DNA from: Ascochyta rabiei
Taxonomy: Eukaryota > Ascomycota > Dothideomycetes > Pleosporales > Didymellaceae
Length of the DNA: 64,000 bases
Reading direction: 5' to 3'
NCBI RefSeq assembly: GCF_004011695.2
Contig: NC_082410.1
Location: 558,001-622,000 of the forward strand
The translations under genes were made by a program, and so were the position numbers. The notes beneath the pieces are model-generated. The model saw nothing but the letters and a program-made list of their open reading frames with translations, was not told where the DNA came from and did no database searches. This document shows, in pieces, positions 1 through 64,000 of this stretch (within the stretch, counting starts at the first letter, position 1; each line of letters opens with the position of its first letter).

Positions 1-1338
1 TCCGTCAGGTGCAATAGTTCAGGTGCAGGTGGGTTGTGAGACATTCGGATTGCATTCACGCCAAGCTCATGCAGATGTTCCAGCTGGCGTTCGGCAGCAC
101 GTACGTTGAAAGCCACACCCAAAGCACCGAGGTCTCCATGCTGGTTTACACCCTGGATGCGGATATGCTCGTCGTTGACGAAGAGACCATCGCCACTGTA
201 TGTAATGGCACGAATACCAAAAGACGTCTCGTATGTGTCGATGGGTGTCTTACTGCCGTTGTTGAATATACGTGTGGTAGCAACGTAGAGATGAGGTTGC
301 TGTGTAGGCGGCGGGCCCCAAAGCTGAGGGTTTTTGACTGAAACCGAAACATTGGTAACCCCACTGGTGCTACCAGTCAAGTCAATCGTAGTGCGAGGGA
401 AGTCAGCCACCTTCTTCCCTTTTTCTGTATGGACTTCCGTGACGATTTCAACTTTTTGACCAGCAGTACCTTTGACCTGCACTACCAAATCCACGGTTGC
501 AGACTTTGACGATAAATCTCTGGTCGTAATATATGTGCCCCAATGAGCAACATGTGTTTTCTCAACTTTGGTTAACCATACGTTGCGATATAGGCCAGCT
601 CCAGGATACCATCTTGCTGAGTCTATCGGGTTGTCCTGCTTGCGTCAGTGGAGTCACTCACTGTAGTTCGTGGTTGTGACCTACCAAGCGAATAGCCAGC
701 TGGTTATCATCACCAGGCCTCAAGTATGGTGTGAGCTCAAGACGGAATGAATTGTAACCGTACGGCCAACCACCAATAAGATTGCCGTTGAGCCAAACCA
801 TTGCATACGACATAGCGCCATCGATGTCAAGGTACACCACTTTGTTCTTGTCCTCGGCGGCTAGGGTGATTTTCCTCCTGTACCAAGCAACTCCTTGGAT
901 CGGTAATCTTCCCATACCGCCAGTTACCGGTACATTGTCGCCTTCATAGAAAGGGCCTTGAATCGCCCAGTCATGAGGCAAAGTAATGCTTTCCCAAGCA
1001 CTGTCGTCGAATGCGTTCTTGACGTACGAAACATTGCCACCAGGATTGCCCGAAGGAGCTACATGATGTTTCGATGCGTCGGCGATAAACTCGTTGGCCG
1101 AAGGAAGAATATAGGGTCTGAGGTAGGTAACTCCTTGCTGAGGTGTGTCTGTTCGGTTGTCGTAGATGAGATTATCGGGGTTGGTTTCTGATCGCCAGAA
1201 TCGCCAGTCACTGTTAATGCTGATACGTTGGCGACCAGATGGCTGTGTGTGGTACTGCCGAGACTGTATCGCATGTGCCCCGGCCAGATGCTGGAGGCAT
1301 AAAGCCAGCCATAGGTAGATTCGGACGCCAGAAGACAT
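1..1338 (-). CDS. Glycoside hydrolase family 2 (beta-galactosidase/beta-mannosidase-type), 5' part only
   Basis: This gene starts at the ATG at 1338 and runs off the left edge of the window, so the catalytic half is missing. A hydrophobic N-terminus (about residues 1-24) looks like a secretion signal. It is followed by the GH2 sugar-binding jelly roll with the 'ITLPHDWAIQGPF' and 'AWYRRKI' blocks, an Ig-like domain, and the start of the TIM barrel ('GVNQHGDLGA', then 'NAIRMSHNPP', a GH2 hallmark). A 49-nt intron at 636-684 (GTAGGT...GCAG, phase 0) joins 'AIRL' to 'DNPIDSARWYPG'; without it the frame hits a stop. Exons are 685-1338 and <1-635. GH2 enzymes hydrolyse beta-linked galactose, mannose or glucuronate, but the deciding active-site region lies outside the window. 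Likely a secreted plant-cell-wall or glycoprotein degrading enzyme. It is divergent from the helicase gene, with about 1.4 kb between. Confidence 0.88.
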
Positions 1339-2432
1339 ATCAAAATTTCCCGTTAGGTCTGCATTACAAGCCGCTTCAATTCTTTCCGAGGCTACTTATA
1401 CTGATCGGAAAGCCCTGCTTACCCGGATCCTTGGATGTGCTAACGTGACATCGTTACTCACTATTTGCACCATGGCAGTACCTAGAGGACCTGCAACGTT
1501 GCAGATTAGCCTATTTGGCGATCCTCCGCACTACAGGATTCAGGAACACCAAGCCCGTGTCCAAGTAAGGCCTTATTTCGGCTCCGCTGTTCTCCTTCCA
1601 ACAGTGACGCACGGCCTGGGGCAGTGGTGAGGGCGACATGTGTGAGTGACTGCAAAAATCAGCGTTATAGAAGTACCAAATCATATGTGGTTACAGCCTA
1701 TGCATAGACCCGAAGAAAATGCCATCAAATATATGAGCAGCAGTGTCGACGATGTTTACGGGAGCGAGGCCAGAATATCGGGGAATTTGGAACCGAGTGT
1801 TGATGGTACCCCACACTTTCGCCATAACACAACGCACCTTCCCCGCAGAATTTGTCACGTCATCCTGTCTTCGAAGCTATGATGTATATTCTCGTATAGT
1901 AGAGAGAAGCTGAGCATTCATTAACCCTGCTTTAGGTTATTCCATTCTCATACATAGTTCGGTTGTTTGATGGCTGAATCCACCGAATGTAGTTCAGCTG
2001 CTCGTATGTGTGGCTAGTTTCCGGCCAGTGATCTATTGTAGTTCGCGAAAAAAAGAGTTGTTTTCCCTGTCCATAATGAGAGAGCTGATTAGCATGAATT
2101 CTGCGCATGAATGTTCCGAGCACAAGCTACAAATTCGCTTTTTGGACTTTGACAACAAATCAACTCTACATGTGTTTACGCTTCAAAGATGCAATCGTCA
2201 GCTCAGAGAGTCAGTCTCAAGTTGAGCAGAAATAGGTAAAAGCTACACAGCACTACTCCGGCTGCAACACTGGAGCCTGAATTTCTTACCCTGTAACAAT
2301 TCTGCTCGTCCGGTCGAAGCATCTGTATCGTTGGATTGACCAGTCTTGATTCAGTTGCAGCAATTGGTACTCCTGTTGGTACAGTACATTATTCAAGCAG
2401 GAGCAAATAGAGAGAAATACATAGTCGAGTAT
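1339..2432. other. Intergenic, divergent promoter region
   Basis: About 1.1 kb between the divergent GH2 and helicase genes, up to the inverted repeat that begins at 2433. Only short unconvincing open frames are present; I see no RNA gene or element here. Confidence 0.5.
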
Positions 2433-2598
2433 GTCGTGATCAGAGTTGTCAACAAACAAAATTGATCGACGTTTTGATTCGTGAACAGACCAAGGGCTGG
2501 GACTTGCACAGCTCCACGGATAGCGGTATGCAACGTGCACGCCCAAAATGGTATCAAACAGGCGATCAAATTTGTTTGTTGACAACTCTGGTCGTGAT
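2433..2598. repeat. Inverted repeat, MITE-like or hairpin element
   Basis: The arm at 2441-2468 and the arm at 2563-2590 are reverse complements with 27 of 28 positions matching. Weaker similarity, mostly transition differences, extends outward to 2433/2598 and inward for about 15 bp. The arms enclose 94 bp. The element lies about 130 bp upstream of the helicase start, so it could sit in its promoter or 5' UTR. It could be a small non-autonomous DNA transposon or simply a cruciform-forming sequence. No target-site duplication is obvious. Confidence 0.6.
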
Positions 2599-2731
2599 GC
2601 TTCCGGTGTTCAGCTTATGTCACTGTCACGTGCCGGCGCGCTCTAGCGCCTTGTGCCGGTCGCGCCACTCTTTTCACGCTTCTTCATACCCCCAACATGG
2701 CCATGTGACACCCCTCGTCCCCTTCACAGCG

Positions 2732-5700
2732 ATGGATGCCCTTTTGGAGGGCCTGAACGAAGCGCAAAAAGATGCAGTCACGAGCCCTGCTGGTGTGCTC
2801 CAAGTGCTGGCGCCACCTGGATCGGGCAAAACGAAGACGCTGACGGCGCGCGTCGCGTATCATGTTATCCACGAACGTTTACAGCCATGGAACATCATTG
2901 TCTGCACCTTCACAATCAAGGCGGCTCGGGAGATGAAGGAGAGAATCAAGGGTTTTGTTGGCGAAAAACTTGAAGCAAAACTCATTCTGGGCACTTTCCA
3001 TTCAGTTGCGCGTCGATTCCTGTCTCGGTACGGCCAGGAAATTGGCATCGACAAGAACTTCGGTATTACAGACACTGATGACAGCAAGGCGATCATCAAG
3101 CGCATCGTGAATCGCTACCAGTACATGGTCGAACCAGGGCACGCTCGGTCCAGGATTTCAAGCTTGAAAGCGAAGGGCGTCTCGGCTGAGGACTTCGCTG
3201 CGACCAAGAAGAAGGCTGAGGATAGCGAATTCTCCCAAATATACTCTTCCTATCAGGAACACCTCAAAGCTTCGAATCTACTGGATTACGATGATCTTCT
3301 CATCCGCTGTGTAGACTTACTACGACAACATCCATCATGTGTTTCTACCATTCAAGCCGTGCTCATCGACGAATACCAAGACACAAATAACATTCAGTAC
3401 GAGCTGATGAAGCTTCTGGCACAGAAGATGCAACGGATCACCATTGTAGGAGACCCGGATCAGAGCATCTATAGCTTCCGTGCTGCCGAGATCAAGAATC
3501 TGCTTCGAATGCGCGTAGACTACCCTGAAGCTATTGTCATTAATCTCGAAAATAACTACCGGTCTGCTGGTTCGATTCTCAGCGCTGCGCTCGCTGTCAT
3601 CGAGCAGGATGACAGCCGACCAGAGAAGGCACTTATTGCCACTCACTGTGTTGGCGAACAGCCGACGCTTCGCCATCTTGCTACTGCGAACGTTGAAGCG
3701 CAGTGGGTCGTTGACGAGATCAAGCGAACGCAAATTCTCAGCGCTGGATTGCTTACTTACAACGACTACGCAATTCTACTCCGCTCGGCAGCGCTCTCTC
3801 TGTCGATCGAGCGCGAACTCGGACGAGCTGGCATCCCTTACAAGATGGTGGGAGGCAAGCGCTTCTTCGACAGAGCCGAGATCAAGATAATTCTAAGTTA
3901 TCTGCGAGTCATTAACAACCCCGACAACAATGATGCGATTGTTAATGTCATCAACATGCCCTCCCGCAAGATAGGAGACCGAACAATCAAAGCTCTGCTG
4001 GAAGAAGCAGAAGTTCGAAAGGTGCCTTTATGGGCTCTGGTACAGGATATTGCACAGAGCAGAAAGAACCCCGTTACCCAATTATCAGCACCAGCGAAAC
4101 AGGGTATTACACTGTTTTTCAGGCTCATCTACACAGCGCGCGAGAAGCTTGAGCCTTCTCAAGGCGAGCCGTGGAGCCTTCTCGATCTTATCACGCATGT
4201 CTTCAATCAAACGGCGTTCGAGGCGTATCTAAAACAGACGTACAAGGAAAACTGGAAAGACCGACTGGCCAACGTTGACGAACTAATCGCACAAGCAACA
4301 CAAATGGCGACTGCAATCACAAACGGTGAAACAGGCGTCGATGACGCCTTGCCTGAAGTGGAAGGCATCGCCCAGCGTCCAGACAGCCCGGCTGATGTTC
4401 TCTCCAAGTTCCTAGTCAACGTTGCGCTTGCGACCGAGGTAGAGAGGGAGAACGGCGAGGAAGTATGTCAGGTCACAATTTCGACAATCCACGCAGCTAA
4501 AGGCCTCGAATGGCCCATCGTCTTCATACCTGCAGTCTACAATGGATCCCTCCCGCATTCCAGAGCGGACGATCACGATGAGGAGCGAAGGTTGCTATAC
4601 GTTGGCATGACGCGTGCAAAGGCGCTATTGTATCTCAGTTGCCCAATGCGATCGTCTGGCCAGGAAGAAACCAAGCTGTCGAGATTCGTGGATGATAGTA
4701 GTCTCGAGAAGTTCTTTAGTCCGCGTGGCCCAGATCTTGCATTCAAACGAAGCACTATACCTGACATCGCACGCATCCTTGGCAGACGCTGTCCTGAGTC
4801 CCCTCAGCTTGCTGTTGCTCGTACACTACTGGAGCGCCTAGAAGACGACAAATACCCTGCAACAAGAAATGAGATAGATGGCGTACCAGCATCATACGGC
4901 ACAGAATACATAGGGTGGAACCATGACAGGCAAGATGCCAACAACAAACGAAGAAAAGTTGAGGCTCTTGACAAATTACGTTCAACACGCGTTCTAGGCG
5001 CACGTGTCGGTGTTCAGGACCACAACCTCATAGCGACGACGAGCTTTCAGTCTACCAACGGCTTCCTAAGCGCCAAGGACCTACAAAACGTACAGCAAGA
5101 ACTACAACGACTTGACCAGGATGATGGAAACAGCAAGCCGACCTATAACGAGGTCAGAAGACTGGGCGAGAATCCGACACAAGGCAGAAGACCTAAACCT
5201 CGAGCAGCAGGCCAGGGTGCTATTACAAGCTTTTTCAAGGGTGCAGGTAGGACAGTCTCTGAAACACCGGAGCCAGCACCACTTTTTGAAGAGCGTTCGC
5301 TCAAGCGATCGCAATCATCACTGTCAGGCCTCGCACCGCTCAATGACGTCTCCAACGCTCAGCAACCAGCTTCACGGTCACGGCCATTCCAGCCGCTGTC
5401 GGTACCCAAACGAACGCTGCACAACCGGCCAATGGTCGGCAAGCCCAGAAGAGCAGATGAAGAGTCTGATGCAGAGAGTGCACGACATGCACTCTGCTCA
5501 AGCTCGCCCTCCAAGCCAGACAGCAAAGAGATAATCACTCTCTCGGACGACGATAGTGATGTACAAGAGATTGACAAGTCGGTAAAGGCTGGAACTATGT
5601 CTACGGGTGGGTTCAGGCCAGCTTCGACCTTCCACACGACATCGATGAGCGTGGTGCAGAACCAGCAAGCTCAGCGTAGAACCCTGGGCGCAAGAAGGAC

Positions 5701-5755
5701 CATGCAGGGCTGGAGTGTGAAGCATACGAGCATGCCGAAGCCGCGACAGCAGTGA
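2732..5755 (+). CDS. srs2: UvrD/Rep-type superfamily 1 DNA helicase, Srs2-like
   Basis: An intronless 1007-residue protein. All SF1A motifs are visible: 'LNEAQKDAV' Q-motif, Walker A 'PGSGKT' at residues 29-34, Walker B 'DEYQD' at 213-217, 'GDPDQSIYSFR' (III), 'NYRS' (IV), 'STIHAAKGLEWP' (V) and 'LLYVGMTRAK' (VI). Srs2 is a 3'-5' helicase that strips Rad51 from single-stranded DNA and restrains recombination at forks. The low-complexity tail carries a canonical PCNA-binding PIP box, 'QGAITSFF', at 828-835, and a SUMO-interacting-like 'IITLSDDDSD' at 934-943, fitting recruitment by SUMO-PCNA. I chose the ATG at 2732 because conserved sequence begins there; the frame stays open upstream to 2462 but that stretch has no conserved look and overlaps the inverted repeat. 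Length is close to other Srs2 proteins. PcrA/UvrD-like alternatives are less likely given the tail. Confidence 0.92.
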   Translation: MDALLEGLNEAQKDAVTSPAGVLQVLAPPGSGKTKTLTARVAYHVIHERLQPWNIIVCTFTIKAAREMKERIKGFVGEKLEAKLILGTFHSVARRFLSRYGQEIGIDKNFGITDTDDSKAIIKRIVNRYQYMVEPGHARSRISSLKAKGVSAEDFAATKKKAEDSEFSQIYSSYQEHLKASNLLDYDDLLIRCVDLLRQHPSCVSTIQAVLIDEYQDTNNIQYELMKLLAQKMQRITIVGDPDQSIYSFRAAEIKNLLRMRVDYPEAIVINLENNYRSAGSILSAALAVIEQDDSRPEKALIATHCVGEQPTLRHLATANVEAQWVVDEIKRTQILSAGLLTYNDYAILLRSAALSLSIERELGRAGIPYKMVGGKRFFDRAEIKIILSYLRVINNPDNNDAIVNVINMPSRKIGDRTIKALLEEAEVRKVPLWALVQDIAQSRKNPVTQLSAPAKQGITLFFRLIYTAREKLEPSQGEPWSLLDLITHVFNQTAFEAYLKQTYKENWKDRLANVDELIAQATQMATAITNGETGVDDALPEVEGIAQRPDSPADVLSKFLVNVALATEVERENGEEVCQVTISTIHAAKGLEWPIVFIPAVYNGSLPHSRADDHDEERRLLYVGMTRAKALLYLSCPMRSSGQEETKLSRFVDDSSLEKFFSPRGPDLAFKRSTIPDIARILGRRCPESPQLAVARTLLERLEDDKYPATRNEIDGVPASYGTEYIGWNHDRQDANNKRRKVEALDKLRSTRVLGARVGVQDHNLIATTSFQSTNGFLSAKDLQNVQQELQRLDQDDGNSKPTYNEVRRLGENPTQGRRPKPRAAGQGAITSFFKGAGRTVSETPEPAPLFEERSLKRSQSSLSGLAPLNDVSNAQQPASRSRPFQPLSVPKRTLHNRPMVGKPRRADEESDAESARHALCSSSPSKPDSKEIITLSDDDSDVQEIDKSVKAGTMSTGGFRPASTFHTTSMSVVQNQQAQRRTLGARRTMQGWSVKHTSMPKPRQQ

Positions 5756-6132
5756 AGTGTGTGCGAAGGAAGCATAGCGGGAGTCTGGGGTTGTATTGGG
5801 TTGTGTTGAATCACCACTGGTTGAAGGTAATAGCGGGTATTGACATTTGAGCATCGTGCATCACAGTGTCAGGCACACAGTGTTCCTTGACCGGCCAATA
5901 AAGTAAGTTATTCGAGCATTTACATCTGAACATAGAAGAATGTTTACAGTACTATCTGTACACGTGTGCACCTGACTCGCGTTTCCCATCGACATGATGT
6001 GCCCAGGTGTTGTACCTAATGCTGCTGCACCCCGAACGCCGAGTAATTATGATAGACTATTGGGCTCATGGACCCTCATCCATCAAGGCGCTACGCGACC
6101 GTGTAGAGTGAGAACGAAGCAAAAACCAACGC
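5756..6132. other. Intergenic, convergent 3' ends
   Basis: This 377-bp gap separates the convergent helicase and 6.1 kb genes and presumably holds both 3' UTRs. Nothing else recognised. Confidence 0.5.
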
Positions 6133-6828
6133 CTAATCGTGTTCCAAGGCTCTCTCCTCCAGTGCCTTGACTCCGGCCTCCAGCTCCCTAATCCTATGCC
6201 CGACCCTCCTCTTGACCTCGCTCCCCACAACCTCGTCAGCTTCACTGACGACCCTCCCGTAGTACTCGAGCAGCTTGTCCAGCTCCTCCCGCGCCGCCTC
6301 CCGATCGTCTGGTGCGTACGTGGTGTTCTTGTCCGTCTCCTCGGACGCGATCTCAAACTCGTCCTTTGCCGTGCCGAACATGTCGGTTAACGTCTCGATG
6401 TGGTCTTCGATGACGGTATGCTGTTCCGGGGAGACATTGGTGGGGGAGGGTTCAGCAGGCCAGGAGATCTTGGGGGATGAGGTGAATGTGCGGACTGAAG
6501 AGAGGGATGTTGGTGTGGAGAAGCGTGTCCATTGGTTTGGTGCGGCGAGGATGGAGTGGTTACGGATTTCGTAACGGGGTGCTGGTGAGGGCGAGCGCGA
6601 GCGCGAGCGCAGTTGCGATTGGGTTTGTGTGTGCAGCTGGGATGTGAGGTAGGGAGAAGTGCGCTGGACGGCTGTCGTGGATGCACGCAAAGTCGAGGTG
6701 CGCAGCAGCGTGCGGATGGGCGCGCTTCGGGCGGGCATCTCTGCGGCGCGCGAGGTGTAGGTGCGTGTGGCTTGAGCGGCGACAGTCCTGGCGGCTGCGC
6801 GAGTTCGTAGGGGAGTTTGTGCGAACAT
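6133..6828 (-). CDS. Hypothetical protein with mitochondrial presequence and C-terminal coiled coil
   Basis: A 231-residue single-exon frame. The first ~120 residues are rich in Arg, Ser, Thr and Ala with almost no acids, typical of a long mitochondrial targeting region ('RTYTSRAAEMPARSAPIRTLLR'). An 'RTFTSSPKISW' stretch near residue 115 resembles a presequence cleavage region. From about residue 135 to the end the protein becomes acidic and helical ('EELDKLLEYYGRVVSEADEVVG', 'RIRELEAGVKALEERALEHD'), probably a coiled coil. I do not recognise the family. The strong change of composition at one point and the clean frame support a real gene. It is convergent with the helicase gene. Function unknown; a mitochondrial matrix or inner-membrane associated protein is inferred from the N-terminus only. 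Confidence 0.7.
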   Translation of the reverse strand: MFAQTPLRTRAAARTVAAQATRTYTSRAAEMPARSAPIRTLLRTSTLRASTTAVQRTSPYLTSQLHTQTQSQLRSRSRSPSPAPRYEIRNHSILAAPNQWTRFSTPTSLSSVRTFTSSPKISWPAEPSPTNVSPEQHTVIEDHIETLTDMFGTAKDEFEIASEETDKNTTYAPDDREAAREELDKLLEYYGRVVSEADEVVGSEVKRRVGHRIRELEAGVKALEERALEHD

Positions 6829-7286
6829 GATGAATGTATGATGATGGAGGAGAGGTGGGCGGAGTGAGATGCCTGAGGCTTATCTGGGGTAAGATGTCAT
6901 GGGTGCATTGGGGCGGTGCATGACGGCAGTACAGGAGCTATGTATAGTCAACATCACCAAGTCTTGCGAATATTTGGAGCGAGGAGATCTTCGACGAGAC
7001 TCAGATAGCTCCTTGATGTATTCAGAACAATTGTTCGTCTTCTGTCTGTATGTAAGCTGACAAGCCGGTTACCAACTGAAGTTGAGCAGCACTTGAAAGT
7101 CTTAGACAAACAAGCACATCAATGACCTTGACACGGCGTACATATTGAGTGTTCTGAACAAGCAACCTGCACATTGTAGGGCTGTTGGTGCAGCGCACAG
7201 ACTGTCCTCTATATTGAAGCTTGATCGCAAAAAAAACATGTGTCCACAAAACACAATCAAGTGTGGTCAAGATGGACAGCATCGGC
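6829..7286. other. Intergenic
   Basis: Upstream region of the mitochondrial protein gene and 3' flank of the tRNA-Val gene. No further feature seen apart from the T-run terminator noted separately. Confidence 0.5.
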
Positions 7287-7292
7287 AAAAAA
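7287..7292 (-). terminator. RNA polymerase III T-run terminator of tRNA-Val
   Basis: Six consecutive A on the plus strand give TTTTTT on the tRNA strand, 8 nt beyond the discriminator base. This is a normal pol III stop and supports an intact transcription unit. Confidence 0.7.
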
Positions 7293-7299
7293 TTGATGC

Positions 7300-7442
7300 T
7301 ACGAGCGGGGAGGATCGAACTCCCGACCTTCTGCGCTTCACATCTGACATGTAAAGCAGACATCATAACCACTGAAATCATTGTTAGATTGCTGCCGAGC
7401 CGCAAACTGGGTGATGTTTGTTCTTACCTAGACTACGCTCGC
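7300..7442 (-). tRNA. tRNA-Val(UAC): tRNA-Val (anticodon UAC) with two introns
   Basis: Reading the minus strand from 7442, the 5' acceptor strand (7442-7436, GCGAGCG) pairs fully with 7307-7301 (CGCTCGT, one G-U). TA follows, then the D arm begins GTCTAG and is broken by an insertion at 7427-7372. It resumes TGGTTATGATG to give a normal D loop TAGTGGTTAT. The anticodon stem TCTGC/GCAGA holds loop TTTACA-C, anticodon TAC, with a canonical 14-nt intron between positions 37 and 38 (7349-7336). The T arm GGGAG-TTCGATC-CTCCC is perfect, and the discriminator is A (7300). A T6 terminator follows. Read as contiguous DNA the 5' half looks degenerate, so a scanner allowing only the anticodon intron would probably call a pseudogene or miss it. 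Removing the D-arm insertion restores a complete cloverleaf. Whether the mature tRNA is made is unknown. Confidence 0.82.
7372..7427 (-). other. Spliceosomal-type intron inside the tRNA-Val D arm
   Basis: A 56-nt segment starts GTAAGA (7427-7422), contains a CTAAC branch-site match shortly before its end, and ends TTTCAG. These are the standard ascomycete spliceosomal signals and a typical ascomycete intron length. It lies in the D loop after tRNA base 15 and splits the internal A-box promoter. The intron bears no bulge-helix-bulge position expected for tRNA endonuclease. The boundaries could slide 2 nt because AG occurs at both edges. Confidence 0.75.
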
Positions 7443-8615
7443 TTGATGGAAAACTCTGCTAAATTAAAATTATATTGTGAACAATCTGCAACCAAAGCCT
7501 CAACTTAGACTAGGCTTAATCCTTGCTTTGCGGATTTTGAAGCCATGAACAACTTGTCACAATTATCTCACCCACAGACTGGAGAATGAGATGACGGAGA
7601 GAGATATTAAACTTGGTCGCCAGTTCGTCTTCGGTCGTGTAGACTGACGTTCATCACCTTTTGTGGCCGCTTGCTCATTCTCAGCATTGAATCCAAGAAA
7701 GACAGTGTACTTGCATCTACTACGATTGCTGAGCGAGCAGGTCCCTATTGGGCGATTTCAATGCGACGGTGTCCCGGGATGAGCCCGCCTCCCCGGCCAT
7801 ATTACGAAGTGTAAAACGCATCAACTAATCTTGCAACCGTCTTCTCCCTTTTCCCGGTAATCCGACGGAGAGAGGTGCTCTCTTGAACCTACCAGTGAGG
7901 GGCCGCAGCAGGTTGTGGAATGTATGCGTGTGTATCGAGGGTGTGGTCTCTGCGATTGGACACGAAGCGTTGAGCTTGCGAAAATGCGCCTGGCCACCCA
8001 TGGTCTCCTCTCGCTGAACCGAACAACAACAAAAACAATACAAAATTCTCGAATATGGTGCAGCAGAGTTCTCCAGTGGAGGCCTTAAGGCTCTCAAGAG
8101 CATGTACAGACCAGCATCATGTCCCATACGTAGTCTACAAATGGGGGTTGGCCAAGCTTACAACTCTGCGCTCCCTGTTCTGAGCAGTTTGAGCGTTCTG
8201 CAACGAGCCCTTCGTTCAACGATAGGCGATCCTTTTTTGTTGTGCAGCCATCGTCTTGAAGGCCACAACTCCTTCATATGTGCAGACATTGAGTATAGAC
8301 TGAGTATTATCTAACGAGTGTTGCGATGCGCATAGCCATGTTCAAAAGCTCGTCTTCTACAGCATTCAAACTTGGCCGGTGGCTGCCCACACAATTTGGG
8401 TGCGTCGCTCACAGCGCCCCCTCAGTGTGGCCGACGATCGATGTGTCATCGATTTCCGCTAGTCTCTACTTTCGCCTCGCCAATATCCACTTGCCACCTG
8501 CAGCTCGAAAATGTAAGTTAGGTCGACGTATTGGCGCACAATAAACCGAGTCCCCCCAACATCAAAATCCAAGAATATTAATACAGTTTTCCATCGCATT
8601 TCCATCTCAAAACAC
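7443..8615. other. Intergenic between the two tRNA genes
   Basis: About 1.2 kb between divergently oriented tRNA genes. Open frames here are short and unconvincing. No third tRNA-like B box was found. Confidence 0.5.
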
Positions 8616-8753
8616 GGTTGTATGGTGTAAGTTTCCACTGATCCGCTTCTTCATTAGCTTGCGCTAACTCCTTCACAGGTAGAGGTTATCACTTCAGATT
8701 TTGACTTGTCTTTAAAAATTCTGGAAACCCCGGTTCGAGTCCGGGTACGACCT
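8616..8753 (+). tRNA. tRNA-Gln(UUG): tRNA-Gln (anticodon UUG) with two introns
   Basis: The acceptor strands 8616-8622 (GGTTGTA) and 8746-8752 (TACGACC) pair over seven positions with one G-U. After TGGT the D arm is interrupted by 8627-8678 and resumes GTAGAGGTTATCAC. The spliced 5' half has the expected form of a eukaryotic tRNA-Gln with a GTG/CAC D stem. Anticodon stem TCAGA/TCTGG encloses anticodon TTG (8701-8703), and a 14-nt intron (8705-8718) sits at the canonical 37/38 site. The T arm CCCGG-TTCGAGT-CCGGG is perfect. A T6 run follows at 8757. As contiguous DNA the gene would look broken; removal of the D-arm segment restores every helix. Function would be to decode CAA if the RNA is processed, which the sequence cannot show. 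Confidence 0.88.
8627..8678 (+). other. Spliceosomal-type intron inside the tRNA-Gln D arm
   Basis: A 52-nt segment begins with the perfect donor GTAAGT, has a GCTAAC branch site at 8663-8668, and ends TTCACAG. It lies between tRNA positions 11 and 12, in the A box. The trinucleotide GTA occurs at both boundaries, so the exact edge can slide by 3 nt; it could equally be read as a 3-bp target duplication. Its sequence is unrelated to the insertion in tRNA-Val apart from the splice signals. Confidence 0.82.
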
Positions 8754-8756
8754 TCC

Positions 8757-8762
8757 TTTTTT
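8757..8762 (+). terminator. RNA polymerase III T-run terminator of tRNA-Gln
   Basis: Six consecutive T begin 4 nt after the acceptor stem/discriminator, a normal pol III termination signal. Confidence 0.75.
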
Positions 8763-9114
8763 GCGCGCAGGACATTTTTTACATTCCATCATGTCAACGT
8801 CCATAGATGGGGACTTGTGGGCTTATTTTTGCTGTCACCTTGCACGCCTCTGGAAATTGTAGGACACCAGGAGTATTTCTTTGTAGACGCGACTTGTTTG
8901 AGCAACGTCATGAAGCAGCCGTCAACCCGCTGTGTTTGTGAACTACGTCGGTTGTCCAGAATGACTGCTATTGCATTGCTCAGAAATCAGAAATTCTGAA
9001 AGTATAGCATATCAACACGCCTCCGGTTCCTACCCATAACAGGAAATGCAGCCCAAAGCTGTTCAAGCACCGAGCACCCTGTGTAAACACTACTTCTGTC
9101 GTCCATTTGTGCGA
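8763..9114. other. Intergenic
   Basis: Gap between the tRNA-Gln gene and the 3' end of the MEMO1-family gene. Nothing recognised. Confidence 0.5.
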
Positions 9115-10262
9115 TCACAAGACAGCGAAGGCGCTCGCGTACGACACGCTGCTATCACCAAGGTCTTCCACCAAGCTGCTTCTCTCATACCTCACAAACT
9201 TGAACCTTCCCTTTCCTTCGCCCAGTCCCTCAGCTTTCTCAACTGCAGCCAAAAACACGCCAATAGGATGCCTGCCACATACAGTGTTCCCAGTATCCTT
9301 CAACTGCTGCAAGAACTCCCTGTGTGATCCAGCCTCCACTGCATCCATGCTCTCCTTGTCTACTGCCGCAATACTCTCGTGGATCGGATAGTCGCTTGCG
9401 ACGCGTGAGTTCGACTTGAGGTTCGTCCCAGATGAGCTGTTAGGCGGCTGATAGTAGGTGTACCGGAAGCGGGAGCCCCAGTGGCAGAAGTCGGAGGATA
9501 TAACGAAGACGTTGCTAGGGTCAGAGAGGTAGGGTGCAAGGAGCGAACCGTAGTTCGCTTCAGCACGGGCATCTGTGTTGCCGACCATGATGGGGACGAG
9601 CGGTACGGAGCTTGGGTCTGATTGAAAGTTTGTGTTTTTGCTGCGAGGGCACATCAGCATAGGATGAGTGGATTGCAAGGACCAGCCTACAGCGACAGCA
9701 TCTTGTAGATGTAAGGGAGGTGCATCTCTGAGCTGTGCTCATCTTCGTCAACACCGCGTTCCATGATTTCAAGACCCCATTCCTTCTGTATCTGCTTGAC
9801 AAGCGGAGTGTCTATGGTGAGATCACCGATTGGCGTAGCATACTTGTTGCAGCCGGTGGTAGCGGCGCCAGAGAGGTAGTAATGGTGGGAAGGGAAAAGA
9901 AGGAACACGCGTTTGCTAACAGAGTCAGTATGAGAGCTGCAGGAATCTCCAGTCGCTTACGCATTCGCCCAGTCAGCAGTCTTGTAGGCCCATGCAGCGG
10001 CAGGACCGGAGTAAGAGTATCCAGCATGCCTGCATATCCATGAGCCTTGCGATATAATCCAGATTTGCTATGGATCCTACGGTCCGATGATAGCTCGAGC
10101 ATTCGGTGTCGGCACAGAGACATCGCCTTCTTTCGAGGAGGCTGTACCAACAGGTGCTATAGAGCTTGGAACGTCTGCTAGCCAGCCGTCAAGCTGCTGT
10201 GAGAGGAGTGGCCCTTTGTCAGTGTACCACGAGCCAGCGTGAGTAGCTCTACGAGTGACCAT
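9115..10262 (-). CDS. MEMO1 family protein (Mho1-like)
   Basis: Four exons: 10081-10262, 9961-10029, 9691-9915 and 9115-9640. The 45-51-nt introns have GTAGG/GTAAGC donors and CAG/TAG acceptors, and every junction keeps frame, giving 333 residues. The protein opens with the family hallmark 'RRATHAGSWY'. It continues 'IIGPHAGYSYSGPAAAWAYK', 'VFLLFPSHHYYLSG', 'DEDEHSSEMHLPY', 'ISSDFCHWGSRF' and 'CGRHPIGVFLAA'. The conserved His residues and acidic 'DEDEHS' block match the metal-binding fold shared with class III extradiol dioxygenases. Human MEMO1 is linked to ErbB2 signalling, cell motility and copper handling; yeast Mho1 is poorly understood. A longer frame starts 29 codons upstream, but the conserved region starts at the chosen Met. 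Divergent from the gene at 10870. Confidence 0.92.
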
Positions 10263-10869
10263 CTTGGTGAGGATTCTACGTAGTGACAGTTCTAGAGGTC
10301 GAAACAAGCTTGAAGGCAAGTTGTATTGGTTTGGAGAGTGGTGTTGCAACGAGTGGGGTAATGGAAGCTGGTGTGGGGCGGGAGCTTCAGGTTGTTATTT
10401 CGTCATCGTTTTAACTGCTCGCACTGTTGTGCTTGTGCAGTATCTCATACGACAGGAGCTCATCGATGGCTGTAGAATTTGCAGTTGAAGACGTTTTCGA
10501 CATTTGGCACCCGCGTATGGCTCAATGAACGTCTCTCTGATAAGGCAACCGTACCTTGTGTTTGGCCTCGATAGATGTGGCCGTGACTACTGCCTTGATA
10601 ATCGTTCCTTCACAATAGCATTCGTGCATGACGACCGAGACCAAGACGAAAGTGTTGAAGACTAAAGTGTTGGTTGCTGGTCGTCATCCACCCCACAACG
10701 CGAACGCGTCGCTCCGCCGCGGTAGTCTGTCGCGTGTTCGGCCAGCCATCGAACATCGTCATTCATCTCAGCCTACTACACCACAATCTGCTCCTTCAAT
10801 ACCCATCGGCTGCCACCTACTGCATCTTACAACTACTTCAGACTGGTCACTTCCATTGAGATCAAAAGT
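10263..10869. promoter_or_regulatory. Divergent promoter region between MEMO1-family and Cys-rich genes
   Basis: A 607-bp region separates two divergent start codons and must hold both promoters. No specific binding motif was identified. Confidence 0.4.
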
Positions 10870-11614
10870 ATGGGCATCAAACGCAAACACACCGACGATG
10901 CTTCTCCTACATCAATCTCCAGCGCCGGCTTCGTCTCAACACCAGACGCTCAGTCACCCACACCCTACCCCCAATTCGACGGCACGATGGAAATGGACAC
11001 CGAAATACTACCACGAATCCATGGTTGGGATTTCTCCCGCGCGCACCGAGTAAAAAGCAGCGATTGGGGAAACCGAACGCGCAAACGAGTCCGTGACAAC
11101 CGACCTGACGAGCGCGCTGTCCACGGTACATACCTCCCTTTGCCTTCCCTCTCAGCCCCTACCCCTCCTCGAAACACTTTTGCGCCTGGATATCTGTACT
11201 GACATTCCACCAGAAAACACAGTCCACAAGCTCTTCCTCGCGCAACGGCAACACCCTCACGCCTCCCCAGCTCCTCCCGGCCCTCTGCCTGCCACACAGC
11301 CTGCCATTGTAGTCTCGAAACCGCAGAAATCCACACTGCACTCCTTCTGGAACATCTCTGCCGCGCCGGTCCAAACACCCATCTTCTCGTACCACACCGC
11401 ACCGCAGCAGCGTGAGCACGAAGGGCCGCGGTGTGAGGACTGTGATGCACGCCTTGCGGTTGATGTGGGGGTCATGGATGTTGATATGGAGATGGATAGT
11501 GCAGAAGGTGCGAGCCAATTCGCATGCTGTGAGTGTGGCAGGAATGTCTGCGGAACTTGCGCTGTGGTCTCAGAGGCGAGGCATTGCTTGCAGTGCGCTA
11601 CGCGTGGATATTGA
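10870..11614 (+). CDS. Cys-rich zinc-ribbon-like protein with PIP-box-like motif
   Basis: Two exons (10870-11125 and 11214-11614) with an 88-nt GTACAT...CCAG intron give 218 residues. The N-terminus is basic and low complexity ('MGIKRKHTDD', 'NRTRKRVRDNRP'), suggesting a nuclear protein. Around residue 125 is 'KSTLHSFW', which matches a PCNA-interacting PIP box (Q-x-x-L-x-x-F-W) except for Lys in the first place. The C-terminal third has paired cysteines: 'CEDCDARL', 'CCECGRNVCGTCAVV' and 'HCLQCA', a likely zinc-binding module. I do not recognise a named family. The combination hints at a role around DNA replication or repair, but this is inference. It is convergent with the AAA ATPase gene. 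Confidence 0.75.
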
Positions 11615-11904
11615 AAATGGCGTTTGTGAAGGAAGAACCAGACTAAGTTCTGGGTGTTGCTGTCGTAAGCTATTTGGAGCATAAGATATCCCGGCATTGG
11701 TGATTAGCGAGGCGTTTTGGATATTATGCAGAGAGAGGAGCTAGTCAATGTGATCTACTCAAACGCAATGTACTTCAATGCATATGTCGATTGTTCAAGT
11801 CGAATGTTGGGATAGTTTCGTTTCGTGATTCAATTCCTCACATGTAAGATGAGATACCTGACCATTGGAAAGCGTAAGCCAACACATAGCAGCAACTCCA
11901 GGCC

Positions 11905-13602
11905 TTAGATGAACCTCTTGATAGCGCCACCCAACATGCTCATTGGGTCATCACGCCTCTCATGCAGCATAGCATCAAGCTCATCACGACGTCTCATGGG
12001 GTTCTCGCTGGTACCTTCTTTGGCTGGTCGCTGCAGCAGCGTCTCCATACGCTCAGACAGCTTCTTCTCATCCATCTCGTCCCTCAGGATCTTGACCTGC
12101 TTCTGAATCTCAATCCAAAGTTCCAAGTGCTTGACATCGGGGTCTTCGCTGCCGCCGCCGACTACGCGGAAATGGGAGTCAATGGGGCGCAATGGGTCTT
12201 GTGGGCCTGCCCAGCGAAGCGCCTCCATCTCGGCCTTGGTCTTATCGTGGCCACCACGTGCGGCGATGGCAAGCAGAGAAGCGATGAAAGCTTCCTGCAT
12301 GTACGCAAAAGAGAACTTATCAGTGATCTCTGCAATTTTATCGCACAGCTTGTCAGGAAAGTCGAGGTTCTTGTTATCTGCAAGCTTCTCTTGCCAGAAA
12401 TGGGAATACTGAACTCGCTGGGCGTAATCAGGGTTTGGGAAGTAGTACTTGCGATCGAAACGGCTGGGCCGCTTGGAGATGCCGGGGTCCAGTCTGTCGA
12501 GGTGGTTCGTTGAGCCAACCATGAGGATGCCATCGTTAGACTTGAGGCCGTCGACTTCGTTGAGGAAGTAGGACCGCACATTGTCGCTGACGATAGAATC
12601 GAGATCTTCAAAGACGAGGTAGCATGGTGCTTCCTGACGCGCTTTGCCGAAGATCTGGGCAATCGAGTATTCCGGACCCATGAAGGACGAAAGTGTGCGC
12701 ACATACAGTGTTGGCACAGACAACCTGGAATCCCCATCTGCCCCGCGCTGGTAGAGGCTATGCATCATGGCTTTGATACTGATGGTCTTGCCGTTTCCGG
12801 GTGGGCCGTAGTAGATGATGCCACGCTTCCATGGGACCTTCAGCTTCTGGTATGTCTCGCGACTGTCGAAGAAGCTCTCCACGTCAGTAACAAGAGCCTT
12901 CTTCATGTCTTCGTCGAGAATCACGTCGTCCCAAGTGGATTTCTGTACCGAGTCGTACAGCTGAGCACTCTTCTGCCACCAACCTTGGTCATATACCCAG
13001 ACCTCATTGTGAAGCTCCACGGCCCATTTTGTAGCGTCTCTGATCAGCTCATCGACCTTGTGCGCGTTGCTCGTGAGGATGTAGTGGTTCTTGGTGATCG
13101 GATAGTAGCCCGCGCCATCCCTACCCTCAGCGATGTACAGAATGACCTCCTGATCTTTCCATTTATACATGAACTTGCCAAAGGTGAGGCTCTCAGCCAT
13201 GAAGCCAGAGCCGCTATCGAGCCTCCTTCCGGCAGGTATGTATTGGCGCCATTTCAAGCTCACACTGTACACTGGGTCTTTGACGCTATCCTCGAGAGGC
13301 GTGACGGTCGCGAAACCAGCAGAGGCATAGGCGAGGAGGTTCAGGCGGCCGAAGGGCGACACGACGAGCTCGAGCTGGGGGTACTGAGTGCGCAGAGCTT
13401 CAACGAGCACAACATCGGTGTCAACGCGCTTCGCAGACGAGTGTTCGAAGTACTGGCGGCTCGCAAGGTCCGATTCGGCGGCGAAGCTATGGCCCGTCAT
13501 GCTGACTGCTGGTATTGGGCGATGCAAAGATGTGCTGACGTGCGAACGTGCTCTGAGCAAGAAATGGGGTCGAGAAGCTGCAGTAAGTGCGTATACAAAC
13601 AA
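11905..13602 (-). CDS. BCS1-like AAA ATPase
   Basis: A single-exon 565-residue protein. Walker A 'GPPGNGKT' is at residues 266-273 and Walker B 'LVFEDLD' near 329-335; 'STNHLDRLDPGISKRPSRFDRKY' contains sensor 1 and the arginine finger region. The C-terminal lid and an acidic helical tail with 'RRRDELDAMLHERRDDPMSMLGG' follow. The order matches the BCS1-type AAA subfamily, whose founder translocates the folded Rieske protein across the inner mitochondrial membrane; many fungal paralogues have unknown substrates. No clear transmembrane helix is visible near the N-terminus, so it may be a soluble paralogue. Start choice: 13602 gives a basic, presequence-like leader; an internal Met at 13500 ('MTGHSFAAE') is an alternative and would remove it. 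Convergent with the Cys-rich gene, 290 bp apart. Confidence 0.85.
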   Translation of the reverse strand: MFVYALTAASRPHFLLRARSHVSTSLHRPIPAVSMTGHSFAAESDLASRQYFEHSSAKRVDTDVVLVEALRTQYPQLELVVSPFGRLNLLAYASAGFATVTPLEDSVKDPVYSVSLKWRQYIPAGRRLDSGSGFMAESLTFGKFMYKWKDQEVILYIAEGRDGAGYYPITKNHYILTSNAHKVDELIRDATKWAVELHNEVWVYDQGWWQKSAQLYDSVQKSTWDDVILDEDMKKALVTDVESFFDSRETYQKLKVPWKRGIIYYGPPGNGKTISIKAMMHSLYQRGADGDSRLSVPTLYVRTLSSFMGPEYSIAQIFGKARQEAPCYLVFEDLDSIVSDNVRSYFLNEVDGLKSNDGILMVGSTNHLDRLDPGISKRPSRFDRKYYFPNPDYAQRVQYSHFWQEKLADNKNLDFPDKLCDKIAEITDKFSFAYMQEAFIASLLAIAARGGHDKTKAEMEALRWAGPQDPLRPIDSHFRVVGGGSEDPDVKHLELWIEIQKQVKILRDEMDEKKLSERMETLLQRPAKEGTSENPMRRRDELDAMLHERRDDPMSMLGGAIKRFI

Positions 13603-16093
13603 GTGCGGTCAACAGGCAGCAACGACGGCTTTTGCCAAAGCAGAGGGTGGCCTGAAATTGGCTGTGCTGGAGCTCTTGGTTGTTGTTGCCAGCTGCCAGC
13701 TATGAGGCGCAGCAAGCTACCCCACATCCTGATTGGGTCGACACCAACACGTGAATCTTGGGACCCATGGACAAAACACCATGGAAGTATTGTGGGTATT
13801 GGAAGTAGGTAACAGGCTCAGAGCTGCAAAGTGATGAGGGGTGCTCCAGCTTGGGTTGGAGCTGACTGTTGACAGACGATACGGCACGAATGAGAGTGCA
13901 GAGGTCCAGCCGCACCCATCTGGCGACAGCTTACTTTGGAGACTCCTTCGTACAGCCAAGCTGTATGTCAGACCTCGGAAGGACATACGGAGCGCTTGAG
14001 AGCCGCACTACGTTGTTGTACCTAGTCTAGCTCAGACTTGCTGCAGTCTTCCGATGAGTTCGCTCTTGTGGTCCATGCCACCTAGCTCTGTGCTAACACT
14101 GTAGTAATGAACGGGTTCGAATGCAGTCAAATTGTCATCTTCACAGAACCAAACGGAGAACCACCGCCTTCAAGCCTTGTGGTCCTGCAGACCTTGTCCT
14201 GGACTTGATCTCCAGAGCCGTGGAAACGGTCTCACGCAGGGTCGATGTGGAGCCCCCGCTCCTCTGTCCCCACAGTCTCGCGGAGGCACCCAACGCAACA
14301 GGCTTCAGGGTCGGGTTGATGGAGCTTTGGTCGAAGCATGGCCGAATTTGGGCGAGATGCGTACTATCCACAAAGGTGCTGCTTGCAGGAGGGCGCAACA
14401 GCGTCTCCGTCTGGACAGAGTTACCCAAGCAATGCCGCTGTAATATCGATACGGCTTGACAGTCTTGGGTAAAGGCGCACAGTCATTTGACCGATACAAG
14501 AATAGCACGACCTAGGTCACACGGTTGCGCTCAACAAGGGCACCCTCGAAGCTACGTCCTCTAACCTTTTGTCTGACCACCAAGCCGCGACAACGTGATC
14601 AAAAGCAAGGAGACGGTTAGTGAGGTATTTCTGCTGTGCAAATCAACAGCCAACAGTCAGCGGCGTCTTGCCAACTTGACATGGCCGCGCACGAGGGGGA
14701 CACAATACGGCGACGGTACGGCAGAATTGAAAAGCCCTGACAGCTGCTCCCGCTGGCCCGAGCAAGGAACAGCGGTGTTCGACCGCGTGGGTGGTGAGAC
14801 TCCGAGACCCTTCAGGTGGAGCTTGTAGAACCCCCAGCAGCCCCGGGATACCCACGGAAGCAGTACATCCTGTACCCATTTTTGTTCCACTAGCCCTGAG
14901 ATTTGACGCTAAATGCAGTGCAGCACTGAAGATTTGCAATCCAATTCGAGTTCGTCGCGACGCTGCTGCGACGGCGCAAACACTGCGACAATCGAGCAGT
15001 TGATGTCATGCCATACTTTCGGTTCGACGCCCGTGGCTGATGCCGAGAGTCTTGCACAAAGCTTAGTCGTCCACGCCCTGTCTTGTGGACACGTTCGCCA
15101 TGCATGCCGTCATCAATCCATTCGTTCGAGGGACGGTCATCATCTTGGCGGCGAGTATCCCCGATATTTCCGGCAGACAGCTTGCACGCGAACAAGTCGT
15201 TAGGCTGCACGCTGTGCTGGAGAGAGCATCTGCCGAGATAGATCTCCAAGCACAAGGCCGCCGTATCCAGCATCCCGGTGGGTTCGCAGCTTGGAGGCAA
15301 ATTTTCACGATGCTCATCTGGAGGATCAAGGTCCACCTCGCACTCTGCTCCACCGAACAATTTCGCAAGGATTCTGCACTAGCCCCGGCGAGACAATGTT
15401 GCGATTGCAGCATGGGTTTGTGCGACCGTTCTTGCAGCAATAACCAGACCAGTGAAAAGCGCGCTGCAGACATGTGGGAAATTGCAGATGCTGCTATTCC
15501 TGCGCACTCGATGCATCGCTCCATGGCTTCCATGGAGGTTCGGAGGTCAAGTTTCCGCGAGTCACGATGATGTAAAGCTGACTGCCTCGCGTCTGGACAA
15601 AGCCCACCTCGGGAAATGGACGCAGTGGTCTTCCCATCTCGTCGCGTCATAGCAGCCTGCTGTTCACCTGATGTCGAGTTTCGGACTTAGAGAGCGATCG
15701 ACTATTGGCGTTCCTTTTGGATTTCCAACAGCTGGCGCTCACCCGACCTCGGCAAGCCTCTCTGTATGCGCGGCGATCTGCTACCCTGTCCCTCTCTGTG
15801 GCTCGTTGGTTTAATCCATGGCTGTCGGTGGGCCCATGCGGAGACAAGTGTATGGGGAAATGATTTGAGTGGGCCGCTTTAGCACCAGATTCGACTAATC
15901 ACCTCCCCTTAGCATTGGTCTAGAGTCAAGACGGATTTGACGGCCCATGGCATACGTCGTTTACCAAAGCTCCCTGCATGGTCTGTTTGCAAATATATGA
16001 GTGCCCCTTCCCCAGACTCATTCAATTCCCCAGACTCCTCTGACCACTCTTCGCCCCAGACCCAATCAGCGGGAATAACATAGATTAGTCACA
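13603..16093. other. Intergenic, 2.5 kb
   Basis: Several overlapping open frames of 60-195 codons lie on both strands (for example near 15085-15570) but none shows family motifs or plausible splice structure. The right end carries the promoter of the acetate transporter gene. No tRNA, repeat or transposon signature was seen. Confidence 0.45.
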
Positions 16094-17165
16094 ATGGCAA
16101 CCGCACACGAACACAACAACGTCGCTGTAAGTTACCTCGACCTCCTGCCCCCGTGATCCTGAAGCTGATTTCTTCCAGCGCGGCCCCAGCGTCGACAAGG
16201 AGACCAGCGGTGTCGATTACGCCCACAACGGGAACGGTGCCCTTCCCATGCAGAGGGCCCCTTACGACTATGGCGGCAACCCTCTCGCCCACGTCGCTAC
16301 CAATGATCCAGAGATGCGTCTCGCTGCCTTTGGTGGTGAATTCCAGCCTGGTCTCTACCGCCCGCCGAACCGCAAGTTCGCCAACCCTGCTCCCCTCGGT
16401 CTCTCGGCTTTTGCTCTCACCACCTTTGTCTTGTCGTTGATCAATGTCAACACAAAGAGCATCGGCTCGCCTAGTCTTGTTGTTGCTCTTGCCTACGGGT
16501 ATGGTGGTCTCGTCCAGCTGCTTGCTGGTATGTGGTACGTATTAGGTTCCATCTTTCCGTATTTTTGACTGCTCTATCACATGCTCCTGTATCTTTGACC
16601 GCTCTAACACACTCCCAGGGAAATGGCTGTCGGCAACACCTTTGGTGCTACCGCTCTCTCGTCGTACGGAGGTTTCTGGTTGTCGTTTGCCATCATCCTC
16701 ACCCCTGGCGGTTTCGCCATCGAGACCGGTCTGGCAAAGATCAGTGAAGCTACCTTTCTCAACTCCTTCGGCCTGTACCTTATGGGATGGTTTATTTTCA
16801 CCTTTTTGTTGTTGATTTGCACCCTTCGCTCGACAGTAGCGTTCTTCAGCCTCTTTTTCACTCTTGATTTGGCATTTTTGATGCTCGGCATCGGCTACCT
16901 CAACAACGATGGTGCCCACCCCCAGGAGCAGTGCATTATCGCCGGTGGCGCCTTTGGCCTTATGGCTGCGTTCCTTGCTTGGTACAACGCACTTGCCGGT
17001 ATTGCCGACAGTTCCAACAGGTTAGTCTGCCACAATTCCATACACAGAACGTTGTTGCTAACTCCCCCCAGCTTCTTCGTCATTCCCGTCGCCCACTTCC
17101 CCTGGTCCGACAAGGGCCGTGAGCGCCGCGACAAGGTCGACAACTCGGCCCACCGCTCCGCATAA
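16094..17165 (+). CDS. GPR1/FUN34/YaaH family acetate/ammonium transporter (Ato-type)
   Basis: Four exons (16094-16126, 16179-16534, 16619-17020 and 17072-17165) give 294 residues; introns of 52, 84 and 51 nt have good GT-AG ends. The N-terminal ~85 residues are hydrophilic. The family signature '[15 protein letters not shown]' then opens the membrane domain, with about six hydrophobic helices including '[35 protein letters not shown]'. The C-terminus is short and charged. Relatives (Ady2/Ato1, AcpA, Gpr1) sit in the plasma membrane and carry acetate or are tied to ammonium export, and are induced on acetate. The tiny 11-codon first exon is typical for this family in filamentous fungi. No regulatory site could be assigned. 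Confidence 0.93.
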
Positions 17166-17951
17166 ATGAGATGTGGCCCGCACTTTACACCTCTATCGAT
17201 TGATTCGGGAGGCAGGTTGCTAATAGGATGGATGAATGTTCGACTACGACTGAACGATGTTGATTAATTTGGATACCCCGGAGAAAGATCAACAACCATA
17301 ATGGAACTGATGGAATGTTCGTTATGAGCCAATACGCACGCTATTTAATACTATCTACTACAACTTCACACTCACACTTCACATCTGTCACTGTCACGTT
17401 TAATCATGTGTTGTATGCCAAACCTTCACCGCTCAGTAAATAAATAGCACCTTGAGGGTTTGTAGATGTGTTACGATTATTCTAAACGGACGTGTACGCA
17501 GAGTAGAGTGCTCTCTTGGGGTATTAAAAACAACGAACGTCGGATAGTGAAAGCTCTCTCAGGCAGCCCAAGTCTAGTTCTTTCTTTGTGTCGGCCGCCT
17601 CAAGTCTTTGACCTGGTAAGAGGATGTCGCGAAGAAGCAGCCACGGCATCAGCACTGTCAGCGACGGCCACAGCCTCGTTGCAGTCTGCATCGCTGTCGT
17701 GCTTGACCGGGTCGAGCCAGTTCCCCTGAATCAGACGAGCAGCGATAACCACACCAAAGAGCTCTAGCACAAACCGTCCGCAGCTCGAACCGTCCGCAGC
17801 TCAAAAGTGCAGCAGCTCAGACTGCTTCCTCTTGCAACGCAAGACACCTTCCACAACACCAAGCACGTGTCGTGTGCCAGACCAGCACTGCTGCTGTTCA
17901 TACCCATCCGGTACAAAAGATCGTTACACACAACCGCCCACAGTTCCATTC

Positions 17952-17983
<32 letters not shown>

Positions 17984-18439
17984 ACCCTCACATAGCAACT
18001 ACAACCCAAAGTGACGTCCCCCACCCCTATCCCCATCAACAGCTCCAGCTCCAGCTCCACATACGTCACCATCCTCCGCGTCGAAACCACAGGTCCCAGC
18101 GGTCCAGCCAGATGCGCTGACGTGCCCCAAGACGCTAGCTGCGGGCCCGCGCAGCCACGGCCTGGGCGAAGGCTTGACCAGGACGCAGCGGCGTGGCGCA
18201 CGTCAGGCGTGCGTGTTCGCTTTGGGTGCGTGTGATTGCGGTGAGGTTGGTGGTGGGGGGGTAAGGATCGGGGTTGTGCGTTGATGGGCTTGGTTGCAGG
18301 GTGGGATCTAGTTCAGTTCAGCTCAGCTTAGCTCAGGATGAAGCGCGGGTATCTTGTCCAACAGTGGAGATGGCTGGAGAAGAGAGTTTGGTGGTGATAT
18401 GGTTGGTATACACGTATTTACATTGAACACAATACAATG
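17166..18439. other. Intergenic with a 29-nt poly(A) run
   Basis: No convincing gene. A run of 29 A lies at 17952-17980. The flanks show no retroposon body or target-site duplication that I could see, so I treat it as a homopolymer. The 3' UTRs of both neighbours must lie here, as they are convergent. Confidence 0.5.
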
Positions 18440-20358
18440 CTATACACTTCCATTCGGCACCTGCACGGCGCCGGTTTCCTTGCCGCCCTGCAGCGGCTCG
18501 CCCCAGATCTGGATGACGAGTTGCTTCTTGTTGATTTTGCCCATTGCGTTCCTTGGGATGGTCTCTACGACCTTCATCTCCTGGGGTATTTTGTAGTTGG
18601 CGAGCATGTCCTTTAGTGCCCTCCTCATGTCCAGCGCTGACCATGCCTTGCCTCCTCTGCCCGCCGTCTTGCCCTGCTCAGATAGCACGACGACGGCGGC
18701 GACTTTCTGGCCCCATGCTTCGGATGGGAGGCCGACGACGGCAACCTCGGAGATGTAGGGCAGAGAGAGCATCTCGCGCTCGATTTCCAGCGCAGAGACC
18801 TTCTCGCCGCCAGTTTTGATAATGTCGGCCGATTTGCGGCCTTGGATGAAGTAGAGAGGTCCTTTGGCCCACTCTTGCTCGCTCTTGCCTGCGCCTTCTA
18901 CCGTCTTTCGGATGGCCACATCGCCGGTCTTGAACCACTTGCCCTGGCCGTCCGCGTCGTGTGTGAATTCTTTCGTCGTGGCTTCCGGGTTCTTCCAGTA
19001 TTCACGGAAGATGGTGGGGCCGCGAAGCTGGATCTCGCCGTGTCGCTCGCGGCCTGTGGCTGTGTCCATCTCCTCGCCTTCCCTGATGATCTCTCCTGTT
19101 TCCGTGTCGGCGAGACGCGCCTGGACCGAGGGCAGTGGCCAGCCTACGGACCCGTCCACTCGATCGGCAAAGTCGAGACCACAAGAAAGTGCCATTCCGA
19201 CCTCTGTCATGCCGTAGCGCTCGAGCAGGACGTTGCCTCCGCTCAGCTCTGACCAGGCGGACTTTACAGGGGTTGGGAGGGCAGCGGAGCCTGAGATGTT
19301 CAGCCGTAGGTTCGAGGGGTGTAGGGCGGTCTTGGTCGCAGCCTGGAGCTCTGGGGTCAAGCCGCAGTGTGAGGAGAGGAAGCGTGTGTAGATGGTGGGC
19401 ACGACTGTGAGCAAGGTAATGGGCTTCTTTGCGGGGTCTGGGTTGGGCAGGAAGGGCGCAGCGAGGCGTTCCCAGGCAGCTTGCGCGTTGAAGGGAAACT
19501 GGAACTCGATGACGCTACCGGCAAAGAGCGGGGTCAGCAGCGCGTTGACGGTGCCGTGGATGTGGTGCAGCGGAAGCACGTGCAGCAGCACATCGTTGGC
19601 CGTGTAGTTCCAGGCCTCCAGCAGCGACCTGGACTGGGCCGTCAGGACGTCTTGGGGCAGCAGGACACCTTTGGGGCGGCTTGTGGTGCCGGAGGTGTAG
19701 AGCATCATGCCGCCCTCTGTGCTCGTGGGCTCGTGGAGGGTGACGTAGTCGTCGGTCCGGCCCGTCATGATCTTCTCGCGCTTCCAGCTGATGGGGCTCG
19801 TGGCCATGTCCTGCTTCAGGATCTCGTCGGCCTTGTCCTGGAACTTGGCCGACGAGAGCAGCACGAGGGACTCGCTCTGGTCGACGATGTAGCGCAGCTC
19901 GTGGGCGGGGAACGTGGGCGACAGCGGCACGGCGATGGCGTGGGCAGCGAGGATGGACAGCAGCGTCACTGGGGAGCGGTCAGCGGCCGTGTCGAGGGCA
20001 GCACAGCACAGCGGGGGCCGGGGGGGGGGGGGTGCGCACCCACGTAGTCGTAGCCGTTCTCGACGAGGAACGAGATGCGCGCGCCCTCTGCGCTCTTGCC
20101 GCCCGTGTTGCGCTGCAGCTGGTCCTTGGCGGCGGCGACGTCGTTGAGCAGCTCGCGGTAGGTGAAGCGGCGGCCCGACAGCGAGTGGACGACGGCGGTG
20201 CTCTGGGCATCGTGCTGCTTGATGGCCTCGAACACGGGCAGGCGGGGGAGCGTCGACGCCATTCTGAGGGAGCGCGCGGAGGCACGCGGGCAGACGGGCG
20301 GCCCTCGAGGGGAGCGTGTCGAGCTGCGAGAGAGGAGATTGCGCGCCCACATGGCCAC
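18440..20358 (-). CDS. Mitochondrial malonyl-CoA synthetase-like acyl-CoA synthetase (ACSF3 type)
   Basis: Two exons (20040-20358 and 18440-19968) around a 71-nt intron give 615 residues. The first ~32 residues are Arg/Ser-rich and acid-free ('MAMWARNLLSRSSTRSPRG'), a mitochondrial presequence. The adenylate-forming core has 'YTSGTTSRPKGV' at 197-208, 'LPLHHIHG', 'ISGSAALP', 'ERYGMTEVGMA', 'KTGD' and 'IIKTGGEKVSALEIE'. The C-terminal 'NAMGKINKKQL' carries the catalytic Lys. The 'LPLHHIHGTVNALL' and 'YGMTEVGMALS' blocks fit the malonyl/methylmalonyl-CoA synthetase subgroup, which would supply mitochondrial fatty-acid synthesis. A general medium-chain ligase is the alternative. It is divergent from the BolA gene, with only 230 bp between starts. 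The intron contains a 13-base C tract right after its donor. Confidence 0.87.
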
Positions 20359-20588
20359 GGCAGCGCCCAGGATCAGCGCACTCGAGCTCCAGGTGCAACG
20401 CCTCGCAGGCCGGCAGGTGTGTGGCGGTGCGCGGGGCCGGCCAGCGTGCTTGGCGCAGCATCGGCCCTCAGATCTGGCTCCCGGCGCGTCCTGCGACTCA
20501 ACAGTGTCAACACCAAGCCTGCATCGCCAGCTCCGCCGCTCTCATTGGCTGTGCACGAGGGCCGCATCTGATCGCAGAGACACCGTTG
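20359..20588. promoter_or_regulatory. Short divergent promoter between malonyl-CoA synthetase-like and BolA genes
   Basis: Only 230 bp separate the two start codons, so the promoter is very probably shared. No individual binding site is assigned. Confidence 0.5.
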
Positions 20589-21157
20589 ATGTTCCTTCCA
20601 CGGTCGTTCCCGGCCGGCACTCGGTTCGTGTCAGCCATGGCCCAGTCCATGACTCCGATGGAAGATGCGCTGCGGGCCAAGGGAAGTCACCACCTCGGAC
20701 GCGCACCGGCTACTCCCGAGTCCCCAGCATTCCGTGTATATCAGCGCTGACTGGCGAGCAGATTGGGGACGCACTGAAGCCCGCTGCGCTTGAAATCCAC
20801 AACGATTCCCACCGACACGCACACCACAAAGCCATGCAGGGCGTCACGAGCAGAGAGGTAGGTCCGCTCCACCTTCCATGCACGCCTCACGCTGACAGCA
20901 TCTCCCAGACACACTTCCGGTATGCGATCGATCCATCTTAGCACGCCCATCTGATAGGAGCCTTGCAGCTAACCACCCCCAGTCTAGTCATCACATCCAC
21001 AGCCTTCAAGGGCAAGCCCCAGCTGGCACGTCACCGCATGGTCAACTCCCTCATGAAGGACGAGCTGGCGCAAGAAGGCGGCATCCACGCGCTTCAGCTC
21101 ACCACTCGGACGCCGGAGGAGGACGAGGCACGAAAGCTAAAGGAAGCCACCGCGTAG
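20589..21157 (+). CDS. BolA-like protein, mitochondrial
   Basis: Four exons: 20589-20685, 20745-20857, 20909-20919 (only 11 nt) and 20983-21157, giving 131 residues. The BolA core is clear: 'LEIHNDSHRHAHHKAM', 'SRETHFRLVITSTAFKGKPQLARHRMVNSLMKDEL' (in this frame only after splicing of the micro-exon) and 'IHALQLTTRTPEE'. The first 16 residues ('MFLPRSFPAGTRF') are basic and look like a mitochondrial presequence. An internal Met at 20637 would give a form without it. The first intron has a weaker donor (GTCACC), so that junction is the least certain. BolA proteins (yeast Bol1/Bol3) work with monothiol glutaredoxins in inserting Fe-S clusters into client enzymes such as lipoyl synthase. Divergent from the malonyl-CoA synthetase-like gene. 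Confidence 0.88.
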
Positions 21158-21777
21158 GCTCATGTATGAATACTGAAAGATACCCATGTTTCATCTTGTA
21201 AATCATCGTGCAGATCAACATGCTCAACACTAAACCGCATATCCCCTAACATACCCTTCACGAAACGGAAGAATACCACTTGCTTGATTCGACGTACCGA
21301 GCGCGGCTGGCTCGGACCGCCCAACCGACAGCTTCTGCCAGTTGTCTTATCCACAGGTAAATTGATCCGCAAAACAAATCGTAGACAACTCGTAGTGCTT
21401 CAAAGACGACACTGTCCCAGAGCCACTGCGCCGTGAGGAGACATGAATGCTTGCACATGCACGTCCTGCGCGGCAACTAGATTGCAATCCCACTTGAACG
21501 CTCAATCGGGCAGCCTTGCGTCCCGAAAATGCCGCCCTTGAAGTAAAATGCACAGAGGCAACCTCTGTACACCTTGTCAAGGCTGTGATGCTGGGCATTC
21601 AACGGCGGCTCATCGGGACGTCATACGGAAGCTGGTAAACATGCGCCATCAGCAAAAAGGTGGAACTGGTTCGAGCACCTGAAGGCGAGAGCTGCAGGTA
21701 CACATACTCCCCAACGCCCGCAACCACACACACTCCACTCCTCCATCACATCACCCTGCGCAGTCCAATCACACACA
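21158..21777. other. Intergenic
   Basis: Gap between two genes on the same strand; contains the BolA 3' region and the promoter of the SMP-30 gene. Nothing else recognised. Confidence 0.45.
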
Positions 21778-23071
21778 ATGCCTGAAGTCAAGGTGTACGA
21801 GATCACAAAGGTACGTCCCCAACTGCCTTTTCCCACTTCAGAGTGGAGCGTGGAGGGGTAGCTTCGTTGTACCCCGCTGAGGTCATCGAGTAAGCTGTTG
21901 GTCGAGAAAAGAAGGAACTCCACCTAGAATTGTTTGGCAAAACTCAAACCCAGACACTGACGTACGCACAGCCGTACATCGAGCTGAATTGCTCGCTCGG
22001 TGAGGGGCCATTCTGGGAAGAGGAGTCCAACACAGTCCGCTTCCTCGATGTCGAGAAGCAAGAGCTGCACCGCGTCGATATCAACAAGGGACCCTCGAGC
22101 CACAAGCTCGTCAAGAAGCTGGACATTTCGATAGGGTGAGTTTCTCAATCTTCCGCCTGAGAGACGGTTGCTCAAACGATCGAGTGTGTGAGGTCCGTAG
22201 CTAAGTCTTCCCAGCTGCACGGCAGACATCGAAGGCAACGACAAGGAATTCATCTTCGGCGGCAAGTACGGCTACGGCATTGCGAACAAGGAGACGGGCG
22301 ACTACCGATGGGTCAAGAAGGTGTGGTCCGAGGACGAGATCAAGGCAAAGAAGCATGAGAAGTTCCGCGGCAACGACGGAGCCGTAGACTCGCAGGGTCG
22401 CTTCTGGGCCGGCTTCATGTTCGACCCGCTTGTCGAGGAGATGCGGTCGGATGGTACGTCTTACCCAAAACAAAGACCTCTCTCTCCGTGACAATGCTGA
22501 CGCCAACCCAGGTGCCGTCTTCCGCCTCAACCCAGACATGTCCCTCGACCGGCCCCTCAGCGACATCTGCATCCCCAACGGCACAACGTGGAACAAGACA
22601 GACGACACCATGTTCTTCGCCGACAGCCCGGACAAGATCATCTACCAATTCGACTTCGACCTCAAGACGGGCTCGGTGACCAACAGGCGGCCCTTCTTCA
22701 CCATGCCCAAGGACAACAAGTACGGCGAGAACGCGGTGCCAGACGGCCACTGCATAGACGAGGAGGGCTACATGTGGACTGCCCTGCACGACGGCGGTCG
22801 CGTGTTGAGGATCTCGCCCGAGGGCGAGGTGGTGGCGGAGATCAAGCTTCCCACCAGCCAGATCACCTGCCCTTGCTTCGTGGGCACGCAGCTCTTCATC
22901 ACCAGCTCGGGGGGCGGCGGACCGAGCGGCGACGACGGCAAGCCGGTGGACAAATTCGCGGGGAGCTGTTTCATGGTCGATGTTGGCGTGAGGGGGCTGA
23001 AGCGGTTCAAGTTCAAGGGGGGCGAGAAGGTCGAGGGAGGCAAGGTCGACGGCCAGGTGGTTGCAGAATAG
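21778..23071 (+). CDS. SMP-30/gluconolactonase/LRE-family beta-propeller hydrolase
   Basis: Four exons (21778-21810, 21972-22135, 22215-22453 and 22512-23071) give 331 residues. The start of a six-bladed propeller is shown by 'ELNCSLGEGPFWEEES', whose Glu is a metal ligand in this family. It is followed by 'GKYGYGI', 'GNDGAVDSQGRFWAGFMF' (ligand Asn and the conserved 'D..GR.W.G'), 'CIPNGTTWN', 'MFFADSPDKIIYQFDFD' (catalytic/ligand Asp) and 'VPDGHCIDEEGYMWTALHDGGRV'. Members hydrolyse sugar lactones or related esters, usually in the cytosol using Ca2+ or Zn2+. No signal peptide is visible. The first intron is 161 nt, long for this window, so its boundaries are less certain than the others. Substrate cannot be read from sequence. 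Confidence 0.92.
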
Positions 23072-24334
23072 CATGTTCGTCATCCATGGAGCGAACGAGA
23101 GCTGGAACACGCATGGTATGCGTACAGGGCGTAAGCTACATGCACAACGCGCCTCCTGTCGTCGCTATGCAGAAGCTCGCCGGTAGAAACCACGATTCTC
23201 AACAGACAACCATCCTAGGCGAAGGTCCTCCAATCCATAACAAGGTGAATAAACTGTACACAGCCTCTACATAAGCAGCACCCACGCCCGCCACGCACCA
23301 TCAACACCCCACCCATCACACTACACCATGCAAAAGCTCTACCTGAACACACACCTCATCCACACAACGGCGACCCAACAACGCGGCCCTCAAAAGAAGC
23401 AAGCCAAAGCCCCGAAAAGCACGCACGAAGCTATGCCAAGACAGCAGCACTGCAGTATCCAGGCATGTCAGCAGTGTTCAAGGCGAGTGATGTGAGACGA
23501 GAGGTTGAGCGATCCACAGCCGCCAACGAACCACCCTGTCTCGCGCAGATCTTTTCTGCGTACCACGCAAGCCGGACACGTCGCACGGCTGTTTGTAGGT
23601 AGCCGGAGCTTGTGAATCAAGGGGGGGGGGGGCGCTAGCTGTGCAGCGGCTGGTGAGTGTCGTGGCTGACGCGTCGGCAAAGCCATGCGGTGAAGATCAC
23701 CTTAGCCGCCGCGTAGACAATCACGTAGGTAGGTAACCCATGTGCGGAGCGAGCCTCCAGTGGCAAATCCACCCGTGGATGGCCTGCCCGACGGAACCTG
23801 ATTTGCACAAGGGCGCTCGGATCGGTCCGGACGGTGCAGCTCCGAGAGAGATTGTCCAGAGCCGGGTTCAGAGCACAGATGGACATGGTGAGTGCATGCA
23901 TGCGTTTGTGCTCTGTGCCGAGAGGAGCGAGGGGGTGGACGTCGCGCGGTGAGCAAGAGGAGGAGTGCACGGAGAAACGACAATGGATGGCGAGAAGCGG
24001 GTCAGAGAACTTGTTGGATGTTTGGTAAAACGCCGTCTAGAGATGCTTCGGTGCAACAAAAGCCCGCAAAGCCTCGCAATGCCGCCAGAAACGCCGGATC
24101 TCGCTCTTGCGTGCTCGCTAAAAGAAAAAGAAGAAGAAAAGGCCATTACAGGGTATTATCCACATGGAATTAGACATAGACTCGGTCGCTTGTACGTGGC
24201 TAAAATGCTCAGAGGTGGAGAAGTAAAAGGTCGTAGGTATGCTTGCGTGTCGATCGGAAGAAGTCATTCGCTCATGTGCTCGCTCGCTGAAGTGGCCAAG
24301 GCCGGGATGTCGAGAGTCGTCGTTTGGTCGTTGC
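23072..24334. other. Intergenic, convergent 3' ends, with a 12-nt G run
   Basis: Between the convergent SMP-30 and GT34 genes. Contains a run of 12 G at 23621-23632. Open frames are short and carry no motif. Confidence 0.45.
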
Positions 24335-25569
24335 TCAAAGATTGCCCGTCACGGGCCTCCAGACGTCTTTGTGGCCCTTTTTGCCCCAGAACTCCTCGAA
24401 CCATTCCTGGCACTTGCCGCTGACCCAGCAGCCGGCAAAGTGTACCAGCAGGTCGCCGTCACGGTACCCCATGTTGTCGCCGCCTTGTACATAGGCGTTG
24501 AATTTGCGTTGAGGGTAGATGCCTACGTGGTCGCGCACGAGTTGGTGCTCGAGCATGAGGTGCTTGATCGCGTCCTGCTCTGCGCCGACGTGGTCTTTGC
24601 CCATGAGCATGGTGTAGTCGGTCATCATCTCGAGAGTCCAGCGAGTGAAGGCGGAGCGGCGGAAGAAGGTGCTGCCGGTGTTGACGCTTTGGTGATCCTG
24701 GGTGATCAGAATGTCAATGTCGTCGACGCGGAAGTTCTTGGGGGTGTTGATGTTGGTGGGGTTCGTCTTGAGCTGACCGTCGAGGATGGGTGTGTCGCGC
24801 ATCAGGCCGCGCTTAATGGCCTCGGGGCCGACTACTTCTTTCACAAGGTCGTAGTCTGGCTCCATCATGATGATGTCGGTATCGATGAGCCAGACCCACT
24901 CGGCGGTTGGGTAGAGAAAGAAGGCTTCGGCGACAGCGGGGATCTTGGACCAAGTCTATGGTCACATGTCAGCAAACATGGTAAACAGGCTAGCTTTGAG
25001 CGTTAGACTCGTGCGACGTACCCTGTGCGCCTCGCCGATGTCGTAGCGGCTGGTGTTCAGCCAGAGGTTGGTGTAGCCGTGCCGCGCGCAGTACTTTTCA
25101 CGGTCGTCCAGCACTCGCTCCAGGACGTTGGGAATTGCGCTGTTGTGGCCTCCGCCGTCGCTCGCAGTCAAGACAACAATGTCGCGGTTGCGAGGATTCC
25201 GGGCGTAACCTTTCCAGCCAGCATAGTCGGGCACCTTCCAGTTCCACTCGGGCTGGGCCTTGAAGTAGCCAGGCTGGGCCTTGTCGTTTTGTGTTGTGGC
25301 AGGCAATATCGCCTCCCCGGGCGCATAGTTGCGGTAGTAGTCGACCGGCACATCGCCGAAGAATCTGAAGACGACTATCAACACGGTGATGATGGAGATG
25401 GCCGCAATTATGGGCCTGGAGAGCGTTGGTTAGCACAGGGTCAGGGAGGCTGGTGGTGGAACCGGCCGGCGGGCCATGACGGCAAAGCGGATGCTTACCT
25501 TCTCGGAGCACTGGATAGGGCGTTCATCTTGGGGTCGCCCGCGAGGATGTTCGGTAGGGATCGCAACAT
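24335..25569 (-). CDS. GT34 family glycosyltransferase (Gma12/Mnn10 type), Golgi type II membrane protein
   Basis: Three exons (25499-25569, 25022-25415 and 24335-24955) give 361 residues; introns are 83 and 66 nt. A short cytosolic tail precedes one helix, 'PIIAAISIITVLIVVFRFF' (about residues 25-43), giving type II topology. The lumenal domain starts 'DIVVLTASDGGGHN', runs through 'YCARHGYTNLW', 'TWSKIPAV' and the nucleotide-sugar/Mn2+ binding 'LIDTDIIMMEPD'. It ends with 'HQSVNTGSTFFRRS', 'EQDAIKHL' and 'LLVHFAGC', all GT34 landmarks. The family contains alpha-1,2-galactosyltransferases and the Mnn10/Mnn11 alpha-1,6-mannosyltransferases that extend N-glycan outer chains. Which donor is used cannot be decided here. 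Convergent with SMP-30. Confidence 0.92.
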
Positions 25570-27692
25570 CTGGGAGAGGCGACGGGGCGGCGGTTATGAA
25601 GGCGAGGAACCGCAGGAGCTGTGGGGGGACATGAGCAAGGAAACGACGAGAAATGCGCGCACTCGTTCCGGCAGCGTATCTACCAGCTGAGATGAACGGC
25701 GCTGCGCGGCGGGCTCGCGCAGGGCTGAGCCATGCAGTTTTGGGCCATTACACCGACTTCGCCGCAGGTTATAAAAGCTTGGTTGGGACGTGACTGAGCA
25801 GGCACCGGGCTCTGGTTGGAGGAAAGGTCTTCGATACCGCGAACGCCCTCGGCTGCCAAGAATAGCCCGAATACGGATAAACAGCAAACACGGTGTGGCG
25901 GCCCACCCCACTCTCTTACCTTGGTTGCACCACGAGTCCAAGACGGCGCGAGGGCTAGGTACTTCCAAGTCAGCCAGCAATCACGGCTCTCAACATCTCT
26001 CACGCTGATTTCTGTCGTCTCTTCGCCTCAACCACAGCGCCAACGCTGCCGCCACCTGCCGCCACCTGCCGCGTTCCAAGACCACCAACACTAGGCGCCT
26101 ACGCTGCCAAAATTACGACCCGCATCGTTGTGGCTCTGGCCACTTGGCGCTATCGTCCTCCCTTTGGTGCTGCATTCAGCCACCTGCTGCTGTGTAAGCC
26201 TTACACTGTTAGCGTCGTGTCATCTCAGATTCCTTTCAAGGCTCCGCCCCTCGCAAGCAGCACCCACAATCTTCGGGTCCGCGCACTGTTGAGTTGACCT
26301 GAGTGGCCGCAACCGAGAATAGAACCTCTGGAATGCACGCCAACTACCTGGTCACTGGGGACAAGAACACGCTGCCTGGTTGATGCGCAAAGCTTGACAA
26401 TGCTTGTTCTGCGAGGGCAGCACCCTGGCACTGGCAACATCACGAAGCGTGCAGCAAAGGCATGATCGTGTTAACAAAGTAGGATGCACTGGTGTGCAGA
26501 TAATCCCCCCTTTGCTCGCTGTCACGACGTGCGCTCTTTAGCCAACAAGCAAAGAATTCCTTCGACTCTGCGAAAACCAAGAGCTATTGTGTGAAAGTAG
26601 ATGTAAGGTTGGGTTGCCAATGGGGGCTCGCCCGCAGATGATTCGAGCAGCCTGTGCAACACCTCGAGTTTGTGTGCCCATTGCTGACCGTTGACTCTTC
26701 AACATCGACCCGAGCGCAAAAATCTTCGCCCCATGATACCCGACCTTGCTTTAATCACTTCCAGTGAACAAGCTGTACAACAATCATGGACACAGTGAGT
26801 GACTGCTTATAGCAACACGTTGGAGTACCGATGTATGCCAAGACATGGATTTCATGACGGAAACACACCTGTCTTGTATGGAGATTATTGATAACACGGG
26901 TATCACGAGATTGCAAGGCGGCACCAACATCGCTAAGCGAAAGTACAGCAGCGCTAGGAATCCAATAGGGGCAGTATAGCCAATCACAGCTGATGCCAAG
27001 GTACTGTTTTGTTGTGCGATAAATTCTACCCCTAAGCAATGTCGCCATAAGCAGTACTCCACTGCAGGCTGTCTTGCTGGACGGTAAACCAGGAACATCC
27101 GCTTTTTCCTGTCTTGGTCTTCTTTCATTTCCCCACATACCGGACCGCTACCCGATTTATTCCTATGAGTAGGGATACAAACTTGTGCATTGTGAGCCAA
27201 CAAGACCATGTGTACTAAACACAAGGCATTTCCTATGGTCAGCTAACTAGGTCGGCGTTTTTGAGCATATTTGGGTACCACCTCCCTGCTAGTGCTAGAT
27301 ACACCAGCCATGAAAGTCGCCTGAGAATATTATCGGACAGGATGCGAAGGTATGCATTCAATAGCGACCGTGCCACGCCTGTGCAGTGGTATTAGAACGC
27401 TGCATCTTTTTGTGGGGCACCTCCGTTTTGGTGACCCGTCAAAAACGTGTTATTCGTGCGGAGGAATCGACGGGAGGAGCGTGTCCTCCGGCAGGAAATG
27501 TTTCCAGCGGTGCGAACGAGCCGGTATTGACCTGCGCCGTCAGCTTCCTAAGTCAAGACATAGTCCTTCTGTTCAAACACAAAAGTGTTCCTGCAAGAAA
27601 CCGTTCAGATAAGGCTCCGCTACTTGCTTCCTCCTGCTATGCAGTTCTTCATGGGTACCATTACCGTCCACAAACCGACGACTGGAGGCATC
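25570..27692. other. Intergenic, 2.1 kb
   Basis: Includes the promoter of the GT34 gene and the region upstream of the decayed receptor gene. A minus-strand frame near 26784-27224 has a hydrophobic patch but no recognisable family or splice structure. Confidence 0.4.
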
Positions 27693-29130
27693 ATGACAAC
27701 TTGTTTGGAATACATGGTGGCTCCGCGCCCGGGCCACAATCAACACGTGATAGATCCTCCCAACCTGCACCCAGGGCTCATAGCTGTCAGTGTATCAACG
27801 ACAGTGCTTGCCACTGTGGAGGTAGCTTTGCGTCTCTTCACGCGAGTGCACGTCACCAAAAACGGCATCCAGCTCAACGACTGCAAAATTTCCCCCGGAA
27901 TTCGTCTTCAATAAGTGTCCACAGCTGATACCTTCATTGTAGACATGGTGATGTGTGCGTTACTGTGCAGCTTCATTCTGTTGGGAGTCAAGTTCCTACG
28001 TACGTAAGCTCAGCGCCAGGAAATAACGTGATGTTGAGAAGACCGCAGACATGGGCGCTGGACTTGGCTACCATTTTTGAGACGTGAGAGTTGAAAATTT
28101 CATGTTCTCCATCCAAAAGGTATGTATCAAATGATCGACTTTGCCATTACTTGACTGAATCATTTGCACAGTGGACACTTGCGGGTGCCATCTTGTATGC
28201 GACCAGTCTTGCTTTCACAAAGGTTTCGATTCTTTTTCTCTACCTTCGCCTAAAGCCGCACAGATGGTTTCGTTCACTCGTGCAAACACTCGTCACTGTT
28301 GTGGTCGCCTATGCAACGGGCTACATCATAGTCAGTATATTTGGATGCAAGCCAATCGCTGCAAGCTGAGGCTTATGTCTGGAGCCACTTTCCTGGACCG
28401 CTATACGAAATACATGGCTCTCTCAGTCCTGAACATTATCGTCGATCTACTAGTCCTGATTCTGCCGATTCTTGTGGTGCTGCCACTTCGCATGCCTCTG
28501 CAAAGAAGATTTCGGTCTGCATGGTGCTTGCTACGGGCAGCTTGTAAGTTCGACTTAGTCGGAGCCTTCACCAGTGTTGACCATTCAGCGTTTGCGCAAT
28601 CGCTATCCGGCGTACAACTCTTCTGGCACCCCTGATGGCTTCGACGGATTATACTTGGGATGCGGCTCACCAGTTCAAATGGTGTTTCACTGAAGTCAAC
28701 TTAGCAATAGCGTATGCGTCCGCTCCCGCAATGAAAGCGTTCTTCACGCACTCCTTCTGGCCTGCCATATCCTCCTCTCCACTACGACTACTAAGACGAG
28801 CAGCCTGCCAAGAACATCGAGTCAACTATAGTTTCAATGAGAACACGAGAACAAGCTCTTTTGGCGAGGACTCCAACTACCAAGACCGGTACGACGACGC
28901 TCTTGAGGAGGGCCCTATTGACGACGAGACCAGACTCTGGAGAAGTATCATGGGTGAGTGTTGTGCTCACCACCACAATCACAGCAGGTGAAGGGCTTGT
29001 CCCATCCACCAATGTATACGGAAAGATACAATCCTTCTTCGATAGCAGGTTGAGATACCATTCCTCGAGGCACTTACGTGTTAGATCAGAGACTACTGTC
29101 ATTTACAAATCATTCCAGAAGCCGGCATGA
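27693..29130 (+). pseudogene. Decayed Pth11-type / fungal rhodopsin-domain membrane receptor
   Basis: Pieces of one seven-helix fungal rhodopsin-domain protein occur in order: 'LIAVSVSTTVLATVEVALRLFTRVHVTK', 'DTFIVDMVMCALLCSFILLGV', 'DMGAGLGYHF*DVRVENFMFS', 'WTLAGAILYATSLAFTKVSILFLYLRL', 'GYIIVSIFGCKPIAAS*GL', 'YMALSVLNIIVDLLVLILPILVVLPL', 'KKISVCMVLATGS' and 'TWDAAHQFKWCFTEVNLAI'. The copy is broken in at least three ways. TGA codons at 28078-28080 and 28367-28369 both stand where the family normally has Trp. A one-base frameshift lies near 28500-28515. The first intron also lacks a GT donor. Several other introns keep good signals (for example GTATGT at 28121). Intact relatives are plasma-membrane receptors linked to surface sensing. 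The 3' end (28992-29130) is approximate. Confidence 0.8.
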
Positions 29131-30112
29131 TGGGTACATACCAAAACGTACGTATGGAGATTCAACAAAGTCTGAGATCTGTTGCCACTTGGTCGCAGTG
29201 ACCTTCTAGTAGTAAGATGCCGGACAGCTGAACTATGAGCACGTGGATGTACGCATACGTGCGTTTATTGTCCCCAAGGGATTTAACACTCGCAAGGTCA
29301 AGAGAAACGGCATCTTATCGCTGGTTTTCTGCGTCATTCAGGACCTTTTAGCCATCTCCCCGGACTGACGGCTGCTTTCAGAATGCACAATCCCACACAA
29401 TTGAACTCGATGTCCACCAGCGAGAGATCATTGGCAGATAACGTGCAGGAATGACTTGATGTCCTCAGTTTGGCCCCGGCAGTTAGGAAACTGTGATAGA
29501 GCTCCCCCTTTCTATCACAACCCCTGTTCCACAAGGACGTCGGGCATCATTCGGCGTCAGTACAATGTAGGGAAATGACGTGTGCATAAACCTTCCGCTC
29601 GAACAGTTTGCTCAGAGCATTCAGCATAGAGTCCATCTACCCGGTCCCGGGGGACACCCGCTTACCAATTCGCTCGTTTCCCGAGCCTGTGTTACGGCTG
29701 AAGGTTAATCCGATTGAACTATAGCCTCTCCAGTCATGGTACATAGAGCCCTATACAAGCCTATCCGCATTCCAGGGTTCACAACCCCACATATCTCACT
29801 GTAATCACGCCGATCTTTGCCTCAAGTGACTGCATTTTCAACCGTTGCCAGGGCATGTTATCACATCCATCAACTAGGCAGGATCCAACAGTGTCGAATG
29901 CAAGATACCGACTCCTTCCCTCCCTCCCTCCCGACGCATCTCAGATGACATAGCGACATGACATTGTCAACGGACCCTGAGCCAGCGGTTGTTGTCTTGT
30001 ACACATGCTGTCCTGAGAAGACGAGCGGCATGTATATGTACAGGGAAGACACTTTCCGGAATGCGGGCTGTATCCTCCATCCCAACACGACGTTCGTCAT
30101 ATCGCCTGCACG
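29131..30112. other. Intergenic
   Basis: About 1 kb between the decayed receptor gene and the MFS gene; probably holds the MFS promoter. No repeat or RNA gene recognised. Confidence 0.45.
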
Positions 30113-31649
30113 ATGTCTGAAAAGTTGCACCGCAGCGTCGAGCGCCGCGCCTCACACAGCACGGCTGATTCCGAAGCATGCGTCATCAAAGAACGCGAGG
30201 GTGGGCGTGCTGCATGGATGACTGTGGCGGGCTCCATCCTGGTCTACTATGCTTCTGTTGGTGTCCTGAACAGTTTCGGCTTCTTCAACAACTTCTACAG
30301 CCACGATTTTCTTCGAAATACACCGACTTCGACAATTGCATTCATTGGTACGCTGCAAATAGCATTGGTAAACTTGTTGGCAGCCATCTCAGGAGCACTA
30401 TGTGACCAATATGGAGTTAGGGTTGGTGCGGTTCTTCCGATACCCACGAGCCATCGCTGACAATCTACAGTATCTGTATCTTGGAGCAGGCAGCGGTACA
30501 GCTGCTGGCTTGGTTGCTCTCTCCTTTGCGCAGCCTGGTCGATTTTGGCAGGTCTTCTTAGTTCACGGTCTGCTCGTGGGCTTTGCTACTGCCTTTGGCG
30601 CTCAGCCTGCCATTACCGTTGTTGGTCAGCACTTCAAGGAGCGAAGAGCGCTTGCTATGGGCCTCGCCGCCACTGGGTCTGCATTAGGCGGTATCGGGTT
30701 TCCTCTCATGTTTGAACGCCTGTTGCCGACCCTCGGGTTTCAGTGGATGCTGCGCGTAGCAGCGCTCAAGGTTGTGTAAGTAGCTAAGTGTGATCTTTGA
30801 AATGTCACTAATATTTCCAGGATTCTATATTGCATCGCTTTGTGTATCACGACCAGCAAGCCGAGAATAAAGGACCAGTCAAGAAGTTTCGGCTCATTAA
30901 TCGACTTCCGAGGCTTTCTCGACCTACGCTACGCCGTTCTCTGTGTCGGTGGCTTCTTTGCCCAGTTAGGCCAGTGGATTCCTTCGTACTACATCAGTAT
31001 GTTCTACATTTTAATACAGAAGTACCCTCAAAACTTACAAGCCACAGAAATGTACACGAATGCAGCATATCCAGGCAACAGTGTCAGTCACTATTTCCTG
31101 CCTATGATGAACGGTTGCAGTATCACGGGAGCCATACTGTAAGCCGATTTACCAGTCTCATAAGATTTCACGACTGACGAGCTACAGTGGAGGCCTTCTA
31201 GGTGACCGTATCGGCCGTCTCAATCTTCTCTGGCCTATGGTCGTTTATTCAGGGTGTCTCTGCTTCTTCGTATGGCTCCTCATTGACTCGGTCGCTGCCG
31301 TCGTCCTCTTTGCGTGCCTCTACGGCTTTGGTACTGGTAATTTCATCGCACTCTTGCCATCTGTCATTGGACAAATCACTCCAGATGAGAACCTGGGAGC
31401 GCGACTCGGTGCATTCTACAGCATCGTTTCCATTGCTAGTTTGGTTGGAACCCCGATTGGCAGCGCGCTCATTACAGATAACAATAGCAGGGAGGGCTAC
31501 TTCTGGTTGATTGTTTTTGCCGTAAGTCTAAAAACGAAGAATCTACATCTGTGTCTAACGAGCAACAGGGTACTGCAATTCTCACTGGATCCATGTTCAT
31601 CCTCGCCAGTCGCCTATTGCATGACAAGAATCTGCGAAACAAGTGGTAG
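30113..31649 (+). CDS. MFS transporter, monocarboxylate-transporter-like
   Basis: Six exons (30113-30421, 30471-30775, 30821-30996, 31048-31138, 31188-31521 and 31569-31649) give 431 residues. All five introns are 45-51 nt with GT-AG ends and every junction keeps frame. The cytosolic N-terminus leads into 'AAWMTVAGSILVYYASVGVLNSFGFF', the first helix typical of fungal MCH/MCT proteins. Then come 'GTLQIALVNLLAAISGALCDQYGVR', 'GLLVGFATAFGAQPAITVVGQHFKERRALAMGLAATGSALGGIGFPLMFERL', 'GGLLGDRIGRLN' (the second inter-helix signature) and 'GARLGAFYSIVSIASLVGTPIGSALI'. About 12 helices fit. Substrate is unknown; relatives include riboflavin, carboxylate and metabolite exporters. Unlike the neighbouring receptor gene it shows no damage. 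Confidence 0.9.
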
Positions 31650-32210
31650 ACAAACAACTCATTTCGCTTTCGGATACATACACGACCAACAAACGGCTTT
31701 CTGTATGCCTGAGTCTGGCTCTGAAAATACTTCGCGACTCGTAGATATCAAGAGTCGTACAGAGCTGTATTTAACGACGGCATGGTGCTCACATACTCCA
31801 GCATGTACATCTCCCTACATACTATCTGTCTGTTCATTGGATCCATTCATGTCGCAACCAAAAAGGAGTATATGCACGCACATCCACTTGCCTTCTTAGC
31901 CACGTTATATAGGCCAATTTTCTGCCGCGGCAATTCGTTAAATACAAATCTGGAGTGGAGCCTCTTGTCCTGAAATCTCAACTGTCGCTTTCTCCCCCCC
32001 TTCTTAGACCATAATACATACGATCTTGCGGAACCTCTCTGTGCTGGGACTCTGTGGAATCTGTGCCAAGCCCAAGACCTTCAGTGAGCTGAGTGGGCTA
32101 CACAATGGGCCTTGTGAGCACGCAACTAGCAGTCCGAGCGAGAATTTCCGCAGAGTCACTTAAAATTACGCTTTTGATGTGTAGAGGCCTATTTATTAAC
32201 ATAGACCATG
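31650..32210. other. Intergenic
   Basis: Between the MFS gene and the dispersed repeat. Nothing recognised. Confidence 0.45.
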
Positions 32211-32366
32211 AACTTATTAACACAAACTATAGACGCGGACAGGTGAATACTTAGCTGGTTTTTTGGTGGTTGTCACGTTTTGCCCTGCATGCTGTCACCT
32301 AATCTGTCACTTTCACTGTCAACTAGCTATAGCTGGCCAGTCAGAACCTTTGGTTTGTCTATGACG
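32211..32366 (+). repeat. Dispersed repeat, copy A
   Basis: This stretch is closely similar to the reverse complement of 46981-47132. Long blocks agree, for example the 18 bases at 32318-32335 and the block around 32291-32314 (GCATGCTGTCACCTAATCTG). Differences are mostly transitions and small indels. The element is non-coding; it could be a MITE, SINE-like copy or fragment of a longer element. It lies about 250 bp beyond the stop codon of the neighbouring minus-strand gene. Confidence 0.7.
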
Positions 32367-32612
32367 TATTTACAATTGTAGTTGTCTAAACTTGCAGGGG
32401 GTACGTATATATCGCCGTGCATTATAATATGTTCTTTTGGCGCGGAAACCAACTGCGTAGACCATAGCTTTGCTGCAGTCTTCACTTGTTGGTACCGCTT
32501 ATCTATGACTGATTGCGATGGAGATCACGACTCGAAAACTCAAAGAACATGTCGCTTTGCGCTCACTGGCGGTGCCCTACCCCGCGTTATCTTTCAGGCC
32601 AGCCTCTCAGAT

Positions 32613-33470
32613 TCAACTCTCTTCGATCAGTTTTCTCTGCTGCCGTTTCTTTGTCAATATACCGACAACGAGTCCGATTACCACGATAGCGCTAAACACC
32701 GATCCCAAGATTATAGCTAAAAGGTTCTCTGAGCTTACACCTCCTTTAGAAGAGCCGCTCTCTGGACTAGAGGTGCTAGTCGCAATAGGAGCGGAGCTCG
32801 GCGGAGGAGGAGGTAAAGTCCCACTCAAACCGCCCAGGCTTGACAGCGCCTCAGATATAGAGGCCGAAGCCGTCAAATCTGCACAGAAGCTATCTGTTCT
32901 GTCACTGCAGAACTCGAACGCCTTGATCAGACCCGCGTTGTCCAGCTGGTTTTGGACTTTCGCCAGTGCACTGACGATGGATCGCTGTGCGGATGCAGCA
33001 GTTGCGGCCTCGTTCCTCATTGAGCTTATTTCTGACATGAGAGATGCTTGCGATGCATCGTTGCCGGCGTTGCTGTCGGCTGTGATCTTGTATGAGATGG
33101 GTGCCCATATGCCGAAGAGAATGGCGGATGCAACGCCAAGGATCTTGAGCGTCCAGTCAAGGAGGAAGTCGTGGCGCTGAGAGAGGAGGTGTGGTTTCGC
33201 AGCAGCAGTGAAGTCGGTAGGCGATGGAGGCTGCGAAATGTGAGCCTCTAGAGTAGGTTTGGTCGCTCTTGGCTTCTCGGGCGCCGCTGAGACCGCATTG
33301 GCAGGTGGAGCTGTTGAAGGTCCATGCTGGTTTGCGTAAGAATGTGGATGGAGTGATTCTTGATCACTCGTATACGCCTGGTTTTGTACCGGAGTGCACC
33401 CTGTGTATGATGTCTGAGAGTATGGCGAATCGTGCTGTTCGGGGAGGCTCCCGCCCGTATGGGTTGACAT
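32613..33470 (-). CDS. Hypothetical two-helix membrane protein
   Basis: A single-exon 285-residue protein. The first ~100 residues are Ser/Pro/Gln-rich and disordered. A hydrophobic helix 'WTLKILGVASAILFGIWAPISY' follows at about residues 105-126. The middle has Ala/Ser-rich helical sequence ('EISSMRNEAATAASAQRSIVSALAKVQNQLD') and a pair of cysteines ('FEFCSDRTDSFCADL'), then a Pro/Ser/Thr-rich stretch. A second helix, 'LLAIILGSVFSAIVVIGLVVGIL', lies near the end, followed by a basic tail 'TKKRQQRKL'. With both ends cytosolic, the middle would be extracellular or lumenal. I do not recognise a named family, although similar Ser/Pro-rich two-helix proteins are common in these fungi. Function unknown. 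Confidence 0.7.
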   Translation of the reverse strand: MSTHTGGSLPEQHDSPYSQTSYTGCTPVQNQAYTSDQESLHPHSYANQHGPSTAPPANAVSAAPEKPRATKPTLEAHISQPPSPTDFTAAAKPHLLSQRHDFLLDWTLKILGVASAILFGIWAPISYKITADSNAGNDASQASLMSEISSMRNEAATAASAQRSIVSALAKVQNQLDNAGLIKAFEFCSDRTDSFCADLTASASISEALSSLGGLSGTLPPPPPSSAPIATSTSSPESGSSKGGVSSENLLAIILGSVFSAIVVIGLVVGILTKKRQQRKLIEES

Positions 33471-36400
33471 CCTTGCAGTACTGAGCAGACAATATTACAT
33501 TGTTCTAGAGAATCTATACATACTGCTGTCATTTCGTTGACAGGAGGGGTTCATTGAGCAGCAGCTGACGTTGCTCTGCCGTGGGGGCTGAAATGGCTAA
33601 AATGGCTGCAGGAAGTAAGCGTCGGGAAGCATCGACCAATCTGCCTGGATCATTGCTGACCATCGCAGCACACAAATAGAACCGGAACGACTTAGCAAGT
33701 TTCTATATAAAATTGTTCCCTCTGCCTTGTCTGCGAGAAACTGCCTGAAAAAGAGCAGAGGGATAGTAGCCAGAAAAACACCTGAGTGAATAATTGCAAA
33801 GTCGTCTGCCCTAACCACAGCTGTGAGGCCTAACGTATGGCAGCGAAGTAAAAGGCATTAGAGCAAGCAACTTCCTGCTTCGATTAGCTCTTTTACGAGT
33901 CTACCCCCTTCCATACTCACATACTATCTGTGCTTATCTCCTCTCCTTCTTCCTGTCGTAATCACTTGTACCAGTTTCACTAGATGAAAGAGTCGTCCAC
34001 ATAACAACTGAGGACATCCGGGCTCTACTATCGAAACGTGATCGGTGGAGAGTTACCACTGCCGTTATTGCGCCACGGAGCCTATGGAAGATGTGGATTG
34101 AGCAGCGGAAAGAGAGAAGAGACCGTTGAGCGTAAGCGCAAGCGCGTAGACCGAGACTGTGGTCGAGATAAAGATGTGAGCTGAAGGTTCTAAGTGAAGG
34201 CGCCATGGAGATCCTTCTTCTTTCGTCACGATCTCCGGAGCGGAAGCACCCAGCTTGCTAGTTGTCGTTATCCACCACACAACTCACCTTCGACGACAGC
34301 GTTGTCTTTCCTCATCTCACTCATTGTACGATAGCCGCATTGCGCAGGACGAAGCAGGCTCCACACGGTCGGACACGGTACGTGAGCAGGCCTTTGGCCC
34401 CGAATTATTCGATCCTAGGCAAAGCAGGCACCATGTGCAAACGTAGCAGGACAGCCTCGCTGCTCACCAAAGCAATGCACAGACAAAGTCATCCTTACAA
34501 GCCTGCGTCGCCGACCAACTGTCCAATAGCCTGATCCGAGGAGTGCCGCAGCATGGGGCAGTATGCATTGCACCTTCCTCCCACGCCTTCATCCCGCTCA
34601 GGGTATCCAGACGTGTGCGTCCGTGCACGGAAACAGACGAGTCATGTCGATATCTGGCTCGACTCGTCCCGCAGGACTGACTGGGGTTGGCGAGGCAAGG
34701 TCTCGATCCAGCGAGGCGGCCCACGGACAGCACGTGCCGATCAAACTAGCATGACAGTCAAATTCGGTTGGGAATACCAAAAACTTGATTCCTCTGGTTA
34801 TCACAGGGCTGGAAGTCGCTTCGAGCTGTTCTCGATCATGAATTACTTGTGCAGGCATTTGCGAACCCAAAGTTGTATCGAAGATTTATCAGCGGAAGCT
34901 GCCGCTGCAATGCATCACCCATGTTCCACGGATTACCAAATTCCAAGATTACAGCCCACCTTCATCCCGCGAACGGTCGGTGCTGCAAATCGGTCCGCTT
35001 GCGTGCGAACAAATATTTGCTTTTGTGCAGCACAAACCTCTCGCCCTGCAGGCATTATTACGACAGGAGGGTGAAAGGATGTTGTGCCAACAGCGAAAGC
35101 CTACATCGAACCTTGCTTGATCACCCTACATACAGGGCCAGCACGCCAGGGGTGCTGACTTGCTCAATCAACTGCGCTGAACAATGTAGGCGTAACAATA
35201 TTGAGGCTCCGTATGAAGTCTGCATGCTGGCCAACCAGCTGAAACGGCTGCTTTCATTCGCTCCTCCGCTTCCTCAACAGAGCTACCCACTTATTCCTGC
35301 CGAACACAGGAAAGTGCTGCTTGGCGGCTCACGGGAGGGATCCTCTAAGAAACGCTAAATCCACTGGGTCGGTGTGCGCTTTAGCGCATGGCGTTGGCTT
35401 GTGGAGTGCTTTTGCACAGGCGAGGCCGAGGCGTCCACGCCAAAGCGTGAGCTAATCCATGACCTTGTATCTCCACACGGTCAGTCCGAAGTCCATGGTA
35501 ACCACCGCGCACCTTGAGACGAAACAGTCACTCTGTTAGATCTTAGCAGAAAGTCTGTTCGTTCGTGACGCTGTAGCGAGCCTAATGAAAATGAGCAGTG
35601 CGTTCATCACGACATTGGGTGGCTCACCACGCTCGCACAAGACTTGCCGTACAACGGGAGTACAGCACTATCGGTTTCGAACAGCGAACAACGACAGACC
35701 ACATCGCTCTACTGACTGGCTGGCACGGAACATGAGATACTCGCATTCCATACGCTTGCTGCAACACAAACTTTGGGTGACCCAGACCACTGGCGCATCC
35801 CACGGAAGCCTCGTGTGCTGATCACCCGTCGATGTGGCTTTTGGAGTCCCATGCGCCTGCACACTGCACACCACCTCATCTGTGTGGCCTTCCAGAAGCG
35901 ACTACAAAGCCGCCATGGTACGTTTCCGTAAGACTGTACTCTGCACGAGAATGCATCCAACTTCATACCCAGTCTAGCGACGATGTCAGACCACGCAAGC
36001 TTGGACCCGCAAAAAACAGGCAAGATGTATGTGAGCGATCTGTTTGGCGCTATCTGGGTCGACCATGAGCATGTCTCAGATGCGTTGTCGGCCATGTCTT
36101 TCGTCCTGTCATGTCGAGGTTCTCTTCGCTTAGTAGATACTTGGCGCTTACCAGTAAAGTTGCCAGTCTAAAACACCCCTCTCAACGTTCACTTCACGTG
36201 CGGCGTCAGACAGGCCCACTGAAAAATGGTGAGTCCGAGTTGAGAATGGACCTTATACGAGATGGACATTCTTCAACACACCTCTTGATCTGTGGACACA
36301 TTGTCACACGGTGGGCGACTCGTAAGAGTTGAAGACGGCTACACAACGCAGAATGTATGCCTAGGATGTTCGCGAAACAGGCTCGTTCTGGGATAGCCTC

Positions 36401-39097
36401 GTTCTGTCGGCCCGCAAAGCAAAAGATGGATCGACAGGGTCGTGCCGGTCACCAAGACGTCTAGGCTGGGCTCCCCAATCGTGTGGCCTTGACTGATAGC
36501 TCACTTCAACTGTTGGCTGCAACAAGCACGTTCATGAGTTGATCGTCCAAGCTACACGATTCGCTGGGCTACGACTTCCAGACAGCCCAAATATAGCGCT
36601 TTGACAACACATGTGGCGGTGCGTAGCCACAAGATTCCTCAGGAGGGGAGTCTTCGTGCTACAGTCGTAATATTGTAGTTTCAGTTCCTGCGTCCTAGGG
36701 CCTGGTGGATTGCACCGCAGCTGTGTAATGCAACAGGTATCGATTGCGTACGGACAACGCTACATCCTGCCAGCATACGGCCAGGAATAGTTTGTCTTTC
36801 TCTCGCATCGCCTTACTCGAAGCCCATCGCCTTACTCGAAGCCCATCGCCGTCGGCAGGCTGGCCAAAACGAGACCTCTGGGAATCTCGGCCCAATCTAG
36901 TACCCATGAGATGGGCAAACTGAATTGTGGGACCGACGACAGCAGCGAGGTTGAGTGTGGGATCCTGAACGCAAAACAGTTCGTCTTGGGAAGGCATACT
37001 GGACCGTGCCGCTGAAAGGGTCACCCCGCAAAAGCCATCACGGCCCACCACGCGAATGACGGACCGTTACGTCTATGGGTGGTACAAGACGACGGACCAA
37101 GGCACCCGGCCGGACGGCGACAAGCCGGATCCCAAATGAACTCATGATTAGGGGCAAGTGTTACATTGCTCCAGAGAGAGAGTGTAACGCAGTCAATATC
37201 GATGCGGTAGGCCAGCGATACCCCACTGCAGGCGTGAATGCTGCATCAGGACTAGGTAAGCGAGGTGGTCGATCCACGAGACCCAGTACTGCGCTCCCAC
37301 CTGCAGTTCACGCCAGTCCTTCAACCTTATCCATGCCTTCGGGCCAGATAGCTTCAGGGACCACGAGGGGAACACAGAGGTGCCCGGGCCAGAGGATCTA
37401 ATCATACGGGGTGCCATGTCTGGACATGGGAAACGTTGTGACAGGCTGACCACAAGGGTGTCTGCTATGCGGCTCTTGCTGTGTACGACTTGTAGGCAAT
37501 ATGGGTTGTGCTCTGGAGGAGCGGCCCCGACAACGAGGGTCGAGGGCTTGCAGACAAAGAGACTGCAAATGGCGCGAGGAAGCGAAGGCGTGCTGCATAG
37601 GTGTGCGCCGGCTCACAGCGCAGCCATTTCCACAAACGGAGTGCGTGCAGTGGGTGCAGCAGGCATATGCTCAACCCATGGGACATGGAGCTCTCCATTT
37701 GCAGCCTTGAAAGAACGGCGGCGACTTCAGCGTGTGAGGAGGACGAAGTCTGAACAGACGTAAGGCCCACGTGTTCCTGACGACGATGCCCGCTGCACTC
37801 TGACATCACGATGCGATGATGTCGATGTGAGCGGTGAGGTTGTTCGCTGAGGAGCACTGCACTGCGGCGACTGCGCCCTCATGCCCCACGATGCGCTCGG
37901 TCAATAGGCGTCAATAGGCCGGCGACACGTCGAGCAGGGCATGGTCTTAATTATAGCCCCGCCTCTGGTCCAATGAGACGTCACCTCGACAGGCACAGCC
38001 GCGCACCAGCCACAGGGCCCGCATGGGTAGGCCGGCGAAGGCGAAGGCGAAAGCGGTGCGAACCAGACGCCGGACGGGCCCCAGTGCCCCAGTCCGTGGA
38101 CCGGGCGCGACTGACGGGGTCTGCTCCCATGGCCCCCCCGACAAAAGACAAAAGCGGTGATGTAGCGTGCACATGCTCTGAAGGCGGTGCCTAATCCGCT
38201 TACCTTCGCCAGATGGAGTGTGGGCGCTTCTGGTGGCTGCGCCTTTACTCGCTGGCGGGCGCCTCCTGCCCTCGCATTGGGCATGGAGCAGCGCCTTGGC
38301 GCGGTGCAGGGGTGTCCTGGCCCGCACGGCCTCACCGCAATCCACAGACACTTGTCGTCCCACTACCACTACCTACTGTGTATGTGCGCAGCAGTCGGGG
38401 CGCGCGATCCAGGCGGGGACGTGGATGCTGGCGGCCGGTAGGCTCTGCCTGCTCTTATTTCTCCTAGCGTCACTTACCGTTCCCAATCTGCCACCTCATG
38501 CCACAGGCCCCACGGGCCCACGCTTCGGTAGGGCAGAGGGCAGGGGTTCGCCGTGGCTTTTCGTGCCCTGTCCGCACGGGGGGCCATGGACGACTGTGTC
38601 TGAGGCCTGATGTATAAACGACACTTCGCCCCCGAGCCACTGTCCTCCACTCCAGGCCTCCCGATCAACACAAACGCAACTCCTTCTGGACCTTGTTCGA
38701 ATCTTGCGTCTACTGTCCAGCATCGAGTCCTTCTCGCTTGCGACTTGTCCCCCGCAGTCTTGACGCCCGGGAAGACTGCACCTCGGAACCGCTTCGCGCC
38801 GTCGCCTATCAACCCAAACCCGCAACCGATCTGCACTTGATCGACGCTTTCGATTGTCGTCCACCCGAACCAAGCGATTCTGGCTACCCGTACTCCCTCT
38901 TCTCAGAGCTGGTAAGCCTCCCCTGCCAGGTGCTTGCTTACCATGCACGCTAGTGACCCCAACACTGCTTATCCTCCCATCGAACCCAGCCCGCTCTCGT
39001 TTTCTTTGAACCCTGCTGACTTGAACTGTCGACATAAGATCTGAGCGGCTCTTGAACTTACCTCTTCTTGCCCTGCAACCTGTCTACATCAGTCACC
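33471..39097. other. Gene-free stretch, 5.6 kb
   Basis: No convincing coding sequence. Open frames up to ~170 codons occur on both strands without motifs. A 19-bp unit is repeated 2.4 times at 36806-36850. The right end (about 37.9-39.1 kb) is GC-richer and probably contains the promoter and a long 5' leader of the C2H2 gene. Degenerate transposon remains are possible but I could not identify any. Confidence 0.4.
36806..36850. repeat. Short tandem repeat, 19 bp x 2.4
   Basis: Two exact 19-bp units (36806-36824, 36825-36843) and a partial third. Likely a replication-slippage product. Confidence 0.7.
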
Positions 39098-40890
39098 ATG
39101 GTCGACTACGCATATCCCCCAACCATGCATCACGACTTCGAGCTCTACTCTCAGGAGCAAGAGCAGCAACTGCACTACCTCCCCACCCCACAGCCCTTCC
39201 TTGCCTCATCAGCATATAGCATGGATCAATCATTTAGCACACCATTCGAACATATGCTCCCTCTTGTTGAGGCACCAAGGCCGCAGTATCACTATGACCA
39301 CATGGCTCAAGGACACAAACTTGCACAGTACGGCTACCACAGCCCGTCTGAATCCCCACACTCCACATTCAACTCGTTCCAAGACCAGCCTCCAATCCTC
39401 TCTGCCTCTTCTGAGTCTGGTGCTTCCGCATCATCTTCCGCCCTGGGCTCTCCTTCGGTTACACCCCAATTCGAAGTCGAGTCCTGGAACCCCATGGCAA
39501 TGGGACTCACGTCCAGCTTCGAGTACCCAGCCCTGGTTGCAGCCGAGAAGACTTTTGTTGGTGAGTCAGCAGTTTCTTCTGCAACAGAAATATCTACTTC
39601 CATATCTTCTTCTACGCAATCTGCTGCGAGCAATGTATTCAAAACACCTACCACTCCTGCATCAGCAAATTGGTTGCCTTTGGGGTCGAATCTACGAAGA
39701 AACTCCACACTGCCGAATGAGGTCTACTCGTACGACCTGTCTACTTCACCCACCTCTTCTTCTTCTTCCGCCACTCCTTCTCCTATTTACTCAAGAACTC
39801 GTTTCAGTCGTGCGTCATTCTCTCAAGAATCTTGTCCGTCTCCTCCCCACGTGAGCGCTTTGCTAGAGTGATGCAGAAAGCTGATGTAACGAACGCAGAC
39901 CCAAATATCATTCAGCCATTCTCGTATGCCCCCCAGAGCCCCTTTCCGGAGATCCGAACAACACCCTCGGATTACTTTCCCATAGTCGAGCAGCCTGTTT
40001 CGCCAGCTCTCTCGCAGCTCTCAGCACACAGCCCACGCCCACACATAAAGCAGGGCAGTGCAAGTCCCTATCTTCACACAACACACTTCCATCCGTACCA
40101 GAGACGAGGTTCGGTAGCCTCTTTGCACTCGCACAAGTCGAATGCAAGCCGGCGCAGCCGCAGCGGAAGCAGCTATGAGTTGGATGACGAGACTATGCAG
40201 AAGGGCATGTGCCCTCTGCCAGAGTGTGGACGCGTGTTCAAGGACTTGAAGGCGCATATGCTTACCCATCAGAACGAGCGTCCAGAGAAATGCCCAATCA
40301 CGACCTGCGAGTACCATGTCAAGGGCTTCGCACGGAAATATGACAAGAACAGGCATACCCTTACTCACTACAAGGGCACTATGGTCTGTGGCTTTTGCCC
40401 AGGCAGTGGCTCGGCGGCGGAGAAGAGCTTCAACCGCGCGGATGTTTTCAAGAGGCATCTCACTTCCGTTCACGGTGTTGAGCAGAACCCGCCCAACAGC
40501 CGTAAGAAGAGCCCTGGCGGTGCTCGCAAAGCATACTGTCCACAGATTGCCGGCACTTGCTCGACTTGCTCGGTCACCTTTGCCAACGCTCAGGAGTTTT
40601 ACGAGCACTTGGATGACTGTGTGCTGCGCGTCGTGCAACAGGCCGATCCCTGCGAGGCCATCAACCAGCGCCTGCTGACTTCGGTCGCCGAAGACGAGGA
40701 CGTCACCGATACTCTGGATCGCAATGGGCTTTCCAAGAGCATCGAGTACACCGTCCCCAGCTACAACGACAACGATGAAGAGGAGGACTTTGACGAGGAA
40801 TTCGACAACGACGACCACGACGATGCTACCTATGGCAGCCGTTGCTCCCGCTCTGGCAAGGGAGGCATCAAGAAGACCAAGTCCAATTGA
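39098..40890 (+). CDS. C2H2 zinc-finger transcription regulator (frame continues past UGA to 41319)
   Basis: Two exons, 39098-39809 and 39899-40890, give 567 residues to the first stop. The 89-nt intron (GTGCGT donor, GCAG acceptor) is my best joining of two frames; an alternative donor a little downstream is possible. The first ~350 residues are Ser/Pro/Gln-rich and disordered. C2H2-type fingers follow: 'CPLPECGRVFKDLKAHMLTH', 'CPITTCEYHVKGFARKYDKNRHTLTH' and 'CGFCPGSGSAAEKSFNRADVFKRHLTSVH'. A fourth Cys/His group is 'CSTCSVTFANAQEFYEHLDDC', then an acidic run. The frame meets TGA at 40888-40890 but stays open for 142 more codons to 41319 with clearly coding-like sequence ('GRKKRKNYPLAWGC', 'KKRVLCVYDGARRLWKDDMMLDSEFEVRMKLPDG'). 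The true C-terminus is therefore uncertain. Targets unknown. Confidence 0.82.
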
Positions 40891-41319
40891 CAATCAACAC
40901 ATCCTCGAGGTGTCGGCGCTTGGCAGCACGTCGGGGATGGTAACTCGTCCAAGATCACAAAGCCTGTCCGTGGACCGCGGGCAGGTCTCACATTCTCGAA
41001 AGGCGGCGTGGCAGCCACGTCGTGTGGGCGCAAGAAGCGCAAGAACTACCCGCTTGCCTGGGGCTGTCCGACCGAGAAGATGAAGATGAAGAAGCGTGTC
41101 CTGTGCGTCTACGATGGCGCTCGACGGCTGTGGAAGGACGACATGATGCTCGACTCGGAGTTTGAGGTGCGCATGAAGCTGCCCGACGGCAAGAGCTACG
41201 TGACGGACCTCGATGTGCAGACGATGAAGCGCGCCGAGGCGCTCCACGGCGCCACGCCTGAGGAAAAGGGACACTGGGTCCCGGACAACATGAGAGGCAT
41301 GGGCGAATATGTGTTTTGA
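40891..41319 (+). other. In-frame coding-like extension after the UGA of the C2H2 gene
   Basis: This segment is in the same frame as the zinc-finger exon and is open for 142 codons. The part from about 40960 onward looks like protein: basic 'KPVRGPRAGLTFSKGG', 'GRKKRKNYPLAWGC' and 'DSEFEVRMKLPDGKSYVTDLDVQTMKRAEAL'. It has no good independent start before 41008. It may be joined by a 3n-length intron that removes the stop (for example about 69 nt from a GTTGCT donor near 40849 to CTCGAG), reached by UGA readthrough, or cut off by a recent nonsense change. Confidence 0.6.
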
Positions 41320-41637
41320 TTGGACTGCACTGCACTGCACTGCACTACATTATTCAAGCGTCACGACTTTTTCACCTTGCTCACGGACTTTGGCAAAAAG
41401 GAGGATACACAATCATGTTTGCCAGCGGGCGACGCGTACACAGACACGTATCACGACATTGTACAAGTTGTAGAATCACTTGTTGTTGGCGGCTGTTTTT
41501 TATTGTTGCTCTGCGAATGCTTGGATGGATCGATACCACTACCTATGGTCCGGGTTGCTACGGCGTTGGACATGACTTGCAGCGGACTTCTGTGCTGGGT
41601 TGGTTGGTGGATTGGTTGATCATCGTGCTGTGCACGG

Positions 41638-41885
41638 CAATCTATTGAATTCTAATCCCTTTCATGACGACTGTGCACTCGGTCTGTTAAACTCTAATAC
41701 GTTTCATGACAACTGTGCACGGTAATCTATTGAATTCTAATACGTTTCATGACAACTGTGCACGGCAAATCTATTGAACCCTAATAAGCTTCATGACAAC
41801 TGTGCACGGCAATCTATTGAACCCTAGTAAGTTTCATGACAACCGTGCATGGCAATTCACCGAATTCTAACACCTTTCATGACAC
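41638..41885. repeat. Minisatellite, about 43-bp unit, six copies
   Basis: Six units share the core TTCATGACAACTGTGCACGG followed by AATCTATTGAATTCTAATA. The TTCATGAC landmark starts at 41661, 41703, 41746, 41790, 41833 and 41876, giving a spacing of 42-44 bp. Units differ by a few substitutions, so the array is not brand new. It lies just downstream of the C2H2 gene. Confidence 0.9.
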
Positions 41886-42098
41886 CCTTTGCGCTTCTCT
41901 CGACCATGGTGAGTCTCACTCTCCTAGCCACGACACAGGTCGGGTGCTTCGGTGGCGCAAAGTCGCACAGCACACTGCAACAGTGGGTCTCTTCCCGGCA
42001 CCACGGCTGTGGTTCTCTGGCACCCACCCACTCACCCACCTGCTCTCGGGCTGACGCTTACGGTGGGGTGGGTGCGACATGGTCACATCGCGATGCAG

Positions 42099-42130
<32 letters not shown>

Positions 42131-42390
42131 GCCGAAAGACAGTCGGCGACCATCGACGGCCATCGACCTGTACACCGTCGCTGTGACATCACAAGTCGCA
42201 GATCCTCTCCGCACGTACCTGATGGATAGACAGGGGCGCACGGCGAGCTTGCCCACCTCCGCATTCCCGACCATGGATGGCGCTTTGCAAGAGGTGCAGG
42301 GTGTGTCCTGATACGACGTGAGCTGGCTAGCGCTGATCTGCGTGCACACAGGCTCGGGCAGGCTAAGATTAGCTGGTGATGCTGCTGGTG

Positions 42391-42421
<31 letters not shown>

Positions 42422-42860
42422 AGGATTGTATTGAATTGAGGACGCAACACTTTGATGTCACCTGCGGCCCCTGCAGCCCCTGCAGCAAGGTGTGAGAGGT
42501 TAATGATCCTGCTGGTGCATGTGTTGGTTGGCCTTGGTGTGCCTCGCAGCTGCAATGGTGTTAGTTGAAGATGTGTCGGCAGTACACAGGATAGGACTGT
42601 GTAATTATTTGACAGGCTGCTGGATAGGCAGGGAAGCTGTTCGCAGATGAAGGCAGGAGGGCGTCCAGCAAGTGCTAGACTTCAAGGGGGGCGGGCGCGC
42701 GACAGTGAGGGCAAACGTTGACGCGCACGAGTGGCCCTGTTTTGGCCGTGGTGGCTATGGCCAGCCAGCCTCAGGCTCGAAGGCGTCGGTCCAGTGTTTA
42801 CTGTCTCCTGTCTACTGTGTCCAGTGTCTGACCCACAATGCTGGTGGTGACGGGCGGGAT

Positions 42861-42892
42861 GACGGGCGACGGGCGACGGGCGACGGGCGACG
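42861..42892. repeat. GACGGGC heptamer repeat
   Basis: About four and a half tandem 7-bp units, GC-rich, upstream of the Zn2Cys6 gene. Confidence 0.75.
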
Positions 42893-43027
42893 AGGGGCCG
42901 TGGGGGGTTTGGCGCAGAGGCCCATGCTCGGTCACGATAGCGGTAACGATATCGCTCCACTAACCTTCTCTATTGCTTGACACTCTCTAATTCCGCGCCT
43001 GGGATCCGGGACAGGTCCCCACTTGCC

Positions 43028-43487
43028 ATGGACTCGAGCGGTGCGCGTGCCCAGGCGACGACGACGACGACGACTGTGAATGTAAACGCGAACGCGAGCG
43101 CAGCATATGGTCGCACCGCCAGCGCGCCCTTTGGCCATGCCGCCGCCGCCGCCGCAGCAGCAGCAGGCGACGACAGCGACGCCGCCCTTTGGCCGCAGCA
43201 GCCGGTGCAGCTTGCGCGCGGACGGCAACCACGCGACGCGCAGGCCAAGATCATTCCATACCATGTCTCGTCCATGGACGAGTTCGAGACGGCCCTGCGC
43301 GAGTACCTCGACGCCCCGCCCGAGCAGCCTGAGCACACCGAGGCCCAGCTCTCCTTCTGGATCGGCACAAGCTTCATGGTGTCGGCTCCAGGCGCCCATT
43401 CCAGCGCACAGCAGCAGCAACAGCAGCAAGAACAACAACAAGAACAAGAACAACAACAAGAACAACAACAACAACAAAAACAACAGG

Positions 43488-43562
<75 letters not shown>

Positions 43563-45510
43563 CTCCGCCGCCGCCACCATCACAACACCAACAACACCAA
43601 CAACATCGACACCAACACCAGCCACTCCCTGCCCAGCAGAACCCGCACGCGCCCCCGGGCTACCAGCCTGCGCATGGCTTCCCCACACAGTACGGCGGAC
43701 CCTACCAGTCCGTCTCAGACCCCGCCATGGCCCTGACCCTGCCGTCCGCCTTCCCGCAGCCGTCGCTGCCAGACGACGCGAGCAGCACCAGCACCAGCAC
43801 GCCAAACAAAAAACCCGAGCACAAGGTCAGCATGAGCGTCATGGAGGCCCTGCAGCAAACGGCCGACCCCAAGGACAAGATGCGCAAGCAGCGCGCCATC
43901 GCAAAGTGCGCCGTCGACGCCATCCAGAGGATCGACGGCTACCGCTACAGCTTCCACAACTGCTGGAACAGCAGAGAAGACGACAGCTTCCGCTTCTCCT
44001 ACTACTGCAACGACTCGCTGCTCAACAAGGACCGCGCCGCCAATGGCAAGGGGGCTAAGCTGGGCAAGCGTGCCACCAAGCCAGTCTACGACTGCAAAGG
44101 CGTCCTGTCCATCAAGTTCTCCGCCACCAAGGAGACGCTGGACGTCTTCTACAAGCACGTCCCCATCCACAAGACGTACGAGGAGCGAGCACCCCCTCCG
44201 CGCAAGGACTCGAAACGCCGCAAGTTCCTCGAGGAGAACGACCCCGAGGCGCTGGCGAGGATAGCGAACCGGCCCAAGGACGACAGTGTTGAGCCCATAC
44301 CCAAACTGAAGAAGAAGAAGCTCTCGAAACCGGACCCGCCCAGGCCATCCAACACGTCGCTCGAGAGCGATCTGAGAGCACAGAGTCTGCAGTCCCTGCT
44401 GCTGCTGATCAGAGATGATCCGTCTGCGCCGCCTGAGCCACCTCTTCACGAGTCAGACTCGCCTGTCGTCCAGCAACCCGTCACAGTTCTGCAGTCGCCG
44501 ATTCAGCCGCCCCGGAACCAGCTGGTCCAGCAACAACAGCAACAGCGAAGGCGGCCGAGGAACAGCTGCGACGTCTGCAAGGCCAAGAAGACTAAGGTGC
44601 GTTCTGGTTGTATCACAACAGTACGGTCACAAGCTAACTTACTACTCAGTGCGACGGTGTCAGACCAGTGTGCCAGACCTGTGCTGACAAGAACCGGCAA
44701 TGCTTCTACTCTGAACCGCCTCCCAGTGAGGACCGTCGTCAGCCAATGGGAGTGGGTGAGCCAGTACGCCAGGTACAAGCTCCGAGCAGCGAGCTGTCTG
44801 AGCTCGAGAAGATGAAGAGGGAGCTGGAAGAAGCAAAGGCGCGAATTCAACAACTGGAACAGGAGAAGCAAACATCTACGACACCCGTGCAGGCGCCGCA
44901 GACAGCTCCACAGCCGCAGTCCCAGCCCCAGCCACATGCTCCGCCCCAGAAGCGCCCTTCCCTCCCTCACTCGCAGACACAAACACATACGCAGCAACCA
45001 CAACAGCAGCAACGCCACCAGGCGGTTGCACAGAACCATCGCCAACAACTGCAACAACTCAACCAAGCTGCCCAGCGCCGCAACAGCCCCCAGCAGATGG
45101 CTTACACCCTGGACGGACAGCCGGTGCAGCAGCAACAACACCTACAGAGCCCACGCCAGCCATTGCAGACGGCGCAACAGCAGCTGCAAGCTGCTGCGCA
45201 AGCAATGCCCCTCCAAGCCCAGCAGAGCTACTTCACAGCTGCCAACCACACGCCCTACGTCGCACTGAACCGCTCCATGACGCAGGGCTCCCTATCATCC
45301 CAATCCGCGCAGAACGCACTGTCCTCGCAGAACTCGTTGTCGTCCTCCACCGGACTAGGACAGACGCAGCCGCAGACTCAGATGCACAACAGCGGCAGCC
45401 TCGCAAACGGCGGGTCTGTCGACGCGACTACGCTGTACGGAAGCGTAGGGAGGAACGATCTCGGCTGGCCGCCTGCCGCGTACTACGGGTACCAGAGCGC
45501 GCAGCAGCAA

Positions 45511-45551
<41 letters not shown>

Positions 45552-45597
45552 GCAAGACCAGTGGGGTGCAGCGCGGGGATCGAATGTCTTCCGATGA
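43028..45597 (+). CDS. Gln-rich Zn2Cys6 transcription factor with an upstream Cys/His module
   Basis: Two exons (43028-44596, 44650-45597) give 838 residues. A Gln-rich tract of about 51 residues (128-178) is encoded by mixed CAA/CAG. Residues ~275-400 hold a conserved-looking domain: 'MSVMEALQQTADPKDKMRKQRAIAKCAVDAI', 'YSFHNCWNSREDDSFRFSYYC', 'YDCKGVLSIKFS' and 'YKHVPIHKTY'. Cys327, Cys356, His377 and His381 could bind zinc in a WRKY/GCM1-like manner (inference). A Zn2Cys6 cluster follows at C514-x2-C517-x6-C524-x6-C531-x2-C534-x6-C541. The 53-nt intron (GTGCGT...CTCAG, phase 0) falls between Lys523 and Cys524, inside the cluster. A coiled coil (about 563-590) would serve as dimerisation helix. 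The rest is Gln/Ser-rich, ending with a second polyQ. The cluster is mid-protein, whereas most Zn2Cys6 proteins have it N-terminal. Likely nuclear; targets unknown. Confidence 0.88.
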
Positions 45598-45898
45598 AAC
45601 GAGATGAGGGATGCATGGGATGGGATAGATTATTCTTCATCGGCACATACAGCGCGGCATTTTTTTTTTGTCGTTTTCTTTTTCCTTCCCGAAAGTCCTG
45701 TCTTAGTATCTTGTTACGTTATATTATACCCACCAATGCATGCACTCTACTTTCTATCATCTTGATCATACAAATGAACATAGACCTCCCCTATTATATC
45801 GTATCGTGTTCTATCCTGTTACATCTTATGACATTTTATACGTGTACATGTAATTCGATTATTCCCTCTTTATTCCCTTTTTTATAGACTGTATGCAC

Positions 45899-45927
45899 TA
45901 GTTGTAGTAGTAGTTGTAGTAGTAGTT

Positions 45928-45986
<59 letters not shown>

Positions 45987-46091
45987 TGTAGTAGTAGTTG
46001 TAGTAGTAGTTGTAGTAGTAGTTGTAGTAGTAGTTGTAGTAGTAGTGGTAGTAGTAGTGGTAGCAGTAGTGGTAGCAGTAGTGGTAGTGGA
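45899..46091. repeat. TAG trinucleotide microsatellite, about 190 bp
   Basis: A long array of (TAG)n interrupted at regular places by TTG, and towards the right by TGG and CAG triplets. The interruptions form a secondary pattern of TTGTAGTAG nonamers at both ends. Confidence 0.95.
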
Positions 46092-46980
46092 ACTCTTGCT
46101 CAAGGAGGCTGCAAGATGATGTACTGACCCTGATGGAGCAAGCAGACTCCACGAAGTATTCCTGGTGATCTAGGGAACATTTCAAGCCTGGTGGAATGGA
46201 GGTTAGCCTGATAAGCACAGTCTCATGTGCCCGAGAGGCGTGAGCGCGGTGGCGTAGGATGGCAGTCGTGAAGCCTTTGTATTCGCCCGAGTCATCGATG
46301 CACCGCTGCGGTGCAGGTGTGTCGAAGATGTGAGAATCAGACGAACTCAATAGGTCGCTGGTCCAACGAGACTCGTGACAGAGAGGAGGCTGCAAAGATG
46401 AGATGAGATGAGAGTGAAATTGCTGTTGAGGCTAGAGTAAAGGACTGTTCTTCTCCCTCGCGACGCTAGGGACTCAGGTGCAGAGCTGCGCTCAAAACAT
46501 ATCCACGTCGTAGCTGAAGATACTAGACAGGTGGTCCTCTGAATCGTTGGTATGGTCCTCCACAATATCAGACTTGGCATTGTGCACGTCGTCTGTCCCA
46601 ACTGGCTTGTTCACGGGCTCGGACATCTCACGCGTCAGCGGCTCCGCAGCTGAAATGCTCGAAGCGCCCGGTGCATGGTCTGTCTGGCAGCGACGAGAAA
46701 AGCGGCTGGCTGGCGGTGAACAGAGGATCAAGAAGGGGCCTACTGGCCGGGTTCCGTCCAGACTGCGAATGCCAGGACCTTGGACTAGAGCAACGTCTGC
46801 TTCAGAGTCGTGTTCTATAGATCTCTCGGTCTCGGCTTTCCATCAATGGCCTAGGCATTTTGACAGCAACGCTCTGGTCGTCAGAGTCTATGCTTTGTTG
46901 GTGCATGCCAAAATGTATGCATCCGCCCTAGATTTGCACGGGCTTTTGCACTGTTACAGTCAAATTATGTCATACACAGG

Positions 46981-47132
46981 TAAGAGGTTCGGACTGGCCG
47001 GCTATAGCTAGTTGACAGTAAAGGCAACAGATTAGGTGACAGCATGCAATGCAGGGCGAAACGTGACAACCACGGAAAACTAGCTAATTACTCACCTGCC
47101 CGCGTTTGTGGTCTGTGTTGGTGAGTTAACGT
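46981..47132 (-). repeat. Dispersed repeat, copy B (inverted relative to copy A)
   Basis: The reverse complement of this stretch aligns with 32211-32366, sharing CTGTCAACTAGCTATAGC, GGTTGTCACGTTT and GCATGCTGTCACCTAATCTG blocks. It carries a small extra GCAT repeat relative to copy A. The two copies are 14.6 kb apart in opposite orientation. Confidence 0.7.
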
Positions 47133-48528
47133 TCTATATTTTGGGTGGGTGCGCACATATTTGCAGCCGTCATAGTCTCGATAGCCATGGCTGGTGCGCC
47201 TACACTGACATAGGGCGTGACGGTGCCTACCGGTGTTGTCTTGCTGGACAGTCTCACGGCCGTTGGCAGGAGTGGTATTATCCCACCAGAGCTAACGGGA
47301 ATAGAAGGCTCCGTGGAAGACGTGCCCGCTGCTGTTGCTGTCCAAACCCTCGAGCCAAGGGCAAGCATACTTCAGCAACTGGCGATTGCTTCGCAACCGT
47401 CCGATCAGCAGCACTGGCCTCGCACCGCTGCACATCTCCAGCGCATGACATGCTCAAGAAGTTTCCTTCTGTTTGCGTCGTCCTCGAAGATACACTCCAC
47501 TACTCTACTACTCACAATCTTAGCCTTCGACAAGCTCTCCGAGGATGGTGTGGAGGTAGGGCAATTATATGAGGTCGATTGACTTGAATTTGACTGACGG
47601 AGTCTCTTCCAGTGTGGTGAGATGCGATCTGCGCCGTCCTACTTCGCGAGCGAGTGGATCAAGAGGAGGAGCTTGGGCGGCTCTTCGATCTGCACGACTG
47701 CTGACGCACATTGAGCTGCTTTGACGAGTCTATGCTCGGTGCGTTCATTCTGGGTGTTTGTTAATATTCAAGCGCGGGTTGGTAGTTTGGAATTTGTTCT
47801 CGAGAGCGATGACGCAGGATTTTAGATGAGCATTGCTTGCGAGCATGTCTTGGACCTATGCAGGCTGAGCGTTGTCTGTCATGGTGGTGAGGCTCTGTCT
47901 GCCAGTGGTGCGGATTGGAGCAAGTGGAGTGTCGGTTGATAGATGGTGAAGTGTTGAATTAGAAGAGTGGGATAGAGGAAGGTAAGTGCTGATGTCATAA
48001 GAACTTTAATGGCAAGGTAGGTGTAGAAGATATAAGAGATAATTGAGGCAGAGGCACGAGAGAAAGTAAATTTGAGGGGAGAGACACGTGCTACAATACC
48101 ACCTACCACATTCAGCATCCCACGAACCTGCGCCCGTAACGAACACTAAATCACGCTTTCTCAAAGTCGTAATACTTTCAACAGCGTCTCGAACAGCTTC
48201 TGATGGAGGCTTTCAGCGCACCTCTTAGCTCGCCACAGCTTTTACGGAATTTGCTGTAGTCGTGCAACACTTTGTTAGATTACAAATAGCCTACACAGTA
48301 GCATTGAACACCCGAGTTTCCAACGACGAGTGAGACAAGTCTTACAACAGCAGTTCATAATGCATCTGCAACCCTGTGAAGGCTTTTCGCCGCGTACCAA
48401 CGCAACGGTTTTGCTAGCTTGAGGAAACAGGAGTACAGGGGTATCATTCGTAAGGTCGTGTTTAGAAAATACAAACATAGAAGAGGCAGATAAGAATATT
48501 AAGATCCTTGGGGTGGTGCTGACGCAGC

Positions 48529-49080
48529 TCAACACCCAACACACTCCCTCGGCAGGACGACAACGTCAAACTCCTCGTCCACACTCTCGCCACTCTCGTC
48601 GCTCAGCGCGTGCATGTCGTCGCTGTATCGCCCACCGATGAAAGCCCAGCCTTCGCGCTCAAGACGGGCGCGGTGGCGTTGGCGGTTGGAGGATGCGGCG
48701 CTCTGTAGCATCCTCGCCCAGCGGTTCTCTGGCTGGTGTTGCGGTTGGCTGCTTGTAGCTTCTGACTTGGTCTCTTCATCATCGAACCCAGGTAATGTCC
48801 AGAGGCCGGACTCGGTCATACTGGTAGATTTGGTGTCCGGGCAACTGTCTCGATGGGCAGACATGTGTAAGTCAAAGTGCACGCGGGCAGGAGGAGGTTT
48901 GTGATTGGCGGAAGCGTGCTGTGACAGAGTTGACTTGGGTGATGTATGTTGGACGTGGGAGGCCTTCAGCGACTTTTGAGGACTGGCTGCTGACGACGAG
49001 AAGTAAGTGGCACTGGAGTTGACGCTGTCCCGGCGAGGCTCGGTGTGCGCGGAGGCGCCTGGGTAGTAGCTGCGGTCCAT
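48529..49080 (-). CDS. Hypothetical small Ser-rich protein
   Basis: A single-exon 183-residue frame starting 'MDRSYYPGASAHTEPRR'. A longer reading starts at 49194, but its hydrophobic leader looks like untranslated sequence. The N-terminal half is Ser/His-rich and disordered. The only well-structured block is 'ENRWARMLQSAASSNRQRHRARLEREGWAFIGGRYSDDM', a basic helix followed by an aromatic patch. An acidic tail follows, ending 'EEFDVVVLPRECVGC'. I do not recognise a family, though the 'RLEREGWAF' block gives the impression of a conserved motif. It is divergent from MIC60, about 0.8 kb away. Function unknown. Confidence 0.6.
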   Translation of the reverse strand: MDRSYYPGASAHTEPRRDSVNSSATYFSSSAASPQKSLKASHVQHTSPKSTLSQHASANHKPPPARVHFDLHMSAHRDSCPDTKSTSMTESGLWTLPGFDDEETKSEATSSQPQHQPENRWARMLQSAASSNRQRHRARLEREGWAFIGGRYSDDMHALSDESGESVDEEFDVVVLPRECVGC

Positions 49081-49878
49081 GGCTGGAGTCTGGCACGTGG
49101 AAAGTGGGAGGTCCAGTTCAAGATGGAAGCATAGAAGAGTTGAGGAAAGGTGTGCAAGGGGTAGAGCTGCGCTGCAAAGTAGATGTGTGTGCAAAAGTGT
49201 TGCATCTCAAAAATTTGGTGAGACGGCACGACGTGGGGAGGGTGAAGTAAAGGTTGAGGTGGTGGTGCAAACGTGGTTGCCTATTTCGGTAGCAGGAGCG
49301 TCACCGAATGACGTCGCACACGAATACAAGCGGGCACCTCAGACGGATGGTGGAAGAGTCAAGTCAAACGAAGAGGAAACTTGGTTGGGAGCTGAGTATA
49401 AGAGAACAGCGGATGACAGGAATGCAGGGTGGGCATGGATGCTCACGGCAGACACGGCGGACACGGCAGACACGGCGGACACGACGAAGACAGCTGCTGA
49501 CGCTGCATCCGGACGGCATTCCGAGACCTGGGGGCGACGTGGAGCGTGTAGAGGGCGGGCAGGTGTTGCACAAGAGAGGTTGTCAGACGACCGTGTCTCT
49601 GCGCGCACGGAGAGGGTGATGTGGCTGACCGTGGCTGACCGTGGCTGGCCGTGGCTGGCCGTGGCTGGCCGTGGCTGGAGCGTGCAGCATGTGAAGGAGC
49701 AGCGGTGGGTGGTGGGTGTGGGTGCTCGCGTGGTGTGCGGGAGAGCTTGCACGGTGGGTGGTCCGAGCGGGCGCTGACGTTCGTCTTGGTGAGCTCGGTG
49801 AGGTTTCTGAGAGGGAGCAAGCTGCCAACATCCTCCGCCCCCTTCTCCCCCATCCCCGCCATCCCGAGGCCGTCCAGC
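49081..49878. promoter_or_regulatory. Divergent promoter region of the hypothetical gene and MIC60, with tandem repeats
   Basis: Contains a 9-bp tandem repeat (CACGGCAGA/CACGGCGGA alternating, about 49446-49490) and a decamer repeat at 49621-49678. Open frames reading through these repeats are not convincing genes. Confidence 0.5.
49621..49678. repeat. Decamer tandem repeat GTGGCTGGCC, about six units
   Basis: Two GTGGCTGACC units followed by three GTGGCTGGCC units and a partial one, 200 bp upstream of the MIC60 start codon. Confidence 0.85.
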
Positions 49879-51858
49879 ATGCTGCGCGCCTCCATTCTCG
49901 CGGCCCGTCCTGCTGCCCGCCCATTGGCACGCGCCGCCCGCCCGCAATGGCGCGTCGCCCAGCGCTGGTACGCCGACGACAGAAAGCTGGACCAGACGGC
50001 CGTCCCCAACCCAGCGCCTGTCGTCGAGCCCTCGGCCGATCCTGCGAGCCCGCCGAGCATCCAACAGGCCACCATCCCGCCGTCTGAGGTGCCCCGCGCC
50101 CCGCCTGCGCCCGAGACGACGATTGTCAACAATGCGGCCAGCACCGCCAGCACTGCATCGCGCTCAGCCCCCGTCATCCAGCCCGCAACCACGCCCCCCA
50201 CCGGCCCCGGCACCGCGAGCGTCGCCCCCGATCCCGTCCAGCCCAAGCCCAAGCCCAAGAAGCGCCGCTTCCGCCGCTTCCTGCTGTGGCTCACCATCCT
50301 CTCCGGCCTCAGCTACGCCGGCGGCGTCTACTACTCGCTCGTCTCGGACAACTTCCACGACTTCTTCACCGAGTACGTGCCCTTTGGCGAGGATGCCGTC
50401 GCCTACTTCGAGGAGCGCGAGTTCCGCCGCCGCTTCCCTGCACGCCCCGACCAGCCCCGTCTGCACCAGCAGATCTCCGGCGAGAACAAGGTCACCATCC
50501 CCGGCAAGAGCGGACTGACCGCCCGCGTCGCAGAGGACCCCCACACCAGCGCCGTCAGCGACAACAACCCCAAGCCCAAGATCGAGCAGCCCAAGGTCGG
50601 CTCCAACCAGCACACCCCGCCCAAGGGCGTCCAGGAGGCAAAGAAGGAGCACGAGCAGCACGAGAAGCCCGCCGCCACATCAGCTACCCAGCCGGAGCCC
50701 AAGACGGTTATCCTCGACGCCCCTGCCACGCCCATCTCGCAGATCGACCACCTGAGCGTGCCCTCGGCGAGCGAGCCCGTCGTCCAGGACGTGGTCAAGA
50801 TCGTCAACGACCTCATCACCGTAGTCAACGCCGACAAGACGCACGCTGGAAAGTACAACTCGGCCCTCGACAAGGCCAAGTCGGAGCTCGCCCGCGTCGT
50901 CGCCGACATCAACCTGCTCAAGGACAACCTGAACAAGGCCGCCGAGGACAAGGTCAAGGCCGCCCACGCCGAGTTCGACGAGGCCGCCAAGGAGCTCGTC
51001 CAGCGCCTCGACCACCAGATGCAGGCCCAGGAGACGCACTGGAAGGAGGAGTACGAGAACGAGCGCGAGCGCCTGCAGCAGGCCTACAAGAGCAAGGTCA
51101 AGTCTGAGCTCGAGGCCGCTCACAAGGTCTACGAGCAGAAGCTCAAGAACGAGCTCCTGCAGCAGAGCATCAGCCTGCAAAAGTCTTTCACCAAGGACGT
51201 CCGCGACCGCGTCGAAGCCGAGCGCGACGGCCGTCTTGGCAAGCTGAACGACCTCTCCAACTCTGTCCACGAGCTCGAGAAGCTGACTGCCGAGTGGAAC
51301 TCGGTCGTCGACGCCAACCTCAAGACCCAGCACCTTGTCGTCGCCGTCGAGGCCGTCAAGTCTGCCCTCGAGACACAGGTCGTTCCCAAGCCGTTCGTCA
51401 CTGAGCTCGCCGCCCTCAAGGAGATCGCCGCTGATGACCCCGTCGTCAGCGCTGCCATCTCCAGCATCAACCCCACCGCCTACCAGCGCGGCATCCCCAG
51501 CTCCGCTCTCCTCATCGACCGCTTCCGTCGCGTTGCATCTGAGGTCAGGAAAGCTGCGCTCCTCCCCGAAGACGCCGGTGTTGCCTCCCACCTTGCCTCC
51601 CTCGCCATGTCCAAGGTTCTCTTCAAGAAGTCTGGGTTAGCTGTTGGCGGCGATGTCGAGGCTGTGCTTGCCCGCACCGAGGTTCTGCTCGAGGAGGGCG
51701 ACCTCGACGCTGCCGCTCGCGAGATGAACGGTCTGCAGGGGTGGGCCAAGGTCCTGAGCAAGGACTGGCTGAGCGAGTGCAGGAGAGTCCTCGAGGTCAG
51801 GCAAGCCTTGGATGTCATTGCCACAGAAGCGAGACTGCAGAGTTTGCTTATCGACTAA
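49879..51858 (+). CDS. mic60: MICOS complex subunit Mic60 (mitofilin/Fcj1)
   Basis: An intronless 659-residue protein. It begins with an Arg/Ala-rich mitochondrial presequence ('MLRASILAARPAARPLARAARPQWRVAQRWYADD'). A Pro/Ala/Thr-rich linker follows, then one transmembrane helix after 'KKRRFRRF' ('LLWLTILSGLSYAGGVYYSLV', about 135-155), 'FHDFFTEYVPFGEDAVAYFEEREFRRRFP', and a long coiled coil (about 330-500). The C-terminal mitofilin domain reads 'QRGIPSSALLIDRFRRVASEVRKAALLP', 'GDVEAVLARTEVLLEEGDLDAAAREMNGLQGWAKVLSKDWLSECRRVLEVRQAL'. Mic60 sits in the inner membrane facing the intermembrane space and forms crista junctions. The ATG at 49879 is chosen because the presequence starts there; the open frame upstream runs through tandem repeats and is not protein-like. 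Codon use is strongly C-ending, as expected for a well-expressed gene. Confidence 0.96.
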   Translation: MLRASILAARPAARPLARAARPQWRVAQRWYADDRKLDQTAVPNPAPVVEPSADPASPPSIQQATIPPSEVPRAPPAPETTIVNNAASTASTASRSAPVIQPATTPPTGPGTASVAPDPVQPKPKPKKRRFRRFLLWLTILSGLSYAGGVYYSLVSDNFHDFFTEYVPFGEDAVAYFEEREFRRRFPARPDQPRLHQQISGENKVTIPGKSGLTARVAEDPHTSAVSDNNPKPKIEQPKVGSNQHTPPKGVQEAKKEHEQHEKPAATSATQPEPKTVILDAPATPISQIDHLSVPSASEPVVQDVVKIVNDLITVVNADKTHAGKYNSALDKAKSELARVVADINLLKDNLNKAAEDKVKAAHAEFDEAAKELVQRLDHQMQAQETHWKEEYENERERLQQAYKSKVKSELEAAHKVYEQKLKNELLQQSISLQKSFTKDVRDRVEAERDGRLGKLNDLSNSVHELEKLTAEWNSVVDANLKTQHLVVAVEAVKSALETQVVPKPFVTELAALKEIAADDPVVSAAISSINPTAYQRGIPSSALLIDRFRRVASEVRKAALLPEDAGVASHLASLAMSKVLFKKSGLAVGGDVEAVLARTEVLLEEGDLDAAAREMNGLQGWAKVLSKDWLSECRRVLEVRQALDVIATEARLQSLLID

Positions 51859-52567
51859 GTGGCCGCGTGTGGTGGGTGCTTTGTAATGTAGTCATAGAGC
51901 TGTCAATGTATTTTTTTCCGTACATGTCCAAGTATGCCCAGTCTATCCACTGTTGCATTTGTAGTCTTCGAGCTCTCTAGTGACGCTTTATGCTTCTTTT
52001 GTCATCGCGCTTTTTTGGAATGTCGGTCGTGTATGTGCACGACACAAACTAAAAGTAACGCACGCCTACTGCGAGACGATATGCACATAACCTATATGCA
52101 AAAACCAACTCTAGAATCGAACCAAACACTATGAAGAGCTCCACAAGGCTATATACAACAATCCGGAAGGTTCCTTAGGTTGTTTACAAGGTCACTGTAT
52201 CAGCAAGGTGATTCCTAGTGGGTTTCCGGTTGACACTCTCCGCCTCGAGTATGTTGAAACCCTCACCTGATCTGGAAGAAAAACAGTCACAAGTACCACT
52301 GCAGAGACATGGGCAATGTCCACATCACCAGCAAGATGGCTCGGCTACCTGCCTGCGTCCATACGCAGTGGCTCTAACCAGGCGCAGCTGCAGAGTTCGA
52401 TGTCGTTTACTCTGTGGAGGCGACAAATGCTCACAACCCATCCAAGGCTCCTTGCTTTGATCCTTGCTTTGCTCCTTGCTTTGATCCTTGCTTTGCTCCA
52501 CATGCTGAGAAATGCTAGCAACGACATGATTCCACTCTGACCACGCATGTCATCTCCTCTTCCAACT
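51859..52567. other. Intergenic
   Basis: 3' flank of MIC60. A short tandem repeat of GCTTTGATCCTT/GCTTTGCTCCTT units lies at about 52448-52500. No gene seen. Confidence 0.5.
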
Positions 52568-53245
52568 CTAATAGCACGCGCCAGATGCGGAGGTCAATGG
52601 ATGTCGAGTGCTATCTCTACAGACACGAGCATCGCGGATGGTATCAGCGACATCCTCGCCGTCCGTGAACCCATTCACGGTGTGCCTTGCTGATGAGCTG
52701 CTGCTGATGTCGCTCACCTCTTGTCTGGGATCCTCCAAGGACTCAAGGGATGCTGGATCGATACAAGACGCATAGCGAGTCGACCACGCTGCTGCTCTAG
52801 GGGGGAAAGAGACGCGTGGGGTAGCTTTGGAGCGGGGGATCTGCTCGCGCGAAGGGTTAGGTCGTTGTTGTTGGAGTGCTACGCATAGACCCCCTGCGTT
52901 ATTTGAAGGGTGGTACAGCGATATCGATGCTGGTGAGACGGGTACTATCCTAGCCGTCACGTAGCGGGCCTTTGAGATGAAAAGGTTCGTTGATGAAGAT
53001 GCACAATGGGTTTCTGGATCCCGTGAGGTAGTTGTGTAGAGCTTTGCAAGATCAGTCGAAGTTGTTTTTGCAGTTTCTGGTACGCAGGATTGGATTGTGG
53101 CAGAGCGAGCTCTAGGGGATATCAGAACGTTTTTTCTTCTTCTCAGAAACAACGCAAGTGAAAGTCTGAACGGGCAGCGACAGACGGCGATCAAGTTGAC
53201 AAATCGACCTGCAAACTTTACCAAAGACGCCGAAGATGGAATCAA
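52568..53245 (-). CDS. Doubtful hypothetical open frame
   Basis: A 225-codon frame with no recognisable domain. The C-terminal part ('PRVSFPPRAAAWSTRYASCIDPASLESLEDPRQEVSDISSSSSARHTVNGF') has composition that could be protein. The N-terminal part reads like translated non-coding DNA. It may be one exon of a gene I could not assemble, or chance. Nothing around it gives a function. Confidence 0.3.
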   Translation of the reverse strand: MIPSSASLVKFAGRFVNLIAVCRCPFRLSLALFLRRRKNVLISPRARSATIQSCVPETAKTTSTDLAKLYTTTSRDPETHCASSSTNLFISKARYVTARIVPVSPASISLYHPSNNAGGLCVALQQQRPNPSREQIPRSKATPRVSFPPRAAAWSTRYASCIDPASLESLEDPRQEVSDISSSSSARHTVNGFTDGEDVADTIRDARVCRDSTRHPLTSASGACY

Positions 53246-53740
53246 AGCGCACGTAGAGATGTGGCTATCACTTCAACCAAGACTGAAACGTGATATTACC
53301 ACACGCTCCGTTTCCCATGGTAAAACCTCGACCAATACTCTGGTTCAGCACGCGGTTCGTAACACACGTCAACACCCACCTTCCCACCACCCGTCCCGTT
53401 GATCCCACGCGCAACTGGACACCTTGAAACACCGCCGTCCTGGGGTCTGCGACGGCAGCTTTTTATATGTAGGCACTCAAAAAAGACTTGCGTTCATACT
53501 GTGAGACGTTCATTGGCTTGATCAATAACCTGTGCTAAATCGTTTGGATAGCAATGTTTTGTTCTCTCGTGGCCTTGGCTCAACTGCAAGTGATACTCTT
53601 ACAACATCGAAAATATATACAACAAACACACGTGATATCCGTAGAACGCCGGCGTCGACTCCAGATCACATAAATCCCCGTTGAATGGTTTTCTGCGCCT
53701 GTCCTTCTTGATTTCACCAACCTCTTTCAGCCCCAATATC
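53246..53740. other. Intergenic
   Basis: Nothing recognised; contains the 3' region of the RCF1 gene. Confidence 0.45.
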
Positions 53741-54319
53741 TTATTTCCCCACCACCTGATCCTTCAACTCCTTTGTCTTGTCTGCCACTTGCTGTGTTAC
53801 GCCCCTGGCCTCTTCCTGGACCCCTCTCGCTCTCTTCGCCATCCTATCTTTCCACTCCTTCTCCTCCTCATCGCGCACCTCGAGCTCCTTCAGCCACCTT
53901 TCCCTCTTATCCATGCGCTCCTTCTCGGCTACATGCTTCTCGTAGTCCTTCCTCTTCACGCGGTCCTTCTGCCAGTACAAGTTTCCAGCGACAAGCACTG
54001 CGATGGTGAATCCCTGGGCGTATAAACGGCGACGGAAGTACATATTGGTCATCTTGTGGTCGCCTTTGCGCATTGAACGTGTGGCGCCTACAATGGCCCA
54101 GACGGTCAGACCGCAGCCGAGAGGAATGAGGGGTTCTTCGCGGAAGCGGCGCCACATCTTGTCGAGAGTGTTTTCATTGTAGAAGTCGCTGGGTGCTGTT
54201 AGTCATGGACAGAGCATGTATAGTGCATACATGAGCAGTACAATGCACTACGATGGGGAGCCGTACGCATCTTCGTCGAACGAGGAGGGGAGCGGCGCGC
54301 TATTGCGAGGGCCCGCCAT
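53741..54319 (-). CDS. rcf1: Respiratory supercomplex factor 1 (HIG1 domain)
   Basis: Two exons (54252-54319 and 53741-54188) around a 63-nt intron (GTAGTG donor, CTAAC branch site, CCCAG acceptor) give 171 residues. The N-terminus '[43 protein letters not shown]' is the Rcf1/HIG1 start. It is followed by two membrane helices ('[21 protein letters not shown]' and 'LYAQGFTIAVLVAGNLYW') with the family's connecting 'MRKGDHKMTNMYFRRRLYAQG'. A long charged coiled coil with 'KDYEKHVAEKERMDKRERWLKELE' makes the C-terminal half, as in fungal Rcf1. The protein sits in the inner mitochondrial membrane and helps assemble complex III-IV supercomplexes and modulate cytochrome oxidase. Divergent from the DUF1746 gene with 384 bp between starts. 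Confidence 0.95.
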
Positions 54320-54703
54320 GATCAAGTGCGTATGCGGAGGTGGCGGAGGTGTCGTGTGGGGTCGATCGAGTTGTCGATGCCGTTTAAGGTGGCGCAAGAA
54401 GTGTTGCTGATACTGGGGGTCGAATTGAAGCTATTCCGACCTTTGAATCTGCGCAGTGAAGCTGTCACCGAGGTGTTGCGGCGGAATGGACGTACCTGAG
54501 CTGCGGAGCTCTTCGATTATCTCACCACTTGGACGATCGGCCCGTTTTAGCTCCGATTGCAGCTTGCTAGCCTTCCATGATATCGCCGAGCTCTGACCTA
54601 CAACAAACAGCAGCCTGGAGGTCGACGACGAACGCACGGCTTCCACACCACCGCGTCGCCTTCATGAGTGATATACCGACATTCCATCAATTCCTGCGGC
54701 GCC
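54320..54703. promoter_or_regulatory. Divergent promoter between RCF1 and DUF1746 genes
   Basis: 384 bp between two start codons, presumably a shared bidirectional promoter. No motif assigned. Confidence 0.45.
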
Positions 54704-55762
54704 ATGACCGATGAGGCCGAGTCGTCGCGAGCTGCGTTGCGCCATGACGACAGCTCTCCTGACCACATCGACAGCGCAGACGCCGACCCGGAAGAACTGG
54801 CACGCGAACGCGTAAAAGACGCGAGAGAAAGACGGTTAGATGCTAAGAGAAAGCGGATTCGCATGCTGGGCGACCTACTGCGCGAGTTGGATCTGGTTGT
54901 ATACATGGAGCTGCTTGCTCTCTACCATCTCGAGTACGCCTAGGTTCACGTCATCGCATGACTTCACAGCTAATGCCTGTATAGCTGCTCGTTCTTCTGG
55001 TTTGCTCTGCGTGCACTCGCACATGGTAGCCTGCTCACACCCGTCTCGGACCCAACCATGCAACGCCCGCCCGACGAGCCTCGACCGTTCTTACCCGTAG
55101 TGACAGGGCTCTTTGCCGTGAATTTTCTGCTACATATGCTATATCCTGCGCCGTCGGCCGGCGAGGACACCAGAGGCTATCTGCACGGTGGCTTGATGAT
55201 CGATTTCATTGGGCAGCAGGGTCCAACGAGTAAATGGAAGCTTGGAGGGTTGGACTTGTGCATTCTGGTCCTGCAGCTGATCATGGTGTCGGCGCATGCG
55301 AAGCGCCGCGACCTAAAGACGCAATTCAAGCGAATATCTGCAGGTGAGGCGCCGTCAAGCAATGCCGCAGACGCACCCAATACCAATACTGATACTGCGG
55401 GCGACAACGCAGCTGCAGCAGCGATAAGTGAGACCACGGCCCGGGGACAGGACGCTGACGATGAAGAGCGTGGAGAGCTGCGCCGAACCGACACCATGTC
55501 AGACATAGGAGCCGAGTCCGAGGAGGCAGATGCGCTGCTGCAATCCACGTCCGAGACAGGCCATGTCGATGCGCTGGATCTACTTTCGTCAGGCCAGTGC
55601 GTCATTTTATCTGCTGGCGTCGTCGACACGATATGGCACGAAAACGAGAATTATCGAGCTTTCCGCCAGACGCGCACAGAGAGTGGCCTTAGCGGCGACA
55701 TGCCTGAGACACTACGCCGCTTGAACACGCTGCGTGCTCGCCTTGGGGTCGGTGGTGGATAA
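54704..55762 (+). CDS. DUF1746 membrane protein (Dsc E3 ligase subunit 4-like)
   Basis: Two exons (54704-54933 and 54985-55762) with a 51-nt intron (GTACGC donor, GCTAAT, TATAG acceptor) give 335 residues. The charged N-terminus leads to 'RIRMLGDLLRELDLVVYMELLALYHLDCSFFWFALRALAHG', the DUF1746 hallmark (helix plus 'YHLDCS.F', completed only across the intron). Further hydrophobic helices are 'FLPVVTGLFAVNFLLHMLYP' and 'GGLDLCILVLQLIMVSAHA'. A long acidic cytosolic tail follows, ending near 'DTIWHENENYRAFRQTR'. In fission yeast a DUF1746 protein, Dsc4, is part of the Golgi Dsc E3 ubiquitin ligase that activates SREBP; the same role here is inference from family only. Divergent from RCF1. Confidence 0.82.
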
Positions 55763-58700
55763 AGCGATAGGTAGCTGTCTGATCATCCCTGCGGTTAATG
55801 TTTTACCCCTTCAAATGCGCCCAACATGTCATCTGAATACTTCGAGCCGATCAATCACGGCAGTCGAGTTGCAACGGGTCCGGACAGTTTAGCCGTGCCA
55901 TGCTAGATGGTAGCCCCCACGTGAGCCGAGCAGCTGCTACCACGTGCAAGCCCCACGCCGCCCCACCTACCTGGTGCAGGCTTGATTCCATGACCAACGT
56001 CAGAGGCTTGTCGACAGCAGCGATCGCGCGTCCTGGCAGACCCCAGGATGGGGTTCTTCGACCGGACCATTACCGCATGCAATGTTCGTCAGATTGGTGA
56101 CGATGGACGATGGCAGCAGATTGAGTTTGACCAGCAGTCGTGACGAAGCGTCGGCGGGTCACACCGATGACCATGGTGCTGACGGGCTGGCACGCGCCGT
56201 CCGCACTGAAGCGCTTACACAACGGCCCCCCGTCCGTCTTCCGCATCTGCGCTGATGTCGTCAATCCACAGATCCTCTATCCTGACACCACCATGCATGC
56301 ACACCGAAGCCACAGCAGGGCCCTGACCGGTGAAGGTCCAGCTGCAGCTGCAGCACCCTTGCATCTGCCACAGAAACCCAGTTCGTGTTAGCGTGCGTGC
56401 TGGTGAATGCCGACCGCCATCGGCTTGAACATTGGTAGCGAGCGGACCGTCGCCTTTCCGGGTCAGATCCCCTGAGGGATGCGCGAGGCATGTTTACGTC
56501 TTACCGTTTACTGCGAGTGATGATTGGGAAGGACACGGGAAAAGCCTCCGCGGAGTATATGACCCTTGTCTGCCAAGGTGGGGGGGACGGAGATTGTGCA
56601 TGTACTCATGTACAAACACGGCTCGAAACACCGAGTCGAATGTTGGAAGTTTGCACTGTCGGTTGGGAGCTTCCTGGCTGAGCGGGATCTAGGCATGTGG
56701 GGAATGATGATGCGGATCGATGTAGATGAGAATTCGATAGGGATAATCCCTTGTTGCGCATATGCACTTCGTCCCTGTCCTGTAAGGCTTGCATATACCA
56801 AAAAGCATCGGGCACAAAGCCACATCCGCACCGCACGTCGAGTCTGACGGGGATAGAGTGGAGCGCATCTACCAAGGCGCCGACGAGCAAGCACTGCAAG
56901 TCACAATAAGGCGAATGATGGTGTACGAGGTTCAAAGGGTGATGAGCCCATGTCAGCATTGACGTTTTCAAACAGTGGCTGGAAAGAACAAGCCATGCGC
57001 TGAGTGACTGCACGTTTGGGTGTAGATACTGAGGGGCCGTCTCACGAGGCGGTGTCAAGGCCGCGAAGCCAGATGGAACAATAGTGAGATGCTGTGATAT
57101 TGATAGACACACCACCAGTCTTCTCACCGGCGCATGACTGGTCCGGCACGGTGAAAACGAGGGATTCGACGGCGGAGGAAGGCGCCGGCTGTTTGTGTCA
57201 TCCTGCTACCGTGTCGTGTCGTATCGTTTCGCGGCAGTCGTGACACCTCATCGAACGTAAGTGAAGGATTGAGGTTTCGAGCCGTAAAGATGATGTATAC
57301 GGCACGGTGATTACCATAGCGTGGTCGCATGAGAGGATTGGAAAGGATGCAAAAACATGAGCGAGTGAGATCGGCTGATGCGGCCATTCGCACACCTAGT
57401 TGCTATGTTGAAGGATTCGTTAGAGAGGCGCAGTTTGTTTTTGCGACAAGTTCGACAACGACTGCACATGAAGGAAGACTGAGCCGTGACGCCTCGTGGC
57501 GCTCATGCTTCCAAAAAGATCACGCCTGCGTTGCGCCTGCTGCGCGGTACCGCCTCTTGGAGCCCAATCTTGCAGAGACGTTGTGTTGTGATGTGATGCG
57601 ACATATTCTCAATGTGCAAGATGCTTAAGTTGGGCTCCGCTAATTAGTGTTCTCTGGAGTATCACATACCTAAGCTGGCCACGTTGTATCTTGGTCCTTA
57701 TTGATTCTCTGAAGCGGGAAAGAGCTTAATACACTGCGGTCTACTTCAGACGAGGCTGTCGTCGTACGCGACAGAAAAGTCCAACGAAGTCGCTTTTGCG
57801 TCGAACAAAGCTCTTTCTTGAGAAGCTCTGTGACATGGGTTCGGGTGCACGTCTTTTCTCAGGCTTACGCTTGCGTTGCTGTAGCATAGATGCCACACTG
57901 ATCTGCCGTCGTACTCGCAGGGGCCTGCTCTTCGAACACGGTATATGGGTCCAGATGCAAATGATGGTTGCTTTCTGCGCTGCTTTGCATCACCTGGCTG
58001 TGCCACTCACATGACCATGCCCTTCCATGCGGGCTCCGCGCCTCGCCTTTTCTTACTTCGACAAACAGCGACTGCTACCTCCGCTGACATGCATATGTCA
58101 TGTCATTTGTCGTCTACAATCTGCAGAGCTGCGGGACCGGTATGATGGGTGTGGGATGTGTGGGGCTCCCAAATCCCTGCTATATGCCGCTGTGGCTGGC
58201 CTATCGCTCGTCGCTGTGCGCAGGTTGAATGCACTTCGACATGCATCAGAAAATGGCTGCTCGTAACCAGTGATCGAGAACGCCGATGGCCTTTTTGAGG
58301 CGACGAGGGGCTTTTGGTGGTGCAAGCTGGGCCCACATTGGTTATAAGGCGTTGATCTGGTGTTCAGGCAAGTGGAAAGAGGCTCATGTATCTTGTACGT
58401 ACCCGTCAGCCACTTGCGGAAATTGGCCACGCACATCGCCAAGTGCCGAATCGTAATGCAAGCCTGACCCCACCAGAATCCCCCTGTCTAAAGTCACTCG
58501 AGTGACCATGAGCTCCAAGAGCGTACCCCGCCACAAGGTTCGAGCACTTTGCTGGGGGTGGATCCAGTTCGCTAAATGCTGGAGAGGAAAGTATTCGGAC
58601 CCCTGATCTTTGCCACTAACAGTCCAAACAATGCTCGTGGGCGCTCGCTCGAGCAGGGTGCGCCAGTCAACACCCGTAAGGCGCCGGCAGTGAGTTTACC

Positions 58701-61700
58701 AGCAGCAGGTACAGGAAATACTCGCGATATCCCTCAACAAACACTCGCTGCCGGCCCTCAGGCTGTTGTGTAACATTCGGCTACAAGGCTAGTCGGCTCT
58801 CCCGCATGGCGGCTTGCGTAAGGCTCGGTCGGCTCATATTGCGCAAGCCCGCAACCCATCACATGCATAAGCGCTTACTGGGATACCGCTGTTGCCCCAT
58901 GCTCAATTATACTTGCTTCGATCTTCGAGCCCTGTGCCCTGTCGTGTTAAATAAGGACTTGAATCCTGCCGATGAAATGTAAGTGTCCGTCCTGGTAGCC
59001 GTGGCAGGTCCTACTTCGGCGGCAGTGTTGAAGCATTTTGCGGCGCATGTGCTATAATGAGGCTGCGGCGCCGATGCTGTGCACCGACGTCAAGTGCCGG
59101 TGATTGTGGCTGTCCAGCGTGCTGTTCTATGATGAACGACTGGATAGGAGAGGGATGCTTGTGGATGTAAGGAGCCAACTAATCATTTCGTGCAGACGGA
59201 GAAAGGCGCGGGTGCATAGCGTTGCAAGTGAACACCAGACTGATTGTGGACATCGACACGTGTGTGATCACTTCACTGCACAAAGTGTCTAGGTGGGATA
59301 ACCGCTGTCCGGATGCGCCGCCACTGCTGGTTAGATGGGAGGAAGGAGATCTCCCCGTGGGATGTGATTGGAGTCGCGCTCTGCGAAGCCGTTGTTGGAC
59401 AGTTGGAGGGGCCAGGATTCGAATGAGTTCAACATGAAGATTCCGTAGATTCCGTAGCCGACTGCTACGTTACTCGGACCGAAGCCCTACGCAGTATTAG
59501 AAGCGATGGGTAGTCTGACTTTGTGCTGCCTGGAAACTTTGAGTCAGCTGGACTGCGAGATTTTGATTATGCATGTTCGTCCCGGGGGTGTGGAAATCGG
59601 TGAGATCCTGCTCCGCTTCCTAGCTCTCATTCATTGGAAAAGAGGTCCGATCCCGTCCTGCACGTGTGATGCAGCAATTGTCCTTGACACTTGCAGATGA
59701 GTGACTAGTCGTATCTTGATGGGTTGTTGCTTTATCGGAACGTACACCGTCTGAATCTTCGTGCGTGAGCTGGATGCCCCACCTGGTGACGATGCACACG
59801 TTGGCGGGGTACGAAGCTGCTCGCCATTCTAGATTACTGGTATAAAAAATGAGTATGTGTAGCTTATACGATGACCGGGCACAGAAGTGAGCGTAAGGCC
59901 AGAAAAAGCGGTGTGGACGCGCTTCGGGGATGCGGCAGGATGACGAGCGAACCAGGGGCTGGAGGGTGACTATTCGCATACCACCCATGTCGCAAGATCT
60001 AAACCACCGCACTGGACAAGTGTATTCGCTAGAGAGTCCCATTGCTTAGATATTGGGAGAGATCTAGCCGTGAGTTCCAGTGTACGGCTTTGAGAATGCT
60101 CAGATCAAGTTGACTTCGTCTCGCACATTGAGGAAAGGATAAAGGCCATTATGGAGGCTCTAGTTTCCTTACAAATCTTCTGGTAGCCGTTGAAGGGTGT
60201 GGAAGCTGACAACTGTGATCTGTTACGAGACTTCCACCGTATGCAGTTTTGCAAAACTGTTGGAATGAAGTCACTCCACAAAAAGGCCAAAGAAAGCCCG
60301 GGTCCCGCGCAGAATTAGAAGACCAATGAGAAAAAGCAACGATGTTCGGGGAACTGGCAGTGGGCTCTATCTAGGGTATCGCAGTCTTAGTTTGTACAGC
60401 AAGGTAGGTGGCGGTCTGAGGAGATGACTGCCGAGCCTGTACGCAAACCCTTTAATGAGAGATATGAGCGAGGATTCGTGGAGATGGGACGGTATTCGTA
60501 TTCGGACCGTTTGTGTAAGAACCCTACTTTTCCACTTGGAGGATGCGAGACATGCTGCTTCAAACGATGACAGCCCTGACAGCCCTGTTCAGGTAACAGT
60601 GTTTCACTGGTGAGAAACGACCAGGTCCACTGTCAAAGATGGGGGCCGAGTTGCGCAGTTGATAGTTTGAGCTTGAGCATCGACAAGGTTTGGATGTCAG
60701 CCCGTTCTTGACAGCGTTCCATCCATTTACGCCGGAGACGGTTCCGGCGGTATCAGATGCGTCGCACGGTCTGGAAGGACCCAGCACAGAGGTACGGTGG
60801 CTTCAGAAAGTCAGATCCACGACTTGACCCTGCAATTGGGAACGGGACGCTTCAGTGTGCGTCATGTCACTAACGTGTCCATAAGATCATGGCCTACTTT
60901 AGGCCGCATACGTGGACGCATATGAGTCGTATACATTGTGACGGTAGTGCAGTATGCACAAATAATGGCAAAGTCACGGTCCCCAAGCCGCACGTGGACA
61001 GGAATATGGTGCAAAGATGCACTTGTTGGTGACCAGCGCGATGCATGGAGCAAAGTCCGGTTGTTCGTTGGTGGCTGAATCGGAAATGGTCTTACAAGCA
61101 GCCTATTTATGGAGATGACTTTCAGCACAGATGGGACACCATGGCTGCCATACCGATGCCGCAGCTGGCAAAGTCCTTTCGTAATCGCGTGGAGCGGCGG
61201 CGAGGGCGGTTGCGAAGCTTAAATATAGCGTACGATTACGGCCGGCTTCTGTTGACAGAGACGCCATGGCAGCTGCTTTTAGCCACAAACGGAAAGTCGG
61301 CCTTAGCTTGGAAGGTTTACACGAAGATTTAGACATACTGATAAAGTTTTTAGCGTGCGTAGCTGCCATTAGCTCCTTGACCCAATCCCGCGCACCGAGA
61401 TCGTAGCTCACTAGTGGAAGCTAAGAAAAGTCACGGAGTAAAGATTATTTTGTTTTCTCAAGGCCGAGGTATGTCGCGCAGGTTTCCTTTAATGGGCGAC
61501 GATTGAGTGTCGGGTAGATAGCAAGGACTACAGATTGTGGCCTAGAACAAGACAGAGTCAAACAACCGTCGTGCCGCCAAAAGTGATTCTCCAGTTGGTG
61601 GTTGGTATGCTCTTTAGTCAGGCGTGTAAACAATTTGGTCCGTAGTGGCTCGGGTCCTTGCCGTTGCGTACATGAGTCTGTTCCGTCCCGCGTGTTGCGC

Positions 61701-62272
61701 TGTGGCTCCAGAGCTAACACTGCGATCGACCATGTATGCATATGTCAAGCACTAGAACGAGGCACCTCCATGATGTGCGCAGCGCTGACCCCCGTGATAA
61801 CGCACTGTGGGGCAAAATAGGTATGGTGAAGTTAATTCTGTACGGTGAAGTTGAAGTTCGGCGTTGAGGCTGTAATGATGATACATCTGTCTAGTCCTAG
61901 AGTACACACTGAAGAACAAAATGGTAATCGCTGATATAATGCCGAAGGATACAGGTAGGTCCAAAAGAAGGTAGTGCCCGTAAAGAGGTGATTCTAGAAT
62001 GTAATATCTATGTTTGTCATAAGAGTGGATGGCGATAAAGAGTTGTGAAAATGAAGCGTTCACCGCTTGAAATGGGTATATAGCAAATGTTGCTCGGGTG
62101 CCGATGAATCGCCGCAGGAAAGCGAAATGACAGTGCTTTGATTAAACGTTTGAAGTAAAGTGCAGACGCCGGGACAGCTCGAATGGTATAGCTGATCTGA
62201 TGAAGGGGAAAAGAACAGCTTGTGGGATTACCAGACGCTGATGCGTAGCTCAGGTGCAAACACGGTGCGTCG
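55763..62272. other. Gene-free stretch, 6.5 kb
   Basis: The longest region without a supportable gene. Open frames are under about 175 codons, occur on both strands, and show no family motif. I looked for tRNA B boxes, 5S rRNA, LTR ends and tandem arrays and found none. Base composition is not visibly AT-rich as in heavily RIP-mutated DNA. Long regulatory sequence or an unannotated lncRNA upstream of other genes is possible. Confidence 0.4.
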
Positions 62273-63808
62273 TCAAGCGAAGGAATCACGATAAGTGTTA
62301 CGCGCCAAAGCTGACAAATGTCCTTGATCGTTTGGAGCATAATGCTGACCGCGGGAAGAGGGACCGTGAGCTGACGCATAGCCATGAGGAGTAAACGGGG
62401 CCACGTTCGCCTCTGCTGGTGGGGGTCCGGAAACAGGCTGGTAATTGCTAGTGCGTCTTCGTACGTTACGCTCTACATCACAGCTGTCTTCCTCGTAATC
62501 TCCATAAGACCCATCCGACCCGGCTTCGTTCATCGAAGACGCCGCATGGGAGGGTGCGGACGACAGACGACGCAGGATGGGTGAAGCCGGTCTCGCGCAA
62601 TGTCGTTCAGCACCCGGCTGTTGATAGACGATGGATCGGAAGAAGTCCCTCTCCGTTCGGTAGAAATCAGCCCTGTCAACAGCATCACGGACTTGCTGTT
62701 CTAGCCTCGAAATACTCATAGAGGCTTCGCGCTCTTTCTCTTTACGACGAGCACGGAACCGAGCAGACGCGCCGGCATTCCGTTTCCTCTTCTCATCAGC
62801 AACTTTCGAAGCAGCTTGAACATCGACTGGGATCTGCACGTTATGACCCTGTTGACTCTTGATGGTCATGATCTGAATACTGCTTTGACCGCTCGGCGCC
62901 ACAGAGATCAAATGGCGTTCCATCTCCAGTGGTGGACCGGATTGGTGAGCTTCATGCGAGGCAGGCGCATAATGGCCTTGGGCGCTATGGCTGTCGTACC
63001 CTGAGGCAATTGATGCCGGCTGGCTATAAGGAGAGTATTGTGCCATTGGGCTTGCGCTGCCGGATGGCAGAAACTGTGCACTCGGCCGACGCATTTCAGT
63101 ACGCAGTGTGTTTGATGTTGTTGCTGTTGCTATTGTCGTCGTTGTTGTTGTTGATGATGATGACGATGATGATGATGATGTTGGCGTTGACCCTGCCAGT
63201 GGCGGGAAATAGCCTGTTCTGATCCCAGCAGGAGGGGTAGGCAGAGCTGGATGCGAGACTGCTCCCTCTGACGGACGCATGGTCGCAGTCAGAAATGGTG
63301 ATTGGTGGGCATCGATGGTGCCTGTGGGACGATTAAGTCCACCCAGGCTCTGAGTCCTGTGTAGGATTGGCGACTTGGGAGTCAACGCGTGCCTAGCAGA
63401 GGGCCTGCCTGGTGGGTGGAAGAGCCTTTGCGAAGTTTGGTCATCCTGGGTGGAATCCACACTGGTCGGTCGACTAATGGAAGGAAGACTGTTGAAATGA
63501 TGAGCATCCACCGGGGATGGCGTCTCCATCTGGAATCCACTGCGTCGGCGGTCCCGTTGCTGTTCGATCAATTCGGCTTGGGGGTTCAGTATAGAGTGGA
63601 CGCCGAGTGGGTTATCATGTCGGCGAGTGGATGGAGTCGGTGGTGTGCTAGAGAGTTGGCGTAGAGGTGGAAGCGACAGTGTCAGGTTGCCAGGATGCCG
63701 GTTGGAGTTGTTGCGAAGAGGTGGATGCATGGTGAACTGGGGTTGGGTAGGTGATAGTTGAGGGGTGGTGTGGTCTGAACGAGCTCCCCCCGTGGTGCGG
63801 TGTGACAT
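62273..63808 (-). CDS. bZIP transcription factor
   Basis: A single-exon 511-residue protein. The N-terminal two thirds are Ser/Thr/Pro-rich, with a Ser/Thr run encoded by a simple repeat near 63130-63185. The bZIP domain starts about residue 339: basic region 'KRKRNAGASARFRARRKEK', with the invariant Asn344 and Arg352 area. A zipper helix follows, 'ASMSISRLEQQVRDAVDRADFYRTERDFFRSIV'. The zipper has few leucines and unusual aromatic spacing ('DFYRTERDFF'), which I associate with one subgroup of fungal bZIP proteins. The C-terminal tail is Pro/His/Ser-rich. Likely a nuclear DNA-binding dimer; target genes unknown. The first Met at 63808 fits the start of disordered protein sequence; bases 63809-64000 are upstream sequence with no feature seen. 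Confidence 0.9.
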   Translation of the reverse strand: MSHRTTGGARSDHTTPQLSPTQPQFTMHPPLRNNSNRHPGNLTLSLPPLRQLSSTPPTPSTRRHDNPLGVHSILNPQAELIEQQRDRRRSGFQMETPSPVDAHHFNSLPSISRPTSVDSTQDDQTSQRLFHPPGRPSARHALTPKSPILHRTQSLGGLNRPTGTIDAHQSPFLTATMRPSEGAVSHPALPTPPAGIRTGYFPPLAGSTPTSSSSSSSSSTTTTTTIATATTSNTLRTEMRRPSAQFLPSGSASPMAQYSPYSQPASIASGYDSHSAQGHYAPASHEAHQSGPPLEMERHLISVAPSGQSSIQIMTIKSQQGHNVQIPVDVQAASKVADEKRKRNAGASARFRARRKEKEREASMSISRLEQQVRDAVDRADFYRTERDFFRSIVYQQPGAERHCARPASPILRRLSSAPSHAASSMNEAGSDGSYGDYEEDSCDVERNVRRRTSNYQPVSGPPPAEANVAPFTPHGYASAHGPSSRGQHYAPNDQGHLSALARNTYRDSFA

Positions 63809-64000
63809 GGGGAAGAAATCCTCAGGACCCCGCTGAGAAGTCCGAGCGATCCATGAGCGAACGGGAGTGGATTCGTCGTGGTAAGGCGGAGTTAGACGGT
63901 CGGCGTAGTGAAGGTGAGGGGCCTGAACAGCCGGGGGCGCTTGGGTAGCCAGGGTGACGAGGTTGTATGGGTCGCCTGAAAGACAACCCTGGATGTCTTG

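Follow-up and report, generated by a model that had tools for sequence, protein, structure and literature searches.

Spliceosomal-type introns in nuclear tRNA genes of Ascochyta rabiei

Spliceosomal introns occur in ascomycete rDNA. For a short RNA gene transcribed by RNA polymerase III (Pol III), the text available from PMC10484740 describes an mRNA-type intron in the U6 snRNA gene of Schizosaccharomyces pombe, which is spliced during maturation and is thought to have arisen by reverse splicing near the catalytic nucleotides. Normal spliceosomal introns within a structured non-coding RNA are also found in fungal U3 snoRNA genes, of which intron-bearing and intron-lacking copies exist within one genome; these introns belong to one gene family, and the portion of PMC5832005 used here does not describe introns in tRNA genes. 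tRNA genes with several introns each and with interrupted D and T arms are known from cryptophyte nucleomorphs and Cyanidioschyzon, which a review (PMC4090602, available text) names as exceptions to the mostly pseudogenic D- and T-arm insertions of eukaryotes. According to the same text, the Guillardia introns measure 3-24 nt and are cut in an unknown way, and the C. merolae introns are ascribed to bulge-helix-bulge motifs and the splicing endonuclease; GT-AG or branch signals go unmentioned for either in that text, and the string 'spliceosom' is absent from the main text of the review.

The inserts described here, found in tRNA genes of Ascochyta rabiei, resemble the U6 intron in that they are of mRNA type and lie in short Pol III RNA genes. 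Unlike in U6, where a single snRNA gene is concerned, they occur in many tRNA genes, at several positions, and some genes contain two of them. They also differ from the canonical tRNA introns between nt 37 and 38 (37/38), which occupy another position, are mostly shorter and are cut by the tRNA endonuclease on the basis of structure and not of splice-site sequence.

The window, i.e. the whole stretch of DNA that was analyzed, comprises 64,000 nucleotides and harbors a tRNA-Gln(UUG) gene with the following parts:

8616-8752, plus strand: whole tRNA-Gln(UUG) gene, with T73 at 8753
8616..8626, plus strand: exon 1, nt 1-11 (acceptor 5' strand, nt 8-9 and start of the D arm), pairing with the acceptor 3' strand at 8746-8752
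8627..8678, plus strand: spliceosomal-type intron of 52 nt, GTAAGT...CACAG, the excision of which yields an ARAGORN call of tRNA-Gln(ttg)
8664..8668, plus strand: branch-site motif CTAAC (in GCTAAC) of this intron, 10 nt before exon 2
8679..8704, plus strand: exon 2, with the remaining D arm, the 5' side of the anticodon arm, anticodon TTG and A37
8705..8718, plus strand: canonical 14-nt intron at 37/38, of the tRNA endonuclease type
8719..8752, plus strand: exon 3, with the 3' side of the anticodon arm, the T arm and the acceptor 3' strand
8757..8762, plus strand: T6 run, Pol III terminator

This anatomy, comprising intact helices, a 14-nt intron at 37/38, a T6 run and a 52-nt GTAAGT/GCTAAC/CACAG insert after nt 11, had been proposed in an earlier sequence-only reading and was confirmed from the sequence. 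The acceptor stem reads GGTTGTA/TACGACC and the T arm CCCGG-TTCGAGT-CCGGG; sequence inspection further identified the B box of the internal promoter, GGTTCGAGTCC, and the T6 run, and 5 of 6 A-box letters are matched on the unspliced DNA. In its unspliced form, the gene is neither called by ARAGORN nor reported by Rfam in the window. When introns of up to 150 nt are allowed, ARAGORN places a spurious tRNA-Asp on the opposite strand, and the Rfam tRNA model, with weak matches admitted, reaches 16.9 bits over 8678-8745 (gathering score 29). Upon excision of the insert, ARAGORN reports tRNA-Gln(ttg) with a 14-nt intron, and the cloverleaf score of our own scorer is 38.2 as compared to 20.7 for the unspliced gene. 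The proposal that exact removal of the insert restores a tRNA-Gln D arm is thus borne out, and the same architecture recurs in 28 other tRNA genes. Furthermore, 22 places in the genome, counted by sequence irrespective of their gene content, match the composite pattern GTAAGT-N20..40-GCTAAC-N5..20-CACAG, versus none in the reversed control, which suggests that this motif is the genome's own intron signature.

A second intron-bearing tRNA gene of the window is found on the minus strand and is listed here together with an mRNA intron used for comparison:

7301-7442, minus strand: tRNA-Val(UAC) gene
7428..7442, minus strand: exon 1, nt 1-15
7372..7427, minus strand: spliceosomal-type intron of 56 nt, GTAAGA...TCTAAC...TTTCAG, after nt 15
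7350..7371, minus strand: exon 2, to nt 37, anticodon TAC by our own scorer
7336..7349, minus strand: canonical 14-nt intron
7301..7335, minus strand: exon 3, to acceptor nt 72, followed by A73 at 7300 and a T6 run at 7287-7292
19969..20039, minus strand: mRNA intron of 71 nt in an acyl-CoA synthetase-like gene, GTGCGC...GCTGAC...CCCCAG

The unspliced tRNA-Val gene is reported by neither ARAGORN nor Rfam; once spliced, it is read as Leu(taa) by ARAGORN and as TAC by our own scorer. The mRNA intron was placed where the homologues P0126 and P0125 break (P0121 overlaps differently), and its borders were read by eye. This single intron follows the same plan as the tRNA inserts, with CTGAC located 10 nt from the 3' end and a CAG end. 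As to the neighboring proteins, the acyl-CoA synthetase-like protein shows 93% and 95% identity to proteins of Ascochyta clinopodiicola and A. rabiei, respectively, and the SRS2-like helicase encoded next to the Gln gene 90% identity to an Ascochyta lentis protein, which assigns the fungus to the Didymellaceae.

The inventory of such genes covers the whole genome, a 40.9 Mb assembly of 23 contigs, with C23 taken as the mitochondrion. It is based on six T-arm patterns, each followed by a T run, which gave 106, 18, 34, 87, 60 and 7 rows versus 8, 8, 29, 20, 18 and 18 in the reversed control; a gene with a long T run is repeated among these rows, and the first pattern is represented by the best 100 of its 106 rows. 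Without the T run, the T-arm pattern had 124 matches versus 169 in the control and hence did not rise above it. In a profile search of the genome with RF00005, 63 of 1588 candidates were scored. The inventory is incomplete, as a gene split inside the T-arm motif would escape it and further Ile, Asn, Asp and Glu copies matched but were left unfetched. Scored as contiguous cloverleaves, 105 distinct tRNA-like loci fell into two groups, 77 with a score of at least 34 and 28 below. By reading the low-scoring loci and their paralogues, a choice that was not blind and in which GT..AG was taken among equivalent placements, we found 35 spliceosomal-type introns in at least 29 tRNA genes, which represent 13 isoacceptors and are distributed over 16 of the 22 contigs apart from C23:

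Gln-TTG: 1 interrupted gene
Gln-CTG: 4 interrupted genes
Val-TAC: 1 interrupted gene
Leu-CAG: 1 interrupted gene
Leu-TAG: 1 interrupted gene, with two inserts
Cys-GCA: 2 interrupted genes
Ala-CGC: 2 interrupted genes, one with two inserts
Pro-CGG: 2 interrupted genes, one with two inserts
His-GTG: 4 interrupted genes
Ser-GCT: 3 interrupted genes
Met-CAT: 1 interrupted gene
Pro-AGG: 4 interrupted genes, two with two inserts
Pro-TGG: 3 interrupted genes, one with two inserts

One of the 29 genes, L147, sits among the 77 high-scoring loci (contiguous reading 35.3) and was recognized via its paralogues L146 and L165; another, L163, lies outside the 105 scored loci. The low-scoring locus L141 (G000:C4, near 1318361) is a degraded tRNA-Asn-like locus and was excluded from the 29. 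L040, at G000:C5:855139, is a fragment of a tRNA-Lys in which the T arm is broken.

ARAGORN returned the expected anticodon and 5' end for 25 of the 29 genes after splicing, compared to none of the 29 before, and gave another anticodon for the remaining four (Val-UAC, both Cys genes and Met). In the two Cys-GCA genes, L046 (G000:C1, near 1060376) and L056 (G000:C2, near 874585), the anticodon stem contains, by our reading, an A28-C42 mismatch. In the Leu-UAG gene L057 (G000:C2, near 1963296, minus strand), one intron follows nt 10 and the other lies between the variable arm and the T stem, in addition to a canonical intron of 17 nt. By our own scorer, 57 of the 77 loci scored as contiguous contain a canonical 37/38 intron, and canonical introns also accompany many of the spliceosomal-type inserts. 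The T-arm patterns revealed no gene for tRNA-Phe, Leu-CAA or Arg-ACG, two weak candidates being not tRNA-like; these genes may be interrupted in the T arm. A scan of viral contigs gave no matches, and a scan of genome contigs gave two in bacterial records, which we take as chance.

The 35 introns share a common set of signals. Their length ranges from 48 to 68 nt with a median of 52 nt, and all start with GTNNG: GTAAGT in 19, GTACGT and GTAAGC in 4 each, GTAAGA, GTTAGT and GTAGGC in 2 each, and GTATGT and GTACGC in 1 each. GT..AG borders are found in 33 of 35, with 25 ending in CAG and 8 in TAG. In 34 of the 35, a YTRAY motif is located at a distance of 9-13 nt from the 3' end. CTAAY at a distance of 3-22 nt from this end is present in 30 of the 35, whereas 2000 rounds of shuffling of the interiors gave 3.24 on average and never more than 9. 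Neither the branch motif nor the 5' positions +3 to +6 played a part in placing the cuts. When paralogous introns were compared, identity amounted to 340 of 364 positions at the signals versus 635 of 873 in the interiors, a comparison that is biased toward the signals because the branch was aligned by its own motif. Counted from the tRNA 5' end, the introns are inserted after nt 10 (5 introns), 11 (14), 15 (5), 18-19 (2), 23 (2) and 25-26 (4), between nt 34 and 35 of the anticodon (2, Pro-CGG, as read) and in the variable arm (1, Leu-TAG). The introns that split the anticodon belong to L095 (G000:C5, near 644593) and L113 (G000:C12, near 316913), which after splicing are assigned canonical introns of 29 and 32 nt, respectively, by ARAGORN. 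The two introns without an AG end are inner introns of the Pro-UGG genes L157 (G000:C8, near 920907) and L159 (G000:C9, near 807119); they contain GTAAGT and GCTAAC, and the sole cut that restores the tRNA ends in CTG and CAT, respectively. They may represent non-AG splice sites or failing copies.

Restoration of the cloverleaf alone does not fix the intron borders. Of 174 displaced cuts, 44 still yield the right ARAGORN call, and in an unconstrained scan of dinucleotides GT..AG restores 12 of 28 loci as compared to 9 for the next pair, a lead that is only modest because the length of the D loop is free. Given this weak discrimination, we therefore rely on the branch motif and on empty sites in paralogues. 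The spliced Leu-CAG gene L039 (C12) is identical to the intronless L073 (C4) over 80 of 80 nt, with 21 and 20 positions identical in their 60-nt flanks, and the Met genes L143 and L084 differ by one base, which lies inside the 37/38 intron. Four Pro-AGG genes on four contigs have one and the same mature sequence; after nt 25, two of them contain a second intron, and the other two show the empty site; likewise, the D-loop intron of Ala-CGC is present in one of two copies. Each of five insertions defined by such paralogue sets has 1-4 equivalent placements, and all five admit GT..AG.

Altogether, the window Gln gene is very probably a working nuclear tRNA gene whose insert is an ordinary U2-type spliceosomal intron, and the genome comprises at least 29 genes of this kind. 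From the GT..AG ends, the spacing of the branch motif and the typical length we infer the major spliceosome, the known machine that matches these features. Group I and group II introns were set aside, as 48-68 nt is too short for either. The inserts might instead be ectopic tRNA introns that the tRNA splicing endonuclease cuts via bulge-helix-bulge motifs as in Cyanidioschyzon and Crenarchaeota, since D-arm and other non-canonical positions are known there and some nucleomorph tRNA genes contain three introns (PMC4090602, available text). The canonical intron that accompanies many inserts here would fit this picture, as would the looser 4-bp helices at 13 of 35 inserts, yet shuffling gives 12.85 of 35 and hence no enrichment. 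Strict geometries (A11 or B22) occur at none of the 35 inserts, with a shuffled mean of 1.73, whereas 15 of the 57 canonical introns of the same genome adopt the B22 geometry and 25 of the 57 form a helix at any offset, compared to 14.7 after shuffling. Moreover, GT..AG ends and a branch motif at a fixed spacing have no known reason in endonuclease introns, and we consider cleavage of the inserts by this enzyme very improbable. The introns could also be spliceosomal but be removed from a Pol II transcript that runs through the tRNA gene, with the tRNA cut out afterwards. As a rule, the spliceosome assembles in a manner coupled to Pol II, and a TATA-like box is present 32-66 nt upstream of 18 of the 29 interrupted genes, a count made for interrupted genes only. 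Against a Pol II precursor, the window Gln gene has a B box and a T6 run as in a Pol III gene, and the A-box letters are mostly retained on the DNA: in unspliced form, 22 of the 29 genes match the consensus TRGYNNANNNG at 5-6 of its 6 fixed positions and 7 genes at 3-4, all given as raw match counts. Where the intron follows nt 11, its own GTA replaces nt 12-14 of the A box. The B box and the T run belonged to the search patterns and therefore provide no independent evidence in genes found that way. With the mRNA-type intron of fission-yeast U6 there is also a precedent for such an intron in a Pol III gene (PMC10484740, available text), so that the Pol II route appears quite unlikely to us.

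It might further be argued that the interrupted genes are dead copies with insertions and that functional tRNAs come from intact paralogues. The cell needs tRNAs for Gln, His, Pro, Cys and others of these isoacceptors; therefore, the inserts must be removed unless uninterrupted copies have been missed. A genome-wide pattern for an uninterrupted Gln D arm matched nowhere exactly and at 8 places with two mismatches, versus 11 in the reversed control, and a DNA search of the genome with the Gln exons returned no locus beyond the window Gln gene. All five Gln genes found carry the intron, and both Gln isoacceptors share its site. Contiguous Pro/His-type D arms (ungapped, at most one mismatch) were found at 3 places, with none in the control, and these belong to the Pro genes L095 and L157, which are interrupted further on, and to the interrupted Ala gene L102; this search thus revealed no uninterrupted Pro or His gene. 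Likewise, the examined loci of our non-exhaustive inventory included no uninterrupted gene for Cys, Ser-GCT, Ala-CGC, Val-TAC or Leu-TAG. Dead copies would agree with the D- and T-arm insertions of other eukaryotes, which mostly affect one of many synonymous copies and are supposed pseudogenes (PMC4090602, available text), as well as with the degraded Asn-like locus L141 and with the incompleteness of the inventory. However, besides the missing intact genes, joining of the exons yields complete tRNAs, and one mature sequence is common to the four Pro-AGG genes across four contigs, which leaves the dead-copy reading barely credible. The sequence-only reading had itself named a restriction of the insertion to non-expressed pseudogene copies in relatives as speaking against its view; looked for within this genome, no such restriction was found. 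Its suggestion that the spliceosome may be needed to process a Pol III transcript gains support from the 29 genes, their splice signals and the failure to find an uninterrupted Gln gene. By comparison, the recent mobilization of an intron into one gene, which it had offered as the other option, fits poorly as a single event and was rejected, given 29 interrupted genes, sites shared by paralogues and by both Gln isoacceptors, and introns in five of five Gln genes.

With spliceosomal introns as the preferred reading, the following order of events can be envisaged for the window Gln gene. The interrupted gene would be transcribed by Pol III, as it retains an intact B box and terminator and finds most of its missing A-box letters in the 5' end of the intron. 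GTAAGT, GCTAAC and CAG in the pre-tRNA would then be recognized by the spliceosome, which would join nt 11 to nt 12. Since the tRNA endonuclease requires a folded tRNA body, the spliceosomal step is expected to precede canonical splicing; after the D arm and the tRNA fold have formed, the endonuclease and a ligase would remove the 14-nt intron at 37/38.

Among the matches listed in open-licence PubMed Central, we found no report of spliceosomal introns in tRNA genes, although one may exist in a subscription paper or preprint, and none is described in the available portions of PMC4494063, PMC9643772 and PMC11782384. The introns are hence of a known kind, and their host genes, their number and their apparent indispensability are new as far as searched.

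In summary, many tRNA genes of this genome are split, including every Gln, His, Cys and Pro gene found, so that protein synthesis probably depends on the messenger-splicing machine for its tRNAs. Judged from these gene structures, the spliceosome is likely an obligatory tRNA-maturation enzyme, on which all Gln, His, Cys and Pro decoding would depend, with an intron even within the anticodon of two Pro-CGG genes, and which would set the tRNA supply; tRNA genes would likewise be a live substrate for intron gain and loss. As ARAGORN was right on none of the unspliced genes, essential tRNA genes can evidently escape a standard tRNA finder. Filled and empty sites coexist in one genome and, in otherwise identical genes, provide a way to study intron gain. 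If our interpretation is true, whole amino-acid sets of tRNAs needing the spliceosome would tie translation to splicing, and the organism would offer a clean system for asking whether the spliceosome requires Pol II and how Pol III handles a split A box.
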